A stretch of DNA of 64,000 nt from contig NZ_MCIB01000009.1 of NCBI RefSeq assembly GCF_003609645.1, forward strand, positions 1-64,000, written 5' to 3'. Of this stretch, positions 1 to 64,000 are shown piece after piece. Origin of the DNA: Thermohalobacter berrensis. Lineage in GTDB: Bacteria > Bacillota > Clostridia > Tissierellales > Thermohalobacteraceae. Below the pieces are notes generated by a model that was given only the letters and a program-made list of their open reading frames with translations, had not been told where the DNA came from and searched no databases. Position 1 is the first letter of the stretch. Every line of letters starts with the position of its first letter. The translations under genes and the position numbers were made by a program.

Positions 1-10
1 TTGATAAGAT

Positions 11-87
11 GGGCCCTTAGCTCAGTTGGCTAGAGCGCCCGGCTCATAACCGGTAGGTCCGGGGTTCGAATCCCTGAGGGCCCACCA
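11..87 (+). tRNA. tRNA with CAT anticodon (Met elongator or Ile2)
   Basis: A full cloverleaf is visible: a 7-bp acceptor stem (GGGCCCT with AGGGCCC), the D-arm TAGCTCAGTTGG, the anticodon loop CTCATAA, the T-loop GGTTCGAATCC and an encoded 3' CCA. The anticodon CAT fits elongator methionine or the lysidine-modified isoleucine tRNA. The CTCATAA loop and the GGGCCC acceptor leave the two hard to tell apart by eye. First gene of a tRNA cluster. Confidence 0.93.
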
Positions 88-97
88 TCTTATACAT

Positions 98-173
98 GCC
101 CAGATAGCTCAGTCGGTAGAGCAGGGGACTGAAAATCCCCGTGTCGGCGGTTCGATTCCGTCTCTGGGCACCA
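98..173 (+). tRNA. tRNA-Phe (GAA), copy 1
   Basis: The acceptor stem GCCCAGA pairs with TCTGGGC, the anticodon loop is CTGAAAA (anticodon GAA), the T-arm contains GGTTCGATTCC, and CCA is encoded. It is identical over all 76 bases to the second tRNA-Phe at 569-644. Confidence 0.95.
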
Positions 174-247
174 AGAAAAAGTTCTTGAAAAGATTCTTGA
201 TGGTCAATTGATTTTGTTTTAATATAAAATATATTGTTAATAATCAT

Positions 248-322
248 TCCTGGGTAGCTCAATGGTGGAGCAACCGGCTGTTAACCGGTAGGCTGTGGGT
301 TCGAGTCCCACCCCAGGAGCCA
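248..322 (+). tRNA. tRNA-Asn (GTT)
   Basis: The acceptor TCCTGGG pairs with CCCAGGA, the anticodon loop is CTGTTAA (GTT), the T-loop is GGTTCGAGTCC, and CCA is encoded. A 74-base AT-rich spacer separates it from tRNA-Phe copy 1. Confidence 0.95.
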
Positions 323-341
323 TATAGTTTTATTGTAATGT

Positions 342-417
342 GACCCATTAGCTCAGTTGGTAGAGCACCGGACTTTTAATCCGGGTGTCCCGCGTTCGAG
401 TCGCGGATGGGTCACCA
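342..417 (+). tRNA. tRNA-Lys (TTT)
   Basis: The acceptor GACCCAT pairs with ATGGGTC, the anticodon loop is CTTTTAA (TTT), the T-loop is CGTTCGAGTCG, and CCA is encoded. It lies 19 bases after tRNA-Asn in the same cluster. Confidence 0.95.
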
Positions 418-424
418 ATTTTAT

Positions 425-499
425 GGCCCTATGGTCAAGTGGTTAAGACACCGCCCTTTCACGGCGGTAACCCGGGTTCGAATCCCGGTAGGGTCACCA
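425..499 (+). tRNA. tRNA-Glu (TTC)
   Basis: The acceptor GGCCCTA pairs with TAGGGTC with one G-T pair, the anticodon loop is CTTTCAC (TTC), the T-loop is GGTTCGAATCC, and CCA is encoded. Only seven bases separate it from tRNA-Lys, so the two are surely cotranscribed. Confidence 0.95.
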
Positions 500-506
500 A
501 AACTTA

Positions 507-545
507 GGCCCCTAGCTCAGTTAGCTAGAGGCCTCATTTCATAAT
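507..545 (+). pseudogene. decayed 5' half of a CAT-anticodon tRNA
   Basis: The sequence GGCCCCTAGCTCAGTTAGCT, followed by AGAG and then TCAT, resembles the acceptor, D-arm and anticodon start of the tRNA at 11-87. After about 35 bases the similarity ends: no anticodon stem, T-arm or 3' acceptor strand follows. It sits just upstream of the second tRNA-Phe, in the order of the first CAT-Phe pair. It therefore looks like the eroded member of a duplicated tRNA pair and should not give a functional tRNA. Confidence 0.75.
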
Positions 546-568
546 AGATAGTTTAGTATTTTATACAT

Positions 569-644
569 GCCCAGATAGCTCAGTCGGTAGAGCAGGGGAC
601 TGAAAATCCCCGTGTCGGCGGTTCGATTCCGTCTCTGGGCACCA
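569..644 (+). tRNA. tRNA-Phe (GAA), copy 2
   Basis: This is an exact copy of the tRNA-Phe at 98-173. The spacer in front (TTATACAT) is shared as well, so identity covers about 85 bases (90-174 and 561-645). A terminator hairpin follows directly. Confidence 0.95.
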
Positions 645-677
645 AAACCCCTTCTCTTAAAAGAGAAGGGGTTTTTA
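644..677. terminator. terminator of the tRNA cluster, shared with yprB-like gene
   Basis: A near-perfect stem of about 15 bp (AAAACCCCTTCTCTT with AAGAGAAGGGGTTTT) with a tiny loop is followed by a T-run. Its right edge overlaps the stop codon of the minus-strand gene at 675, so it probably ends transcription in both directions. Confidence 0.85.
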
Positions 678-1679
678 TTTAATAATATTTTTTACAATTT
701 CACTAACTAAATTTTTGATATTATTAATGACCAAATTTTTACCTTCTTTAACTAAGATAATTTTATCTGGCACATTGTAGTTGGATTTATCATAGCAACT
801 AATATTGAAATCATAATCTTCCTTATTTATATAGAAACATTTTTTTCCATTAGAAAGTTTACCTTTATAAGTTTGTAATTTAAGTTGAAGGTCTCCTATT
901 TTGGGCTTCCATTCAAGCATATAATTACTGCCATAGTAAATTTGCTCTGGAAAATCAAAACAATTTGTATGTCCCTTTATTGAAATCATTTCATTATTAA
1001 ATTTTAAGTTAGATAAGTTTAATTCTAATTTAACTTTTTTAAGATTAACATGTATTGGAATAAGCAATTTATTTTGATTCTCAATATGATCAAAAACTTT
1101 AAGTATTTTAGGAAGATAATATATATCATCATAGTTGTGTTTTAATATAATTTCTTTTAAATTACTGTTTTTATTTTTTATATAATCAAAATACATTTTA
1201 ATACTTTCTTTTCCAGAGATTTTATCTTCTCTTTTAATTCCTAAAGATAATTCAACAGATTTTAATTTGCAATTTTGTAGATTTAGTAGATCTTTATTTT
1301 TTCTTACTATCTTTAATAAATCGAGGCTTTTTTCCTTACTTATTTTAAAATCATATCCATATTTATCACATCTTTCATTAATAAAAGGAATATCAAAGGT
1401 ATTTCCATTATAAGTGATAAATATGTCAAAATTTAAAGCTTCTTCTATGAAAGAAGCTAATATATCTTTTTCTTCTGATAGATTATCTGCAAAGAATTGT
1501 TTAATAACTGTATAATTATCTTTATTATACAATAATCCTATTAGAATGATTTTATTAGAACTTCTTTTAAGACCTGTTGTTTCTATATCGAAAAAACAAA
1601 ATTTTTTATTATTAAATTTTTCAATTAAAGATTCTGGTATATATATTGGTTTGTGGATAACATCTTTAATTATTTCCAA
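675..1679 (-). CDS. YprB-like DEDD-family ribonuclease H-like exonuclease
   Basis: This 334-residue protein carries the three motifs of the RNase H-like DEDD exonuclease fold. Exo I is FFDIETTG with Asp31 and Glu33, Exo II is TYNGNTFDIPF, and Exo III is HNYDDIYYL. This is the arrangement of the YprB / RNase_H_2 family, predicted metal-dependent 3'-5' exonucleases of unproven substrate. The start is TTG with GGAGGGG about seven bases upstream. It is transcribed away from the methyltransferase gene and ends in the tRNA terminator. No helicase partner lies next to it. Family assignment is firm; biological role is not. Confidence 0.82.
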   Translation of the reverse strand: MEIIKDVIHKPIYIPESLIEKFNNKKFCFFDIETTGLKRSSNKIILIGLLYNKDNYTVIKQFFADNLSEEKDILASFIEEALNFDIFITYNGNTFDIPFINERCDKYGYDFKISKEKSLDLLKIVRKNKDLLNLQNCKLKSVELSLGIKREDKISGKESIKMYFDYIKNKNSNLKEIILKHNYDDIYYLPKILKVFDHIENQNKLLIPIHVNLKKVKLELNLSNLKFNNEMISIKGHTNCFDFPEQIYYGSNYMLEWKPKIGDLQLKLQTYKGKLSNGKKCFYINKEDYDFNISCYDKSNYNVPDKIILVKEGKNLVINNIKNLVSEIVKNIIK

Positions 1680-1801
1680 TTTTTCCCCTCCTTAAATTAC
1701 CATGAAAGAATCTACTTTAATTATAACAAATAAAACTTATTTGCTTTAACAAAGATAAAGAAATAAAATAAAAAGTGAATATTAAGTAAAGGAGTTTTAA
1801 A

Positions 1802-3916
1802 ATGGATGAACTTCAAAATAAGAAAATATTAAATACACTTAAGGCTATATTAAAAGATATAGACAAAAACAATATAGATAAATATTTAAATAGTGTTAAA
1901 TCTGTATTATATTATACTGGGAATTTAGTTTTAGGCTTAAAAAATTATAAAGATGGGATTATAAATAAAAAAGAATTTGATAATATTAAAAATTGTAATA
2001 CCCTACCTATAGGGATTAAAGAAATTGGGTATCTGTATAATAATGAGATTTTAAGTACGAATAATAAAGAAAAGGTACTAAATACAATTCTAAATTTAGA
2101 AAATAAATATATTTTAGGGTTTTCTTTAGGCAAATTATATCAGTCATTAATTACAAATAGGGAAAGAAAATATTTAGGTCAAGTATATACACCTTATAGT
2201 ATAGTAAAACTAATGATTTCAATGGCTATAAAAGATCAAGATATTATAGAAAATCCTTACTTGAAGGTTATAGACCCAGCTTGTGGTGGAGGATATTTTT
2301 TAGAAGAAATTTATAATAGATTAAAAGAAATATTAGAAAAAAATTATAATAAAATAGTTCAAAGTAATCCTGATATTAAAAAGGAATTAGAAAAAGGAAT
2401 ACATAGATTTATAATAAAAAATAACCTATGGGGAGCAGATATAGACGAGTTTGCTGTTTATATGACAACTGTTACGCTACTTTTAAAAGGAAAAAATAAT
2501 AGAAAATTAAATCCTAATATATTTAAGAAAGATATATTATTAGAGGGAAAAACCAATTTACTAAATTTGTATTCTAAAAATGATATAGATAGCTTAAATG
2601 ATATCTCTTTTGATTTAGTAATAGGTAATCCTCCATATATAGGTCATAAAAAAATAAATAAAGACTATAGAAAGAAAATAAAAGATTATTATTACGACGT
2701 TTTTTCAGACAAATCAGATTTATCATATTGTTTTATAAGAAGGGGTTATGAGTTACTAAGAGATGACGGTAGGTTAGTTTATATAACATCAAGATATTTT
2801 CAAGAAGCTCCATCTGCTAAAGGATTAAGGAATTTTATGAAAAAGCATATGTATTTAGATACTATTATTGATTTTTATGGTGAGAAAGTTTTTAAAAATG
2901 CTGGAATTAGCCCTGTAATAATAAAATGCTATAAAAGAGAATTAGATAATAATAGAATACATATTTATAAATTAAAGGATGATGTTAAACTAAAATTATA
3001 TAAAAATAAAAAAGCTTTAAATATAAATGATAAAAATAGATTTAATAGATTTACTATAAATCAAAACAGTTTAAATATTAATGGATGGATACTAATAGAT
3101 GAAAAAGAGAAAAACTTGTATGATAAAATACATTCTCAAGGCAACTATTTTTTAAGTGAAGTGTGTAATTGTAATCAGGGAATAATAACGGGATGTGATA
3201 AAGCCTTTATAGTTGACAAAGATACTATAAAAAAAGAAGATTTAGAGAAAGATATAATAAGACCTTGGATAAAAAATAGTAATATACGTAAGTATATAAA
3301 AGACAATACAACTCAATATCTTTTATATACAGATTTAATTGATGATATTACAAAATACCCTAATATCTTAAAGCATATTATGCCATATAAAATACGATTA
3401 GAAAAAAGAAGAGAATGTAGAAAGGGTATTAGGAAATGGTACCATTTACAGTGGGGAAGAAAATTAGATATTTTCCAATCTCCTAAAATTATCTTTCCAT
3501 TCAAGGCAAATAAAAGTAGATTTACTTTAGATTATGATGGAGTGTTTTGTAGTGCTGATGTTTATATCTTAACAAATAACAACTCTGCTCAACTGTCTTT
3601 AGAATACTTATTAGGATTTTTAAATTCTTCACTTTTTGAGTTTTACTTTAAATCTGTAGCCAAAAAAGTAAGCTCTAAGATGTATGATTATTATCCAAAC
3701 AAAATAATGAATTTAAAGATTAAAGTAGGAGATAACAAACATTTAATAGAGGACAGTGTAAAAGAAATGATACATTATTTAAAGATTAAAAAAGGAAATA
3801 ATAAAGAAATAGAAAACCTTGTAAAAAGCAAACAAGAAATAATTAATAGATATTTCTATAAGCTTTATGGTTTAAATGATGAAGAGATCAATATTATTAA
3901 TAATAAGGTAAATTAA
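1802..3916 (+). CDS. Eco57I/TaqI-type N6-adenine DNA methyltransferase, orphan
   Basis: This 704-residue protein has methyltransferase motif I (DPACGGGYFLEEI, from Asp158, SAM binding) and the catalytic NPPY motif at 276-279. That order is the gamma-type adenine methyltransferase arrangement. The C-terminal half, with a segment about wood-working length 440-650 rich in aromatic and Lys residues, fits the TaqI-like target-recognition domain. The start has AAAGGAG upstream. No endonuclease-like gene or specificity subunit is next to it. It is either a solitary, regulatory methylase or, less likely, a type IIG enzyme. I see no PD-(D/E)XK motif near the N-terminus, which favours a methylase only. 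Confidence 0.82.
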   Translation: MDELQNKKILNTLKAILKDIDKNNIDKYLNSVKSVLYYTGNLVLGLKNYKDGIINKKEFDNIKNCNTLPIGIKEIGYLYNNEILSTNNKEKVLNTILNLENKYILGFSLGKLYQSLITNRERKYLGQVYTPYSIVKLMISMAIKDQDIIENPYLKVIDPACGGGYFLEEIYNRLKEILEKNYNKIVQSNPDIKKELEKGIHRFIIKNNLWGADIDEFAVYMTTVTLLLKGKNNRKLNPNIFKKDILLEGKTNLLNLYSKNDIDSLNDISFDLVIGNPPYIGHKKINKDYRKKIKDYYYDVFSDKSDLSYCFIRRGYELLRDDGRLVYITSRYFQEAPSAKGLRNFMKKHMYLDTIIDFYGEKVFKNAGISPVIIKCYKRELDNNRIHIYKLKDDVKLKLYKNKKALNINDKNRFNRFTINQNSLNINGWILIDEKEKNLYDKIHSQGNYFLSEVCNCNQGIITGCDKAFIVDKDTIKKEDLEKDIIRPWIKNSNIRKYIKDNTTQYLLYTDLIDDITKYPNILKHIMPYKIRLEKRRECRKGIRKWYHLQWGRKLDIFQSPKIIFPFKANKSRFTLDYDGVFCSADVYILTNNNSAQLSLEYLLGFLNSSLFEFYFKSVAKKVSSKMYDYYPNKIMNLKIKVGDNKHLIEDSVKEMIHYLKIKKGNNKEIENLVKSKQEIINRYFYKLYGLNDEEINIINNKVN

Positions 3917-3940
3917 ACTGTTTTTTAGGAGATGTATTTA

Positions 3941-4498
3941 ATGACTGTTTTGAATTTAGTGGATTATAAATTAAATTTAGCTGAAAAAATATGTGTTGAA
4001 AAATTTCAAAATGATACAATGCTTGTAATTTGTAATTTTCATAAAAAAAGCCAAAATAAAATAATTGATTTGATAAAATATGATATAAAGAAATTTCAAT
4101 TAGATGGTATCGTCTTAGATTATAAATTAATACAGGTTTTATGTACTATGTATCTTGGATTAGCTTGGAGTATGTATAGAAAAGGAAAATCTATTCAAAA
4201 AAATAGTAATTTTTTAGATTATATTTTAACAAAAGAGAGTAAAGATGTTAATATAAATGAAATAGTAGATTATATTGATACTAACAATTTATACAGTAAT
4301 ATGTTTGAATACATTGCCGAAAGATATTTTACTCTTTATTTTAGGAAATATGTAAAAGATGTTTTAGCTAGAATGGATATAACTTGTCAGACTATAAAAA
4401 GGGATGAAAATGCTTTAGGAGAAATGATAAAAGAGCATATGGAACGATTTGGGATAAAAGTTCTTGCTTTAGGTGTTTATGATGAATACAATAAATAA
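3941..4498 (+). CDS. hypothetical protein, downstream of the methyltransferase
   Basis: About 185 residues, not recognised. It is mixed alpha/beta without signal peptide or membrane segment. The middle (TMYLGLAWSMYRKGK) is hydrophobic and helical, and the C-terminal third looks helical and charged. The ATG at 3941 is preferred over one at 3932, because the AGGAG at 3927-3931 is eight to nine bases before 3941 but abuts 3932. It begins 24 bases after the methyltransferase stop and is probably cotranscribed with it. Confidence 0.62.
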   Translation: MTVLNLVDYKLNLAEKICVEKFQNDTMLVICNFHKKSQNKIIDLIKYDIKKFQLDGIVLDYKLIQVLCTMYLGLAWSMYRKGKSIQKNSNFLDYILTKESKDVNINEIVDYIDTNNLYSNMFEYIAERYFTLYFRKYVKDVLARMDITCQTIKRDENALGEMIKEHMERFGIKVLALGVYDEYNK

Positions 4499-4509
4499 TT
4501 TTAGTCTTT

Positions 4510-4550
4510 TTCCTACCCCTTATATTTAGGTGGTGGGTATTATTTTTTTT
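4510..4550 (+). terminator. imperfect hairpin followed by T-run
   Basis: TACCC pairs with GGGTA around an inner CCT/AGG helix, and a run of eight T follows. It is a bulged, modest stem between the unknown gene and the S-layer homology gene. Confidence 0.4.
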
Positions 4551-4644
4551 ATGTTATAATTGAAATAGTGTGGTTATATATATAGTTTTAGGGTAGAAGT
4601 ATTATTAACAGAATAATATGTCCTCTTTTGGGAGAGTGATAATA

Positions 4645-6180
4645 ATGAGAAAATTAATATCAATTTTCATTATTCTATCTTTATTAATTTCAAATATATC
4701 TATAGTAAATGCAGACAAATTTTATTTAGATGTATTTGGACATTGGGCAGAAGATGTAATTATGTGGGCAACTAATGAAGTAGAATTATTAGAAGGATAT
4801 GATGATGGAACATTTAGACCAGATAACAATATAACTAGAAGTGAATATATAACTCTGTTATTTAGGACAGCTAATGAACAGGAAGTTATAAATAACTTAG
4901 AAAGTGAAGAAAACATTAAATTGCAAACCTCTAAAACAGATAAAAATACTTCAGTCAATAAAATAGCTAATCCTAATGAAAATAATATAGAAGATAAAGA
5001 TGTAGAAGAAAAGAAAAAAGAATTACCTTTTGAAGATGTAAATAATGAATTTTGGGCCTTTGATGAAATAAAAGCCATATACACCTATATAAATAAACAA
5101 AATAAAGAAATTAAATTTGAGGATATTTTTCCAGGAGATAAGTTTCAGCCAAATAAAAAAATAACTAGAGAAGAAGCAGTAATACTATCAAGTTTTTTTA
5201 CAACTCCACCTATAGAGGATAAAAAAGAGGAGTTTAATGATATAAGTAATGATTATGAATACTATGATCAAATAATGATGTTAGCTGATAATGGTATTAT
5301 AGAAGGTTACGACGATAATACCTTTAAACCCAAATCTAATATAACAAGGGCAGAAGCTGTAACAGTAATGAAAAGGATATATTTTGATATGGAATTTTTA
5401 AAAGGAAATTATATGAATGATATACAATTAATAAGTACTGAGAATGATAATAAATTTGTATTATTTGGTGATTATGAAAATAGAGACTTAAGTAAAGAAG
5501 ATATCATATACAAAAGGGCAATATCAACTTTAGAATATAAATCATTAACTGATTATATTCCTTATGAGGAACAACATTTATATGATGATAATCCTATAGA
5601 AACATTAAAAGAATTAAAGGATAAAGGATATGAAAATATTATTGGAGTTAACTATTACTTAATTAAATTTGCAAATTTATCCAATGCAGAGAAAAAGAAT
5701 CTATATAATGAAATATTAGAGGAATACTTAAATAGAGATGATTTAAAGGATATGGAGTCAATTCTTATTTTTACAGGAGCAGATAAATATTTAGAGGAAA
5801 CAGAAAAGCTTTTAGAAGCAATAGATTATTGGTACAATATTACTGATAACAATGAAGAGCTTTATAATATAGTTTTTCTAAAATCAAAACTTTATAAAAA
5901 TAATGGTGAATTAGAAAAAGCATTAGGTTTATATAATGATGTTGTAGAAAATGAAGATATTGAGAATGCACCTTTAGAAATACAAAAAAAGATTATTATG
6001 AACATAGCATATCTATTAATGGAAATGGGCGAATTTGATAAAGCAGAAGTCCTTCTTAAGGAGGGATGGAATAGTATTAAGAATAATAAAGAGTATGTAG
6101 CCTATTCAAATGAAATTGACAAAGATTTTAAGGGTAGTATAAAAAAAATATTAATAAAAAAGATGGAAACATCTAGTTAA
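4645..6180 (+). CDS. S-layer homology (SLH) domain protein with TPR-like C-terminus
   Basis: About 511 residues. An N-terminal signal peptide (MRKLISIFIILSLLISNIS, cleavage near VNA-D) is followed by three SLH domains. They are recognisable by YLDVFGHWAEDVI...GYDDGTFRPDNNITRSEY (about 25-75), an internal divergent copy (about 130-190) and ISNDYEYYDQI...GYDDNTFKPKSNITRAEA (about 200-245). A Lys/Glu-rich linker lies between the first two. The C-terminal 200 residues contain helical repeats like tetratricopeptides. It is predicted to be exported and held on the cell wall polymer. The start at ATG 4645 is preceded by GGGAGAG; an upstream TTG-type extension would spoil the signal peptide. Confidence 0.83.
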   Translation: MRKLISIFIILSLLISNISIVNADKFYLDVFGHWAEDVIMWATNEVELLEGYDDGTFRPDNNITRSEYITLLFRTANEQEVINNLESEENIKLQTSKTDKNTSVNKIANPNENNIEDKDVEEKKKELPFEDVNNEFWAFDEIKAIYTYINKQNKEIKFEDIFPGDKFQPNKKITREEAVILSSFFTTPPIEDKKEEFNDISNDYEYYDQIMMLADNGIIEGYDDNTFKPKSNITRAEAVTVMKRIYFDMEFLKGNYMNDIQLISTENDNKFVLFGDYENRDLSKEDIIYKRAISTLEYKSLTDYIPYEEQHLYDDNPIETLKELKDKGYENIIGVNYYLIKFANLSNAEKKNLYNEILEEYLNRDDLKDMESILIFTGADKYLEETEKLLEAIDYWYNITDNNEELYNIVFLKSKLYKNNGELEKALGLYNDVVENEDIENAPLEIQKKIIMNIAYLLMEMGEFDKAEVLLKEGWNSIKNNKEYVAYSNEIDKDFKGSIKKILIKKMETSS

Positions 6181-6219
6181 AAATAAGTAAATAAACAAAA
6201 GACTAAGGGGAAGATTTAT

Positions 6220-6615
6220 ATGTTTAGAGTACTTACAAAAGCTTTGATATTAGATAATGATAAAATACTATTATTAAAAAGAAAACAAGGCTCCTTTGGG
6301 GGTGGACTTTGGGATATACCAGGGGGTAAATTAGAATTTGGTGAGTCCCCAAAGGAAAGTTTAATAAGGGAGGTTTATGAAGAGACCTCTTTAAAGGTTG
6401 ATATTCATGAACCTATTAGAGTAAGCTCAGGTATTAATGAAGAGAGAAATAAACAATATATTACTATTGTTTATTTATGTACTTACAAATCTGGGAAAGT
6501 TACTTTAAGTAAGGAACATAGTGACTATATTTGGGTGAAATTGAGCGATATAGAAAAATTTGATAAAATTTATTATGTTAATGAGGCAGTAAATGAGTAT
6601 AAAAAGACTTTTTAA
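6220..6615 (+). CDS. Nudix hydrolase
   Basis: A 131-residue single-domain protein. The Nudix box begins at GGKLEFGES and continues to REVYEETSLKV, giving the GX5EX7REUXEE core that binds the metal-pyrophosphate. The usual Gly after EEx is Ser here. Family members cleave nucleoside diphosphates linked to another group; the substrate cannot be read from sequence. The start has AAGGGGAAG upstream. The gene lies between the SLH gene and an unknown helical protein, and a short GC-rich hairpin follows its stop. Confidence 0.88.
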   Translation: MFRVLTKALILDNDKILLLKRKQGSFGGGLWDIPGGKLEFGESPKESLIREVYEETSLKVDIHEPIRVSSGINEERNKQYITIVYLCTYKSGKVTLSKEHSDYIWVKLSDIEKFDKIYYVNEAVNEYKKTF

Positions 6616-6645
6616 CCTCCCATATTGGGAGGAATTTTATTTTTA
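6616..6645 (+). terminator. short hairpin after Nudix gene
   Basis: CCTCCC-ATATT-GGGAGG (6616-6632) followed by AATTTTATTTTT. The stem is only six GC-rich pairs, so it could attenuate rather than fully stop transcription into the next gene. Confidence 0.45.
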
Positions 6646-6668
6646 AATTTTTTTGAAAGGAGATAACT

Positions 6669-8075
6669 ATGATGAAGAAGATAAAAGAAATGACACAAGA
6701 AGAATTAGAAAAATATATTTATGATATAAATGAAGAACAGATATGGAATATTTGCCATTTAGCTATTTGTGAGATTTTTGAAAAAGGAATTGTTATAGAA
6801 AATGCATATAAAGAAAATTTTGGTAAAATAGAGAAATTAAATGAGAGAAAAGAATTAGAAAGAATATATGAAGAAATTGAAAATATCATATTAAATATAG
6901 CCCAAAAGGGCAGTAATGTGAACATGGATATAGATAATTTAAAAGAATTAAGGAAAAATATAGTAAACTTAATAATGATTCTATCTAGTTATATTACTGA
7001 AATATCGTATGTTAATGAAATATCAAATGATATTATAAAAAAAGATAGTTTTAAAAAGATAATAGTAGATGAGGAAATAAATTTAGAGGATTTCTATAAT
7101 GATGTATATAAATTTCTCATAGAGGATATGAACAAATTACCTGATAAAATATCAGATATTGTTAAAGTTATACCATTAAGGATTACGAAAACTAAATATT
7201 ATGAAATAATTAGAAATGATCTAAAAAAGAGTTTAAAGGGATTATCAGAAAAACAAATAAACCTTATTATTGAAAGGTATAAATCAATATTCAATGGAGC
7301 AATGGTAGTAGAATATGGACAAAAATTTGATATATACTTTAGAAAAGCTCAAGAATTTAAAAGATTTGACTTTAAAAAAGCAAAAATACAAGAAATAAAA
7401 AATCTTGAAGAGGAAAGTTTACAAGTTCTCATGGAATTGTACAGTATAATTACTTTGATTAGAGGTATGGGACAATTAATAAATAGATTTATAGTATTAG
7501 CTTATGCTTTAGAAAATAATCAAAATATAAAACTTGATGAAATTGAAGAATTATCAGAAAAAGCGATAGAGTATAAAAGGGAAAGTAAACCAAATATAAA
7601 AGAAGAAATAATTAGTTTGTGTAATAATAAAATTAATAAGGCAGAGAGTAGAATTAATAATAATAATAAATTATTAGAAGAAATATATAAAGAGTATAGT
7701 AAGAAAAAATTAAAATTAAAAGAGAATTTAAATTTAAAACTTTTAGAAACGAAGAAGTTATTAATTTATATAAATGATTATAATCTTGAAAAAGAAGAAT
7801 TGTTGTTTTTAGAAAAAAGTTATAAAACAAAAAATGATTATGTACAACATATTATTGATAGTTTTATTCAATTTATTGATAGAAATATAAAAGGTATGTC
7901 TAATATAAAGAGAAAAGCTAGGATGAGAAGATTATTATCGGTTTTAGAATTTCCATTTGAAAGACCTGAAGAATTCTTTTACTACTTAAAAAACAGTATT
8001 GAGTTACATACTACCAAAAAGGATATTATGTTTATTATGGATAAAGTTGCTCATGTTATGGAAAAATATGAATAG
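6669..8075 (+). CDS. hypothetical protein, large helical/coiled-coil
   Basis: About 468 residues, not recognised. Nearly the whole chain is Glu/Lys/Ile/Leu-rich and looks alpha-helical, with a long probable coiled coil around residues 310-400 (KINKAESRINNNNKLLEEIY). There are no membrane segments, signal peptide or catalytic motifs that I can name. AAGGAG lies seven bases before the ATG pair at 6669/6672. A strong terminator follows, so it ends its transcription unit. It could be a scaffold or chromosome-associated factor, but nothing in the context supports a specific role. Confidence 0.65.
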   Translation: MMKKIKEMTQEELEKYIYDINEEQIWNICHLAICEIFEKGIVIENAYKENFGKIEKLNERKELERIYEEIENIILNIAQKGSNVNMDIDNLKELRKNIVNLIMILSSYITEISYVNEISNDIIKKDSFKKIIVDEEINLEDFYNDVYKFLIEDMNKLPDKISDIVKVIPLRITKTKYYEIIRNDLKKSLKGLSEKQINLIIERYKSIFNGAMVVEYGQKFDIYFRKAQEFKRFDFKKAKIQEIKNLEEESLQVLMELYSIITLIRGMGQLINRFIVLAYALENNQNIKLDEIEELSEKAIEYKRESKPNIKEEIISLCNNKINKAESRINNNNKLLEEIYKEYSKKKLKLKENLNLKLLETKKLLIYINDYNLEKEELLFLEKSYKTKNDYVQHIIDSFIQFIDRNIKGMSNIKRKARMRRLLSVLEFPFERPEEFFYYLKNSIELHTTKKDIMFIMDKVAHVMEKYE

Positions 8076-8091
8076 TTTTAATTACTTGGTA

Positions 8092-8122
8092 AACAGTCAC
8101 TTTAAAAGTGGCTGTTTTTTTA
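8092..8122 (+). terminator. Rho-independent terminator
   Basis: AACAGTCAC pairs with GTGGCTGTT (one G-T pair) around TTTAAAA, followed by a run of seven T. Confidence 0.8.
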
Positions 8123-8186
8123 TCCTTTTAAAGTTATATATTAGTACTTATTTGACCATAATATAGATGTGATAGGAGGGAATAAA

Positions 8187-9185
8187 ATGGCATGTAAATT
8201 AGGAATTCCACAAGGACTTCTTTTTTATGATTACTATCCTTTGTGGAAAGAATTTTTTAAAGAACTTGGAGTAGAAGTTGTTCTTTCCTCTAAAACAAAT
8301 AAAGAAATATTAGATAAAGGGGTTTCTGCATGTGTTGATGAGGCTTGTTTACCAGTAAAGGTTTTTCATGGACATGTGGAAGATTTAAAGGATAAGGTTG
8401 ATTATATATTCATACCAAAGTTTATAAGTATCCGCAAAAGAGAATTTATTTGTCCAAAGTTTCTTGGATTGCCAGAGATGATAAAGAATTCTATAAAAGA
8501 TTTACCACCTATTATAGATACTGAAATAAATTTAAGGAAATCTAATTATAAACTAATGAAGGCTATCTTTGAAACTGGAAGGCATTTTACTTATAACTTT
8601 TTTAAAATTAATTCTGCCTATAAAAAAGCATTTAAATACTATACTGACTATAAGAGGTTAATAACAAAAGGTGTAATTCCTATGGAGGCAATTAGAGTTT
8701 ATAGTAAATGTATAAATAATGTTGAGAATAGGAATGATAATTCCTTAAGGATAATGGTGTCAGGACATCCTTATAATATTTATGACGAGTATTTAAGCAT
8801 GAGACTTATCAAAAAACTTAAAAAAGATAATATTAATGTTATTACTCCTGAAATGATTAAAGAAGATAAAATTAATTATTATGCTTCTAAACTACCAAAA
8901 AGAATGTTTTGGAGCTTTGGAAGGAAAATTGTTGGTTCAGCCTTTAGTGTTATGGAAGAACAAAAAGTTGATGGGATTATATATGTTTCTTCTTTTGGAT
9001 GTGGTTTAGACTCAATTCTAATAGATTTAGTACAACGAAAAGCAAAGGCATTAAAAGTACCTTTTACACTTTTAACAGTTGATGAACATACAGGAGAGGC
9101 GGGAATAAACACTAGAATAGAGGCTTTTACCGATATGATTAAATGGAGGGTTAAGAATGAGAATAACATTCCCACACATGGGTAA
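8187..9185 (+). CDS. acyl-CoA dehydratase activase-related protein (DUF2229-type), first subunit
   Basis: About 332 residues beginning KLGIPQGLLFYDYYPLWKEF, the N-terminal pattern of the DUF2229/CoA-enzyme-activase-associated family. The C-terminal part (VDGIIYVSSFGCGLDSI, LTVDEHTGEAG) resembles the 2-hydroxyacyl-CoA dehydratase D fold. Conserved cysteines occur in ACVDEACLPVK and FICPKF, suitable for iron-sulfur ligation. AGGAGGG precedes the ATG at 8187; a GTG 18 bases earlier lacks spacing. It overlaps the next gene by 29 bases. Probably one part of a complex with the two genes that follow; substrate unknown. Confidence 0.8.
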   Translation: MACKLGIPQGLLFYDYYPLWKEFFKELGVEVVLSSKTNKEILDKGVSACVDEACLPVKVFHGHVEDLKDKVDYIFIPKFISIRKREFICPKFLGLPEMIKNSIKDLPPIIDTEINLRKSNYKLMKAIFETGRHFTYNFFKINSAYKKAFKYYTDYKRLITKGVIPMEAIRVYSKCINNVENRNDNSLRIMVSGHPYNIYDEYLSMRLIKKLKKDNINVITPEMIKEDKINYYASKLPKRMFWSFGRKIVGSAFSVMEEQKVDGIIYVSSFGCGLDSILIDLVQRKAKALKVPFTLLTVDEHTGEAGINTRIEAFTDMIKWRVKNENNIPTHG

Positions 9186-10266
9186 TACTTATGTGGCTGT
9201 AAAGGCTATGTTTGAAGATTTAGGGCATGAAGTAGTAGTGCCACCTAAATGTAGTAAAAGAACTCTTGAAATAGGTACTAAGTATTCTCCAGAAACTATA
9301 TGCCTGCCATTAAAGATTAATATTGGAAACTATATAGAAAGCATAGAAAAAGGTGCAGAAACTATATTAATCACAGGAAGCTGTGGACCATGTAGATTTG
9401 GATATTATTCAGTTATTCAGAAAGAGATTTTAAAAGATTTAGGATATGATGTAGAAATAATAGTATTTGATCCACCTGATGGTAAGCCTCTTGAACTTGC
9501 AAAAAGAATTATGAAGGCAGCGGGGACTAAAAATGTATTTAAGATTGTAAGGAGTTTCCAAAAAGGTAGAAAAGTTTTGGAAGAAGTAGATAACTTAGTT
9601 GATTTGTCTAACACTAAGAGAGCTTATGCTAACAATCCCTTTGAAATAGATTCAATTATGAATGGTTTTTATGAAAATATAGAAAAAGTTCACGGAGTTA
9701 CAGAAACAATGAAATTGATTAAAGATACCAAAAGTAAATTAAGAAGAATCAAAGTAAATAAAAATAAAAAAATTGTCAAAATAGGAATAGTTGGTGAAAT
9801 CTACACTGTTATTGAGCCTTTTGTTAATCTAGAGATTGAAAAAAAGTTAGGACATATGGGAGTTTTAGTTGACAAGTCTTTAACTCCTACTAAGTGGGTA
9901 AATCATAATCTTATCTATGGACCTTTAGGGTTAAGTGAAGAAAAGAAGGTATGGAAAGCTGCAAAACCATATTTAAGTACTTTAGTAGGTGGTCATGGAA
10001 GGGAAACAGTAGGCAGTGCAGTTTTATATGCTAAAGAAAACTATGATGGTATAATACAGCTTTTACCCTTTACTTGTATGCCAGAAATTGTTGCTGAAAG
10101 TATTTTACCTACAGTCCAAAAAGATTATAATATACCAATCCTTACATTAATAGTTGATGAGTTAACAGGTGAAGCAGGATATTTAACAAGACTTGAGGCT
10201 TTTGTTGACCTTTTAAGAAAACGAAGGGAGGAGAAGGTAAATGAAGGAATTTTATCTGGGAGTTGA
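9157..10266 (+). CDS. acyl-CoA dehydratase activase-related protein, second subunit
   Basis: A 369-residue protein related to the preceding one. It shares the pattern LGHEVVVPPKCSKRTLEIGTK, a Cys-containing YSPETICLPLK, SCGPCRFGYY, and a C-terminal QLLPFTCMPEIVAE...LIVDELTGEAGYLTRLEAF. The repeated LTVDEHTGEAG / LIVDELTGEAG pattern shows that the two proteins are paralogous. The Cys pairs suggest a bound iron-sulfur cluster, as in 2-hydroxyacyl-CoA dehydratase subunits. It overlaps both neighbours (29 and 26 bases), so translation is tightly coupled. Confidence 0.82.
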   Translation: MRITFPHMGNTYVAVKAMFEDLGHEVVVPPKCSKRTLEIGTKYSPETICLPLKINIGNYIESIEKGAETILITGSCGPCRFGYYSVIQKEILKDLGYDVEIIVFDPPDGKPLELAKRIMKAAGTKNVFKIVRSFQKGRKVLEEVDNLVDLSNTKRAYANNPFEIDSIMNGFYENIEKVHGVTETMKLIKDTKSKLRRIKVNKNKKIVKIGIVGEIYTVIEPFVNLEIEKKLGHMGVLVDKSLTPTKWVNHNLIYGPLGLSEEKKVWKAAKPYLSTLVGGHGRETVGSAVLYAKENYDGIIQLLPFTCMPEIVAESILPTVQKDYNIPILTLIVDELTGEAGYLTRLEAFVDLLRKRREEKVNEGILSGS

Positions 10267-11221
10267 CGTTGGATCAGTTAGTACTAATATAGTACTTATT
10301 GATGATAATAATAATGTTGTTGCTAAAAAATATATTAGAACTCAAGGCAAGCCAATAATAAAACTTCAAAAAGGATTGAAGGAATTAAAAGATGAATTTT
10401 CAAATATAAAGATAAAAGGAGTTGGAACTACAGGAAGTGGTAGATATTTGGCAAGTATGATTTTAGGGTCAGATATAGTAAAGAATGAAATAACTTCACA
10501 TGCTGTAGCAGCCATAAATTTTATACCAGATGTAAAAACAGTATTAGAGATAGGTGGACAGGATTCAAAGATAATTATTCTAAGAAATGGAATTGTTGAA
10601 GATTTTGCAATGAACACAGTTTGTGCTGCAGGAACTGGTTCATTTTTAGATAGGCAGGCTGCAAGGCTTGGAGTAGATATAAGTGAATTTGGGAACCTTG
10701 CTTTAAAATCTAAAAGTCCTGTAAGGATTGCTGGTAGGTGTGCAGTTTTTGCAGAGTCTGATATGATACATAAGCAACAACTAGGCCATAACCAAGAAGA
10801 CATAATAAATGGACTCTGTGAGGCATTAGTTAGAAACTATTTAAATAATGTAGGTAAAGGAAAGGAAATAAAACCTCCAATTGTTTTCCAAGGTGGAGTA
10901 GCTGCTAATGTAGGGATAAAGAAAGCTTTTGAGAGGGCACTTAACACAGAGATACATGTTCCATCACATCATGATGTAATGGGGGCAATTGGAGCAGCAA
11001 TACAGGCTAAAAAGAAGGTAGAAGAAAAGGGAAGAACTAATTTTAAAGGATTTGAAATTGTCGAAGTTAAATATAAAGTAAAGGGATTTGAATGTAACGA
11101 TTGTGCAAATATGTGTGAGGTTATTGAAATAGTAGCAGGTAAAGATATAGTGGCTAGATATGGAGATAAATGTGGTAAATGGACTAATACCTTAAATAAA
11201 GATAATCAGCAACTAGCATAG
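10241..11221 (+). CDS. acyl-CoA dehydratase activase, BcrAD/BadFG-type ATPase
   Basis: A 326-residue member of the ASKHA fold. Phosphate 1 motif is GVDVGSVSTNIVLID, the connect motifs are EIGGQDSKIIIL and VCAAGTGSFLDRQAARLG, and adenosine is VFQGGVAANVGIKKAFE. The cluster-binding Cys of the homodimeric activase is the one in TVCAAGTGSF, with a second in GRCAVF. A C-terminal extension holds FECNDCANMCEVIEI and GDKCGKW. Such ATPases inject an electron into a dehydratase component at the cost of ATP. The dehydratase-like proteins are probably its two upstream neighbours. It ends at a terminator. Confidence 0.87.
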   Translation: MKEFYLGVDVGSVSTNIVLIDDNNNVVAKKYIRTQGKPIIKLQKGLKELKDEFSNIKIKGVGTTGSGRYLASMILGSDIVKNEITSHAVAAINFIPDVKTVLEIGGQDSKIIILRNGIVEDFAMNTVCAAGTGSFLDRQAARLGVDISEFGNLALKSKSPVRIAGRCAVFAESDMIHKQQLGHNQEDIINGLCEALVRNYLNNVGKGKEIKPPIVFQGGVAANVGIKKAFERALNTEIHVPSHHDVMGAIGAAIQAKKKVEEKGRTNFKGFEIVEVKYKVKGFECNDCANMCEVIEIVAGKDIVARYGDKCGKWTNTLNKDNQQLA

Positions 11222-11222
11222 A

Positions 11223-11257
11223 ATAACTACCTTATATACTAGGTAGTTATTTTTTAT
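11223..11257 (+). terminator. Rho-independent terminator
   Basis: ATAACTACCT and AGGTAGTTAT form a 10-bp stem around TATATACT, followed by TTTTTTATA. Confidence 0.8.
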
Positions 11258-11347
11258 ATATAATATTAAAATTTTACCAAATTTCTTATTAATAATATAT
11301 CTGTATGCTATAATTATATTGTTAATTCATAAAGAAAGGATGTATAT

Positions 11348-11806
11348 ATGGAAAATCAGTCAGTAAAAACCAAAACAAAGTCTAATGGGATAACAATTAA
11401 AACTCTAAAAAATGGTATCAAAAGTGGCTTAAACACAACATGGACATTGGCTAAAATTATAGTTACAGTTTATTTTATTATAACTTTTGTGAAATATACA
11501 CCTTTGTTAGATTGGATAGCAATTAAATGTGCTCCTTTAATGAAAATATTTGGCTTACCAGGTGAAGCTGCCATAGCATTAGTTTTGGGCAATGTGATTA
11601 ACCTTTATGCAGCAATAGGGGCTATAGCATCCCTTTCTCTGACCGCTAAACAAAGTACTATTATTGCAGTAATGCTTTCATTTTCACATAGTCTTTTTAT
11701 GGAGTCAGCAGTTGCTAAAAAAACTGGTATAAGTGTAGTATTAGTACTATTAATCAGATTTTCATTGGCAATAATATCAGGAATCTTATTAAATTTAATT
11801 CTATAG
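11348..11806 (+). CDS. Gate-domain (nucleoside recognition) membrane protein, first half
   Basis: About 152 residues with four hydrophobic segments after a Lys-rich N-terminus. The pattern KCAPLMKIFGLPGEAAIALVLGNVINLYAAIGAI is typical of the Gate/nucleoside recognition domain found in nucleoside transporters and sporulation proteins SpmA/SpmB. Here it is a short stand-alone protein followed nine bases later by a second Gate-like protein. AAAGGA lies upstream of the ATG. The pair most likely forms a heteromeric membrane channel or transporter. The solute is not known. Confidence 0.75.
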   Translation: MENQSVKTKTKSNGITIKTLKNGIKSGLNTTWTLAKIIVTVYFIITFVKYTPLLDWIAIKCAPLMKIFGLPGEAAIALVLGNVINLYAAIGAIASLSLTAKQSTIIAVMLSFSHSLFMESAVAKKTGISVVLVLLIRFSLAIISGILLNLIL

Positions 11807-11814
11807 GAGGTATT

Positions 11815-12300
11815 ATGTTGGATTTTTTATCCATATTTAAAGAAGCTTTTACGGGTAGTATGGAATCTGTTTTTACTATTGCTAAAATAGTAATTCCACT
11901 TATGATAGTTATGGAAGTATTAAAAGATCTTAATGTTTTAGATAAACTTTCTGATTTTTTAAAACCCATATCTAAAATATTAGGTATTTCAAAGGAATCT
12001 ACATTCCCACTAATTATTGGGCTTTTCTTAGGCCTTGCATATGGGGCAGGGGTTATAATAAAAAGTGTTAAAGACGGAGATTTAAGAAAAAGAGATTTAT
12101 ATCTATTAATTATATTTTTGGTTGCTTGTCATTCAGTAATAGAAGATACTTTAATATTTGTTGCTATTGGTGCAAATGGCTGGTTGCTTTTAGGTTTTAG
12201 AATTATTATAGCAGTTGTACTTACAAGTCTTGTAGCTAGACATATAGATAAAATTTTGATAAAATCCAATAATGAAATAAAAAAAGAAGTTAAGGAATAA
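11815..12300 (+). CDS. Gate-domain (nucleoside recognition) membrane protein, second half
   Basis: A 161-residue membrane protein: IAKIVIPLMIVMEVL, then SKILGISKESTFPLIIGLFLGLAYGAGVII, two more helices, and a basic C-terminus (DKILIKSNNEIKKEVKE). The PLIIGLFLGLAYGAGVI stretch is the Gate-domain signature. It is translationally coupled to the first half (nine-base gap, AGGAGG before ATG). A strong terminator follows. It could be a two-gene equivalent of a fused Gate protein. Confidence 0.75.
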   Translation: MLDFLSIFKEAFTGSMESVFTIAKIVIPLMIVMEVLKDLNVLDKLSDFLKPISKILGISKESTFPLIIGLFLGLAYGAGVIIKSVKDGDLRKRDLYLLIIFLVACHSVIEDTLIFVAIGANGWLLLGFRIIIAVVLTSLVARHIDKILIKSNNEIKKEVKE

Positions 12301-12328
12301 TAAATTATTTAATATTTACCATAATAGA

Positions 12329-12355
12329 AAATGAGAGGCTTAGCCTCTCATTTTT
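12329..12355 (+). terminator. Rho-independent terminator
   Basis: AAATGAGAGGC-TTA-GCCTCTCATTTTT: an 11-bp stem with a T-run, just ahead of the next ribosome binding site. Confidence 0.85.
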
Positions 12356-12386
12356 GGTAAAATCGTTAAGCAAGAGGAGGAATATA

Positions 12387-14096
12387 ATGAAGGATAAGGA
12401 TTTTCTTAAAAAGAAACTAAAGCAAATTGATAATAGAGGGTATAAGGCATATAAAAGTATACAGGGTACATATAATTTTGATGATTATATTTTTTATATA
12501 GATCATGTCCAAGGTGATCCTTTTGCTTCACCAAGTAGAGTTAGAGTTAGGATGGATTTACAAAAAAGTGGAATAACACATGATGCTTTTGATGAAAAAC
12601 ATAAAAAAATTGCTTTAGAGGATTTCCTAAGTAGAAGCTTTGATAAAGAGATTAAAAGAATTGCAAAGGGAAATAGAGGTAGTGGTAAAAGTGGAATTAT
12701 ACAAATAGATACTGGTGGTCAACAGATTATTGATAGAACTTCAGTTGAAATAAATAAACAATATGTAGAGGTAAGATTTGTAATAGGACTTCCAGCAAGG
12801 GGAAGAAGAATACTTAGTAGTCAGGCTATTGAAATGATTTTTTATGAAATTCCAAAAATCACAAACAATGCAATAGTATATGAAAATTTTGATAAAAGGT
12901 TGATGACAGAATATGTTAAGCTTATTGAAGACCAGGAATATTTAAGAAAAGAAATGTTAAAAAGAAATTTAATAGCCTTTGTGGCTAATGATTCAATTTT
13001 ACCTAGAGAAAGTGGTATAAGTGATAAACCTATGAAATCTAAAAAGGTTGTACCATTTAGGTCACCAAAAAACATGGAGGTTGAATTTAACCTACCAAAC
13101 AGGGGAATTATAAAAGGTATGGGTATACCAAAGGGGGTTACATTAATAGTTGGTGGTGGATACCATGGTAAGTCTACCCTTTTAAATGCTATAGAAAGGG
13201 GAGTCTACAATCATATACCTGGTGATGGTAGAGAATTTGTATTAACAGTAGATAATGCTGTAAAAATAAGGGCAGAAGATGGAAGAAAGGTTGAAAAAGT
13301 TAATATTACCCCGTTTATATCTAACCTACCATTTGGAATTTCTACAGATGATTTTTCTACCGAAAATGCAAGTGGGAGTACATCACAGGCAGCTAATATT
13401 ATTGAAGCAGTAGAGATAGGGACTAATCTTTTACTATTAGATGAGGACACAAGTGCTACTAATTTTATGATAAGAGATGGAAGAATGCAGGCCCTTGTAT
13501 CAAAGGATAAGGAACCAATCACTCCTTTTATAGATAGAGTAAGACAACTATATGAAAAAAAGGATATTTCATCTATATTAGTAGTAGGTGGTTCAGGAGA
13601 TTATTTTGATGTTGCAGATCATGTAATTATGATGGAAACTTATAAACCACATGATGTAACTGATGAAGCTAAAGAAATTAGTAATAAATTTGGAAGTATG
13701 AGAAAGAAAGAAGGTAAAGAAGGCTTTGAAAACATACTAAGTAGAGTTCCTAAAAAAAGAAGTTTAACATTAAGGGGTAAAAAGAAGGTTAAAACTAAAG
13801 GACTTCATAAAATATTATATGGTAGATCTGCTATAGATTTATCATATGTTGAACAGCTTGTAGATTCTAGCCAAACTGAAGCTATTGCTAATATTCTTAA
13901 ATATATCCATAGAAATTATGTAGATGATAAGAAAACTTTGAAGGAGATTATTGAAAAGGTGTATAGTGATATAGAAGAAAAGGGTTTAGAGATAATATCA
14001 TCTTATCCAAATGCTCCACAAGGTAATTTGGCACTTCCAAGACCTTATGAAGTAGCTGCAGCTATTAATAGATTAAGAATACTAAAGATGAAATAA
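12387..14096 (+). CDS. ABC-class ATPase (ABC_ATPase domain protein)
   Basis: About 569 residues. The central P-loop GGGYHGKSTLLNAI (about 265-278) and the Walker B segment LLLLDEDTSATNFM (about 355) define the predicted ATPase of the ABC class (PF09818 family). Its usual N-terminal region (FYIDHVQGDPFASPSRVRVR) and a QLVD...QTEAIANIL C-terminal region are also present. It has no membrane domain and its cellular role is unproven in the family. AGAGGAGG lies eight bases before ATG 12387; an in-frame upstream ATG is inside the terminator. It appears to be monocistronic. Confidence 0.88.
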   Translation: MKDKDFLKKKLKQIDNRGYKAYKSIQGTYNFDDYIFYIDHVQGDPFASPSRVRVRMDLQKSGITHDAFDEKHKKIALEDFLSRSFDKEIKRIAKGNRGSGKSGIIQIDTGGQQIIDRTSVEINKQYVEVRFVIGLPARGRRILSSQAIEMIFYEIPKITNNAIVYENFDKRLMTEYVKLIEDQEYLRKEMLKRNLIAFVANDSILPRESGISDKPMKSKKVVPFRSPKNMEVEFNLPNRGIIKGMGIPKGVTLIVGGGYHGKSTLLNAIERGVYNHIPGDGREFVLTVDNAVKIRAEDGRKVEKVNITPFISNLPFGISTDDFSTENASGSTSQAANIIEAVEIGTNLLLLDEDTSATNFMIRDGRMQALVSKDKEPITPFIDRVRQLYEKKDISSILVVGGSGDYFDVADHVIMMETYKPHDVTDEAKEISNKFGSMRKKEGKEGFENILSRVPKKRSLTLRGKKKVKTKGLHKILYGRSAIDLSYVEQLVDSSQTEAIANILKYIHRNYVDDKKTLKEIIEKVYSDIEEKGLEIISSYPNAPQGNLALPRPYEVAAAINRLRILKMK

Positions 14097-14194
14097 AAAA
14101 GCGAGCAAAGCTTGCTTCCGCTAGGGGAACCTTAAATACAGTATTCGTCTTTGTTTCAGCAATTTATAGAAATATACTTTCTTAGACAATAAAG

Positions 14195-14240
14195 AAGGCT
14201 TAAGCCTACTAAGGCTTAAGCCTACTAAGGCTTAAGCCTT
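14195..14240. repeat. three tandem palindromic 16-bp units at a convergent gene end
   Basis: Three units at 14195, 14211 and 14227 read AAGGCTTAAGCCTACT, the last shortened to AAGGCTTAAGCCTT. Each unit is itself a palindrome, so alternative hairpins can form on either strand. A TTTTG run on one side and AAAG on the other fit a bidirectional terminator between the ATPase gene and the minus-strand gene at 14250. Confidence 0.8.
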
Positions 14241-14249
14241 CCTTTTGTT

Positions 14250-15227
14250 TTAAAGATCATCTATTTCTTCTATTTTTCCTTCTGTTTCTTCTGCAGCTTC
14301 TATACTACAGTCTTTACGATCATCCCTTCTAGTTTCGTCTATTTGTTCTGGGAATAGTGGTGGGAATTCTGTACAAATTGGTGAAACTTCAGCTGCTAGT
14401 TGAGGGAATCCTGTTGATAGTACACATAGTTGAACTGGAACTATTATTTTCTTTTCACAAGTTACACAAATAGCAACTATTATATCAGCTGTTACATTTC
14501 CTTGAGCATCTATATCAAAGTCTCTCATAATACTATTTGTTGCTAATCTTGCTTCACAACTTGCATTACAGAATTCTGCGAATCTTGGTAAGAATGCTGT
14601 ATCTTCAGTTGATGGTATACATAATTCAAAGAAGTTTCTTAAAACAAGTGGTTTATTTGGTGGTGCAATTTCTACATTTCCTACTAGTGTTGCTTTACAT
14701 TTCTTGTCACAATCATCAACAAATATTACATCAATTTCTACTCTTACCTTTCCTGAAATTTTTACTAATTGAGTTCCAAATATAGGAGTACCTCTATTTT
14801 CTTCATCACAATCTTGAGTATCAGCAAATATTATTTTTTCACTAAATTTTCCATCAGGGCCAACTACTTCAATAGGATGACCACCTTTTTTAACAAAGCT
14901 TCCACCTGAGATATCCTTAGTTATAGATTTTACTCTAAAGTTTTTTGGGTTTTTTACATCTTCAGGATCAAAGAATTTTTTACATCTTATATCTAATACC
15001 CTAACTATCCTTGCTCCTTGTCCTAGATTAGGTGATAAGTCAACATTCATTGCTTCTTGTAATCCTTGTAAATTAAATAATGCTGCATCATAAACCTTTT
15101 GAACGTATATTGATTCTGCTTTTACATTTCTTAATGAACCATCAAAGTTACAGCCTGTAGTACCATTACAACATCTATCTGGAAGTGATAAATCTATAGG
15201 ACTAGTCTGGTTATTACAACTCTTCAT
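14250..15227 (-). CDS. cysteine-rich beta-type structural protein, hypothetical
   Basis: A 325-residue protein with about 17 cysteines, many in short pairs (RCCNGTTGC, DCDKKCKA, EFCNASCEA, VTCEK). It has no signal peptide or membrane helix. Much of it alternates Val/Ile with polar residues, suggesting beta-strands (KVRVEIDVIFVDD, NVTADIIVAICV). The C-terminus is acidic (EETEGKIEEIDDL). Cysteine-rich, unexported proteins of this kind in Clostridia are often spore coat or exosporium components, but I do not recognise the family. The GGGGGAAAAAT before ATG 15227 acts as ribosome binding site. Confidence 0.6.
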   Translation of the reverse strand: MKSCNNQTSPIDLSLPDRCCNGTTGCNFDGSLRNVKAESIYVQKVYDAALFNLQGLQEAMNVDLSPNLGQGARIVRVLDIRCKKFFDPEDVKNPKNFRVKSITKDISGGSFVKKGGHPIEVVGPDGKFSEKIIFADTQDCDEENRGTPIFGTQLVKISGKVRVEIDVIFVDDCDKKCKATLVGNVEIAPPNKPLVLRNFFELCIPSTEDTAFLPRFAEFCNASCEARLATNSIMRDFDIDAQGNVTADIIVAICVTCEKKIIVPVQLCVLSTGFPQLAAEVSPICTEFPPLFPEQIDETRRDDRKDCSIEAAEETEGKIEEIDDL

Positions 15228-15608
15228 TATTTTTCCCCCTTCTAATTGGATTGAGAATATCTCTTCTCATTGTTAATATATTCTATATGTGTGACAAGTG
15301 TTACAAGCAAAAAAAGAAATTGTCAAATTTTATCTAAGAAACAAATGATATTTATTAAATAAATCATTTCAAAGGAGTAATATTAATACAATAAAATTAG
15401 ATATTACACATTATTGGTGTATTTAGATAATATACTTTGTTTTATTATATGAACAGTTAAATACATAATGTGATAAAAATTAAAGATAAAAGGGATAAAC
15501 ATTAGAAAGGAAAACTAGATTTCCCTAGTAGAAGGAGATTTACTTTTTTTAATTCTATATTGTAGTTTCAATACATATAATTGTATTAGTAAAAATGGGG
15601 GTAGTTTT
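15228..15608. other. 381-bp AT-rich divergent intergenic region
   Basis: This gap separates the minus-strand cysteine-rich gene from the plus-strand amidase gene and must hold both promoters. I see a short inverted pair CTAGATTTCCCTAG near 15514-15528 and no protein-coding frame. No RNA gene is recognisable. Confidence 0.5.
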
Positions 15609-16715
15609 ATGCTTATAATACTTAGAAAGAGATGGATAGTTACAGTTTTCAATTTAGTATTAATTATTTTATTAAGCATTATACTATTTGGTTATATGAA
15701 AGAGAAGCATGTTTCTATATCTAGTAATGAAGAAATAACTAGTTTAGTGAAGAATCTGTTTACAATAAGAAGTAATGCAATGTTAAAACAGAATAAAGAA
15801 CAGTTAAAGTCTTTATATGATACTAGCACTAAATATGGAATATGGGCATATGAGCATGAACTGAAGAGGATGAGATATTTAAAGTTATGGGCAGAAAAAC
15901 AAGGAATTAAATTTATTAATATTAAAACCACACCTATAATTAGATACACAAAGGATAAGGAAAATGGGATTCAAATTAATCTTATAGCATCTACAGAATA
16001 TAGATATGTATATGAAAATGAACCAGATGTAGTAAATGTTTTTAGAATAGGCACATACCATTTATTAGATCTCGTTGAAAAGAACGAAAAATATGTAATC
16101 ACAAGGGAATGGTATAAAGATCCATTTGGAGATTCGTTAAAGATTAATGAAATAAATTCTAAAAAGATTAAGGAATATATTCTTTCTAAAGGCCCTAGAG
16201 ATTTCTCTAATATAAGTGATAGGAGAAAAGGTGCAGTTAAATATGCAGATAAATACTGTGGAGCAGCAGATAACGGGGAAAATGGATACAAGTACAATGA
16301 GAAGTATATTAATTACAATTCACTGGGAGGAGATTGCGCTAATTTTGCTTCACAAATATTACACGAAGGTGGGAAATTTCCAAAAACCTATGCATGGAAT
16401 TATAAACGAAGGGGAAGTAAAGCATGGGTAAATGCTCATGCATTTAAAAATTATATATTGTATAGTGGTAGAGGTTCTAAAATTGCTTATGGCACATATA
16501 ATCAAGTTTATAAAGCTAGTTATAAGCTACTTCCTGGAGATATTGTAGCATATGAAAAAAAAGGTAAGGTTGTTCATATTTCTGTAGTAACAGGAGCAGA
16601 TTCAAAGGGTTATACACTTGTAAATTGCCATAATACAGATAGGTATAGAGTACCCTGGGATTTAGGTTGGAGTAACAAGGGGATTAAATTTTGGTTAATA
16701 CGAGTACATTATTAG
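15609..16715 (+). CDS. Amidase_6-type (putative amidase domain) membrane-anchored protein
   Basis: About 368 residues. One N-terminal transmembrane helix (VTVFNLVLIILLSIILFGYM) anchors an extracellular protein. The C-terminal 170 residues form the putative amidase domain PF12671: RKGAVKYADKYCG, then NSLGGDCANFASQIL with the likely catalytic Cys, and KVVHISVVTGAD with the likely His. The family is NlpC/P60-like and thought to act on cell wall or peptide amides. ATGGGGGTAG precedes the start. An upstream domain (about 40-190) resembles the extension common in such clostridial proteins. Confidence 0.82.
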   Translation: MLIILRKRWIVTVFNLVLIILLSIILFGYMKEKHVSISSNEEITSLVKNLFTIRSNAMLKQNKEQLKSLYDTSTKYGIWAYEHELKRMRYLKLWAEKQGIKFINIKTTPIIRYTKDKENGIQINLIASTEYRYVYENEPDVVNVFRIGTYHLLDLVEKNEKYVITREWYKDPFGDSLKINEINSKKIKEYILSKGPRDFSNISDRRKGAVKYADKYCGAADNGENGYKYNEKYINYNSLGGDCANFASQILHEGGKFPKTYAWNYKRRGSKAWVNAHAFKNYILYSGRGSKIAYGTYNQVYKASYKLLPGDIVAYEKKGKVVHISVVTGADSKGYTLVNCHNTDRYRVPWDLGWSNKGIKFWLIRVHY

Positions 16716-16732
16716 AAGGTTTTAGTTAGATA

Positions 16733-16760
16733 TTGACATATAGTAGCTAAATTTTAAATA
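16733..16760 (+). promoter_or_regulatory. candidate sigma-A-type promoter
   Basis: TTGACA at 16733 and TAAATA at 16755, 16 bases apart, 28 bases ahead of the GTG start at 16788. Confidence 0.45.
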
Positions 16761-16787
16761 TTTATATATAAATAAGGTGGTGATTTT

Positions 16788-17837
16788 GTGAGTTTTTCTA
16801 ACCAGAAAAGCTGCTTATTATCAGATGGACTTGGTAACTTGTATAATTTTCTTTGGAATAATGGCAATATTGAACTTATTTTTTTCGATAAAAAAATAAA
16901 ACAGGTAAGAAAACGCAATATAGATACAAATTGTAATATGGAATTTGATGGACTAATAGATGAAAAAAATAATATTTATATGGTATATGTTAAAAAGGAT
17001 GGAAAACTAGTCTTATTAACAAGAATAGAAGGACAATGGGATAAAAAAGCTATTTTAGAAGATAATGAAAAGGATTTATTTTATGTAAATGCAGTAGTCC
17101 ACGGTGATGAAATACATACTTTCTATTGTAAGCAAATAGAAGACAGCAATATATATGGTATATATCATTATTACTTTAAAAACAATGAGTGGTTTATAAA
17201 AGAAGTTGATAAAATAGAAAAAGGAGAAATATTGAACCCTATACAAGTAATCAAAGAAGAAGATAAATTAATATTAGGTTACTACAACATAGTTGATGGA
17301 ATTGAACAAATTTTTATAAAGGAATATGATTTAGAAAAAGAAAACTGGGCAAATAGTATACAACTAACATCTAACTTTGATAAAAAATTGTATTTAGATA
17401 TATTGGCAGAAAATAAGGAAGTATTACATTTAGTTTATAGTAAATATAAAAACGGTAATCTAACAATAAATTATGAGAAACACAGATTGTATAATAATAA
17501 AACTAGAAAAATAAAAAGAGGAATTTTGTCAAATCCAGCCAATTGCTCTTTTCCTACTTTAGCTATCTACAATAACAAATTATGGACAATATGGACTGAG
17601 TATGATTATGTAATAAGTAGATATTCTTCTGATATGGGTAAATCTTGGAGTCCACTTTACAGATGGAAAAATACTAAAGAAAATATTTTTTTAAGATATA
17701 AGTTTTCTACTAATGACGAAAAAATAAAAGGAAAATTTAAATTTAACTATTCTTATGGTCTAGGACACCCTAATATTACTTTTACAGGATTTGGACCATT
17801 AAATAAAGCAACAGAAGTGCCTTTAAAAAAAAAATGA
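16788..17837 (+). CDS. BNR/sialidase-like beta-propeller protein, likely frame-interrupted
   Basis: 349 residues ending at VPLKKK. Repeated strand pairs of the type NIYMVYVKKDGKLVLLTRIEGQWDKKAI and NKLWTIWTEYDYVISRYSSDMGKSW (an Asp-box-like S-x-D-x-G-x-x-W) suggest a beta-propeller. There is no signal peptide. GTG start with AAGGTGGTG upstream. The frame ends right after a run of ten A. Removing one A would fuse it to the next frame, which is open without a break (17835 onward) and encodes a coiled coil. The real product may therefore be a propeller plus coiled-coil protein of about 442 residues. Confidence 0.68.
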   Translation: MSFSNQKSCLLSDGLGNLYNFLWNNGNIELIFFDKKIKQVRKRNIDTNCNMEFDGLIDEKNNIYMVYVKKDGKLVLLTRIEGQWDKKAILEDNEKDLFYVNAVVHGDEIHTFYCKQIEDSNIYGIYHYYFKNNEWFIKEVDKIEKGEILNPIQVIKEEDKLILGYYNIVDGIEQIFIKEYDLEKENWANSIQLTSNFDKKLYLDILAENKEVLHLVYSKYKNGNLTINYEKHRLYNNKTRKIKRGILSNPANCSFPTLAIYNNKLWTIWTEYDYVISRYSSDMGKSWSPLYRWKNTKENIFLRYKFSTNDEKIKGKFKFNYSYGLGHPNITFTGFGPLNKATEVPLKKK

Positions 17838-17874
17838 AAATCTAGAAGAAGATAGAAGGGAGGATGAAAAGAGT

Positions 17875-18117
17875 TTGAATAGGATTGAAAAGTTAGAGGA
17901 ATCAAACGAATATGAAAAATTGAACATTAAATTTCAAAAACTTGAAAATAAGATTAAGAAAATAGAACATAGATTAGAATATCTAGAAAAAGAAATAGAA
18001 AAATTAAATGAAGAAAAAGAAGATCCCAGTAAAGAAAAAATTAATAATTTAGAAGAAAGAATAAGTGACATTGAAAATTTTCTAAGAAGAAGAAGAGGTC
18101 CTTTTTCCAGAAGATAA
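17875..18117 (+). CDS. coiled-coil protein, possible C-terminal part of the preceding gene
   Basis: 80 residues from a TTG (GGGAGG about ten bases upstream), nearly all heptad-like: KLNIKFQKLENKIKKIEHRLEYLEKEIEKL. The C-terminus is basic (RRRRGPFSRR). The same frame is open upstream as far as the A10 tract at 17825-17834, reading NENLEEDRREDEKS. That would continue the preceding protein. I cannot decide between an independent small gene and the tail of a fused gene. Confidence 0.55.
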   Translation: MNRIEKLEESNEYEKLNIKFQKLENKIKKIEHRLEYLEKEIEKLNEEKEDPSKEKINNLEERISDIENFLRRRRGPFSRR

Positions 18118-18144
18118 ATAATAACAAGGGATAAAAGCGGCATA

Positions 18145-19161
18145 TTAGCCGCCTAGTTTAACTTTATAACTTTTTGTGTAAACATTTTTTTCAAAAATGC
18201 TTCTTATTGTTTCTATATCTCTAGTTTTTCCAAGGGCTAACATTAATTTTATACGGGCTTTTTGACCTGGAAGGTTATCCCCAAAAATTGCACCTAATTT
18301 TCTAAGATTTTTACCAGCACCTAAATAACCATATGTATCCAAAACACGACCAGTTGGACATCTAGAAACTATTACTACTGGCATATCGTTTGCAATAGCT
18401 TTTTTAATACCATCTAGCATATTAGGAGGCACGTTTCCTCTACCTAATGCTTCAATAACTATCCCTTTATATCCTAAATCAACACAGTAATTAATTAAAT
18501 CAGAATCCATTCCTGCTGCACATTTAATTAAAGCAACCTTTGCTTCAATTTTTTCAGTATTAATATGGCAACGATTTATTATTTCCCTATAAAAAATTAC
18601 TTCATCATTATCTACTATTCCAAGAGGCCCAAATTCAGGGGATTTAAATGTATTTAATGATAGAGTATTTGTTTTAGTAACCTCAGATGCAGCATTTACT
18701 TCATTATTCATTACAACTAGGACACCTTTATTCATGGCTTCCTTAGATATAGCCGTACATATAGCAGCAGAAAGATTACTAGGACCGTCATATCCAAGTT
18801 CAGAACCATTTCTCATAGCACCAACTACTATTATTGGTTTTTCTGAATTTATTGTTAGGTCTAGTAAATAAGCAGTTTCTTCTAATGTATCTGTACCATG
18901 TGTTACTACAACCCCAGTAATATCCTTCCTATTAATCGTCTGTTTAACTAGGCTTGACAATTCCATCATTCTTTCTGGTGTCATATGTGGACCAGGAATC
19001 CTAGCAAAATTAATTATTTCAATATCAGAATATTTTTCTATATTTGTTACCATAGCCATTATTTCTTCACTAGATAGAGCAGGTATTGCAGCATCTATTC
19101 TTGGATCTACTTTCATAGAGATTGTTCCACCTGTAAAAATAACAGCAACTTTATTAGACAA
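18145..19161 (-). CDS. L-asparaginase, type I-like
   Basis: 338 residues. The two catalytic threonine motifs are present: VIFTGGTISM near the N-terminus and VVTHGTDTLEETAYLLD around residue 84-100, together with MRNGSELGYDGPSNL and the Lys of LIKCAAGMDSD. It hydrolyses asparagine to aspartate and ammonia; a glutaminase side activity is common. It lacks a signal peptide, so it is cytoplasmic. The start is TTG at 19161 with GGGGG upstream. It stands alone on the minus strand. Confidence 0.92.
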   Translation of the reverse strand: MSNKVAVIFTGGTISMKVDPRIDAAIPALSSEEIMAMVTNIEKYSDIEIINFARIPGPHMTPERMMELSSLVKQTINRKDITGVVVTHGTDTLEETAYLLDLTINSEKPIIVVGAMRNGSELGYDGPSNLSAAICTAISKEAMNKGVLVVMNNEVNAASEVTKTNTLSLNTFKSPEFGPLGIVDNDEVIFYREIINRCHINTEKIEAKVALIKCAAGMDSDLINYCVDLGYKGIVIEALGRGNVPPNMLDGIKKAIANDMPVVIVSRCPTGRVLDTYGYLGAGKNLRKLGAIFGDNLPGQKARIKLMLALGKTRDIETIRSIFEKNVYTKSYKVKLGG

Positions 19162-19314
19162 TTTAAAAAACCCCCTATGAAATCATTTAAATAATATATC
19201 ATATATAATTTTAACATACATTAAATTTTTTTATGTAACAAAATTGAAATATCTCCAAACTAATACAAGATAGATGGTATTATAATTGACATTTCAATAA
19301 AAGGGTTGAGTATA

Positions 19315-19500
19315 ATGTATGAAAAAATATTTTTGTTTACAAGGGATAAAAGAATAAAAAGAAATAAATTATTAGAAGATTACGAAAAGCTTTCAAAAAT
19401 ATATACAGCTTGTAGATACAAAAGTTATAGAAAGGATAATTTGGTTGCTTTAACTAGGGAAAGCCTTCAACATAATAATAGAATAAAACAAAAAGAATAA
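19315..19500 (+). CDS. small basic hypothetical protein
   Basis: 61 residues, not recognised: MYEKIFLFTRDKR followed by a Lys/Arg/Tyr-rich helical chain. It has no clear ribosome binding site. A TATAAT overlaps its ATG (19311-19316), with TTGACA 19 bases upstream, which would place the start inside a promoter. Either it is translated from a leaderless message or from TTG/other start, or the region is a noncoding transcript. The bidirectional terminator at 19503 closes it. Confidence 0.35.
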   Translation: MYEKIFLFTRDKRIKRNKLLEDYEKLSKIYTACRYKSYRKDNLVALTRESLQHNNRIKQKE

Positions 19501-19589
19501 AAAAGAAGCTTCGAAAGAAGCTTCTTTTTTAGTTGCACCTATTAAGGTGCAAATGTAAAAGTTTATACTTTTACAGGGGGATAACTTTA
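19498..19589 (-). ncRNA. candidate structured small RNA, about 90 nt
   Basis: Read on the minus strand, a promoter (TTGCGA, 17 bases, TATAAT) points into three consecutive hairpins. The first pairs TGTAAAAGT with ACTTTTACA, the second TTGCACCT with AGGTGCAA, and the third is a terminator pairing AGAAGCTTC with GAAGCTTCT and followed by TTTTTTATTC. A CCCCC run lies before the first hairpin. No open reading frame fits within it. I do not recognise the family. Confidence 0.5.
19503..19530. terminator. bidirectional terminator
   Basis: AGAAGCTTC-GAAA-GAAGCTTCT with T-runs on both strands. On plus it ends the small ORF at 19500, and on minus it ends the candidate small RNA. Confidence 0.8.
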
Positions 19590-19594
19590 CTTAA

Positions 19595-19623
19595 ATTATA
19601 ACAAATTACGACAAATTTCGCAA
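19595..19623 (-). promoter_or_regulatory. minus-strand promoter for the candidate small RNA
   Basis: On the minus strand TTGCGA (19618-19623) and TATAAT (19595-19600) are 17 bases apart. Transcription would begin near 19588 and run into the hairpins. Confidence 0.5.
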
Positions 19624-19749
19624 TGATTTTATTACAAACTTTTAAGATAGTATAAATTTTTATATAATAAGTATAGAAACTTATGGTGAAATAAGTTAAA
19701 ATAAAATATTGCAAAATTACTGTTTTGAAAAATTAAGGGGGAGAATAAT

Positions 19750-20364
19750 TTGGATAAAAGGGTTTTAGCTACAATTGAGAAACTTGTTGATAATGGGTTT
19801 AATGTAGAATTTTTTAATACTAAAAAAGAAGCTAAGTCAAAGTTATTAGATGATATATCTGTAAAAGAAGATGTAGGTATTGGTGGCTCAATGACTATTT
19901 ATCAGATGGAGGTTCATAAAGACTTAATTGATAGAGGTAATAAAGTACATTGGCATTGGCTTGTAGAACCTGAAAAGAGAGATGAAGTAAGAGAAAAAGC
20001 AAGTAGAGCTTCGGTATATATTTCAAGCAGTAATGCAATAACAGAAGATGGGAAATTAGTTAATATAGATGGTATAGGGAACAGAGTTGCTTCAATGTTT
20101 TATGGACATAAAAAGGTATATATATTATGTGGTGTTAATAAGATTACTAAGAATATAGAAAAAGCACTTGAAAGAATAAAGACAGTTGCATGCCCTAAGA
20201 ATTCAGAAAGATTAGACTTAGATACACCCTGTAGATATAAAGGTAAATGCTATGATTGTAAAGGAAAGGATAGAATGTGTAATATTACTGTAATTTTGGA
20301 AAGTAAACCTATGGGTGACATTGAAATAAATATCTATATTATAAATGAAGAGTTGGGATACTAA
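19750..20364 (+). CDS. LUD-domain (LutC/YkgG-like, DUF162) protein
   Basis: 204 residues. It matches the LUD fold: DVGIGGSMTIYQMEVHKDLIDRG, then SSNAITEDGKLVNIDGIGNRVASMFYGHKKVYILCGVNKI, which is the sugar/NAD-like binding core of lactate utilisation proteins. A Cys-rich stretch follows (CPKNSERLDLDTPCRYKGKC, then CKGK and MC), unlike LutC itself, and could hold a metal or cluster. Members occur as stand-alone proteins in many anaerobes with no proven substrate. TTG start with AGGGGGAG upstream. No lutAB genes are nearby. Confidence 0.85.
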   Translation: MDKRVLATIEKLVDNGFNVEFFNTKKEAKSKLLDDISVKEDVGIGGSMTIYQMEVHKDLIDRGNKVHWHWLVEPEKRDEVREKASRASVYISSSNAITEDGKLVNIDGIGNRVASMFYGHKKVYILCGVNKITKNIEKALERIKTVACPKNSERLDLDTPCRYKGKCYDCKGKDRMCNITVILESKPMGDIEINIYIINEELGY

Positions 20365-20448
20365 TTAGATTAAATACTTATTATAAAAAAGAATGTTTTA
20401 AAGAATAATACTTATGAAAAACCTTACTATATACAAGAGGTGATTATA

Positions 20449-21606
20449 ATGGAAGTATATTTGGATAATGGTGCTACTACTAGGCCAAGGGACGAAGTTA
20501 TAGAGGAAATGAATATTATGCTAAAGGAAATTTACGGTAATCCTTCATCATTGCATAGAATGGGATTAGAAGCAGAAAAGAAAGTTGAAAAATCAAGGGA
20601 GATTATAAGTAATTTTTTATCAGTAAGACCAGATGAAATATTTTTTACTTCAGGGGGAACTGAAAGTAACAATATTGCAATACAGGGTATAGTGAATAGA
20701 TATTCTAGAAGAGGAAAACATATCATTACAACCAAAATAGAACATTCTTCTGTTTTAAATATATTTAAATACTATGAAGAAAAAGGCTTTAAAGTAACAT
20801 ATCTTGATGTAGATGAAAAGGGTTTGGTAGATTTAGAACAGTTAGAGGAAAGTATAAATAATGATACTATTCTTATATCCATAATGTTAGTAAATAATGA
20901 ACTAGGTACTGTTCAGCCAATAGAAGACATAAAAAAAATAATTAACAGAAAAAACAAAGATGTAAAATTACATGTAGATGGTATACAGGCCTTTGGTAAA
21001 ATTAAATTTAATTTAAAGCAATTAGGTATTGATACATTTTCTTTTAGTGGACATAAAATTCACGGCCCTAAAGGTATAGGAGGTTTATATATTAAAAAGG
21101 ATTTAAAGCTATCTCCTATTATTTTTGGAGGTAACCAAGAAAGGGGTATAAGGTCTGGAACTGAAAATGTTCCGGGAATTGTAGGCTTAGGTAAAGCTGT
21201 GGAATTAATAAATAAAAACTTTGATGAAGAAATTAAAAAGATTTTAAATTTAAAGAAGCATTTTATTGATAAAATAAAAAAGAATATTGATAATATAAAA
21301 ATCAATAGCTTTATAGATGAACATTCTGCTCCTCATATAGTAAATATATCTTTTGTAGGTGTAAGAGGAGAAGTTCTCTTACATTACTTAGAAGAAGATG
21401 GAATATATGTTTCTACAGGTTCGGCTTGCTCTTCAAAAAATAAGGGTAAAAGCCATGTACTACAGGCTATAGGTCTTAAACATGACGAGATAGATGGAAC
21501 AGTGAGATTCAGTTTTGCCTATTCTAATAATGTTGAAGAGATAGATTATGTTGTAGATAGATTGCAAAAGCATGTTAAAGAAATAAGAAAAATAACTATG
21601 AGGTGA
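20449..21606 (+). CDS. cysteine desulfurase (NifS/IscS family), thiI partner
   Basis: About 385 residues of the class V aminotransferase fold. It begins VYLDNGATTRPRDEV, has the PLP-lysine motif FSFSGHKIHGPKG and the active Cys in STGSACSSKNK. It takes sulfur from cysteine as a persulfide. It sits three bases before thiI, the same arrangement as nifZ-thiI in Bacillus subtilis, so it probably feeds tRNA 4-thiouridine. The ATG at 20449 has AGAGGTG eight bases upstream and is preferred over a GTG at 20440. Confidence 0.92.
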   Translation: MEVYLDNGATTRPRDEVIEEMNIMLKEIYGNPSSLHRMGLEAEKKVEKSREIISNFLSVRPDEIFFTSGGTESNNIAIQGIVNRYSRRGKHIITTKIEHSSVLNIFKYYEEKGFKVTYLDVDEKGLVDLEQLEESINNDTILISIMLVNNELGTVQPIEDIKKIINRKNKDVKLHVDGIQAFGKIKFNLKQLGIDTFSFSGHKIHGPKGIGGLYIKKDLKLSPIIFGGNQERGIRSGTENVPGIVGLGKAVELINKNFDEEIKKILNLKKHFIDKIKKNIDNIKINSFIDEHSAPHIVNISFVGVRGEVLLHYLEEDGIYVSTGSACSSKNKGKSHVLQAIGLKHDEIDGTVRFSFAYSNNVEEIDYVVDRLQKHVKEIRKITMR

Positions 21607-21609
21607 TAG

Positions 21610-22785
21610 ATGGTGAACAGGATAATAAGTATAAGTTTAGGAGAAGCAGCCTTAAAAGGGAAAAATAGGTCATACTTTGAGAACAAGCTTCTTCATCATA
21701 TACAAAGGGCAGTGAATGATTTAGGTAGTCCGAAAGTATATAAAGATATGAACAAAATCTTTATAGAAGCTACAGATGATAATATTAATAGTTTAGTTAA
21801 TAGAACAAAAAAGATTTTTGGAATAATTCAAGTAAGACCAGGATTTAGAATGGACAAAGATATTGAAGATATAAAAAAGAAGGCAATATTAGCAGTTGAG
21901 GAAGCTAAAAGTAGGAGAAATATTGAGACATTTAAAGTAAAAGTAAAAAGAGCTGATAAGAGCTTTCCAATAGGCTCAATGGAAGTAACAAGAATGTTAG
22001 GCGGTACCATTTTAAAAAATGTAAATAATATTAAGGTTGATGTTCATAATCCAGACCTTTATGTTTATGTAGATATAAGAAATGATTATGCATACATATA
22101 TACTGAAAAAATTAAAGGATATGGCGGGTTACCTGTAGGAACAAATGGGAGAGGACTTCTTCTTTTATCAGGTGGAATAGATAGTCCTGTGGCAGGATTT
22201 ATGATGGCCAAGAGAGGAATAAAATTAGATGCAATTCACTACCATAGTTACCCTTTTACAAGTGAAAGGGCTGAAGAGAAAGTAAAAAAATTAGCTCGTA
22301 TATTATCAATATATAGTGGAAGTTTTAAATTATATAGTGTAAATATTTTAGACATACAAAAAGCTATAAATGAGAAATGTCCTGAAGATGAACTTACAAT
22401 AATATCAAGAAGGTTTATGATGAAAATAGCTGAAAGGATTGCTAAAAAAGAAGGGATTGATGCTTTGATTACAGGAGAAAGTCTTGGACAGGTTGCAAGT
22501 CAGACTATAAAATCACTTAATGTGACTAACTCTTCAGTAGACATACCGGTATTTAGACCATTAATAGGAATGGATAAAACTGATATAATAGAGGTTTCAA
22601 AAGACATAGAGACCTATGAAACATCAATACTACCATATGAAGATTGTTGTACTGTATTTTTACCAAAACATCCTGTTACAAGACCTAAATTAGAAAAAAT
22701 TGAGGAATCAGAGTCATTATTAGATAGTGAAAAATTAATAGAGAACGCTTTAAATAGTATGAAAGTAATAGAAATAGAACCTTAA
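21610..22785 (+). CDS. thiI: tRNA 4-thiouridine synthetase ThiI
   Basis: 391 residues. The ferredoxin-like and THUMP domains fill the first 170 residues, then the PP-loop ATPase has LLLSGGIDSPVAGFMM (about 180). TGESLGQVASQT and PYEDCCTVFLPKHP follow. It adenylates U8 of tRNA and accepts sulfur from the desulfurase encoded just upstream. The rhodanese domain found in the 482-residue E. coli protein is absent, as in most Firmicutes. AGGTG lies nine bases before the ATG. A terminator follows, so the pair forms an operon. Confidence 0.94.
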   Translation: MVNRIISISLGEAALKGKNRSYFENKLLHHIQRAVNDLGSPKVYKDMNKIFIEATDDNINSLVNRTKKIFGIIQVRPGFRMDKDIEDIKKKAILAVEEAKSRRNIETFKVKVKRADKSFPIGSMEVTRMLGGTILKNVNNIKVDVHNPDLYVYVDIRNDYAYIYTEKIKGYGGLPVGTNGRGLLLLSGGIDSPVAGFMMAKRGIKLDAIHYHSYPFTSERAEEKVKKLARILSIYSGSFKLYSVNILDIQKAINEKCPEDELTIISRRFMMKIAERIAKKEGIDALITGESLGQVASQTIKSLNVTNSSVDIPVFRPLIGMDKTDIIEVSKDIETYETSILPYEDCCTVFLPKHPVTRPKLEKIEESESLLDSEKLIENALNSMKVIEIEP

Positions 22786-22808
22786 TAAATTTTTTAATAT
22801 CAAACTAT

Positions 22809-22849
22809 AAAAAAGGGTAGCATCCATAAAGTGGATGCTACCCTTTTTT
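22809..22849 (+). terminator. Rho-independent terminator after thiI
   Basis: An 18-bp stem, AAAAAAGGGTAGCATCCA with its complement, around a five-base loop and ending in TTTTTT. Confidence 0.9.
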
Positions 22850-22925
22850 ATAACACATTTATAAAGCATATTTTTTATATTAGTTCTATATATATTAATA
22901 TAAAACTTTAGAGAAAAGGGGTTAA

Positions 22926-23519
22926 ATGATGCCTAAAATCATTGATTATGATAAAAAAAAGGAAGAAATTATAAAAAAAGCGATTTTAATATTTATAAAA
23001 AAAGGTTACTACAATACTAAACTATCTGATATTGCCAAAGAATGTGGAATGGGAAGGACTACATTATATCAATATTTTAAGAATAAAGAAGAAATATTTC
23101 ATTATGTAATCAAATACACAATAAAAACAATAAAAAAAGACTTAAACTTAATTATAAAAGACCCTAAAATTTCATCTTTACAAAAAATAAAAAAGATTAT
23201 ATATCAAACTATAACAAAATACAATGAGGATAGTATGTTACTTATATTGATAGATTTATGGCTAATATTGAAAAGGGAAAATAATCAAATAGCACAAGAA
23301 ATTCAAGAACATGCATTAGAATTAAGAAAAGTATTTAAAGCTCTTCTAGAAGAAGCTGAAAATTTAAATGAAATTAAGCCAATTAATAAAGAAATGATGT
23401 CATATGTATTATATGGATTAATAGAATCTTCCCTTTTACAAGCATCAATAGATAAAAATATTGATACAAAGAAGCATTTTAGTGTAATAAATATACTAGT
23501 TGATGGATTAAAATATTAA
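22926..23519 (+). CDS. TetR-family transcriptional regulator
   Basis: About 197 residues. The N-terminal helix-turn-helix is typical: IIKKAILIFIKKGYYNTKLSDIAKECGMG, then TTLYQYFKNKEEIFHYVI. The remaining 140 residues are the helical ligand-binding and dimerisation domain. It is followed within two bases by a 36-bp palindrome at 23522-23557 and then by an unknown small gene and a radical SAM gene. It therefore probably controls those genes and possibly itself. AAAGGGG precedes the ATG pair. Confidence 0.88.
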   Translation: MMPKIIDYDKKKEEIIKKAILIFIKKGYYNTKLSDIAKECGMGRTTLYQYFKNKEEIFHYVIKYTIKTIKKDLNLIIKDPKISSLQKIKKIIYQTITKYNEDSMLLILIDLWLILKRENNQIAQEIQEHALELRKVFKALLEEAENLNEIKPINKEMMSYVLYGLIESSLLQASIDKNIDTKKHFSVINILVDGLKY

Positions 23520-23521
23520 GT

Positions 23522-23557
23522 TTCCTTTTTATTGACATATATGTCAATAAAAAGGAA
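23522..23557. promoter_or_regulatory. 36-bp perfect palindrome, candidate TetR operator
   Basis: The 18-base arm TTCCTTTTTATTGACATA and its exact reverse complement meet at 23539/23540. The core TTGACATATATGTCAA is of the size and symmetry of a TetR-type operator and contains a consensus TTGACA -35 element (23532-23537). It lies between the regulator gene and the genes at 23595-24936. It could also fold as an RNA hairpin, but no T-run follows. Confidence 0.7.
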
Positions 23558-23594
23558 TATGTCTATATAAAAGATATGTTGAGGGGGAGGCACT

Positions 23595-23909
23595 GTGGGG
23601 AAAGCAAAACAAATAATTAGTTCAGTACTATTGAATGAATGTTTAACATATTTAGAAAAGGACCCTATGAACAATCTTTCAAAATTACTTAACTGGTCTG
23701 AAAAATTAGCTAAAAAAGCTAATCATAAGAAATCAATAAACCTTTTAAAAGAAATGGTCGATGATTCTAATTCAAATGGTTACATTTTAATTAATAAAAT
23801 ATTTAAAGATATTAATAATAATGTAAGAAAAAAATCTTTAATTAATTTTTTTGTTAATTCTACTCTTGTTGGTATACCTATAATAGAAGAAAATGAAAAA
23901 AAAACATAA
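23595..23909 (+). CDS. hypothetical helical protein preceding radical SAM enzyme
   Basis: 104 residues from GTG with GGGGGAGG upstream; not recognised. Helical, Lys/Asn-rich, with a middle section NLSKLLNWSEKLAKKANHKK. It has no cysteine motif. It overlaps the start of the radical SAM gene by 17 bases, so the two are translationally coupled. It could be a partner or a substrate carrier, but it is longer than a typical modified-peptide precursor. Confidence 0.6.
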   Translation: MGKAKQIISSVLLNECLTYLEKDPMNNLSKLLNWSEKLAKKANHKKSINLLKEMVDDSNSNGYILINKIFKDINNNVRKKSLINFFVNSTLVGIPIIEENEKKT

Positions 23910-24936
23910 TTGTAATATACCATGGGCTATTTTAATGGACCCTACTTCAAAATGTAACTTAAATTGTAAAGGATGCTGGGCTTCTGAATATGATAAAGAG
24001 AGTTTTTTAGACAATGAAACTTTAGATAGGATTATTCAAGAGGGTAAGAAACTGGGAATATATATGTACATTTATTCAGGGGGAGAACCATTAATTAGAA
24101 AAGAAGATTTAATTGCCTTAGCCCATAAACATAATGATTGTATGTTTTTAGCCTTTACTAATGGTACTTTAGTAGATGAAAAATTTGCTAAACAGTTAGC
24201 TAAAGTAGGTAATTTTGCATTAGCGCTAAGTATTGAGGGATTTGAAGAAGAAACTGATTTAAGAAGAGGAAAGGGAACATATAATAAAGTTTTAGAAGCT
24301 ATGGATATTCTTAAAAAAGAAGGAATAATTTTTGGATTTTCTACCTGTTATCATAAAAAAAATACTGAGGTTGTTGGTTCTGAAGAGTATTTAGATTTTA
24401 TGGTCAAAAAAGGTTGTTTATTTGGGTGGTATTTTACATATATACCATTAGGGAAAAATGCTGTTTTGGATTTACTTGCAACACCAGAACAAAGGGCTCA
24501 TATGTATAATTTTGTTAGGAAAATGAGAAAAGAAAAGCCTATATTTGTTTTAGACTTTTGGAATGATGGTGAGTATACTAAAGGTTGTATTGCTGGAGGA
24601 AAGAAATACTTACATATAAATGCAAATGGGGATGTTGAACCATGTGCATTTATTCATTATGCTAATGTTAATATAAAAGAGGTTAGCCTATTAGAAGCAT
24701 TAAAGTCTCCTTTATTTATGCAGTATAAAAAAATGATGCCCTTTAATGATAATCACTTAAGACCATGTCCACTATTAGATAATCCAGATAAATTAAGAGA
24801 AATGGTACATAATTCAAAGGCTAAGTCAACCCAATTAATCGATAATGAATCTGTAGATAATTTAACCCAAAAATGCCAAGAGATATCAAAGGAATGGGCA
24901 AAAATGGCCGAAAAGTTATGGAATTTAAATAAATAA
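23893..24936 (+). CDS. radical SAM protein with C-terminal auxiliary-cluster region
   Basis: 347 residues. The radical SAM CX3CX2C motif is KCNLNCKGCWAS near residue 20, with SGGEPLIR following as the SAM-binding GGE motif. C-terminal cysteines GGKKYLHINANGDVEPCAF and RPCPLLDNP are SPASM-like and probably bind further iron-sulfur clusters. These enzymes make a 5'-deoxyadenosyl radical; the substrate is unknown. It overlaps the upstream small gene and is followed by a terminator, giving a three-gene unit with the TetR regulator. Confidence 0.86.
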   Translation: MKKKHNCNIPWAILMDPTSKCNLNCKGCWASEYDKESFLDNETLDRIIQEGKKLGIYMYIYSGGEPLIRKEDLIALAHKHNDCMFLAFTNGTLVDEKFAKQLAKVGNFALALSIEGFEEETDLRRGKGTYNKVLEAMDILKKEGIIFGFSTCYHKKNTEVVGSEEYLDFMVKKGCLFGWYFTYIPLGKNAVLDLLATPEQRAHMYNFVRKMRKEKPIFVLDFWNDGEYTKGCIAGGKKYLHINANGDVEPCAFIHYANVNIKEVSLLEALKSPLFMQYKKMMPFNDNHLRPCPLLDNPDKLREMVHNSKAKSTQLIDNESVDNLTQKCQEISKEWAKMAEKLWNLNK

Positions 24937-24972
24937 ATTTATTATGAAATTAAATATAAATTTGAATGTTAG

Positions 24973-24998
24973 GCGTTCGTATTACGAACGCATTTTTT
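24973..24998 (+). terminator. Rho-independent terminator
   Basis: GCGTTCGT-ATT-ACGAACGC, an eight-pair stem followed by ATTTTTTAT. Confidence 0.85.
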
Positions 24999-25200
24999 AT
25001 GATTAAATAGAATCTTACCACACCTAAATGGAAATAAATGGTGAAAAAGAGAACCGTCCCGATTTGCATAACTTGGGAAAAATGTCGAAAAGGTAGAAGT
25101 ACATTTAAGTATTACAAAAAATCTTTTTGGTTTATTAATTATTATTTAGATAATTACAAATACTATTTTTGAAAAACTATTTAAAGAGGTGATTAAGATA

Positions 25201-25530
25201 ATGGATCAACATAAACATCGTTTTAATTTGTTAAAAACAGTTGAGGGAACAGGATGGGTTTTATGTGATGCCCTTGATACGATGGTTAGAAATAATATAC
25301 AACCTTCCTATGAAAATAATGGCAGCGTAGAATCTCAATTGGCAAACAATATGGCAGAAATATTTGAAGTAGTATCTGAATGTGAAGAACCTGAAGTAAT
25401 AGATTTTCTAGCAGAAAAAATAATTGAGTATGCAGGAAATGATATTAACATGTATTTAAGTTACATGGATGCAAATATGGGAGATAATCCATTATACAAG
25501 AGGGTATATGAAATGGCCACAAAAGGGTAG
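25201..25530 (+). CDS. small hypothetical protein
   Basis: About 109 residues, not recognised; acidic and helical, with a His-containing start (MDQHKHRFNLLKTVEGTGWV). It has no membrane segment. AGAGGTG precedes the ATG at 25201 by nine bases, preferred over a GTG at 25189 that overlaps the ribosome binding site. The gene stands alone, with a 200-base gap before it and a bidirectional terminator overlapping its end. Confidence 0.65.
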   Translation: MDQHKHRFNLLKTVEGTGWVLCDALDTMVRNNIQPSYENNGSVESQLANNMAEIFEVVSECEEPEVIDFLAEKIIEYAGNDINMYLSYMDANMGDNPLYKRVYEMATKG

Positions 25531-25549
25531 ACAAAGTGTCTACTCTTTT
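25521..25549. terminator. bidirectional terminator between convergent genes
   Basis: AAAAGGGTAGACA-AAG-TGTCTACTCTTTT, one G-T pair. The plus-strand stop at 25530 and the minus-strand stop at 25540 both lie inside it. Confidence 0.8.
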
Positions 25550-26361
25550 GTCAATTCTATTTCTGACCTTAACATATCTCTTCTATCATCATAAATTACA
25601 AAGGCAAGAGTAAGGAAAAATAAATCTAAAACTATTGATATAAGTGATAGTAATACTATTAAAGTAATAGATAAAGGTTTTATTAAATCTATAAAAAAGG
25701 GAGTTGGAAGGTCAATGTTAATTGGTTTACGCTGCTGATTACTATTTAATTTTGATTTATTATCCCCAGTTAAAATAGCATCTAGTAGGTTTACAAGAAA
25801 AAGTAGACCAAAATTCATCTTTGCAAACCTAAAACTTAAGTCAATAGACTTAAATACGCCACAATCCTCATAAACTAAAATAGTTTCCCACATATAAATA
25901 AATGTGGATAAAGCTAAAATAAATATAAAAATTACAATAAAAGAAAGAATCCTTAAATTTGTTAAAATAAATAATGGTACTGCAATAATAGCGCTTAAAA
26001 TTCCAAAAACCACAGCTATTATTATACTTCCAAAGAAAATTCTTACAAAATATTTCTTTATCCCTTTAAATAAACTTCTTATACTAGTTTCATTATATAA
26101 AACAACCTCTTTAATCATAAATAATACTCCTATTTCAATTAATAGATTTATAATTACTAAAAAGAAAATTAAAATTAATAGGGCAGGAAAATAAGCAGGT
26201 GTAAATGTATTAAAAGAGTTATTATCTCCAATATAGTTTATTAAGGGTAAAATTGTTATCAATAACGAAAAAATCTGAATTAAAGCAGGTACAAATAAAA
26301 TAGGATTATCAAAGATTAGTCTAAAACTCTTTTTAGAGTAGTCAATAAAGCTATTTTTCAT
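25540..26361 (-). CDS. six-helix membrane protein, GPDPase_memb-like
   Basis: About 273 residues with six transmembrane segments, such as LFVPALIQIFSLLITILPLI and SFIVIFIFILALSTFIYMW. The fold resembles the membrane domain of glycerophosphodiester phosphodiesterases without an enzyme domain. The ATG at 26361 has AGGGGAT before it. A longer frame to 26487 runs through the end of the TPM gene and is unlikely. It is the last gene of the LemA-TPM operon. Confidence 0.68.
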   Translation of the reverse strand: MKNSFIDYSKKSFRLIFDNPILFVPALIQIFSLLITILPLINYIGDNNSFNTFTPAYFPALLILIFFLVIINLLIEIGVLFMIKEVVLYNETSIRSLFKGIKKYFVRIFFGSIIIAVVFGILSAIIAVPLFILTNLRILSFIVIFIFILALSTFIYMWETILVYEDCGVFKSIDLSFRFAKMNFGLLFLVNLLDAILTGDNKSKLNSNQQRKPINIDLPTPFFIDLIKPLSITLIVLLSLISIVLDLFFLTLAFVIYDDRRDMLRSEIELTKE

Positions 26362-26389
26362 TTTTATCCCCTTAAAACTAAAGAAAATA

Positions 26390-27190
26390 TTACCAGCCTC
26401 CACTGGCTCCACCACCACCGGAGGAACCTCCCCCACCATGGTTATCATTTCCACCTCCATTAAAGTTAAAGCCTCCCCTTGAGGCAATCCTTATAAAGGT
26501 GAAGGTTAAGAATCCATCAAAGAAAGTAAAGTCAATTATCAAGAAAATAATTATTCCAATTATAATAATAATCTTTTTTACTGAATCAAATAGATTAGCT
26601 ATACCCTCTTTAGATTTTTGTGGAGAATGTTCATTGTTTGGTTCAAAAATAAACCTTTTATGCTCATTTGAATTTGAGTCTATATTATATTCTATTTTAA
26701 CCTCTTTAACTAATGCTTTAAAACCTTCTAAGGTACCTTTATTATAATTCCCCTTTTTAAAATAAGGGATTATCATCTTGTCTCTAATTTCTCCAGCTTT
26801 TCCATCAGGAATTGCCCCTTCTAGTCCATACCCTATCTCAATTCTCATCTTATTTTCAGTTGGTGCAATTAAAAAGAGAATGCCGTTGTTTTTTTCCTTA
26901 CTTCCTATTTCCCAATATCTGAAAAGTCTATTGGCATACTCTTCAATACTTCTATTCTGTAGTGAATTAACAGTAGCAACTACTATCTGAGCTCCAGTTT
27001 TACTATGTAAACTTTCATTAGTTTCCACTATATAATTTTCTACTGTTTCATCTAAGATATTTGCTTCATCATATACATAAAATTCTCTACTTGGCTGTGG
27101 AAGGTTTAAGTCATCGGCAATCACATAGGAATTTGTAATACAAATTAAAACTATTATCCAAATTAGAGAAAACTTTATTTTATTTTTCAT
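26390..27190 (-). CDS. TPM-domain (YgcG-like) membrane protein
   Basis: 266 residues. A signal peptide (IKFSLIWIIVLICITNSYVIA) is followed by the TPM domain: YVYDEANILDETVENYI, then GAQIVVATVNSL, NNGILFLIAPTENKMRIEIGYGLEGAIPD. One transmembrane helix (about 205-225) precedes a Gly/Asn-rich tail ending GGGASGGW, typical of YgcG proteins. The family is often encoded next to LemA, as here (ten-base gap). Function is unresolved; membrane repair or protease-associated roles are proposed for relatives. Confidence 0.86.
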   Translation of the reverse strand: MKNKIKFSLIWIIVLICITNSYVIADDLNLPQPSREFYVYDEANILDETVENYIVETNESLHSKTGAQIVVATVNSLQNRSIEEYANRLFRYWEIGSKEKNNGILFLIAPTENKMRIEIGYGLEGAIPDGKAGEIRDKMIIPYFKKGNYNKGTLEGFKALVKEVKIEYNIDSNSNEHKRFIFEPNNEHSPQKSKEGIANLFDSVKKIIIIIGIIIFLIIDFTFFDGFLTFTFIRIASRGGFNFNGGGNDNHGGGGSSGGGGASGGW

Positions 27191-27200
27191 TTAAAACACC

Positions 27201-27770
27201 CTATTCAAAGTTTACTTCTGGAACTTCTTTGTCTTTTTGGTCTACTTCAAAATATTCTTTATTTTCAAATCCGAACATATTAGCAATTATGTTAGTAGGG
27301 AACTTCCTGATTTTACTGTTAAACCCTTTTACAGCTTCATTATAATCTCTCCTTGCCACTGCTATTCTATTTTCAGTTCCTGCTAGTTCATCTTGTAGTC
27401 TAATAAAGTTTTCATTAGACTTTAGTTCTGGATATCTTTCAACTACAAAATTTAATCTCTCTAAAGCTGTTGTTACTTGTGCATTAGCTTCAGCATATTC
27501 CTTTGGAGTGGTTGCCTTTTGCAATTTGCTTCGAGCCTCAGTAACACCTATTAAAACTTCCTTTTCTTGATTTGCAAATCCCTTTACAGTGTTTACTAAA
27601 TTAGGGATTAAGTCAGCCCTTCTTTTTAATTGATTTTCTACTTGAGCCCATTTTGAATTAACATTCTCTTCTAACTGAACTAAATTATTATATGTTCCTA
27701 TTAGGGTAACGGATGGTATAACAATTAAAAGTAACAGTACTACAGCAATTGCTATTAAAGATTTTTTCAA
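27201..27770 (-). CDS. LemA-family protein
   Basis: 189 residues. One N-terminal transmembrane helix (LIAIAVVLLLLIVIPSVTL) is followed by the LemA signature: NNLVQLEENVNSKWAQVENQLKRRADLIPNLVNTVKGFA and the C-terminal RRDYNEAVKGFNSKIRKFPTNIIA. The body is a helical coiled bundle exposed outside the membrane. The start is TTG at 27770, with AAGGAGATG ten bases upstream. It is the first gene of a three-gene unit with the TPM and six-helix proteins. Confidence 0.9.
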   Translation of the reverse strand: MKKSLIAIAVVLLLLIVIPSVTLIGTYNNLVQLEENVNSKWAQVENQLKRRADLIPNLVNTVKGFANQEKEVLIGVTEARSKLQKATTPKEYAEANAQVTTALERLNFVVERYPELKSNENFIRLQDELAGTENRIAVARRDYNEAVKGFNSKIRKFPTNIIANMFGFENKEYFEVDQKDKEVPEVNFE

Positions 27771-27918
27771 TTAAATCATCTCCTTTCTTTTATATATATT
27801 AACATGATACAACGTATTTTCATATTTTACCATAAGAATTTTATTTCTTAAAGGACTTTATTATAATTTTATTTTAATGTAAACTAAATGTGTATGTCAA
27901 AATGAGGAGGTACAAAAT

Positions 27919-28779
27919 ATGGAAAATAGGAAAAAAGGTATTATACTAATATTACTTTCAGCACTATTTTTTGCCCTTATGGCAGCAACTGTTAAGTCAT
28001 TAGGAAATATTCCAGTTTATGAGAAGATATTTTTTAGAAATTTAATTGGATTTATTGTTGCTACTTATATAATTATAAAAAATAAAAAGCCTATTTTAGG
28101 AAATAATCGTAAATTTCTCTTTTTAAGAAGCTTTTTTGGTTTAATGGGGGTTGCAGCTTACTTTTATGCATTATCAAATATAGCTTTATCAGATGCAGTT
28201 ATACTAAACAAGATGTCTCCATTTTTCGTTATGGTTTTATCTGCAATCTTTTTAGGGGAAAGAATAAAAAAACTTCAGTTTGTATCTTTAATATTAGCCC
28301 TTTTAGGTGCAGGGTTTGTAATCAGACCTGAATTTAATTATACAGTAATCCCAGCTTTAGTAGCACTTTTATCAGCTTTTTTTGCAGGTTCAGCATATAC
28401 AACCATAAGATATTTACGACACACAGATAGCCCGGAAACTATAGTGTTTTACTTTACTGTAATATCTACTATTACAATGATACCTTTTATGATATTTGGA
28501 GGGTTTGCTATACCTAGCCCTGTAGAACTACTAAAACTTATTAGTCTTGGAGTTTTTGCTACAACTGCCCAATTTTTAATGACCCATGCTTATAGATATG
28601 CACCTGCTGGTGAATTGGCAATTTATACGTATATGAACATAATCTTTTCAACAATATTAGGTTTAATAATTTGGGCGGAAATTCCTGATTTTTTAAGCAT
28701 ATTGGGAGGAACCCTAATTATAATGGCTGGCTATTTAAATTATAGGGCTAATAAAACAAAAAGTAGGTTGTCAAAATAA
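27919..28779 (+). CDS. EamA/DMT-family transporter
   Basis: 286 residues with about ten transmembrane helices in two EamA repeats; the first begins ILILLSALFFALMAATVKSL, the second at VIPALVALLSAFFAGSAYTT. DMT proteins move small metabolites or amines across the membrane, but specificity cannot be read from sequence. AGGAGGT precedes the ATG. It stands alone, followed by a terminator. Confidence 0.88.
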   Translation: MENRKKGIILILLSALFFALMAATVKSLGNIPVYEKIFFRNLIGFIVATYIIIKNKKPILGNNRKFLFLRSFFGLMGVAAYFYALSNIALSDAVILNKMSPFFVMVLSAIFLGERIKKLQFVSLILALLGAGFVIRPEFNYTVIPALVALLSAFFAGSAYTTIRYLRHTDSPETIVFYFTVISTITMIPFMIFGGFAIPSPVELLKLISLGVFATTAQFLMTHAYRYAPAGELAIYTYMNIIFSTILGLIIWAEIPDFLSILGGTLIIMAGYLNYRANKTKSRLSK

Positions 28780-28805
28780 ATATTATATGATAATCATTAA
28801 GCTTA

Positions 28806-28842
28806 AAAATGAAACGGGACCCTAGTTCTCGTTTCATTTTTT
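28806..28842 (+). terminator. Rho-independent terminator
   Basis: AAAATGAAACGGGA pairs with TCTCGTTTCATTTT around CCCTAGT, with a T-run. Confidence 0.8.
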
Positions 28843-28862
28843 ATATATTTATGCAAAACAAC

Positions 28863-28876
28863 TAAAAACGTTTTCA
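28863..28876. promoter_or_regulatory. LacI/cre-type operator upstream of msmK-like gene
   Basis: TAAAAACGTTTTCA matches the catabolite-response/LacI-type consensus TGNAANCGNTNNCA at all but the second position. Three related sites lie at 34707, 36022 and 42207 upstream of other sugar genes. Confidence 0.6.
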
Positions 28877-28978
28877 GAATTTTGGACATAATGCTAATAG
28901 AAAATAATGGATTAATATAGTAGACTTATATATAGGAAAAGATTATACCATAAATTAACTATAAAGGGGGAAAATTTA

Positions 28979-30094
28979 ATGGCAGGTTTAACTTTTAAAA
29001 ATATATGGAAGATTTACCCAGGTGATGTTACTGCTGTTGAAGATTTTAATCTAGAAATTGAAGATAAAGAGTTTATAGTATTAGTAGGACCTTCAGGTTG
29101 TGGAAAGTCTACAACTTTAAGGATGGTGGCAGGCTTAGAGGAGATATCAAAGGGTGAATTATATATTGGAGATAAATTAGTTAATGATGTAGCTCCAAAG
29201 GATAGGGATATAGCAATGGTTTTCCAAAATTATGCATTATATCCTCACATGTCTGTTTATGATAATATGGCCTTTGGATTAAAGCTTAGAAAAGTTCCAA
29301 AGGACGAAATAGATAGAAAAGTAAAGGAAGCAGCTAAAATACTTGGTATTGAGCAATTACTAGATAGAAAACCAAAGGCTTTATCAGGGGGACAAAGACA
29401 AAGGGTTGCATTAGGTAGAGCAATAGTAAGGGAACCTAAGGTTTTCTTAATGGATGAGCCTTTATCAAATTTAGATGCTAAATTAAGGGTACAAACAAGA
29501 ACTGAAATTATAAAATTACATAAAAAGTTACAAACAACTTTCATATATGTAACACACGACCAAACAGAAGCTATGACTATGGGAGATAGGATTGTAGTAA
29601 TGAAAGATGGACGTATACAACAGGCAGCTACACCTCAAGAAGTTTATGAAAAACCGGCTAATGTATTTGTTGGTGGCTTTATAGGAAGTCCTCAAATGAA
29701 CTTTATTAATGTGAAAGTTGTAGGAGAAAGTATAGAAGATTGCCACTTAAAATTTGGAGATACTAAGGTTAAGTTGCCAGAGGGTAAAGCTAAAATAGTT
29801 AAAGAAAAAGGCTATTTTGGAAAAGAAGTTATTTTAGGAATAAGACCAGAGGATATTCATAGTGAAAAAGTATTTATTGAATCATCTAAAGACAGTGTTG
29901 TTAATGCATATGTTGATGTTACAGAAATGATGGGTTCAGAAACGTACTTATATCTTGATATTGAAGGTAACAATGTAATAGCAAGGGTAGATGCTAGAAC
30001 TAAAGTAAATCCAGGAGATAAAATTGAATTAGCCTTTGATAAGAACAGAATGCACTTATTTGACAAAGATACTGAGATGGCTATAGTAAACTAA
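28979..30094 (+). CDS. sugar ABC transporter ATP-binding protein, UgpC/MsmK type
   Basis: 371 residues. Walker A is [13 protein letters not shown], the signature is [15 protein letters not shown], Walker B is [14 protein letters not shown], and the H-loop is VTHDQ. A C-terminal TOBE/OB region of about 130 residues marks the MalK/MsmK group that energises sugar importers. No permease gene is next to it. The sugar importer at 38390-41460 lacks its own ATPase, so this protein probably serves it and possibly others. GGGGG precedes the ATG. A LacI-type site lies 100 bases upstream. Confidence 0.93.
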
Positions 30095-30099
30095 AACAA

Positions 30100-30137
30100 A
30101 AGCAGAAGAAATACTTCAGTATTTCTTCTGCTTTTTT
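30100..30137 (+). terminator. Rho-independent terminator
   Basis: A 17-bp stem beginning AAAGCAGAAGAAATAC, a three-base loop, and a TTTTTT tail. Confidence 0.9.
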
Positions 30138-30172
30138 CTAGAAATATTTTATAATAATAACTGGGTGATAAT

Positions 30173-31147
30173 ATGAGTAAAAATTATAAATTAGAGGATC
30201 TTTCAGATAGATTAAGCAAGATAATTGGTTTTGACTTAAATATAACTAATGGAACTAATGTAAGTGATAACACTACACATATAAGTATAAATGGTGAAAA
30301 GTATATTATAACTACTGATCCTAGTAATACATTAACAGAAAGGGAAAAAAACATAATAAAATTTTTTATTCAGGAAATAACATCAAAGGAAGACAACTAT
30401 TATTCGGATATTAGTGAGAAAAAAATAAGAAGGTTATTATTTGATGATATTAAGGAAGATAAGATTAAAGAGATATTTGGTAATTTTGGTTTTTTAGAAG
30501 ATAAAGATATTGTAGTAATTCTTTTAAAATCCTATGAAGATAATGATATTAGAGAAATTGACTCTTTAGTAAAAAATATAGACTCCCAAAGGGCTATTAC
30601 AGTAAAAATTGATGAAGATTTAATATGCATAATATACCAAAAAAATGGTGAGGAAACATTAAGTTTTCCCAAGCTTATTGTTGATGCAATTGAAACTGAA
30701 CTACTTAAAAGAATAAAAATAGGTGTAAGTCAACCACATTCAATAGAAAAAATAAAAACGGCATATGAAGAGGGTAAACAAGCTTTAGATATTGGTGTTA
30801 AATTTCAATTACCTGGAAATATGTTTTTTTATGAGGATCTATTTATCTTTAGACTGGTTTTATCTTTATCAGATAATGAGATAAAAAGAATTTATAGACA
30901 AGCAATTGATTTAGGAATTGACAAATTAAGTGGAGAAGAATTGAAAACAGCTAATACCTTTATAGATTGCAATCTTAACATAAGTCAAGCTGCTAGGAAA
31001 TTATATGTCCATAGAAATACTCTTATTTATCGTTTAGATAAGATTAAAAAGGATATTGGATTTGACTTAAGAGTATTTAATGATGTTTTTCAGTTTAAAT
31101 TACTAAGTATAATTTATTTATATATGTCTAATAAATTAGAAAATTAA
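30173..31147 (+). CDS. PucR/CdaR-type sugar-diacid-like transcriptional regulator
   Basis: 324 residues. The C-terminal helix-turn-helix NISQAARKLYVHRNTLIYRLDKIKK (about 270-295) is the PucR/CdaR signature, followed by the usual FQFKLL end. Upstream is a GGDEF-like fold region typical of the CdaR family. There is no N-terminal purine/diacid-binding domain of classical size. Its place between the MsmK ATPase and the kinase / glycosyltransferase operon suggests control of those sugar genes. GGGTG precedes the ATG. Confidence 0.85.
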   Translation: MSKNYKLEDLSDRLSKIIGFDLNITNGTNVSDNTTHISINGEKYIITTDPSNTLTEREKNIIKFFIQEITSKEDNYYSDISEKKIRRLLFDDIKEDKIKEIFGNFGFLEDKDIVVILLKSYEDNDIREIDSLVKNIDSQRAITVKIDEDLICIIYQKNGEETLSFPKLIVDAIETELLKRIKIGVSQPHSIEKIKTAYEEGKQALDIGVKFQLPGNMFFYEDLFIFRLVLSLSDNEIKRIYRQAIDLGIDKLSGEELKTANTFIDCNLNISQAARKLYVHRNTLIYRLDKIKKDIGFDLRVFNDVFQFKLLSIIYLYMSNKLEN

Positions 31148-31202
31148 TTGAATTCAATCAAGTGAATTTTCAAGGTTTTAAGTTCTTAGGGGGAATGGTA
31201 TT

Positions 31203-32162
31203 ATGTTCAGACTAGATAATAATATGAAAATTCCTGAGGGCAATATAGATGTTGTTACAATAGGTGAATTACTAATTGATATGATATCACACGATTATGA
31301 TGATGATTTTAAGTTTAGTTCTTTCCATAAATATTTTGGGGGTTCTCCAGGAAATTTAGCAATTAATCTAAAAAGATTGGGAAGAGAGTCAGCAGTAATA
31401 AGTAACATAGGGAATGATAGTTTTGGAAAGTTTATAATTAATACTCTTAAGGAAAACACAGTAAATGTAGATGGTATAACAATAGATGATGAGCACAATA
31501 CATCTATTGTTGTAGTTTCAAAGAGTAAAAAGAGCCCAAGTTTTATAGCCTATAGAGATGCAGATAAGAACCTTAAACTAAATGATAAATTAATAAGCCT
31601 AATTAAAGATTCAAAAATTGTCCATTTTACTTCATGGCCCATATCATATGAACCAGCAAGAAAGACTACTCTTGAATTAATAAAATATGCTAAAGATAAT
31701 GGGAAAATAATAAGTTTTGATCCCAATTATAGAAAGGTTTTGTGGGAAAAAGGACATAATGGTGTTGATTTTATAAAAGAATTATTAAAGGATGTTGATA
31801 TGGTAAAACCTTCAGAGGATGATGCATTTCATATATTTGGTTCTGATACTCCGGAAGGGTATATAAATAAGTTTCTAGAATTTGGTGTAAAACTTGTTAT
31901 GTTAACACTTGGCGAAGATGGTGTAATAGTCTCTAATGGTGAAGAGACCATAAGAATACCTACACTTGCTACAAAAGTAGTTGATACAACAGGTGCAGGA
32001 GATGCATTTTGGTCAGGGTTTTATGCAGGAATTCTTAAGGGGAAGACAATAAGAAAAGCAGCTTTATTAGGAAGTGCTGTTTCAGCCTGTAAACTAAAAG
32101 AGGTTGGAGCAGTAGTTAAGTTACCTAGAGTTGAAGAAATTGAAAAAAAATATAGAATATAG
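31203..32162 (+). CDS. PfkB-family carbohydrate kinase (fructokinase-like)
   Basis: 319 residues. The N-terminal GELLIDMI and GGSPGNLAINLKRLG, and the C-terminal catalytic DTTGAGDAFWSGFYAGI (Asp as base) mark the ribokinase family; the closest pattern is fructokinase. It would phosphorylate a hexose with ATP. It is the first gene of a compact operon with a sucrose-phosphate-synthase-like glycosyltransferase 12 bases downstream and a GalT-like gene, so fructose is the most sensible substrate. The start has GGGGGAATGG upstream. Confidence 0.85.
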   Translation: MFRLDNNMKIPEGNIDVVTIGELLIDMISHDYDDDFKFSSFHKYFGGSPGNLAINLKRLGRESAVISNIGNDSFGKFIINTLKENTVNVDGITIDDEHNTSIVVVSKSKKSPSFIAYRDADKNLKLNDKLISLIKDSKIVHFTSWPISYEPARKTTLELIKYAKDNGKIISFDPNYRKVLWEKGHNGVDFIKELLKDVDMVKPSEDDAFHIFGSDTPEGYINKFLEFGVKLVMLTLGEDGVIVSNGEETIRIPTLATKVVDTTGAGDAFWSGFYAGILKGKTIRKAALLGSAVSACKLKEVGAVVKLPRVEEIEKKYRI

Positions 32163-32174
32163 GGGGATTAGATT

Positions 32175-33677
32175 ATGAGAATAGCTTTTTTAAATCCACA
32201 GGGAAACTTTGATAAAAATGATTTATACTGGACAGAACATCCCGATTTTGGAGGACAGTTAGTGTATGTAAAGGAAGTTGCTATAGCTATGGCAAAACAG
32301 GGACACAAAGTAGATATTATAACAAGACAGATTATTGATGATGAATGGCCGGGGTTTGAGGAAAAATTTGATGAGTATGAAGGAGTAGATGGAGTACGAA
32401 TAGTAAGATTGCCCTTTGGTGGGGAAAAATTCTTAAATAAAGAAAAATTATGGTCATATATATATAAATATGTAGATGAAATTATAAAATTTTATGAAGA
32501 AGAAAATACTTGGCCAGACTTTTTTACAACCCATTATGGAGATGGTGGAATAGCAGGAGCAATTCTTTATGAAAAAACAGGAATACCTTTTACATTTACT
32601 GGACATTCATTAGGTGCTCAAAAAATGGACAAACTAAATGTATCTACTGAAAATATAGAAAAATTAAATAAAAAGTATAACTTCTCATTAAGATTAATGG
32701 CTGAAAGAATCAGTATGGCTAACTCAGCAGTAAACATAGTTAGTACTAGTCAAGAAAGATATGAACAATATAGTCATAAAGGATATAAGGGAGCAGTAGA
32801 TGTAAATAATGATTCCAAATTTGCTATAATACCTCCAGGAGTTAATACTGAACTATTTAATAAAGAAAAAGAAAATGACCAAGAAGAAGTAGTTAGGGAA
32901 AAAATAAATAAGGTTTTTAAAAGAGATTTAGATGAAAATAGACAAGAGTTACCAGCTATTATTGCTGCAAGTAGATTAGACCCTAAAAAGAATCATATAG
33001 GATTAGTAAAAGCATATGCTAAGTGTAAAGAGCTTCAAAAAAAGTGCAATCTAGTTATAACATTAAGGGGTATAGATAATCCATTTGAGGATTATTCCAT
33101 GGCTAAGAGTGAAGAAAAAACTATACTAGATGAAATAATGGAAATAATTGATGGGTATAATTTAAAAGGTAAAGTAAGTATGTTTAGCTTAAATAGTCAA
33201 AAGCAATTAGCAGCCTGCTATAGGGAATTTGCAAAAAGAAAATCTGTATTTTCATTAACAGCACTTTATGAACCCTTTGGATTAGCTCCAATTGAGGCCA
33301 TGGCATGTGGTTTACCAGCTGTTGTTACTAAAAATGGAGGTCCTTCTGAAGTATTATCTGAAAATGGAGAGGAATTTGGCGTATTAGTTGATCCCAATAA
33401 TCCAAAAGATATAGCTAAGGGACTGCTAAAAGTATTAAAAAATGAACAAACCTATAAAAAATATCAACAAAAAGGATTAGAGAGGGTATTCAGTAAATAT
33501 ACTTGGAATAGTACTGCCAAAGGATATATAGAAGTTATAAAGAGAAAATTAAATGAGATGAAAAAGGGAAAGAAATTTAACAAATTAAAAATACATCCAT
33601 TTTTTAAAGAACCATTAAACAATGAACCAGTGTCTTTAGATTGGTTAAAAGAAACATATTTAGGTGGTGATAGTTGA
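32175..33677 (+). CDS. GT4 glycosyltransferase, sucrose-phosphate synthase-like
   Basis: 500 residues. The N-terminal HPDFGGQLVYVKEVA is the acceptor-side signature of the sucrose-phosphate synthase / sucrose synthase group, followed by FTGHSLGAQK. The C-terminal EPFGLAPIEAMACGLP with GGPSEVL is the nucleotide-sugar EX7E motif. It would join UDP-glucose to fructose 6-phosphate or fructose, or run in reverse as a sucrose synthase. It sits between the PfkB kinase and the GalT-like gene. Mannosylfructose-phosphate synthase is a less likely alternative. No phosphatase gene follows. Confidence 0.82.
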   Translation: MRIAFLNPQGNFDKNDLYWTEHPDFGGQLVYVKEVAIAMAKQGHKVDIITRQIIDDEWPGFEEKFDEYEGVDGVRIVRLPFGGEKFLNKEKLWSYIYKYVDEIIKFYEEENTWPDFFTTHYGDGGIAGAILYEKTGIPFTFTGHSLGAQKMDKLNVSTENIEKLNKKYNFSLRLMAERISMANSAVNIVSTSQERYEQYSHKGYKGAVDVNNDSKFAIIPPGVNTELFNKEKENDQEEVVREKINKVFKRDLDENRQELPAIIAASRLDPKKNHIGLVKAYAKCKELQKKCNLVITLRGIDNPFEDYSMAKSEEKTILDEIMEIIDGYNLKGKVSMFSLNSQKQLAACYREFAKRKSVFSLTALYEPFGLAPIEAMACGLPAVVTKNGGPSEVLSENGEEFGVLVDPNNPKDIAKGLLKVLKNEQTYKKYQQKGLERVFSKYTWNSTAKGYIEVIKRKLNEMKKGKKFNKLKIHPFFKEPLNNEPVSLDWLKETYLGGDS

Positions 33678-34702
33678 TGACTGAAATCAGAACAGATCCT
33701 GTAACTGGTAATCAGGTTATCATAGCAACTGAAAGGGGAAAAAGACCTACAGATTTAAAATCTGTTTTACCAGAAAAAAAAGTAAAAAAGATTGAAGATT
33801 CATGTCCCTTTTGTCCAGGTAATGAAGAAAAAACACCACCTGAGATTTCAAGAATTAACAGAAGAGATAAATGGACTGTAAGGGTAGTACCTAATAAATA
33901 CCCTGCAGTTTCAATGGAAAGTTCTTGTAATATAAACGATTCAATACTATTTAAAAAAGAAAAGGGAAAAGGGAAACATGAAGTAATAATAGAAAGTAGA
34001 GAACATAATAAAAGCTTTTTTTATATGGATATTAAAGAGTTTGAATATATGTTAAAAATGTATAAAAAGAGATATAAAGATTTAATAAATTTAGAGGGAA
34101 TAAAATATGTAAGTATTTTCAAAAACTATAAAAAAGAAGCAGGTGCTTCATTAGAACATCCCCATTCACAGGCGATAGCTTTACCCCTTGTGCCCAAATT
34201 AATTAAAGAAGAGCTACATGGAAGCAAAAACTATTTTGAAAAAGAAGGAAACTGTATTTATTGTGACATAATAAAAGAAGAACTAAATAATAATGAGAGG
34301 ATTATAACTGAAACTAAAAACTTTCTAGTTTTAGCTCCATATGCATCTATTTATAGTTACCATACTCAAATTATACCTAAGGAACATAAATCAAATTTTG
34401 AAACAATTAATAATAAATTAATTGAAGAACTAGCAATTCTACTATTTGATATTTTTAATAGAATGGGTAGATTATTAGGTGATTTTCCTTTTAATATGTA
34501 TTTACATACTCTTCCTAAAGATGAAGAAAACCATAATAAAACTTACCATTGGCATATGGAAATAGCTCCTAGGCTTTCTAATCAGGCTGGATTTGAACTT
34601 GGTTCAGGTATGTATATTAATACAGTAGCACCAGAACAAGCAGCAAAGGTATTAAGAAGTGTACCTACCAATTGTTGCAATAAAAAAGCTTATATAGTAT
34701 AA
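33677..34702 (+). CDS. galactose-1-phosphate uridylyltransferase family (GalT-like)
   Basis: About 341 residues. The active-site HPHSQ (in SLEHPHSQAIALP) carries the nucleophilic His, and a Zn site is suggested by CPFCPGNEEKTPPE and CIYCDI. The C-terminal TYHWHMEIAPR is the second His motif. It exchanges UMP between UDP-glucose and a hexose 1-phosphate. The ATG at 33677 overlaps the glycosyltransferase stop (TGATG). In this operon it could make or consume UDP-glucose for the sucrose-type glycosyltransferase rather than serve galactose breakdown; no galK or galE is nearby. Confidence 0.88.
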   Translation: MTEIRTDPVTGNQVIIATERGKRPTDLKSVLPEKKVKKIEDSCPFCPGNEEKTPPEISRINRRDKWTVRVVPNKYPAVSMESSCNINDSILFKKEKGKGKHEVIIESREHNKSFFYMDIKEFEYMLKMYKKRYKDLINLEGIKYVSIFKNYKKEAGASLEHPHSQAIALPLVPKLIKEELHGSKNYFEKEGNCIYCDIIKEELNNNERIITETKNFLVLAPYASIYSYHTQIIPKEHKSNFETINNKLIEELAILLFDIFNRMGRLLGDFPFNMYLHTLPKDEENHNKTYHWHMEIAPRLSNQAGFELGSGMYINTVAPEQAAKVLRSVPTNCCNKKAYIV

Positions 34703-34706
34703 TTAG

Positions 34707-34722
34707 ACTAAAACGTTTTAGT
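34707..34722. promoter_or_regulatory. palindromic LacI-type operator upstream of lacI-family gene
   Basis: ACTAAAACGTTTTAGT is a perfect 16-bp palindrome with the AAACGTTT core shared by three other sites. It lies upstream of the promoter of the LacI-family gene and just after the GalT-like stop. Confidence 0.7.
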
Positions 34723-34739
34723 GAAACTTTTTTCGAAAT

Positions 34740-34769
34740 TTGACATATATATTTATTTATCTATATAAT
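34740..34769 (+). promoter_or_regulatory. sigma-A promoter of the lacI-family gene
   Basis: TTGACA (34740) and TATAAT (34764) with 18 bases between. A transcript start near 34776 leaves no leader for an ATG at 34778 and supports translation from 34814. Confidence 0.75.
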
Positions 34770-34813
34770 TTAATTGAATGCAAGAATTAAATGTTAAGAA
34801 TGGATGGTTTTCA

Positions 34814-35830
34814 ATGAATAAGAATAGGAATGTTACAATTAAAGATGTAGCTAAAAAAGCTGGTGTATCTGTAAGTACAGTTTCTAGAGCCTTTAACGGA
34901 TATAGTGATATTAATAAAGAAACCCGTGAAAGAATATTTAAAATTGCTGAGGAAATAGGATATGTACCAAGTATACTAGCTAGGGGTATGAGGGCTGAAA
35001 AAGCCAATAGAATAGGCATTGCTATTGAGGATTATGATGAAAATGAACCCACATATTCTTTTACTTATAGAATACTTGTTGGGTTTATGGAATATGCCTC
35101 AGAAAGAGGATATGAAGTAGTCTTTTTACCTAATTTATCAAAATATCAAGAAAGTAGATTAGTCCAAATATTAAAGGATTATCACCTAGATGGTGTCTTT
35201 TTAGTAGGATTAAAATTAAGTGATGAATTTTATAAACAGGCTTTAAGGGGAGAATTTCCTTGTGTTTTATTTGATATTCCAATTAAAAGGGGAAAAATAG
35301 GTTTTGTAGGTACAGACAGCATAAAAGGAGCAAGTCTAGCTATAGAACATTTTGTAAAAAATGGACATAAAAAAATAGCATTTATTAATGGCCATGAAAA
35401 TGCATATGTTAGTCTTCAAAGACTTGATGGATATTATTTATCTTTAATGAAAAATGATATAACAATAGATAAAACATTAATCTATTTTGGAGACTTTACA
35501 GAAGAAAGTGGAAAAGAAGGTGTAAGGGAATTATTTAATAGACATAGGGATATTTCAGCAATTTTTGCTGCAAGTGACCTTATGGCTATAGGGGCAATTA
35601 AAGAGCTTAAGAAGATGGGAAAAAGAATACCAGATGATGTTGAAATAATTGGCTTTGATGATTTAGATCTTAGTGCATATATTACACCAAAACTTTCGAC
35701 TATAAGACAAAATTCTTATAAAATAGGTGTTTCAGCAGCCACACTTTTAATTAATCTTATAAATGGTCAAAATATTAATCAAATTATTTTAGAACCAGAA
35801 TTAGTTTTAAGACAAAGTACAAAAAATTAA
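34814..35830 (+). CDS. LacI-family transcriptional repressor
   Basis: About 338 residues. The N-terminal helix-turn-helix VTIKDVAKKAGVSVSTVSRAFNGYS, the hinge ILARGMRAEKANRIGI, and a periplasmic-binding-like sugar domain follow. Start at ATG 34814 because the promoter -10 ends at 34769 and GGATGG precedes 34814; the longer frame from 34778 would begin at about the transcript start. It lies directly before the GH65 gene and shares AAACGTTT-type sites with four promoters, so it likely represses the disaccharide genes and its own gene. Confidence 0.9.
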   Translation: MNKNRNVTIKDVAKKAGVSVSTVSRAFNGYSDINKETRERIFKIAEEIGYVPSILARGMRAEKANRIGIAIEDYDENEPTYSFTYRILVGFMEYASERGYEVVFLPNLSKYQESRLVQILKDYHLDGVFLVGLKLSDEFYKQALRGEFPCVLFDIPIKRGKIGFVGTDSIKGASLAIEHFVKNGHKKIAFINGHENAYVSLQRLDGYYLSLMKNDITIDKTLIYFGDFTEESGKEGVRELFNRHRDISAIFAASDLMAIGAIKELKKMGKRIPDDVEIIGFDDLDLSAYITPKLSTIRQNSYKIGVSAATLLINLINGQNINQIILEPELVLRQSTKN

Positions 35831-35850
35831 GGTATAAAAGTGAGAAAACA

Positions 35851-35893
35851 AAAAAAGCTGTAGTGGAGATAAAATCTCTGCTACAGCTTTTTT
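35851..35893 (+). terminator. Rho-independent terminator
   Basis: A stem of about 17 bp starting AAAGCTGTAG with two wobble pairs, followed by TTTTTTT. Confidence 0.88.
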
Positions 35894-35983
35894 GTCTAAT
35901 TACTACAAACTGTTAACAATTTAATGGAGAATTAAAGGCAAATTAATTTTTTTCAAAAAAATATAAAAAATTAGAATTTAATC

Positions 35984-36012
35984 TTGAAAGAAAGGGTATA
36001 TAATTATATAAT
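35984..36012 (+). promoter_or_regulatory. promoter of the GH65 operon
   Basis: TTGAAA (35984-35989) and TATAAT (36007-36012) with exactly 17 bases between. It runs inside the longest GH65 reading frame, so the real start codon must be downstream. Confidence 0.8.
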
Positions 36013-36021
36013 GAAAACATA

Positions 36022-36035
36022 CGAAAACGTTTACG
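36022..36035. promoter_or_regulatory. LacI-type operator at the GH65 transcript start
   Basis: CGAAAACGTTTACG covers about +3 to +16 of the predicted transcript, a classic repressor position. It shares the AAACGTTT core with the sites at 28863, 34707 and 42207. Confidence 0.7.
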
Positions 36036-36058
36036 AAAATAACAAATGGGGGTTGCAA

Positions 36059-38350
36059 ATGATGGATGAAAAACTGTGGTTTGTGGAACAAAGTAATTAC
36101 AAGGCATATGAAAACCCAAAATATGAAACAGTTTTTACTTTAGCCAATGGATATAGGGGACTTAGAGGTTGGTTAGAATTCTCAAATTATGGATTTCCAG
36201 GAAACTTAATTGCAGGAGTATTTGATAAAGCTGATAGCCAAACTACAGAATTAGTAAATTGTCCCAACCCATTAGTATTTAATATTTATACTGAAAATGA
36301 AAAATTAGATATTGACAGATGTGTAGTATTAGATTTTGCAAGAAAATTAAATATGAAGGAAGGCATTCTCTATTCAGAAATTAAACTAAAAACTCAAAAA
36401 GGAAAAATTATAAAAATAGCTTCTGAAAGATTCGTAAGTAGAAGTAATGTACATAGATGGGGTATAAGATACACTATAACTCCTATTAACTATTCAGGTA
36501 AACTTTTTATTGAAAATATAATAGATGGCAGCATAACAAACAATGAATTTGAGCCTATTAAAAAGGTAAAACATCTAGATGTTAAAAAGGGATACGATTT
36601 GGATACAGGAATTGCAATAAAAGTAGTTACTAAAGATAAAGGGATTGAAATAGTAGAGGGAACAGTTGTAAGAGGTATAGGAGATATTTTACAAAATAGA
36701 AAATATGGAGTTTTCGGAGAAAAGGTAAGAGAAATCTACGAGATGAGGGTTAAAGAAGGTAAAGATTACACTATAGAAAAGTATGGAGTAACTTATACAT
36801 CCAGAGACACAGATAAAGACCCTTATTATCTTTTAGAAGAAGATATTAAGTCATATCTTGAAAAGGGACTAGAGAAAGAACTTAATCTACATAGAGATAA
36901 GTGGAAAGAGCTTTGGGACAAGATTGATATCAAAATAAAAGGAGATAAAAAAGCACAGACTGGCATAAGATTTAATCTTTTTCAATTATCATCTTCAGCT
37001 TATGAAAAGGATGACAGAATAAGTATTGCAGCAAAGGGACTACATGGAGAAGGTTATAAAGGTCACGTGTTCTGGGATACTGAAATTTATATGCTTCCAT
37101 TTTTCATATATACAAACCCTGAAGTTGCTAAAACATTACTAATGTATAGATATAATACTATCGATGGAGCTAGGAAAAATGCACGTGAAAACGGATATGA
37201 AGGAGCTCAATTTCCTTGGGAAGCTGCAGATGATGGAACAGAAGTAACTCCTAAATGGGGAGTTGATTATGACGGTAATCCAGTTAGAATTTGGACAGGA
37301 GATGAAGAATTTCATATAAGCTCTGATATAGCCTTTGGAGTATGGGAGTATTACAGAACCACAAAAGATAAAGATTTTATGATGAATTACGGAATTGAAA
37401 TAGTATTAGATACTTCAAAATTTTGGAGTAGTAGAGTAGAATACAATGAAGAATTTGATAGATATGAAATAAACATGGTAATAGGACCAGACGAATTCCA
37501 TGAGCATGTAAATAATAATGTTTATACAAATTATTTAGCAAAATGGAACATAAAAAAAGGAATTGAACTTGCTAAATGGCTTAAAAAAGAAGATACTAAT
37601 ATTTATGAAAAATTATTAAACAAACTAGATATAAGTGAAGATGATATTAATAAATGGAGAGAAATTGAGTCAAAAATATATATTCCTAAAGATGAAAAAA
37701 GTAAGCTAATTGAACAATTTGAAGGATATTTCAAGCTTAAGGATATTACTATAAAAGAATATGATGAAAATGGAATGCCAAAATGGCCTGATATGGAAGG
37801 ATGTAAACTTGGAGAAACCCAGCTTATAAAGCAACCTGATGTTGTAATGTTAATGCTTGTATTAGGGGATGAATTTGACTTAGAAACTAAAAAAGAAAAT
37901 TATGAATACTACGAAAAAAGGACAATGCACAAATCATCATTGAGTCCATCAATGTATTCAATAATGGGACTAACTGTTGGAGATACCAAAAATGCTTACA
38001 GATATTTCATGAAGACAGTATTAACTGATTTGGAAGATAACCAAGGAAATGCAGGACTTGGACTACATGCTGCATCTACAGGTGGATCATGGCAGTGTGC
38101 TGTATTTGGATTTGGAGGACTATATGTTGATAAGGATGAATGTCTATCCTTAAAGCCTTGGATACCAGAAAAGTGGGAAGAGTTATCTTTCAAAATTAAT
38201 TGGAGAGGTGCAATTTTAGATATTGCAATTACTCAAGAAGATATTAGAGTAAATAGTACAGACAATGTGAAAATAAAGGTTTTTGACAAAGAGTATTTTG
38301 TAGAGCCTAATAAAGATTTAACTATAAAAGCTTTAGCTTATAATAATTAA
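36059..38350 (+). CDS. GH65 disaccharide phosphorylase (kojibiose-phosphorylase-like)
   Basis: About 763 residues of the glycoside hydrolase 65 family. Typical are WGVDYDGNPVRIWTGDEEFHISSDIAFGVW and the catalytic IGPDEFHEHVNNN, where Glu479 would be the general acid, and the phosphate-binding SSLSPSMYSI segment. It cleaves an alpha-glucosyl disaccharide with phosphate to beta-glucose 1-phosphate and sugar. FHEHVNNNVYTNYLAKW is closest in my memory to kojibiose/nigerose phosphorylases; trehalose or maltose is possible. GGGGG before ATG 36059/36062 and the promoter at 35984-36012 rule out longer starts. Confidence 0.9.
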   Translation: MMDEKLWFVEQSNYKAYENPKYETVFTLANGYRGLRGWLEFSNYGFPGNLIAGVFDKADSQTTELVNCPNPLVFNIYTENEKLDIDRCVVLDFARKLNMKEGILYSEIKLKTQKGKIIKIASERFVSRSNVHRWGIRYTITPINYSGKLFIENIIDGSITNNEFEPIKKVKHLDVKKGYDLDTGIAIKVVTKDKGIEIVEGTVVRGIGDILQNRKYGVFGEKVREIYEMRVKEGKDYTIEKYGVTYTSRDTDKDPYYLLEEDIKSYLEKGLEKELNLHRDKWKELWDKIDIKIKGDKKAQTGIRFNLFQLSSSAYEKDDRISIAAKGLHGEGYKGHVFWDTEIYMLPFFIYTNPEVAKTLLMYRYNTIDGARKNARENGYEGAQFPWEAADDGTEVTPKWGVDYDGNPVRIWTGDEEFHISSDIAFGVWEYYRTTKDKDFMMNYGIEIVLDTSKFWSSRVEYNEEFDRYEINMVIGPDEFHEHVNNNVYTNYLAKWNIKKGIELAKWLKKEDTNIYEKLLNKLDISEDDINKWREIESKIYIPKDEKSKLIEQFEGYFKLKDITIKEYDENGMPKWPDMEGCKLGETQLIKQPDVVMLMLVLGDEFDLETKKENYEYYEKRTMHKSSLSPSMYSIMGLTVGDTKNAYRYFMKTVLTDLEDNQGNAGLGLHAASTGGSWQCAVFGFGGLYVDKDECLSLKPWIPEKWEELSFKINWRGAILDIAITQEDIRVNSTDNVKIKVFDKEYFVEPNKDLTIKALAYNN

Positions 38351-38389
38351 ATTATTTAAATAAAAGATTAATTAAAGGGGGAAAATTTT

Positions 38390-39613
38390 ATGAAAAAATT
38401 ATCACTTTTACTTGTTGTATTATTATTAACAACTAGTTTACTAGTTGGATGTGGTGGTGGAGCTAGTGAAGATACTTCATCTGAGTCAAAGGAGGAAACT
38501 GTAACAATTAAACTTGGTATGTGGTCATCTTCACCAGCTGAAACTGAATTAATTGATAACCAAATTGCAGAGTTTGAAAAGACTCATCCAAACATTAATA
38601 TTGAAAAGGAAGTATATACAGATGATTATATGCAACAATTACAAGCAAATATTGCTGCAAAAACAGAACCAGATGTATATTATTTAGATGTTTATCAAGC
38701 ACCTGCATTTATTGAGAAGGAAGTAATACTACCTCTTGATGAATACCTTGATCAAGAAGATGTTAAGGACTTTGAAGAAAACCTTCTAAATGGTTTTATG
38801 AAAGATGGAAAGATATATGGATTACCTAAAGATTATAATACTTTAGCATTATTCTATAATAAAGATATGTTTGAAGAAGCTGGTGTTGAAGTTCCTACAA
38901 CTTGGCAAGAACTAGAAAAAGCAGCTAAAAAATTAACTAAAGATGGAGTTAAAGGTATTGTTTTAAGCAATGATGCTGCAAGGTTTATACCATTTATATA
39001 TCAAGCTGGAGGAAAAGTACTTGACAAAAATGGAAACATAGCCTTTGATAGTGAAGCAGCGGCAAAGGGACTAGGTTTCTATTATTCATTATTTGAAAAG
39101 GGATATGCAGATACGCCACAAAATCTTGGTGTAGGCTGGAACGGCGATGCTTTAGCTCAAGAGAAAGCAGCAATGTGTATTGAAGGTGGATGGATGATAC
39201 CATTTATGAAACAAGCAGGTCCAGATGTTAATTATGGAATTGCTAAGTTACCAAAGGGAGAAAAACATGGTGATTTAGCATTTACAGTTGCATATGTTAT
39301 GAGTAAAAACACTGAACATAAAGAAGCAGCTGCTGAAGTTATTAAGTTTTTAACAGGTAAGAAAGCTCAAAAAATGGTAGCAGAAAGTGGACTTGCAATA
39401 CCATCTAGAAAATCAATGGCCAAGGTGTTTACTGAGAAATATCCAGAAAGAAAGCCTCTTGTTGATATGGTTCAATATTCAAAGGTTTATCAATTTGGAG
39501 TAAAATCACAAAAAATAATAGATGAATTAAATAATGCTGGTCAAAGGCTACAAAAAGGTGTTGAAAATGATCCACTTAAGTCTCTAAAAATAGCAGCAGA
39601 CAATCTTAAGTAA
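38390..39613 (+). CDS. sugar ABC transporter solute-binding lipoprotein
   Basis: 407 residues. The lipoprotein signal MKKLSLLLVVLLLTTSLLVG-C gives lipid-modified Cys at 21. The mature protein matches family 1 solute-binding proteins: KLGMWSSSPAETELIDNQIAEFEKTHPNINI, then DVYYLDVYQAPAFIE and YNTLALFYNKDMFEEAGVEVPTTW. It would present the disaccharide for import. It lies 39 bases after the GH65 gene with GGGGG upstream and is followed by a hairpin and two permease genes. Confidence 0.93.
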   Translation: MKKLSLLLVVLLLTTSLLVGCGGGASEDTSSESKEETVTIKLGMWSSSPAETELIDNQIAEFEKTHPNINIEKEVYTDDYMQQLQANIAAKTEPDVYYLDVYQAPAFIEKEVILPLDEYLDQEDVKDFEENLLNGFMKDGKIYGLPKDYNTLALFYNKDMFEEAGVEVPTTWQELEKAAKKLTKDGVKGIVLSNDAARFIPFIYQAGGKVLDKNGNIAFDSEAAAKGLGFYYSLFEKGYADTPQNLGVGWNGDALAQEKAAMCIEGGWMIPFMKQAGPDVNYGIAKLPKGEKHGDLAFTVAYVMSKNTEHKEAAAEVIKFLTGKKAQKMVAESGLAIPSRKSMAKVFTEKYPERKPLVDMVQYSKVYQFGVKSQKIIDELNNAGQRLQKGVENDPLKSLKIAADNLK

Positions 39614-39614
39614 A

Positions 39615-39642
39615 TATAGGAAGCACAAATGTGCTTCCTATA
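39615..39642 (+). terminator. hairpin between binding protein and permeases, partial terminator
   Basis: TATAGGAAGCAC-AAAT-GTGCTTCCTATA is a perfect 12-bp stem without a T-run. Such hairpins often stabilise the upstream message so that the binding protein is made in excess over the permeases. Confidence 0.65.
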
Positions 39643-39661
39643 TCTATTGGAGGTGTGAAAT

Positions 39662-40621
39662 TTGCCCAGTTTATCAAAAACTGAAATACAAAAAAATGAT
39701 ATGAAAGGGAAAGGTCCAACTCAAAATACATTTAAAAAGGCTAAAATAAGAGAAGCGATAGATGGATGGTTATTTTCATTACCATTTGTAATATCAGCAT
39801 TAGTGTTTTTTATCGGACCTTTAATTGTAGCTTTTTTACTAAGTTTTAAGCAGTACTCATTTTTAGATGGATCAATACTAGATGCAGAATGGGTAGGCTT
39901 TAGTAATTATATTAGGGCCTTTAAAGACCCAGTATTTCGTAAAGCATTACTAAATACAACAATATATGCAATAGGAGTTGTACCTACACAGCTAGTAATA
40001 GCCCTAGCACTAGCCCTAGTAGTAAATTCAAAAATAAAGGGAAAAACTTTCTTTAGAACTGCTTACTATATACCTACTATAACTTCAACTGTTGCTGTAG
40101 CTATAATGTTTATGTTCCTTTTTAAATCTGATGGAGTATTAAATAAGTTTTTAGGTCTTTTTGGAGTAAATCCATATACTTGGTATGATAACATATATTT
40201 GGCTTTACCATTAATTATGCTTATGGCAATATGGTCATCAATTGGTTTATATATGATAATATTTCTAGCAGGATTACAGGATATACCCGATTCTTTGTAT
40301 GAAGCCGCTAGTATAGATGGTGCAAGTAAATGGCAGCAGCTTATATATATTACTATACCAATGCTTAAACCTACAATTTTCTTTAACCTAGTAGTTTCAT
40401 TAATAGGTGCTTACCAGATATTTGACCAAGCTTATGTAATTTCAGACGGAAATGGTGGACCATTAAACTCAACAATGACAGTTGTACTTTACCTATATAA
40501 AATGGGTTTTGATGAATTTGATATGGGATACGCCTGTGCAATAGGTTTTATATTATTTGTAATTATTTTTATACTTACTTTAATTCAGAAAAAATTCTTT
40601 GGTGAAGAGACCAAAATGTAG
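39662..40621 (+). CDS. sugar ABC transporter permease, MalF/UgpA type
   Basis: 319 residues with six transmembrane helices, preceded by a charged N-terminus. The permease EAA motif is EAASIDGASKWQQLIYITIPML (about 213-235), which docks to the ATPase. TTG start with GGAGGTG six bases upstream. Part of the GH65 operon. Confidence 0.92.
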   Translation: MPSLSKTEIQKNDMKGKGPTQNTFKKAKIREAIDGWLFSLPFVISALVFFIGPLIVAFLLSFKQYSFLDGSILDAEWVGFSNYIRAFKDPVFRKALLNTTIYAIGVVPTQLVIALALALVVNSKIKGKTFFRTAYYIPTITSTVAVAIMFMFLFKSDGVLNKFLGLFGVNPYTWYDNIYLALPLIMLMAIWSSIGLYMIIFLAGLQDIPDSLYEAASIDGASKWQQLIYITIPMLKPTIFFNLVVSLIGAYQIFDQAYVISDGNGGPLNSTMTVVLYLYKMGFDEFDMGYACAIGFILFVIIFILTLIQKKFFGEETKM

Positions 40622-40632
40622 GTGGTGCAGAA

Positions 40633-41460
40633 ATGGAAAAGAAAAAAGGTATTAAATTTTCAAGAATAATATTTTATCTTATAATTATAGGTTATGCTTT
40701 AATTGCATTAGGACCATATATTTGGACCTTTATTACATCATTAAAGCCCACAAGTGAAGTTAATAATTTTTCTATAGATTTTTCAACACTGTCATTTAAA
40801 AATTATACGTTTCTTTGGAAAAAGTTCCCCTTTGGGAGATGGTTTTTAAATAGCGTTATAGTAGCAGCTATTGTTAGTATTGGTAATGTATTATTTAATT
40901 CACTAGCAGGATATGCACTGGCAAGAATCAACTTTCCAGGAAGAAAAGCATTATTTCTTGCAGTATTAAGTATGATGATGGTGCCAGGTCAGATAGTTAT
41001 GGTTCCAACATTTATGCTTTTAACAAAATTAGGATGGGTAAATACCTATAAAGGTCTTACAATTCCATTTTTAACAAGTTTATTTGGAATTTTTTTAATG
41101 AGACAATTTTTCTTAAGTATGCCTAAATCAATTGAAGAAGCAGCAACTATAGATGGATTAGGTAGATTTGGTATATTTTTTAGAATAGTATTGCCAATGG
41201 CTAAACCTGCTTTAGCTACACAATTTATTATAACCTTTAATGGAAACTGGAATAGTTTTCTATGGCCAAGTCTTTTAGCAAAATCAAGTGAAATGTATAC
41301 TTTACCTGTAGGTCTTAACTCTTTCCAAGGACAATACTATCAATTTTGGGACCAAGTAATGGCTGGTGTAATGATACTTTCTATTCCTTCAATTATAATA
41401 TTCTTAATTTTCCAGAAAAACTTTATTAAAGGAATATCTACTACTGGTATGAAAGGATGA
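40633..41460 (+). CDS. sugar ABC transporter permease, MalG/UgpE type
   Basis: 275 residues with six transmembrane helices. The EAA loop is EEAATIDGLGRFGIFFRIVLPMAKPA, and the C-terminus FIKGISTTGMKG is typical of the group. It follows the first permease by 11 bases; together they form the membrane channel for the disaccharide, energised probably by the MsmK-type ATPase at 28979. A strong terminator follows. Confidence 0.93.
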   Translation: MEKKKGIKFSRIIFYLIIIGYALIALGPYIWTFITSLKPTSEVNNFSIDFSTLSFKNYTFLWKKFPFGRWFLNSVIVAAIVSIGNVLFNSLAGYALARINFPGRKALFLAVLSMMMVPGQIVMVPTFMLLTKLGWVNTYKGLTIPFLTSLFGIFLMRQFFLSMPKSIEEAATIDGLGRFGIFFRIVLPMAKPALATQFIITFNGNWNSFLWPSLLAKSSEMYTLPVGLNSFQGQYYQFWDQVMAGVMILSIPSIIIFLIFQKNFIKGISTTGMKG

Positions 41461-41470
41461 TATTTAAGTT

Positions 41471-41520
41471 TAATAAAAAGTTTAAGCGCAGACTTTAGTC
41501 TGCGCTTAAACTTTTTATTA
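41471..41520. terminator. bidirectional terminator
   Basis: A perfect stem of about 23 bp (TAATAAAAAGTTTAAGCGCA and onward with its complement), with T-runs on both strands. The pgmB stop codon lies inside it. Confidence 0.95.
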
Positions 41521-42165
41521 AAAATCTAATATATCTAATGTTAAGTTTTTCATACTTGGGATTATTTTATCAGCATCTTTAAGTATCTCAGGGGATCCTA
41601 CTCCTATAGCAAACATTCCTGCCCTTTTAGCAGCTTCTATTCCTGCCTTTGCATCTTCGAAAACTACACATTCTTTAGGATTTATCCCTAAAGCTTCTGC
41701 TCCTAAAAGAAAGACTTCAGGCTCAGGCTTAGCCTTTGTTATTTTATTACCATCAATTATAGCATCAAAATAATCTACCATATTTATACTTTCTAAAATT
41801 GTCATAGTATTTTTGCTTGATGAACCTATTGCAACTTTAAAATTATTTTCCTTTAAAGTCTCAATAAATTCTTTAGCACCTGGTAGTATTTCTGATTCAT
41901 CCATCTTAGTAATGTATTCCCTGTACCATCCATTTTTCTTTTCTGCAAGCTCAACCTTAGTTTTTTCATCAACTTCTACTTGGCCAATTTCAAGCAGAAT
42001 TTCAAGGGATTCCATCCTACTAACTCCCTTTAATCTTTCATTATCCTTCTCAGTAAAATCGAATCCCAACTCATTAGCTAATCTTTTCCATGCTAAATAA
42101 TGATATTTAGCAGTATCGACTATTACTCCATCTAAATCAAATATACAAGCCTTTACATTACTCAT
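41518..42165 (-). CDS. pgmB: beta-phosphoglucomutase
   Basis: 215 residues of the HAD superfamily. The nucleophile motif is FDLDGVIVDTAKYHYLAW with Asp as phosphoryl acceptor and the second Asp as acid-base; motif II is IGSSSKN, motif III is KAKPEPEVFL, and VFEDAKAGIEAAKRAGM is motif IV. The KGVSRMESLE cap-domain loop is the beta-phosphoglucomutase signature. It turns beta-glucose 1-phosphate, the GH65 product, to glucose 6-phosphate. Its promoter holds a LacI-type operator, so it is coregulated with the convergent GH65 operon. Confidence 0.93.
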   Translation of the reverse strand: MSNVKACIFDLDGVIVDTAKYHYLAWKRLANELGFDFTEKDNERLKGVSRMESLEILLEIGQVEVDEKTKVELAEKKNGWYREYITKMDESEILPGAKEFIETLKENNFKVAIGSSSKNTMTILESINMVDYFDAIIDGNKITKAKPEPEVFLLGAEALGINPKECVVFEDAKAGIEAAKRAGMFAIGVGSPEILKDADKIIPSMKNLTLDILDF

Positions 42166-42199
42166 ATTAACCCCCCTTTTTTATTACACAATCATTTAT

Positions 42200-42228
42200 A
42201 TTATAACAAAAACGTTTTCGGAATGTAA
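42200..42228 (-). promoter_or_regulatory. pgmB promoter with LacI-type operator between -35 and -10
   Basis: On the minus strand TTACAT (42223-42228) and TATAAT (42200-42205) are 17 bases apart. CGAAAACGTTTTTG (42207-42220) fills the spacer, so a bound repressor would block RNA polymerase directly. Confidence 0.75.
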
Positions 42229-42259
42229 GGACGAGTTTGTATTAATATTTAAATACTAT

Positions 42260-43123
42260 TTAAATAAAATCCTCCATAAATTTTTCTGCATATACTGGTT
42301 TCCATTCCCTATTTATTAGAGGAGGTTTTGAATTTAATTGAGGGGTTCTATCTATATAGGTGCTTTTTTTCTCCTTATAAATAATACCAATAGGGATTCC
42401 TTCATCTCCCCATTCAAATGCTTTCTTAAATGCTTCTTCTTTATTTGTACAGTCATAATTTTTATCAAGTTTATATACCCTTTCTTTATACCATCTATAG
42501 GTATTTACTTTATTAAATGAGACACAAGGTTGCAATATATCTACAAGGGCATAGCCTTTATGTTTTATCGCTTCTTTCATAACATATACCAGATGTTCTT
42601 TATCACCAGAAAAGGCCCTAGCAACAAAACTACATCCTAGACTTATGGCAAAGGATATAGGATTAAAGGGGTCAACCTTAACTCCTTCTAATTGTAGGGT
42701 TGTTTTTTGACCTTTAGCAGTAGTTGGTGAGCCTTGACCTTTTGTTAATCCATATATTTGATTATCATGGACAAAATGCGTTATATCAATATTTCTTCTA
42801 ATATTGTGAATAATATGATTACCACCTTCTCCATATGAATCACCATCACCTGTATTTACTATTACCTTTAAATTTTTGTTAGCAATTTTTGCTCCAACAG
42901 CAGGGGGTACAGCCCTTCCATGTAATCCATTAAATCCATTTACATTTATATAATGGGGTAGCTTTGCAGCCTGACCAATCCCTGATGTTATAAGAACTTC
43001 GTGGGGCTTTAAATCTAGTTCAGACAATGCCTCTTTTAAGGCATTTAGTATTCCAAAATTCCCACAGCCGGGACACCATGCATTTTCATCCATAGAATTA
43101 AATAAATTAATATCTGTAGTCAT
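42260..43123 (-). CDS. 2-oxoacid:ferredoxin oxidoreductase, beta subunit
   Basis: 287 residues. The thiamine-diphosphate motif GDGDSYGEGGNHIIHNIRRN and the cluster cysteines WCPGCGNFGIL (plus LGCSF and QPCVSF) are present, as is YGLTKGQGSPTT. It uses TPP to decarboxylate a 2-oxoacid and passes electrons to ferredoxin, with the alpha/gamma subunit encoded immediately upstream. Which oxoacid (pyruvate, 2-oxoglutarate, 2-oxobutyrate or branched) is not resolved. No delta ferredoxin subunit lies in the operon. Confidence 0.9.
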   Translation of the reverse strand: MTTDINLFNSMDENAWCPGCGNFGILNALKEALSELDLKPHEVLITSGIGQAAKLPHYINVNGFNGLHGRAVPPAVGAKIANKNLKVIVNTGDGDSYGEGGNHIIHNIRRNIDITHFVHDNQIYGLTKGQGSPTTAKGQKTTLQLEGVKVDPFNPISFAISLGCSFVARAFSGDKEHLVYVMKEAIKHKGYALVDILQPCVSFNKVNTYRWYKERVYKLDKNYDCTNKEEAFKKAFEWGDEGIPIGIIYKEKKSTYIDRTPQLNSKPPLINREWKPVYAEKFMEDFI

Positions 43124-44803
43124 CTATAACACCTCACTCTTTATTTTTGAGTAAATTTCATAAAAATTAATTTGCCTTCCATCATACTTTAAAATACTCT
43201 TATCACATTTAATGCCCGTTTCCTGTCTAATTAATTTTGCAAGTTGGCCAGTATAATTTTGCTCAATATTTACAATCGTTTTTACTTTCTTTGCATATTT
43301 TTCTAAAGATTCCTTAGGTAGTGGCCAAACATCTCCAAAAATTAAGGCACCTACTTTGATATTTTCACTGTTTAATCTTTCTACAGCTTCTTTTATAGGA
43401 CCATAGGTTGAACCCCATCCTACTAACAATATATCGGGTGATTCTGCACCTAAATATTCTGGTTCCTGTATTTCTTCTTTGAGCAATTCTTGCTTTTTCA
43501 TTCTTTTTTCCATCATATTTGTACGAACTTCAGCTGATTCAGTAATATGACCACATTCATTATGCTCATCACTATCAGCAAGGACAGTTTTATTTTCTAT
43601 TTGGCCTGGTATAAGTCTTGGAGATACTCCAGTTTCTGTAAGTTTGTATCTTTTATAATCTTCATTTTCTTTGACAGATGATGCATCTGCTATACCTCTT
43701 TCAATAGTAATTTTCTTAAAATCAAAAGGTTCAATTGTTTGAACATAATCGGCTAAATATTGATCACTTAATAATATTACTAATACTTGATACTTTTCAG
43801 CTATATTAAGGGCCCTTGCAGTCTGATAAAAGGCATCAGCAGGGCTTCTTAAGGATATTACCATTCTAGGTATTTCACCATGGGAAGCTGTTAACACAAA
43901 GCTTAAATCACTCTGTTCAGTACGGGTAGGTAAACCTGTGGCAGGTCCTGGTCTTTGGACGTCAATTACAACTAATGGTGTTTCTGTAATACCAGCTAAT
44001 CCTAAAGATTCAGTCATTAATGAAAAACCACCACCTGATGTACCAGTCATAGCTCTTACACCTGCAAATGATGCACCAATAGCCATATTTATAGCCGCAA
44101 TTTCGTCCTCTGCCTGTTCAACTACTATTCCTGCTTCCTCTTCTTTATGGGCTAAATAAGTCATAATTCCTGTAGAAGGAGTCATAGGATATGCTGAATA
44201 AAAACTTACCCCTGCAGCTAAAGCACCTAATGCTACAGCTTGATTACCATTTATCATAATATGATTTTTATCCTGTGGTTCAACATATTCGAAATGATTA
44301 TTAATTAACTCATATCCCCTTATTAAAGCCTGATAATTTTTATTACTTAAATCACTATCAAAAAATTCATCAAATATTTTGTTTATATCTTTTAATGGGA
44401 TGCTAAATAGTTTAAGTACTGCTCCGATAGCAGCTGTACCGAATACTTTAGAATTACCAACCTCTTTAGCAATTTCCTTTAAAGGAAGCTTAAAAAGGTT
44501 ATCAGAACTTACATCTATTGATTCATCACATATAATCTTTCCATTTTCATTAAGTTTTTCTTTATGGATTTCTACAGTATTTTTATCAAGGGCTATAATC
44601 AAATCGATGAAAGGAGAATGGGAAAAGATTTGCTCTGTTCCAAATCGTATTTGAATAAAATTATGTCCTCCTCTAATTCTTGACATATAGTCTTTGTTAA
44701 GAAATATATGATACCCTTTTCTTTTGAGTATTTTACTCAATAATTGACTTAAGGTAACTATTCCTTGGCCAGCAGAACCTCCAATTAAGATATTATAATT
44801 CAT
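43124..44803 (-). CDS. 2-oxoacid:ferredoxin oxidoreductase, fused gamma-alpha subunit
   Basis: About 559 residues. The first 180 residues form the gamma domain (NILIGGSAGQGIVTLSQLLS, YMSRIRGGHNFIQIRFG). The rest is the alpha domain: GNQAVALGALAAGVSFYSAYPMTPST, VEQAEDEIAAINMAIGASFAGVRAMTGTSGGG. The gamma-alpha fusion with a separate beta subunit is the KorAB-type layout. ATG at 44803 has AAGGAGG six bases upstream; a TTG three bases earlier would be less well spaced. It overlaps or abuts the beta gene, so they form one operon, divergent from the PocR-domain kinase gene. Confidence 0.9.
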   Translation of the reverse strand: MNYNILIGGSAGQGIVTLSQLLSKILKRKGYHIFLNKDYMSRIRGGHNFIQIRFGTEQIFSHSPFIDLIIALDKNTVEIHKEKLNENGKIICDESIDVSSDNLFKLPLKEIAKEVGNSKVFGTAAIGAVLKLFSIPLKDINKIFDEFFDSDLSNKNYQALIRGYELINNHFEYVEPQDKNHIMINGNQAVALGALAAGVSFYSAYPMTPSTGIMTYLAHKEEEAGIVVEQAEDEIAAINMAIGASFAGVRAMTGTSGGGFSLMTESLGLAGITETPLVVIDVQRPGPATGLPTRTEQSDLSFVLTASHGEIPRMVISLRSPADAFYQTARALNIAEKYQVLVILLSDQYLADYVQTIEPFDFKKITIERGIADASSVKENEDYKRYKLTETGVSPRLIPGQIENKTVLADSDEHNECGHITESAEVRTNMMEKRMKKQELLKEEIQEPEYLGAESPDILLVGWGSTYGPIKEAVERLNSENIKVGALIFGDVWPLPKESLEKYAKKVKTIVNIEQNYTGQLAKLIRQETGIKCDKSILKYDGRQINFYEIYSKIKSEVL

Positions 44804-44987
44804 CAAAATCCTCCTTTTATAAAATATTTAAATTATATATACCCTAAAGATATATTGTTATGCTAAAAAATTATTAATTAAAAAACAGAAGAAAAGTTCA
44901 GAAAATTTAGAATATAACCTAAGGAAGTTAAATATTTATAAATTAAGCAAGGTTTACAAGTCTAAAATTGACTTGGGAGGAAAATAA

Positions 44988-46223
44988 ATGGATAATTTAA
45001 TACTTTTAAGTGATATTATTGATATAGAAATTTTACAAGAAATACAAAACCAATTTGCTCAAGCAACAGGACTTGCAGCAGTTACTGTAGATTACAAAGG
45101 GAATCCGATGACAAAGTACAGTAATTTTTCGAAGTTTTGCAAGTTACTAAGAAATGATAACAAATGTAGAGAGGCATGTTATCAATCAGATGCACATGGT
45201 GGTTTAGAAGCAGCTAGAACTGGAAAGCCCTATATATACAGATGTCATAGTGGATTGATAGATATTGCTGTTCCAATAATAGCTAAAGGACAATATTTAG
45301 GGTCATTTTTAGCAGGACAAGTTAAAACAGAAAAAGATAAATTAGAATCACTTGATATAGTTGGAAAAGAAACAAACAGTTGGAAAAATAAAGAGGAAAT
45401 ATTTAAAGCATATGATGAAATTGTCGAAATACCTTATGATAAATTAAATGCTGCAGCACAAATGATGTTTTTAGTTTCAAATTATATTGTAGAGGAAGGT
45501 ATGCTTAATTATATACAACAAGAATTAAATAAAAAAAATATGAAACTAATGGAAGAAATGAAAGCTAAGTCAAAATTGGAAAAGTCGATAAAAGATCTAG
45601 AAATAAAGGTATTAAAAACACAAATTAATACTCATTTTTTATTTAATGCTTTAAATGTAATAGGAAGATTAGCTTTAATGGAACATGCTATAAAAACCCA
45701 AGAGATAGTTTATTCATTATCAGATATATTAAGATATACTTTGAAAAATAATGAAGAAATGGTTTCAATAGATAAAGAACTGGAATATATAGAAAAATAT
45801 CTTAAAATTCAGTTAGTTAGATTTGGTGATAAAATAGACTATTTAATAGATGTGTCTGATGAAATTAGATCAATTAAAATTCCATCTATGATACTCCAAC
45901 CCTTTGTAGAAAATTCATTAATTCATGGCTTAGAACCAAAAGAAGGGAAAGGATATGTAAAAATAAAAGGATATTCAATTGAAAAACATGCAAGAATAAT
46001 AATTTCAGATAATGGTGTAGGAATTTCGGAACAAAAGTTACAAAATTTAATGTCTGAGAATATGAATAGGAATGGAAATAGTAGTTTAAATGGAATAGGT
46101 ATAAGTAATGCTAATAAAAGAATGATACATTATTTTGGGCCAGATTATAAAATTAAAATTAAAAGTAAAATAAACGAAGGAACTACGGTTGAGCTTTTGA
46201 TTCCAAAGGAAAGAGGAGAGTAA
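44988..46223 (+). CDS. PocR-domain sensor histidine kinase (LytS/YesM-like)
   Basis: 411 residues, no membrane segment. The first 170 residues are a PocR sensory domain: AQATGLAAVTVDYKGNPMTKYSNFSKFCKLLRNDNKCREACYQSD, then YRCHSGLIDIAVPIIAKGQYLGSFLAGQV. A coiled-coil linker leads to a His-kinase domain with phospho-acceptor His216 in NTHFLFNALNV and an ATP-binding SDNGVGIS. In Salmonella PocR the same sensory domain responds to 1,2-propanediol. It lies upstream of a YesN-type regulator and the pdu locus and probably senses propanediol or a related ligand. AGGAGGA precedes the ATG. Confidence 0.88.
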   Translation: MDNLILLSDIIDIEILQEIQNQFAQATGLAAVTVDYKGNPMTKYSNFSKFCKLLRNDNKCREACYQSDAHGGLEAARTGKPYIYRCHSGLIDIAVPIIAKGQYLGSFLAGQVKTEKDKLESLDIVGKETNSWKNKEEIFKAYDEIVEIPYDKLNAAAQMMFLVSNYIVEEGMLNYIQQELNKKNMKLMEEMKAKSKLEKSIKDLEIKVLKTQINTHFLFNALNVIGRLALMEHAIKTQEIVYSLSDILRYTLKNNEEMVSIDKELEYIEKYLKIQLVRFGDKIDYLIDVSDEIRSIKIPSMILQPFVENSLIHGLEPKEGKGYVKIKGYSIEKHARIIISDNGVGISEQKLQNLMSENMNRNGNSSLNGIGISNANKRMIHYFGPDYKIKIKSKINEGTTVELLIPKERGE

Positions 46224-46226
46224 TAA

Positions 46227-47318
46227 ATGTATAAAGTATTAATAGTTGAAGATGAGTATCTTGAAAGAGAGGCTTTAAAATTAATCTTAAGTGAAAAATC
46301 TAATGAAATAACAATTGCTGGAGAAGCTACGACTGGAAGTTCAGCTATTAGTTTATATAAAGAATTGTGCCCTCATATTATGTTAATAGATATAAAAGTT
46401 CCTTGTATTGATGGTATAGAAGTAGCTGAAAGGATTAGAGAAAAAGATAACAATATAGCTATTATTATTATTACAGCATATGATGATTTTGCACTAGTTC
46501 AAAAAGCATTAAGAATTAGAGTAGATGATTACATATTAAAACCTGCAACTCCAAAACAAATCATGACATCTATAGATAAAGTTACAAAAAGAATTAGTAG
46601 TAAAGAGAGTATTTTTAGTAGAAAATTAAATGATTTAGAGAAAAGTATTAAGCTTAAGCAATATAAATCCTCAAAAGAAAAACTAAATTCACTTTTAAAG
46701 TATTTGTTTTTAATTAATCAGGATAATAGGAAGAAATTAAAAAATGATATTCAGTTTATAGCATTTAAATTAATTAAAATAGCAGATGATATGATGTTAG
46801 AAATAAAAGAAAAAGATTATATTAAGAAAATATCTAAGACTAAAAATGAATGGTTACAAAAGGAAATGTTATTAAAGTTATTGTATGAAATGTTTGATGA
46901 TTTAATTGAAAATAAAAAGTACAATTGTAACAGTGAAATAGTTGCTGTTTTGAATTATATTGAAAAAAATTACCATAAAGGAATAACTCTCAAAGAAGTA
47001 GCAGACTATATTGGATTAAGCCCTTATTATTTAAGTAGGTTATTTAAAAAAGAACTGGGAATAAATTTTATAACTTATGTTACTGAAAGGAAGATTGAAA
47101 AGGGAAAAGATTTGTTAGCTAACACAGATATGCCAATATCTAACATAGCATTAGAATTATCTTTTAAAGAACCCAATTATTTTACAAAAGTGTTTAAAAA
47201 GATAGTGGGCTTAACCCCTTCACAATATAGAAAAAAGGTTAGAAAGGAAATGACAAAAAAATATAACAGATTACAGACTAATAGATATATTTTTAATAAT
47301 AAAAAATACTACGTATAA
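46227..47318 (+). CDS. response regulator with AraC-type DNA-binding domain (YesN-like)
   Basis: 363 residues. The receiver domain has the acidic pair at 9-10 and phospho-acceptor Asp55 (MLIDIKVP), Thr/Ala of ITAYDD, and Lys of YILKPAT. The C-terminal domain is an AraC-type double helix-turn-helix with GITLKEVADYIGLSPYYLSRLFKKELG and SNIALELSFKEPNYFTKVFKKIVGLTPSQYRK. It starts three bases after the PocR-domain kinase and completes a two-component pair. The likely target is the pdu promoter region 47419-47655. Confidence 0.93.
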   Translation: MYKVLIVEDEYLEREALKLILSEKSNEITIAGEATTGSSAISLYKELCPHIMLIDIKVPCIDGIEVAERIREKDNNIAIIIITAYDDFALVQKALRIRVDDYILKPATPKQIMTSIDKVTKRISSKESIFSRKLNDLEKSIKLKQYKSSKEKLNSLLKYLFLINQDNRKKLKNDIQFIAFKLIKIADDMMLEIKEKDYIKKISKTKNEWLQKEMLLKLLYEMFDDLIENKKYNCNSEIVAVLNYIEKNYHKGITLKEVADYIGLSPYYLSRLFKKELGINFITYVTERKIEKGKDLLANTDMPISNIALELSFKEPNYFTKVFKKIVGLTPSQYRKKVRKEMTKKYNRLQTNRYIFNNKKYYV

Positions 47319-47383
47319 TAAAAATATTACAAAACTATATAATTTATTTTTAATAAACTTATAAGCAATAAATATTTTTTGAT

Positions 47384-47418
47384 AAAATTAGCGGCTTAAT
47401 ATAGCCGCTAATTTTATT
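47384..47418 (+). terminator. Rho-independent terminator after the two-component genes
   Basis: AAAATTAGCGGCT and AGCCGCTAATTTT pair over 13 bp around TAATAT, followed by ATTTTG. It separates the regulator genes from the microcompartment operon. Confidence 0.85.
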
Positions 47419-47655
47419 TTGCAAAAAATTATAGATAAAACAAAAAATTATTTTAAATATTTACATCAATTAAATAAATTAGTATAGCAAATATTCGATA
47501 TATAATGAGTAGATATCTAATAAATTTGTAATAACATAAAGACTCTACCCAAAACTGCATTTCTAAATATATACATATCTTAGATTTATTTCCTATTTTA
47601 ATTAAATTCATTTCTAAATTTTAGGATACAACTTTAAAAATAAGGGGGGATCATA
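47419..47655 (+). promoter_or_regulatory. control region of the pdu operon
   Basis: A TATAAT (47501-47506) has no good -35 hexamer 16-18 bases upstream, as expected for an AraC-type activated promoter. A leader of about 150 bases remains before the first shell gene. I see no hairpin conserved for a B12 riboswitch and no clear operator repeats. Confidence 0.45.
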
Positions 47656-47928
47656 TTGAATAATGAAGCATTAGGTATGATTGAAACAAAAGGACTAGTA
47701 GGATGTATTGAAGCAGCTGATGCAATGTTAAAAGCAGCAAACGTTTCTTTAGTTGGTTACGAGAAAATTGGATCAGGATTAGTAACTGTTATGGTAAGAG
47801 GAGATGTTGGAGCTGTAAAAGCTGCAACTGATGCAGGTGCAGCTGCAGCTGAAAAGGTTGGTAAGATTATATCAGTACATGTTATTCCTAGACCACATAA
47901 AGAAGTGGAAGACATATTACCTAAATAA
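47656..47928 (+). CDS. pduA: BMC-H hexameric shell protein (PduA-like)
   Basis: 90 residues, one BMC domain: [21 protein letters not shown], then [27 protein letters not shown]. It forms the flat hexagon tiles of the microcompartment; the GSG segment lines the central pore for small polar substrates such as propanediol. TTG start, with AAGGGGGGATC seven bases upstream. First gene of the pdu operon. Nearly the same sequence occurs in PduJ at 54522. Confidence 0.95.
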
Positions 47929-47948
47929 TTTTAATTGGAGGTGTTATA

Positions 47949-48749
47949 ATGCAAGAACAATTAATGGAAAAGATTATGGAGGAAGTAATGAAAAAAGTTA
48001 AAGAGACAAAAATAAATGAAGAAAATACAGAAGAAAACTCTATAACTATTGAAAATAAAGAATGTGGAATAACTGAATTTGTGGGAACAGCTATAGGAGA
48101 TACCATTGGTCTTGTAATTGCAAATGTTGACTACAATCTTCATGAATTTATGAAACTAGATAAAAAATTTCGTTCAATAGGAATTATAGGTGGAAGAACT
48201 GGTGCCGGTCCTCAGATAATGGCAGCAGATGAAGCTGTAAAGGCTACAAATACCGAAATAATAGCAATTGAGCTTCCAAGGGACACAAAAGGTGGTGCTG
48301 GCCATGGATCATTAATTATATTCGGAGCAGAAGATGTTTCAGATGCTAGGAGAGCTGTTGAAGTTGCATTAGATGAGTTAGGAAGGACATTTGGAGATGT
48401 ATATGCAAATGAAGCAGGTCATTTAGAGTTTCAATATACAGCAAGAGCAAGTTATGCATGTAATAAAGCCTTTAAAGCTCCTATAGGGAAAGCTTTTGGA
48501 TTAATAGTAGGTGCTCCAGCAGCAATAGGAGTTTTAATGGCTGATACAGCAGTTAAAGCTGCTAATGTTGAGGTTATAGGTTATGCATCTCCAGGTAATG
48601 GAACTAGTTTTACAAATGAGGCTATTTTATTTATTAGTGGAGACTCAGGAGCAGTAAGACAGTCACTAATAGCAGCTAGAGAAATAGGCAAACCTTTGCT
48701 TGAAGCTCTTGGAGGCAAAGCTCCTTCTCTAACACAACCTTATATTTAG
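47949..48749 (+). CDS. pduB: BMC-T trimeric shell protein PduB
   Basis: 266 residues with two BMC folds (about 50-150 and 155-266), pattern FVGTAIGDTIGLVIANVDYNLHEFM, and FGLIVGAPAAIGVLMADTAVKAA. The circularly permuted tandem form builds the gated trimer. An N-terminal amphipathic helix EQLMEKIMEEVMKKV resembles cargo encapsulation peptides; in Salmonella the PduB N-terminus ties cargo to the shell. The gap to PduA is 20 bases. Confidence 0.94.
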   Translation: MQEQLMEKIMEEVMKKVKETKINEENTEENSITIENKECGITEFVGTAIGDTIGLVIANVDYNLHEFMKLDKKFRSIGIIGGRTGAGPQIMAADEAVKATNTEIIAIELPRDTKGGAGHGSLIIFGAEDVSDARRAVEVALDELGRTFGDVYANEAGHLEFQYTARASYACNKAFKAPIGKAFGLIVGAPAAIGVLMADTAVKAANVEVIGYASPGNGTSFTNEAILFISGDSGAVRQSLIAAREIGKPLLEALGGKAPSLTQPYI

Positions 48750-48777
48750 AGAATAAAGAAAAAGGAGGGAATATTAT

Positions 48778-50442
48778 ATGAGATCTAAACGTTTTGAAAT
48801 ATTAGAAAAACGTCCTGTAAATCAAGATGGCTTTGTTAAAGAATGGCCTGAAGTTGGCATGATTGCTATGAATAGCCCTAATGACCCTAAACCTAGTATT
48901 AAAATTGAAAATGGTAGAATTGTTGAATTAGACGGAAAAAAAAGAGAAGAATTTGATATGATAGATCGTTTTATTGCTGATTATGGAATTAATATAGATA
49001 TAGCTGAAGAAGTAATTAAAATGGATTCTACCGAGTTAGCAAAAATGCTTGTTGATATAAATGTTCCAAGAGAAAAAATAATAGAACTAACTACAGCAAT
49101 GACACCTGCTAAGATTGTAGAGGTTGTAAGTTCTCTTAATGTAGTTGAGATGATGATGGCACTTCAAAAAATGAGAGCTAGGAAAACACCATCTAATCAA
49201 TGTCATGTTACTAATTTAAAAGATAATCCAGTTCAAATAGCAGCCGATGCAGCAGAAGCTGCTATAAGAGGTTTTGACGAACAAGAAACTACAGTTGGTA
49301 TTGTTCGATATGCTCCTTTTAATGCATTAGCTCTACTTGTTGGTTCTCAAGTTGGACGGGGAGGGGTTCTTACCCAATGTGCAATTGAAGAAGCTACTGA
49401 ATTATTATTAGGGATGAGAGGACTTACTTCTTATGCTGAAACCGTATCTGTCTATGGAACTGAACAAGTATTTATAGATGGAGACGATACACCTTGGTCA
49501 AAAGCATTTTTAGCTTCTGCATATGCATCAAGAGGTTTAAAGATGAGGTTTACATCAGGAACAGGATCTGAAGTATTAATGGGATTTGCAGAAGGTAAAT
49601 CTATGCTTTATTTAGAAGCTAGATGTATTTATATTACAAAGGCAGCTGGTGTTCAAGGACTTCAAAACGGATCAATAAGTTGTATTGGTGTACCAGGTGC
49701 AGTTCCATCAGGAATTAGGGCAGTACTAGCTGAAAATCTTATAACTACAATGTTAGATCTTGAAGTAGCCTCTGGTAATGACCAAACATTTTCACACTCT
49801 GACATTAGAAGAACAGCTAGGACGCTTATGCAGATGTTACCAGGTACTGATTTTATTTTTTCAGGCTATAGTGCTGTTCCAAACTACGATAATATGTTTG
49901 CTGGTTCTAATTTTGATGCTGAAGATTTTGATGACTACAACATCTTGCAAAGAGATTTAATGGTGGATGGTGGATTAAAACCAGTGACAGAAGAAGAAGT
50001 TATTGCAATAAGAAATAAAGCTGCGAAAGCATTACAAGTTGTTTTCGATGAATTAGGATTACCTCCTATTACAGATGAAGAAGTAGAAGCTGCTACATAC
50101 GCTCATGGAAGTAAAGATATGCCTGAGAGAAATGTCATTGAAGATCTTAAGGCAGCTGAAGATATGATGAATAAAGGCATTACTGGATTAGATGTCGTTA
50201 AAGCATTAAGTAAACATGGATTTGAAGATGTAGCAGAAAATATACTAAATATGCTTAAACAAAGGATATCAGGAGATTATCTTCATACATCAGCTATTAT
50301 AGATAAGGATTTTAATGTTATAAGTGCAGTTAATGATTGTAATGATTATAAGGGACCAGGTACAGGATATAGAATTAGCAAAGAAAGATGGAAGGAAATA
50401 AAAGATATCCCAAATGCGAAAAGCGCAACTGATTTTGAATAA
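48778..50442 (+). CDS. pduC: B12-dependent propanediol dehydratase, large subunit PduC
   Basis: 554 residues, the same length as the Klebsiella oxytoca alpha subunit. It has the TIM-barrel active-site residues at matching numbers: His143, Glu170, Glu221, Gln296, Asp335 and Ser362. With adenosylcobalamin it turns 1,2-propanediol into propionaldehyde inside the microcompartment; the homologous glycerol dehydratase has the same layout, and glycerol may also be used. AAAGGAGG precedes the ATG. The medium and small subunits follow, so the holoenzyme is encoded in full. Confidence 0.97.
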   Translation: MRSKRFEILEKRPVNQDGFVKEWPEVGMIAMNSPNDPKPSIKIENGRIVELDGKKREEFDMIDRFIADYGINIDIAEEVIKMDSTELAKMLVDINVPREKIIELTTAMTPAKIVEVVSSLNVVEMMMALQKMRARKTPSNQCHVTNLKDNPVQIAADAAEAAIRGFDEQETTVGIVRYAPFNALALLVGSQVGRGGVLTQCAIEEATELLLGMRGLTSYAETVSVYGTEQVFIDGDDTPWSKAFLASAYASRGLKMRFTSGTGSEVLMGFAEGKSMLYLEARCIYITKAAGVQGLQNGSISCIGVPGAVPSGIRAVLAENLITTMLDLEVASGNDQTFSHSDIRRTARTLMQMLPGTDFIFSGYSAVPNYDNMFAGSNFDAEDFDDYNILQRDLMVDGGLKPVTEEEVIAIRNKAAKALQVVFDELGLPPITDEEVEAATYAHGSKDMPERNVIEDLKAAEDMMNKGITGLDVVKALSKHGFEDVAENILNMLKQRISGDYLHTSAIIDKDFNVISAVNDCNDYKGPGTGYRISKERWKEIKDIPNAKSATDFE

Positions 50443-50469
50443 AAAGCGATTAGAAAGGAGGAAAATAGT

Positions 50470-51135
50470 TTGAAAATTGATGAAAAATTAATTCGTCAAA
50501 TTGTTGAGGAAGTATTAACAGAGTTTAATGACAAGGAAAAGGAAGAGAGATCAGAAATTGAATTAGAGAAAAATTATGGAGGAAAAAGTAATTTTCAACT
50601 AAAGGAAGTAGGAGTAGCTAAAAAGGGAAAAAGAAAAGATGAAGTTGTGATAGGTATAGCACCAGCCTTTGGAAAATATCAGAATAAAACAATTATAGGT
50701 TTACCTCACACTGATGTACTAAGGGAAGTTATTGCTGGTATTGAAGAAGAAGGATTAAAAGCAAGAGTTGTGAGAATTTTAAGAACATCAGATGTAGCAG
50801 CTATAGCCCATGATGCATCTAAATTAAGTGGGTCAGGAATAGGGATAGGATTACAATCTAAAGGTACAACAGTAATTCATCAAAAGGACCTTTTATTATT
50901 AAGTAATTTAGAACTTTTCCCTCAAGCACCTTTATTAAGTAAAGAAGTTTATAGGATGATAGGTAAAAATGCAGCTAAATATGCAAAGGGTGAATCACCT
51001 AATCCTGTACCAACAAAAAATGACCAAATGGCTAGACCAAAATATCAGGCCATAGCAGCCTTATTACATATAAAGGAAACTCAATATGTTGACCCTGAAA
51101 AAAAACCGATAGAATTGAACTTCAATCTTGATTAA
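50470..51135 (+). CDS. pduD: propanediol dehydratase, medium subunit PduD
   Basis: 221 residues (family about 224). The N-terminus [18 protein letters not shown] is an amphipathic encapsulation helix, followed by a linker of about 35 residues and the beta subunit core [29 protein letters not shown], which helps hold B12. TTG start with AAAGGAGG upstream. It sits between pduC and pduE, touching the next gene's ribosome binding site. Confidence 0.95.
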
Positions 51136-51149
51136 TGGAGGTGAATATT

Positions 51150-51680
51150 ATGATTCAAGAGCAGAGGATAGAGGAAATTGTAAGGGAAGTATTAAAGTCA
51201 ATGACAGATAATGAAGCACAAGAGAAAACTATGGAACATCCAAAAAGAAAAATCAAAGAAAAGCCTAATATTGATGCAAAAAGAGATTATCCTTTAGCAA
51301 CTAAAAGACCTGACTTAATAAAAACCCCTACAAATAAAAGTCTTGATGAAATTACTATAAAAGGGATTTTAAATGGAAATATAAGACCTACAGATGTAAG
51401 AATTTCAAAAGAAACATTACAGTTACAAGCTAAAATAGCTGAAAGTGTAGGTAGAGATGCATTTGCTAGGAATCTAAAAAGAGCAGCTGAATTAATAGAG
51501 ATTCCTGATGAAAGAATTCTTGAAATATATAATGCTTTAAGACCCTACCGTTCTACTAAAGAGGAATTAATGGAAATAGCTGATGAATTAGAAGAAAAGT
51601 ATGATGCTAAAATAAATAGTCAATTTATTAGAGAAGCTGCAGAAATATATGAAAAAAGGAACAGATTAAAAAAGGAGTAG
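51150..51680 (+). CDS. pduE: propanediol dehydratase, small subunit PduE
   Basis: 176 residues (family about 173). The N-terminal helix EQRIEEIVREVLKSM is again encapsulation-like; the core contains RDYPLATKRPDLIKTPTNKSLDEIT and ALRPYRSTKEELMEIADELE. ATG at 51150 has GGAGGTG seven bases upstream, and the 51135 ATG lies before that site. With PduC and PduD it makes the dehydratase. Confidence 0.95.
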   Translation: MIQEQRIEEIVREVLKSMTDNEAQEKTMEHPKRKIKEKPNIDAKRDYPLATKRPDLIKTPTNKSLDEITIKGILNGNIRPTDVRISKETLQLQAKIAESVGRDAFARNLKRAAELIEIPDERILEIYNALRPYRSTKEELMEIADELEEKYDAKINSQFIREAAEIYEKRNRLKKE

Positions 51681-51719
51681 AAAAACTGGAATAACTATTA
51701 CTATCCAGGAGGTATAAAC

Positions 51720-53558
51720 ATGAAACTGATAGCAGGAGTTGATATTGGAAATGACACAACTGAGACATCGTTAGCTAAAATAGATGACTTTGGTAATGTT
51801 AGTTTTCTTGCAAGTGGCATAGTTAAGACAACTGGTATTAAAGGAACAAAAGAAAATATACATGGAATATTTTCTTCATTAAAGCAAGTAGTTGACAAAG
51901 CTAATCTAAAAATATCAGATATTGACTTGATCAGAATTAATGAAGCAGCTCCAGTTATAGGTGATGTTGCAATGGAGACTATAACAGAAACTATAATAAC
52001 TGAATCTACAATGATTGGGCATAATCCCTCTACACCTGGTGGTGTGGGACTTGGTGTAGGTTGCACAATTAGAATAGAGGATTTAATAAATAAGCAAGGT
52101 AATGATTCATACATAGTGGTTATATCAAAAAATATTGATTTTAGTGATGCAGCGAGAATTTTAAATAAAGCTTTTAAGCATGGAATAGATATTCAAGGTG
52201 CAATAGTACAAAAAGATGACGGAGTACTTATTAGTAATAGAATAGAAAGAAAAATTCCTATAGTTGATGAAGTAGAACTAATTGAAAAAGTTCCCATAGG
52301 AATGAAAGCTGCAATAGAAGTAGCCCCTACTGGTGGAGTTGTTGAAGTTTTATCTAACCCCTATGGCATTGCAACAGTTTTTGATCTTGATTCATCAGAA
52401 ACCAAAATGGTAGTACCTATTGCTAGAGCACTTATTGGGAATAGATCAGCAGTTGTTATAAAAACCCCTAAAGGTGATGTTAAGGAAAGAAGAATACCTT
52501 CTGGAAAAATACATATTATTGGACAAAAAAGGAGAAAATCAGTTAATGTTGATGATGGTGCTAGTACAATAATGAAAATACTAAAAACATGTTCTCCAAT
52601 TATCGACATAAAAGGTGAACCTGGTACAAATGCAGGTGGAATGTTAGAACGTGTAAGACAGGTGATGTCAAAGCTTACAAAACAACATCCTAATTCAATT
52701 AAAATACAAGATCTATTAGCAGTTGATACTTTCATTCCTCAGATAGTTAAAGGAGGACTTGCTGGAGAATTTTCTATGGAAAATGCTGTAGGGATTGCAG
52801 CTATGGTAAAGGCTGATAGACTACAAATGAAAGTGATTGCAGATATATTGCAGTCAAAACTAAATATTGAGGTTGAAGTAGGAGGAGTAGAAGCTGATAT
52901 GGCTATAAGAGGTGCTTTAACTACTCCAGGTAGCAATGTTCCTTTAGCTATATTAGATATGGGAGCAGGTTCAACTGATGCATCTTTAATAAATAGAGAT
53001 GGAGAAATTCAATCAATACATTTAGCTGGAGCTGGGAATATGGTCACCATGATTATTAATACAGAATTAGGATTGGAAGATATAGAATTAGCTGAAAATA
53101 TTAAAAAATATCCATTGGCTAAAGTTGAAAGTTTATTTCACATAAGACATGAGAATGGTTCAATACAATTCTTTGAAGAACCTCTTCCACCTGAGGTATT
53201 TGCAAAGGTTATAATTTTAAAAAAAGATAAAATGATACCTATTCCTAAGGAAATTTCTATAGAAAAGATTAAATCAGTAAGGAAAAAAGCAAAAGAAGAA
53301 GTTTTTGTTACTAATTGCATTAGGGCCTTAGAGAAAGTATCACCAACCGGTAATATTAAAAATATTGAATATGTAGTATTAGTGGGGGGATCAGCTCTAG
53401 ATTTTGAAATTCCTCAATTAGTAACTGATGCATTATCAAGATATGGAATAGTAGCAGGTAGAGCAAATGTAAGAGGGAAAGAAGGACCTAGAAATGCAGT
53501 TGCTACTGGGTTAATATTGGTTTATAAAGAAGGGATTTATTCATATGACCAAAAATAA
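51720..53558 (+). CDS. pduG: diol dehydratase reactivase, large subunit PduG
   Basis: 612 residues. The N-terminal ATPase begins IAGVDIGNDTTETSLAKI; LDMGAGSTDASLI and VVLVGGSALDFEIPQL complete the ASKHA phosphate and adenosine motifs. ADP/ATP-driven exchange removes damaged cobalamin from the dehydratase. Start at ATG with CAGGAGG upstream. It overlaps pduH by 14 bases. Confidence 0.95.
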   Translation: MKLIAGVDIGNDTTETSLAKIDDFGNVSFLASGIVKTTGIKGTKENIHGIFSSLKQVVDKANLKISDIDLIRINEAAPVIGDVAMETITETIITESTMIGHNPSTPGGVGLGVGCTIRIEDLINKQGNDSYIVVISKNIDFSDAARILNKAFKHGIDIQGAIVQKDDGVLISNRIERKIPIVDEVELIEKVPIGMKAAIEVAPTGGVVEVLSNPYGIATVFDLDSSETKMVVPIARALIGNRSAVVIKTPKGDVKERRIPSGKIHIIGQKRRKSVNVDDGASTIMKILKTCSPIIDIKGEPGTNAGGMLERVRQVMSKLTKQHPNSIKIQDLLAVDTFIPQIVKGGLAGEFSMENAVGIAAMVKADRLQMKVIADILQSKLNIEVEVGGVEADMAIRGALTTPGSNVPLAILDMGAGSTDASLINRDGEIQSIHLAGAGNMVTMIINTELGLEDIELAENIKKYPLAKVESLFHIRHENGSIQFFEEPLPPEVFAKVIILKKDKMIPIPKEISIEKIKSVRKKAKEEVFVTNCIRALEKVSPTGNIKNIEYVVLVGGSALDFEIPQLVTDALSRYGIVAGRANVRGKEGPRNAVATGLILVYKEGIYSYDQK

Positions 53559-53898
53559 AGTATGCATAAATATATATTATTCAACAAAATTAAATAATAT
53601 TTTAAAATTTCAACAATTGTTATTAGGAATTGAAGAAGAAGGAATACCATATAAAATAGTAAAAAAATCAGAGACATCAGCTGTAAAGCTTGGGTATGAA
53701 GCTTGCATAAGTTCACAGTTAAATGTTGGAATAGGTATTGGATGTGATGAAAAGGTTGTAGTTCATTATGCAAAATTACCTCTGAAAAAGCCATTATTTA
53801 ACATAGATACAAAGGATAATATTAATATTTTAAGAATTTTGGGATCAAATGCTGCTAGATTGGTTAAAGGGGTTCCGTTTAAAGTCCTAAAAAGTTAA
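53545..53898 (+). CDS. pduH: diol dehydratase reactivase, small subunit PduH
   Basis: 117 residues (family about 116). The core, GIGIGCDEKVVVHYAKLPLKKPLF, resembles the beta-subunit core of the dehydratase, as the reactivase docks by swapping subunits. It overlaps the pduG end by 14 bases; translation is coupled. A 100-base gap follows before the shell gene at 53999, in which I see no gene. Confidence 0.93.
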   Translation: MTKNKVCINIYYSTKLNNILKFQQLLLGIEEEGIPYKIVKKSETSAVKLGYEACISSQLNVGIGIGCDEKVVVHYAKLPLKKPLFNIDTKDNINILRILGSNAARLVKGVPFKVLKS

Positions 53899-53998
53899 AG
53901 CATTAAAAATTCTTCTTTCTCAAAAAGAGAAAACTATTACATTAAAAAGAATTGATAAATTGACCTCAAGAAAAGTACCTCAAAGGAGGTGATAATCA

Positions 53999-54529
53999 TT
54001 GAAATTAGCATTAGGCATAATTGAAACTGTAGGACTTGCAGCGGCAATCGAAGCAGCAGATACATCTGTTAAATCTGCTAATGTTAAACTCCTAGGATAT
54101 GAGTTGTCAAGGGGTGGGGGATTGGTAACAGTCAAAATAGAAGGAGATATAGGAGCTGTTAATGCAGCAGTTAAAGCAGGGGTTAAAGCGGCAGAAAGAG
54201 TTAATAAAGTATGGAGTAAAAAGGTTATTCCTAGGCCTCATAAAGAATTAAGCATACTTATACAAACTAAAGAAACTATCGGTTTAACTAAAAAAAATAA
54301 AAAGTGCACAAATTTAACTATTAAAAATAAAGAAGAAATCACAAAAAAACAAGTTGAAGTAGGTGCCAATAAGGAAGAACTAGAAAATGAACAAAATAAA
54401 TTGAATGATGCAAATAAATCAAATGAAATTTGCAACCTATGTGGTGATCCAAAATGTCCAAGAAAAAAGGGTGAGTTAAAAATAAAATGTATACATTTTA
54501 AAAAAGAAGGGGGAGTAAATAATGGGTGA
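53999..54529 (+). CDS. pduK: BMC shell protein PduK-like with Cys-rich tail
   Basis: 176 residues. One BMC domain ([24 protein letters not shown], with a longer, Gly-rich pore loop SRGGG) is followed by a Lys/Glu/Asn-rich linker and a C-terminal [14 protein letters not shown]...KIKC motif. Such a tail occurs in PduK and may bind metal or a cluster. TTG start with AAAGGAGGTGA upstream. It overlaps pduJ by eight bases. Confidence 0.87.
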
Positions 54530-54824
54530 TGCTTTAGGTATGATTGAGACAAAAGGCTTAGTTGGCGCTATTGAAGCAGGTGATGCTATGGTTAAATCAG
54601 CGAACGTAGAACTTATAGGTTATGAAAAGATTGGTTCAGGTCTTGTTACAGTGATGGTAAGAGGAGATGTAGGAGCTGTAAAAGCAGCAACAGATGCAGG
54701 GGCAGCAGCTGCCGATAAAGTAGGGGAGTTAACTTCAGTACATGTTATACCTAGACCTCATATGGACACTGAAAAAATATTACCTCAAGGAGATAATAAA
54801 AAAACTACTAAAGAAGGGAAATAA
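54522..54824 (+). CDS. pduJ: BMC-H hexameric shell protein PduJ
   Basis: 100 residues. It is almost the same as the PduA-like protein over the BMC domain ([40 protein letters not shown]), with a short Lys-rich tail. Hexameric shell tile. Its start lies within the end of pduK and the gap to pduL is five bases. Confidence 0.94.
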
Positions 54825-54829
54825 AAAAT

Positions 54830-55477
54830 ATGAGTTATTGTGATGAGAAGATAGTTAATGAAGTTACCAAAAAAGTTCTAAAAAAAATTAAAAAATATGA
54901 AAGTAATAATTATATTCCTATAGGAGTTTCAAATAGACATATTCATCTTTGTAGAAAAGATTTAAATCTACTTTTTGGTTTAGGGTATAGATTAACAAAA
55001 TTAAAGGATTTAAACCAGCCAGGTCAGTTTGCAGCAAAAGAAACAGTGACCATAATAGGACCTAAAGGTATTATTGAGAATGTAAGAATTCTAGGACCGT
55101 TAAGGAATAACACTCAAGTAGAAATTTCCTTAAATGATGGTTTTAAGTTAGGAGTTAAGCCACCAGTTAGAGAATCAGGAAATTTAGAAAATACTCCAGG
55201 AATTTTTGTTAAAGGACCAAAGGGAGTTGTTGAGTTAAAAAGGGGGGTAATAGCAGCATTAAGACATATACATATGCCAAAAGATTATGCTGCAAAATTT
55301 GGTTTTAAGGATAAGCAAATGGTTAGTGTAATAAATAACAATATAAGAAAAGTTACCTTTCATAATGTTTTAATTAGAGTTTCAGATAAATACAATCTGG
55401 AAATGCATATAGATATTGATGAGGCTAACTGTTGTGGATTAAGCAATGGTGATAAAGTAAAAATACTTAAAAATTAA
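54830..55477 (+). CDS. pduL: phosphate propanoyltransferase PduL
   Basis: 215 residues. Metal-binding histidines appear in GVSNRHIHLCRKDL and AALRHIHMP, with LEMHIDIDEAN. It converts propionyl-CoA and phosphate to propionyl phosphate and frees CoA inside the shell. The N-terminus DEKIVNEVTKKVLKKIKKY is an encapsulation-like helix. No clear ribosome binding site is separate from the pduJ end (GAAGGG), so it may be coupled to pduJ. Confidence 0.94.
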   Translation: MSYCDEKIVNEVTKKVLKKIKKYESNNYIPIGVSNRHIHLCRKDLNLLFGLGYRLTKLKDLNQPGQFAAKETVTIIGPKGIIENVRILGPLRNNTQVEISLNDGFKLGVKPPVRESGNLENTPGIFVKGPKGVVELKRGVIAALRHIHMPKDYAAKFGFKDKQMVSVINNNIRKVTFHNVLIRVSDKYNLEMHIDIDEANCCGLSNGDKVKILKN

Positions 55478-55489
55478 AGGGGATCTAAA

Positions 55490-56314
55490 ATGGACGTATC
55501 AAGAGTAAATGAATATATTGAAAGTTTTTACAGTTTAATTAATAAAGAAGAAAAAATAGAAAATTTATCACAAAACTTGAAAGTAGGTGTTGATTTAGGA
55601 ACTGCTAATATAGTAATTTCAGTGTTAGATGAAAATAATAAACCGATTACTGGGATGTTATACCCCGCATCTGTTGTTAGAGATGGCTTGGTAGTTGATT
55701 ATATAAAAGCTGTAGAAATAGTAAAAAAATTAAAGTTGAGAATAGAAAAAATGTTAGGGGTCAATTTAGAATATTCAGCTACAGCTGTTCCACCAGGAAC
55801 AATTGATGGAAATGCTAAAGTTATTGCTAATGTTATAGAGGCTGCTGAAATGGAAGTTATAAAAATAATAGATGAACCTACAGCTGCTGCCAAGGTTCTA
55901 GGAATTATGGATGGTGTAGTTGTAGATGTAGGGGGAGGAACAACAGGTATAAGTATTTTAAAGGATGGTAAAGTAATCCATACAGCAGATGAACCAACAG
56001 GCGGGGTTCATATGAGTCTAGTATTGGCTGGTAGTTATAATATTTCTTTTGATGAGGCTGAAAAAATGAAAAAAGACCGTAGAAGGGAGAAGGAAATATT
56101 TCATGTAGTTAGACCAGTAATTGAAAAAATGGTATCTATTGTGAAAAAACATATAGAAGGATATTCAATTGACAAGATTTATGTGGTAGGTGGTGCATGT
56201 AGTTTTGCCCAGTTCGAAAATATATTTTCTAATAAATTGGGAATAGAGACAGTTAAACCCAAAAGACCCCTCTTAGTTACTCCATTGGGTATAGCTCAAA
56301 GCTGTGAAAAGTGA
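55490..56314 (+). CDS. eutJ: EutJ-family Hsp70-like ATPase
   Basis: 274 residues of the actin/Hsp70 ATPase fold, phosphate motif VGVDLGTANIVISVLD, phosphate 2 VVDVGGGTTGISIL, and adenosine VVGGACSFAQFENIF. EutJ is the presumed chaperone or reactivase-like factor of ethanolamine microcompartments, also found in clostridial pdu loci. GGGG upstream of the ATG. It lies between pduL and the flavoprotein gene. Confidence 0.92.
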   Translation: MDVSRVNEYIESFYSLINKEEKIENLSQNLKVGVDLGTANIVISVLDENNKPITGMLYPASVVRDGLVVDYIKAVEIVKKLKLRIEKMLGVNLEYSATAVPPGTIDGNAKVIANVIEAAEMEVIKIIDEPTAAAKVLGIMDGVVVDVGGGTTGISILKDGKVIHTADEPTGGVHMSLVLAGSYNISFDEAEKMKKDRRREKEIFHVVRPVIEKMVSIVKKHIEGYSIDKIYVVGGACSFAQFENIFSNKLGIETVKPKRPLLVTPLGIAQSCEK

Positions 56315-56324
56315 GGTGAACGTA

Positions 56325-57086
56325 TTGAATTATGAGCAATTAGTTAATTTCTTGGTTAAAGAAGTGTTAAACAGACTTCAAAATGAGCCTAAGAGGGGCT
56401 TAGTTATATATACTGGAGGGAGTATAGGGTTTAAAGAAGCTAACGATCAAATTAAGAAATTACTTAGAAGTAATTGGGATTTAACTGTTTTGTTATCGAG
56501 GGGAGCAGAAAAACTTCTAACTGCGGAACTTATTAAAAGAAAGCTTGGAATAGATTGTGGTTTAACAGATATAGATATTAAAGATGTAAATAATTTAGTA
56601 AATGATATAGAAATTATTATTGTTCCAATATTAACTATTAATACTGCTGCTAAAATTGCTATGGGAATAAGAGATAGCTTAACAACATATATAATATCTT
56701 CTGCTATAATTAAAGGAATTCCAATAATAGCAGCTAAAGATTCATGCAAAGTAGGAGATTCTTTTAGTTTTAGTAAAGCCCCTAAAGCTTATGTAAATAT
56801 GATAAAAAATCATCTTAAAAGATTGGAGGATTATGGTATAAAGTTAGTCAGAGCTAATCAACTTTATAAAACTACTATAAATTCTAGTATACGTAATAAA
56901 TTTGCGGTGCAATTAGAGGATGATTCAAGTTGTAAACTCAATAAAAAAGTTATTACTAGAGAAGATCTAATAAAATTAAAAAATAAAAAAAAGAAAGTTT
57001 TTGTTAGAAAGGATTGTATTATAACTTCATTGGCAGAAGAGCTTGCTAGAGATACTGGAATAGAAATTGTGAGGAAATTTGATTAG
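56325..57086 (+). CDS. microcompartment flavoprotein with PduM-like ends
   Basis: About 253 residues. The middle ([51 protein letters not shown]) follows the Dfp/PF02441 flavoprotein fold. The N-terminal [15 protein letters not shown] and the C-terminal [27 protein letters not shown] resemble, from memory, the ends of Salmonella PduM. TTG at 56325 has GAGGTG upstream and is preferred over an earlier ATG inside eutJ. It probably sits in the microcompartment lumen; its reaction is unknown. Confidence 0.8.
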
Positions 57087-57097
57087 GTGGGATAAAT

Positions 57098-57367
57098 ATG
57101 TATTTAGCTAGGGTTGTAGGAAATGTTGTTTCCACTCAAAAAAATCAAAGTCTAATTGGAAAAAAGTTATTGATAGTGCAACAAGTTAATGCCCAATGTC
57201 ATCCTATTGGAGAGATAGAGATAGCTGTGGACTCTGTTGGAGCTGGAGCAGGAGAAATCGTTTTAATTTCAGCAGGTAGTTCAGCTAGACAAGTATTTGA
57301 AAATGAGAATATACCTACAGATAAAGCAATAGTAGGTATTGTAGACCATTTGGAAGTAAATCAATAA
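57098..57367 (+). CDS. pduN: BMC-P pentameric vertex protein PduN
   Basis: 89 residues of the EutN/CcmL family: [27 protein letters not shown], then [21 protein letters not shown] and [11 protein letters not shown]. It closes the vertices of the polyhedral shell. The gap to the flavoprotein gene is 11 bases. Confidence 0.95.
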
Positions 57368-57379
57368 GGAAGTGATGTA

Positions 57380-58366
57380 ATGACTAAATTATATACTAGA
57401 ACAGGTGACCATGGAGAAACAGCATTGTATGGAGGTACTAGAATTTCTAAAGATGACTTAAGAGTAAGCTGTTATGGAACAATAGATGAATTAAATTCAA
57501 TGATAGGAGTGGCATATTCCTTAATTAAAAATAAAGAAATTAAAAAGATTTTAAATACTATACAAAATAATTTATTTTTATTGGCAGCAGAAATAGCAAG
57601 TGATAAAAATGGTTTAGAAAAGCTTAGAGAAGTAGTAGATAATTCAGAAATTTTATATTTAGAAGAAATTATAGATAAATTTCAAAAAAGAGTAGGAGAT
57701 ATAAATGGTTTCACAATACCAGGAAAAAACACATCTTCTTCTATTCTTCATGTTGCAAGAACAATAACTAGAAGAGCTGAGAGATTAACAGTAAAACTTA
57801 GCAAACAAATAACTATAAGGAGTACAGTTATTAAGTATTTAAATAGATTATCAGATTTATTATATATTTTAGCAATTATTGAAGCAAAGTCTCAAGTTAT
57901 AGATAAAATTAAAGACAAAGTTATAAAAAGAATAAATAGTAGGTTTGATAAAAATCTTTTAAATTTAGAAATAGCAAAAAAAATGGCAAGAGGTGCAGAA
58001 AATAAAGCAAGAGAGATAGGAGTTGCTATAGTTTTTTCAGTAGTTGATTCTGGTGGTAACCTATTACTCTTACATAGAATGAATAATACAATGTTAGCTA
58101 GTATTGATATTTCAATTAACAAAGCATATACAGCTGTAGCATTAAGGATACCTACAAATGAAGTGATGTCGCTAGTACAGCCAGGTAAAGAATTATATGG
58201 GATTCAAAATACAGATAATAGAATTATTACATTTGGAGGTGGTTTTCCTCTTAAATTAAATGGGGAAATAATAGGAGGAATCGGTATAAGTGGCGGAACG
58301 GTTGAACAGGATGTTGAAATTGGTCTTGAAAGTATAAAAGTTTTTGAATTAGAGAAGGGGGGATAA
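57380..58366 (+). CDS. pduO: ATP:cob(I)alamin adenosyltransferase PduO (with GlcG/HbpS-like domain)
   Basis: 328 residues. The N-terminal half is the trimeric adenosyltransferase: YTRTGDHGETALYGGTRISKDD and, near 125-150, RTITRRAERLTVKL. The C-terminal 150 residues form the GlcG/HbpS-like (DUF336) domain (MARGAENKAREIGVAIVFSVVDSGGNLLLLHRM), in other PduO proteins reported to bind haem or cobalamin. It makes adenosylcobalamin for the dehydratase. It ends two bases before pduP. Confidence 0.93.
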   Translation: MTKLYTRTGDHGETALYGGTRISKDDLRVSCYGTIDELNSMIGVAYSLIKNKEIKKILNTIQNNLFLLAAEIASDKNGLEKLREVVDNSEILYLEEIIDKFQKRVGDINGFTIPGKNTSSSILHVARTITRRAERLTVKLSKQITIRSTVIKYLNRLSDLLYILAIIEAKSQVIDKIKDKVIKRINSRFDKNLLNLEIAKKMARGAENKAREIGVAIVFSVVDSGGNLLLLHRMNNTMLASIDISINKAYTAVALRIPTNEVMSLVQPGKELYGIQNTDNRIITFGGGFPLKLNGEIIGGIGISGGTVEQDVEIGLESIKVFELEKGG

Positions 58367-58367
58367 A

Positions 58368-59771
58368 ATGGCTGTACTTGAAAATCAAATAGATGAAATT
58401 GTAAGAAAAGTTGTAAAAGAGTTAAAGAAAACAGAAAACACGGAGATTTCTAAAGGAAATAAATTCGGAGTATTTGAAGATATGAATAAAGCTATTGAGG
58501 CTGCGGCTTTAGCCCAAAAAAAATTTAAAGATTATAGCTTAGAATATAGGGAAAAAATTATTAATTCTATGAGGGAAGAAATAAGGAAAAATATTAAATA
58601 TCTATCTAGATTAGCCTTTGAGGAAACACAAATGGGAAGATATGAAGATAAAATAAAGAAAAATAAGCTAGTTATAGAAAAAACACCAGGAGTAGAAGAT
58701 TTAAAATCAGAGGTTTTTACTGGGGATAACGGTTTAACTTTGCTTGAGTTATCTCCATATGGTGTTATCGGGGCAATTACCCCATCAACAAATCCAACAG
58801 AAACAATTATCTGCAATTCTATTGGTATGATAGCTGCTGGTAATGCAGTTGTATTTAGCCCACATCCTAGAGCAAAGAACGCATCTATTACAACTATTGA
58901 AATATTAAATGAAGCTATAGAAAAAGCAGGTGGTCCTAAAAATTTAATTGTAACAGTAAGTGATCCTAATATTGAAAAAGCCCAGGTAATGATGGAACAT
59001 GAAAAAATTGATATGATTGTTGCTACTGGAGGCCCCGGGGTTGTAAAAGCAGCCTTATCTTCTGGTAAAAAAGCAATAGGTGCGGGAGCAGGAAATCCGC
59101 CAGTTGTAGTTGATGAGACTGCAGAAATAGAAAAAGCTGCTAAAGATATAATTGAAGGATGTAGTTTTGATAATAATTTACCTTGTATTGCTGAAAAAGA
59201 GGTTGTTGTAGTAGATAACGTAGCAGATTACTTAATTTTTTGTATGAAACAGAACAATGCATTATTAATAGAAGATAGAAAAGATTTAAATAGATTAGAA
59301 AAGTTAATCTTAGAGCCTGATGGAAAACCTAATAAAGATTATATAGGAAAGAATGTTAGTTATATTTTAAAAAAAGCAGGTATAGAATGTGAAGATTCGG
59401 TAAAAGTAGCCATAATGGAAGTCGATAAAAATCATCCTTTTTTCAAAGAAGAATTAATGATGCCAATATTACCAATTGTTAGAGCTAAAGATGTAGATGA
59501 AGCAATTAAAATGGCGATAGAAGCTGAAGGAGGCAATAGGCATACAGCTATAATGCATTCAAAAAATATAGATAACTTAACAAGATTTGCAAAAGAAATA
59601 AAAACAACGGTTTTTGTAAAAAATGGGCCTTCATTTGCTGGTATTGGATTTGGTGGTGAAGGTTTTACGACTTTTACTATTGCAGGACCTACAGGCGAAG
59701 GCTTAACTTCACCTAGAAGTTTTACTCGTAAAAGAAGATGTGTTTTAGTTGGTGGTTTTACAATTAAGTAG
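58368..59771 (+). CDS. pduP: CoA-acylating propionaldehyde dehydrogenase PduP
   Basis: 467 residues, aldehyde dehydrogenase fold without the usual extra domain. The catalytic Cys is in SFDNNLPCIAEKEVVVVD, and GVIGAITPSTNPTETIICN is the NAD-binding region. The N-terminus ENQIDEIVRKVVKELKKT is a classic encapsulation peptide. It turns propionaldehyde, NAD and CoA into propionyl-CoA. The stop overlaps the longest pduS frame, but the real pduS start is downstream. Confidence 0.96.
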   Translation: MAVLENQIDEIVRKVVKELKKTENTEISKGNKFGVFEDMNKAIEAAALAQKKFKDYSLEYREKIINSMREEIRKNIKYLSRLAFEETQMGRYEDKIKKNKLVIEKTPGVEDLKSEVFTGDNGLTLLELSPYGVIGAITPSTNPTETIICNSIGMIAAGNAVVFSPHPRAKNASITTIEILNEAIEKAGGPKNLIVTVSDPNIEKAQVMMEHEKIDMIVATGGPGVVKAALSSGKKAIGAGAGNPPVVVDETAEIEKAAKDIIEGCSFDNNLPCIAEKEVVVVDNVADYLIFCMKQNNALLIEDRKDLNRLEKLILEPDGKPNKDYIGKNVSYILKKAGIECEDSVKVAIMEVDKNHPFFKEELMMPILPIVRAKDVDEAIKMAIEAEGGNRHTAIMHSKNIDNLTRFAKEIKTTVFVKNGPSFAGIGFGGEGFTTFTIAGPTGEGLTSPRSFTRKRRCVLVGGFTIK

Positions 59772-59787
59772 AATTGAGGGATATATT

Positions 59788-61128
59788 ATGGGGAAAGATT
59801 TATTGCAATTGGTAAAGGAAGCCGGTGTAGTTGGTGCCGGTGGAGCTGGATTCCCTACTCATGTTAAGCTAAGCGGAAAGGCTGAATATGTTATTGTAAA
59901 TGGTGCTGAGTGTGAGCCCTTATTGAGAGTTGATCAGCAGTTATTGGCATATAAAACTCAAAAAATACTAAGCACATTGGATATTGTAGTAAATAAGGTT
60001 GGAGCAAAAAAAGGTATAATCGCTTTAAAAAAGAAATATAAGAGAGCAATTGAGAGTTTAAAAAAATATAAAGGAAAATATGAAAATATAGAATTATTTA
60101 CTTTAGAAGATTTTTATCCTGCGGGGGATGAACAGGTTACTGTTTATGAGGCATTAAATAGAGTTATACCAGAAGGTGGAATTCCTCTAGATGTAAAAGT
60201 TATTGTTATAAATGTTGAAACAATACTTAACGTTTTTAATGCATTAAAGGGTAAATCAGTTACAGAGAAATATGTTACAGTAACAGGAGTTGTAAAAAAT
60301 CCTTTGACGGTAAAAGTAGCAATTGGAACTAGAATTTTAGATATAATAAAATTAGTAGGTGGAACGACTATTGAAGACTTCCAAGTGATAGAAGGCGGTC
60401 CAATGATGGGGACAGTTATAAAAGATATAAATGAACCTATTAAGAAAACTACAAAAGGTATAATAGTTCTGCCTAAAAATCATACAATTTTAATTTCCAA
60501 AAATAAAAATTTAGAAAAAGTACTAAAGGAGGCTCGAATAGCCTGTTGCTATTGCTCATTATGTACTGAAGTTTGTCCTAGAAATTTATTGGGACACAAA
60601 CTTTATCCTGATAAAATGATGAAAGCATTTTCATATTGCAATTTTTCTCAATGGAAGTTATCAATTACAGATGCTAATCTTTGTAGTGAATGTAGATTAT
60701 GTGAACAAGCTTGTATAATGGGACTTCAACCGTGGAAACTGAATAAATTTTTAAAAAATAAATTAAAAAAAGAAGGAATAAGAAATACTAACAGGAAAAA
60801 ATCAAATAATGTTAATCCTTTTAGAGAATACAGAAAATATCCAATAAAAAAATTAATATATAAATTAGGAATCCAACAATATAATGTTGAAGCACCTTTA
60901 AAAGAAGACTTAAAGTTAAATATTAATTTTGTAATAATACCATGTAAACAGCATATAGGTCAGAAGGCATATCCAATAGTAAAAAAAGGAGATAATGTTA
61001 GTAAAGGGCAAAAAATTGCAAAGATAAAAGGCAACAATCTAGGAGCTTTAATTCATGCTAGTGTAGATGGTATTGTTGAGAAAGTTAATGAAGATGCCAT
61101 ATTAATAAAAAAATCACATATCATATAA
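59788..61128 (+). CDS. pduS: cobalamin reductase PduS (RnfC-like)
   Basis: About 446 residues. The RnfC-like N-terminus (GVVGAGGAGFPTHVKLSG, YVIVNGAECEPLLRVDQQL) binds FMN and NADH. SLBB and two [4Fe-4S] motifs follow: CCYCSLCTEVCPRNLLGH and CSECRLCEQACIMGLQ, then a barrel-sandwich hybrid (SVDGIVEKV). It passes electrons from NADH to cob(II)alamin or into the lumen. ATG at 59788 has GAGGGA upstream; the earlier frame to 59749 lies in pduP. Confidence 0.93.
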   Translation: MGKDLLQLVKEAGVVGAGGAGFPTHVKLSGKAEYVIVNGAECEPLLRVDQQLLAYKTQKILSTLDIVVNKVGAKKGIIALKKKYKRAIESLKKYKGKYENIELFTLEDFYPAGDEQVTVYEALNRVIPEGGIPLDVKVIVINVETILNVFNALKGKSVTEKYVTVTGVVKNPLTVKVAIGTRILDIIKLVGGTTIEDFQVIEGGPMMGTVIKDINEPIKKTTKGIIVLPKNHTILISKNKNLEKVLKEARIACCYCSLCTEVCPRNLLGHKLYPDKMMKAFSYCNFSQWKLSITDANLCSECRLCEQACIMGLQPWKLNKFLKNKLKKEGIRNTNRKKSNNVNPFREYRKYPIKKLIYKLGIQQYNVEAPLKEDLKLNINFVIIPCKQHIGQKAYPIVKKGDNVSKGQKIAKIKGNNLGALIHASVDGIVEKVNEDAILIKKSHII

Positions 61129-61162
61129 TGTTTTTAATATATATGAAAGAGGCGATTTTTAA

Positions 61163-61708
61163 GTGAAAGCACTGGGATTATTAGAATTTAAGAGTATAGG
61201 AAAAGGGGTAGAAGCAACAGATCAGATGATTAAATCAGCAAACGTAAAATTGTTGCTTGCTACGCCGATGTGTCCAGGAAAATATATATCAATTATATCA
61301 GGAAATATAGAAGCTATAAAAAATGCAGTAGAAACAGGTAAAAAAGTTGGAGATATATTTACAGTCTGTGATTATGTAATATCAAATGTACACGAAGGCG
61401 TTTATTCAGCTTTAACAGCAACAACTAATATAGAAGAAGTTAATTCATTAGGGATCATTGAAACTATGTCCTCTATATCAGCGATAATGGCAGGAGATAT
61501 TGCTTTAAAGTCTGCAAATATTGAGTTATTAGAAATTCGTATAGCTAGGGGATTAGGGGGCAAGGGATTTGTACTTATAGCTGGAGAATTATCTTCTGTT
61601 GAATCATCAGTTAAAGCAAACGAAAGTAAGTTGGGACCAAGGGGAGAAATTATAAGCTCTGTTGTTGTTGCTTCCCCAACTAAAGAACTAATTTCCCAAT
61701 TATATTAA
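61163..61708 (+). CDS. pduT: BMC-T shell protein PduT-like, cluster Cys absent
   Basis: 181 residues with two BMC domains (ALGLLEFKSIGKGVEATDQM, then SLGIIETMSSISAIMAGDIALKSA). Only two cysteines occur, C37 (MCPGKYI) and C69. Salmonella PduT binds a [4Fe-4S] at the three-fold axis through Cys108 in its second domain. The aligned residue here is Ala107, so the shell electron path may be lost or altered. GTG start with GAGGCG upstream. Last gene of the operon before a terminator. Confidence 0.9.
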   Translation: MKALGLLEFKSIGKGVEATDQMIKSANVKLLLATPMCPGKYISIISGNIEAIKNAVETGKKVGDIFTVCDYVISNVHEGVYSALTATTNIEEVNSLGIIETMSSISAIMAGDIALKSANIELLEIRIARGLGGKGFVLIAGELSSVESSVKANESKLGPRGEIISSVVVASPTKELISQLY

Positions 61709-61713
61709 TAAAT

Positions 61714-61747
61714 CCAAAACTCTCAGTTTTAAACTGGGAGTTTTTTT
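61714..61747 (+). terminator. terminator of the pdu operon
   Basis: AAAACTCTCAG and CTGGGAGTTTT pair (one G-T) around TTTTAAA, with a T-run. It ends the microcompartment transcript. Confidence 0.85.
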
Positions 61748-61911
61748 ATTGCTTAATGTTAAAAAAATTTTCATTTATAACATAGCTTTTTTAAAAAATA
61801 AGTCAAACTAAGCAGGATTATTTTGAATTAAAAAGAAGTTTTTAGTAAATAATATATAAATAGGTTAAAATTAGAAAATAGAGGTAAGGTTAAAGAAAAA
61901 GGAGGGAATGT

Positions 61912-64000
61912 ATGAACTCATTTACCAAATATGTAAATCCATATATAGGTGAGCTTTTAGAAATTATTAAAATGGATAAGTCATTTATAAGGGGAGAGGG
62001 AACTAGATTATATGATGATAAAGGAAATGAATATCTAGATTTTATAGCAGCTTATGGTGCTTTACCATTTGGATATAATCCAAATGAGATATGGGAGACT
62101 ATAGATAACTTTAAAAAATCAAAGGAACCTAGTTTTATTCAACCATCAGCCTTGAATGCAGCAGGTGAATTAGCTAAAAAACTTATAGAAGTTACACCTG
62201 AAGAATTAAAATATGTAACATTTACAAATAGTGGAGCTGAAACTGTAGAAGCGGGAATAAAGTTATGTCGTTCGGCAACTGGTAGAAAGGGAATACTATC
62301 TACTATTAATAGTTTCCATGGTAAGACCCTTGGAGCCCTTTCAGCTACTGGTAAGAAAAGCTATCAAGATGGATTCGGTGCTCCTGCAGATGGATTTAAT
62401 TTCATTGAATATGGTAATTTAGAAGCATTAGAGAATGAACTTAAAGAAAAGCCAGATTATTATGCAGCATTTATTATAGAACCAATTCAAGGAGAAGGAG
62501 GTATTGTTGAACCTCCAAAGGGTTATCTAAAAGGTGCTAAAGAAATATGTAAAAAATATGGAGTGAAGCTAATAGTAGATGAAATACAAACTGGTTTAGG
62601 AAGAACAGGAAGATTATTTGCATTTGAAGAAGAAGGAGTTTGTCCAGACGTATTGCTATTGGCAAAGGCTTTAAGTGGAGGGATTATACCAATAGGTGCA
62701 TGTATAGCAACAGAAGAAGTATATAATTCAGATTTTGGTAATAAGCACTCATCAACATTTGCTGGGAATTCTTTAGCTTGTAGAGTTGGAATTAAGGTTT
62801 TGGATATATTAAGTAATACAGATACTATTAAAGAAGCCAAAAGAAAGGGAGAAATCCTAAAGGAAGGCCTTAACAGGCTAAAGGAAAAATATCCTGATAT
62901 TATTAAGTCAGTAAGAGGAAGAGGCTTAATGTTGGGGATAGAATTTTGTGAAAAAAAGGATATATTTCCAGGTAGTTTTATAGGTATAATGGCAGAGCAA
63001 AAGCTTTTAACACCTATTATTTCAAGCTATCTTTTAAATGTTGAAAAATTGAGGGTTGCCCCAACCTTAAATGGAGAAAATGTAATAAGAATAGAGCCAC
63101 CTCTTATTGTAACTGAATCTGAATGTTATGAAGCATTAAACAAAATTGAAAGTATGTTAGAAGTATTAAATAGAAAGAATACAGCAGAGTTTTTATCATA
63201 TTTAATAAATGTAGATAAAAGTAAAAGAGAATATAAAGAAGTTGAATCAAGAGAAATAAAAGAGGTTGAGGTAAAAGAAAAGGATGAAAGATTTGCTTTT
63301 TTAATACATCCTTTAGATTTAAAAAATTATACAGACTATGATAAAAGTCTATTATCCTTTAATAATAATGAGCTTGCTGAACTTACAAGTAAATGGGGGG
63401 ATATAGTAGAGCCATTTGTTGTATCTAGTACAAGAATTGTATCTAAAAGTGGCAAAACTGCATATGGTGAATTTATTGTAGTTCCAAGGACAGCAGAAGA
63501 GTTTGTAAAAATACCAAAAAGTCAAGTGGTATATGAGCTAAAAAAAGCTGTAAACCTTGCTAAAAAAAGAGGAGCCAAAATAGTTGGATTAGGTGCATAT
63601 ACTTCAGTTGCATCAGGGGGAGGACTACTATTAAAGGATGAGGGAATTCCTCTAACTACTGGAAATAGTTATACTATTGTAGCAGCGGTAGAGGCAGTTA
63701 CAACAGCTTTAGAAAGATTAGGAACACAATCGGATGAATCTACTGCAGCAATTGTAGGGGCAACTGGTTCTATAGGAAGTGGAGTATCTATATTACTATC
63801 TGAAAAAGTATCAAAGCTAGTGCTTATAGGTAATCCTAAGAATAAAAAATCTAGTATAAAAAGACTTAAAAAACTTACTGCTAAAATATTTAAACATATT
63901 TCTAAAATGAAAGAAGAAGGAAAGCAATTTAGACCAGGTAGTTTAGGATATAAAATTTCAAACTTACGTAATTTACCACTATCTAATGAACCTATAAAGA
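61912..64000 (+). CDS. class III aminotransferase fused to acyl-ACP-reductase-like Rossmann region, 3' end missing
   Basis: The frame stays open from ATG 61912 (AGGAGGG seven bases upstream) to the window edge, at least 696 codons. Residues about 1-430 are a class III PLP aminotransferase: NSGAETVEAG, IIEPIQGEGGIVEPP, DEIQTGLGRTG and PLP-Lys252 in LLLAKALSGG. After a Lys/Glu-rich linker the second part (about 460-696) has PFVVSSTRIVSKSGKTAYGEF and the NAD(P) loop GATGSIG at 616-622, like cyanobacterial acyl-ACP reductases. A reductase making an aldehyde, which a transaminase turns into an amine, is plausible but unproven. Confidence 0.75.
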   Translation, partial: MNSFTKYVNPYIGELLEIIKMDKSFIRGEGTRLYDDKGNEYLDFIAAYGALPFGYNPNEIWETIDNFKKSKEPSFIQPSALNAAGELAKKLIEVTPEELKYVTFTNSGAETVEAGIKLCRSATGRKGILSTINSFHGKTLGALSATGKKSYQDGFGAPADGFNFIEYGNLEALENELKEKPDYYAAFIIEPIQGEGGIVEPPKGYLKGAKEICKKYGVKLIVDEIQTGLGRTGRLFAFEEEGVCPDVLLLAKALSGGIIPIGACIATEEVYNSDFGNKHSSTFAGNSLACRVGIKVLDILSNTDTIKEAKRKGEILKEGLNRLKEKYPDIIKSVRGRGLMLGIEFCEKKDIFPGSFIGIMAEQKLLTPIISSYLLNVEKLRVAPTLNGENVIRIEPPLIVTESECYEALNKIESMLEVLNRKNTAEFLSYLINVDKSKREYKEVESREIKEVEVKEKDERFAFLIHPLDLKNYTDYDKSLLSFNNNELAELTSKWGDIVEPFVVSSTRIVSKSGKTAYGEFIVVPRTAEEFVKIPKSQVVYELKKAVNLAKKRGAKIVGLGAYTSVASGGGLLLKDEGIPLTTGNSYTIVAAVEAVTTALERLGTQSDESTAAIVGATGSIGSGVSILLSEKVSKLVLIGNPKNKKSSIKRLKKLTAKIFKHISKMKEEGKQFRPGSLGYKISNLRNLPLSNEPIK

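Follow-up and report, generated by a model that had tools for sequence, protein, structure and literature searches.

What does a single polypeptide do that joins a class III aminotransferase to a domain resembling acyl-ACP reductases (AAR)? Such a frame opens on the forward strand of contig NZ_MCIB01000009.1 of Thermohalobacter berrensis, near the end of the 64,000-nt stretch analysed here (the window, C9:1–64000 of genome G000, which comprises 2.76 Mb in 40 contigs). The frame starts at 61912 and continues beyond 64000; in the contig sequence (to 71569), its stop codon lies at 64522–64524, giving a protein of 870 aa. A preliminary description of the window had recognised one frame with a class III aminotransferase, a linker and Rossmann patterns, and we found the linker, VVSSTRIVSKSG and GATGSIG (616–622) all present. 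That the frame is unfinished in the window was correct; the additional domains it had allowed for were not found in the 870-aa protein, because the AAR match reaches residue 864 of 870. Past 64000, the reductase domain runs to completion before the stop, so that an early stop, which would have spoken against a reductase, did not occur. The gene and its parts are as follows.

61716–61744, + strand: terminator-like hairpin of 13 pairs (4 G-C) with a T-rich tail (1 found against a shuffle mean of 0.2)
61900–61905, + strand: AGGAGG, ribosome-binding-site-like by sequence, directly 5' of the start codon
61912–64000, stop at contig position 64524, + strand: transaminase–AAR (TA-AAR) fusion gene, from the open frame and its extension in the contig
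61912–63201, + strand: class III PLP aminotransferase domain, residues 1–430, limit approximate (Pfam PF00202)
62665–62667, + strand: Lys252, PLP Schiff-base lysine, role by homology
63202–63288, + strand: Lys/Glu-rich linker, residues about 431–459, by sequence
63289–64000 and beyond, + strand: acyl-ACP-reductase-like (COG5322-type) domain, residues 460–864, from profile matches and the fold of a homologue
63757–63777, + strand: dinucleotide-binding loop GATGSIG, residues 616–622
63832–63834, + strand: Asn641, replacing the NADPH-phosphate-binding Arg189 of AAR

The N-terminal half is a class III aminotransferase: residues 27–416 match Pfam Aminotran_3 (PF00202) with 314.2 bits against a cut-off of 30.5 (E 1.5e-93), and the active-site lysine is in place. 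This is Lys252, the Lys of LLAKAL, as the preliminary description had it. We aligned catalytic residues in 84 complete fusions of more than 800 aa, leaving aside fragments with an open end, three copies of the window's locus (L001, L004, L075) and L068 (765 aa), whose frame breaks within the AAR part. Both Lys252 and Asp223 were identical in 84/84; L031 contains 138 X residues, its row reading X at two checked transaminase columns. The best Pfam and NCBIfam stretches listed all fall outside the linker. Structure was predicted for a homologue from Lutispora saccharofermentans (L023) that is 63% identical to the window part of the protein (full model, mean pLDDT 88), and its transaminase half best matched PigE (Z 51.5, rmsd 1.8, 408 aligned), tied with scaffolds built on the putrescine aminotransferase YgjG. 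Since the whole-chain fold search was dominated by this half, the reductase half was modelled and searched separately.

Is the C-terminal half an acyl-ACP reductase? Against NCBIfam, residues 460–870 matched TIGR04058, the model for AAR, at E 1.9e-25 and that for PigE at E 5.9e-52. The protein is a relative and not a member of the cyanobacterial long-chain AAR equivalog (TIGR04058, 89.9 bits against a cut-off of 449.7), and it falls outside the PigE equivalog (NF053554, 569.6 bits against 850), its domain order being opposite. Profile comparison of residues 460–864 with solved structures matched PigE and cyanobacterial AAR; one further match, to a designed barrel (E 0.00099), was taken as chance. 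Glycines 616, 619 and 622 of the GxxGxxG motif and Cys800 are invariant in the same 84 fusions, so that PLP lysine, glycine motif and AAR cysteine occur together in every aligned chain, the window's included. Cys800, which lies with the last part of the domain outside the window (past 64000), aligns with Cys294 of cyanobacterial AAR, the residue reported to carry the acyl group (PMC7089970). The AAR half of L023, modelled alone (pLDDT 90), matched cyanobacterial AAR 6jzy with Z 38.1 and rmsd 2.5 over 326 aligned residues, then the carmabin-pathway TAD (PDB 9e50 and relatives, Z 35.9), the following family reaching only Z 14.5 among the matches listed; the AAR fold superfamily (6JZU/6JZY) is thus assigned on this homologue rather than on the window's own chain. 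The AAR identity first suggested from the letters alone therefore agrees with both the profile search from residue 460 onward and the structure prediction.

The complete protein, with an N-terminal transaminase and a C-terminal AAR-like domain in one chain, is of the published TamH/KecF/TfFusion kind, which is itself already known; new here are the single clade of fused AAR domains, the lost arginines described below, the terminator and a genome that lacks an AMP-binding enzyme. PtTamH of Pseudoalteromonas tunicata, which we compared by its published description, has the same order of transaminase and AAR, the catalytic Lys and Cys, and the same conversion of acyl thioester to amine; it is reported to make the C12 amine of tambjamine from acyl-ACP, with NADH only and without use of C12-CoA in the assays described (PMC9594044). 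It sits in a pigment cluster with the adenylation–ACP protein TamA, whereas the window's gene has no such neighbours. Prout and colleagues reported transaminase activity for PpKTFusion, TfFusion, TmFusion and TsFusion, from Pseudomonas, Thermincola (T. ferriacetica) and Thermaerobacter, with transaminase before AAR as in the window's protein; the enzymes favoured long or aliphatic aldehydes and took glutamate, alanine or glutamine as amino donors (PMC10829540). KecF of the koreenceine pathway, likewise an aminotransferase with a COG5322 domain, sits in a polyketide-type cluster, its proposed task being the release of a polyketide aldehyde and the amination of that aldehyde (PMC6498172). In PigE of prodigiosin synthesis (PDB 4ppm), both domains are homologous to ours in reversed order, AAR then transaminase, and the published account gives evidence for thioester reduction as well as aldehyde amination (PMC8341465). 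Cyanobacterial AAR (PDB 6JZU, 6JZY) shares the fold, the GxxGxxG motif and the cysteine; it has no transaminase, is described as passing its aldehyde to ADO (PMC7089970), and its Arg189, Arg314 and Tyr247 are replaced in the window's protein. The carmabin TAD, about 18% identical and also solved with NAD/NADH according to its structure entries, has residue numbers near 1930–2301 that point to a large multidomain protein; our literature search found no publication on it.

What reaction does this architecture predict? Quite probably the protein is a stand-alone bifunctional enzyme that turns an acyl thioester into an amine, in the manner of TamH, KecF and TfFusion; we infer both reactions from published relatives. 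Given acyl-ACP (or acyl-CoA), Cys800 of the C-terminal AAR domain would pick up the acyl group, the resulting enzyme thioester would be reduced to an aldehyde by a nicotinamide cofactor, probably NADH, and the N-terminal transaminase, its PLP bound to Lys252, would convert the aldehyde into a primary amine, the amino group probably coming from glutamate. The enzyme may further take a medium- or long-chain substrate and channel the aldehyde, and its biological role may lie in the amine product. The single-chain route from thioester to amine that the preliminary description had imagined thus gains support by analogy, both steps having been reported for TamH and, with the domains reversed, for PigE.

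Which cofactor drives the reduction? In cyanobacterial AAR, Arg189, Arg193 and Arg314 are described as holding the NADPH phosphate (PMC7089970). Our profile alignment places Ser820 at Arg314 and Asn641 next in line at Arg189, the printed alignment stopping at 187; the Arg193 position was kept out of the comparison because the alignment is too loose there. At the Arg189 position none of the 76 fused domains has Arg or Lys (Asn in 76/76), against Arg in 29/31 and Arg or Lys in 30/31 stand-alone domains. At the Arg314 position Arg or Lys is again found in 0/76 fusions, and in 26/31 stand-alone domains. Eight plasmid-borne relatives divide along the same line: both places carry Arg in the three proteins of PigE order, unlike in the window's protein, and the five with the transaminase first have Asn (4) or Ser (1) at the Arg189 place and no Arg at that of Arg314. 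TamH yielded amine with NADH and none with NADPH in the reported assays (PMC9594044). Because both arginines are missing throughout the fusions and TamH is NADH-specific, the window's enzyme likely uses NADH as well, a correlation drawn from sequence and precedent; the NADPH first assumed for it is probably wrong. Absence of the two arginines would offer a simple sequence rule for NADH versus NADPH use. Arg651, 10 residues past Asn641 (Arg in 71/76 and Lys in 5/76 fusions), could bind the NADPH phosphate in place of the lost arginines.

Where would the acyl group come from? No fatty-acid genes lie beside the fusion gene in its own genome, and a dedicated adenylation–ACP partner like TamA, a trait of the cluster and not of the enzyme family, is absent. 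We found no AMP-binding match in the genome (a control search found the family in 12/14 known genomes), and one PP-binding and one ketoacyl synthase match, both in a single fatty-acid-synthesis operon that reads plsX-fabH-fabK-fabD-fabG-acpP-fabF-rnc (names from reading of the sequences). With no AMP-binding acyl activator and a single carrier protein, primary metabolism should supply the acyl thioester, and the one ACP of fatty-acid synthesis would be its simplest source. The same search in 40 of the 57 genomes in which we know of a fusion (54 from the phylum sample described below and three same-order relatives) gave no AMP-binding match in 14, the window's included, and a match in 26. Thus, a TamA-like partner is no general need, and the enzyme of the window and of the 13 other genomes may use ordinary cellular acyl thioesters. 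For other members such a partner or a natural-product role is possible, given the 26 genomes with AMP-binding enzymes and the report of distant orthologues in gene clusters of different types and of NRP/PKS-type clusters, likely for a prodiginine-type alkaloid, in the three thermophile genomes (PMC10829540).

Possibly, though we hold this with less than even confidence, lone NADH-driven enzymes of this kind in clostridia-like Bacillota draw acyl-ACP directly from the primary synthesis of fatty acids and make free aliphatic amines of it, with no natural-product cluster involved. If so, these bacteria would contain an undescribed class of aliphatic amines, serving as membrane components, signals or redox products. 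The proposal predicts aliphatic amines in clostridia-like bacteria; our literature search, which covered few subscription papers, found no report of them, nor a published physiological role for the lone Bacillota fusions. Enzymes of this kind, already described in pigment and alkaloid pathways, are sought as catalysts for fatty amines.

Need the acyl chain be long? Tyr247, described as lining the acyl tunnel of cyanobacterial AAR (PMC7089970), is the one pocket position we compared, and it is Arg in 76/76 fusions and in 28/31 stand-alone domains. The pocket therefore differs from that of cyanobacterial AAR, a long alkyl substrate is not assured, and judging from this residue the acyl group may be other than a plain long chain. 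The identical two domains might then convert a short or polar acyl thioester, such as a fermentation or dicarboxylic acyl-CoA, into a short amine or an omega-amino acid; both the altered tunnel and the nearness of the transaminase half to putrescine and acetylornithine aminotransferases would fit such a substrate. Upstream in the window, at 48778–61708, lies a Pdu-type microcompartment operon encoding a diol-dehydratase large subunit, shell proteins, a cobalamin adenosyltransferase, an aldehyde dehydrogenase and an RnfC-like protein. The diol dehydratase and aldehyde dehydrogenase of such microcompartments lead to propionyl-CoA, which this operon could provide. However, the terminator-like hairpin lies between the operon, whose last gene ends at 61708, and the fusion gene. 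Within about 19.5 kb around each of three same-order homologues, we found no relative of the four operon proteins searched (two shell proteins, the dehydratase and the aldehyde dehydrogenase), the sole weak hit being a MerR regulator (L164:1695–2456, E 1e-4). For these two reasons we rejected the link to the operon as a default. Assayed relatives also favour long or aliphatic aldehydes in the published tests (PMC10829540), and C12 acyl-ACP in that of TamH (PMC9594044). Overall, we consider a short or polar substrate unlikely and prefer the medium- or long-chain acyl thioester.

Could the chain run in the catabolic direction, the transaminase converting an amine into an aldehyde and the AAR domain the aldehyde into an acyl thioester? 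Transaminases are reversible, and the NCBIfam model next after PigE is that of putrescine aminotransferase, a catabolic enzyme. Against this, the roles characterised or proposed for the relatives in the published accounts are amine-making (PMC9594044, PMC8341465, PMC6498172), and AAR is described as a ping-pong reductase (PMC7089970). A catabolic role thus seems highly improbable to us beside synthesis of the amine.

That the Rossmann part might instead be a shikimate/quinate-dehydrogenase-like domain in a fusion of other function, as Pfam PF01488 could suggest (about 77 residues of the domain, above cut-off, E 4.8e-8), we rejected and give next to no credence, because the AAR and PigE models are far stronger and both match 44/44 scanned AAR-domain members, against just 6 for the shikimate dehydrogenase model, and because the catalytic Cys is kept and the fold is that of AAR. 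The preliminary description had named a better fit of shikimate dehydrogenase as the result that would count against it; no equivalog of that enzyme is among the 4 NCBIfam matches of residues 460–870 at E up to 0.001, and none appears in the best 50 fold matches listed, the latter carrying no weight alone.

How widespread is the fusion, and did it arise once? Full-length homologues of the 870-aa protein show 40–69% identity. A search of named genomes gave 60 loci, including Syntrophomonadaceae, Dethiobacter, Lutispora, Halanaerobiales, Limnochordia and Thermincola, with stand-alone relatives in other phyla. We sampled 398 genomes of the phylum: an AAR-like match at 1e-15 occurs in 232, and at least 54, the window's own included, have such a match in a fusion-sized open frame (860 aa or more); the weaker rows, among the matches listed, are mostly frames of about 360 aa. 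The domain is rare in the window's own order (4/249 genomes at 1e-30). For the tree, the cofactor and pocket columns and the comparison of the two halves we used 76 fusions, having removed 8 whose AAR domain duplicated that of another row, and 31 stand-alone domains, L065_14 being dropped for length and non-fused proteins above 450 aa (L071, L072_5, L073) never included. A tree built by a quick method with midpoint root groups the 76 fused AAR domains in a single clade (SH-aLRT 100) that excludes the 31 stand-alone ones. Within this clade, a Thermincola-type subclade of 15 adjoins the subclade of 61 that contains the window's enzyme; the T. ferriacetica homologues L056 and L057, in this neighbouring subclade, are 42% and 40% identical to the window's protein over full length. 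Distances of the transaminase and AAR domains correlate across the 76 fusions (rho 0.83; at most 0.18 in 200 label shuffles), which argues for a single fusion that was kept as a unit.

Do the fusions share a partner gene? The gene downstream of the window's fusion is on the opposite strand, and no universal partner was found, neighbours varying by lineage: M16 peptidases and ProS; a DegT-like aminotransferase, DapF and a glycerophosphodiester phosphodiesterase; DapB; an Mg-chelatase-like AAA and VWA pair; or DegV. DapB, DegV and the AAA/VWA pair were profile-scanned, the remaining names come from reading of the sequences, and genes were called crudely as longest open frames; one locus taken as fused (L143) shows no AAR among these calls. 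Among 53 fusions with both neighbours visible, 17 lack a neighbour on the same strand within 100 bases; the other 36 may therefore be co-transcribed with something. In L028, L032 and L034–L054 (various Bacillota, two Limnochordia), the genes that follow the fusion include one for a DegT-like aminotransferase in 13 loci, for a DapF-like epimerase in 9 and for a phosphodiesterase in 12; a DapB protein follows it in five loci of this set, others or the same ones.

Several related chains are built differently. In an Acidobacteriota locus (L070:4386–9248), a 1620-aa chain combines AMP-binding, phosphopantetheine carrier, class III transaminase and AAR domains; it could be a single-chain counterpart of TamA plus TamH that converts a free acid into an amine. 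Phmmer searches with its adenylation and ACP parts (E up to 1e-3) against the neighbours in 86 loci, 20 of them stand-alone AAR loci, found L070 alone, single-sequence searches being able to miss distant relatives. A Leisingera plasmid (L145:7959–12146) encodes a 1395-aa TA-AAR protein with about 530 additional C-terminal residues, near an adenylate-forming enzyme, pabB and an MMPL transporter. Two Bdellovibrionales proteins of 696 aa (Bacteriovoracaceae; L071:2453–4543, L073:222–2312) have about 320 residues with no assigned domain ahead of the AAR.

A stand-alone AAR-like protein of 360 aa, with no transaminase, recurs in a gene row of its own (L105–L124, e.g. L111:7883–9498, and L127:9413–11418) with coaX, dusB, a 176-aa helix-turn-helix-like protein (cl1), a 305-aa protein (cl3), greA and lysS, names read from the sequences. 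Counted anywhere in 20 stand-alone AAR loci, cl1 occurs in 16, cl3 and lysS in 15 each, dusB in 14, and coaX and greA in 13 each; one cl1 and one cl3 protein scanned gave no Pfam match. The AAR of this row is likely an aldehyde maker. In L127 (6428–11418) a fusion gene is inserted into the row, and the stand-alone AAR beside it lacks the catalytic Cys, the sole such case among the 31 stand-alone domains. In L141 (4865–8813), the gene of a cl1-type protein immediately precedes a TA-AAR fusion and shares its strand.
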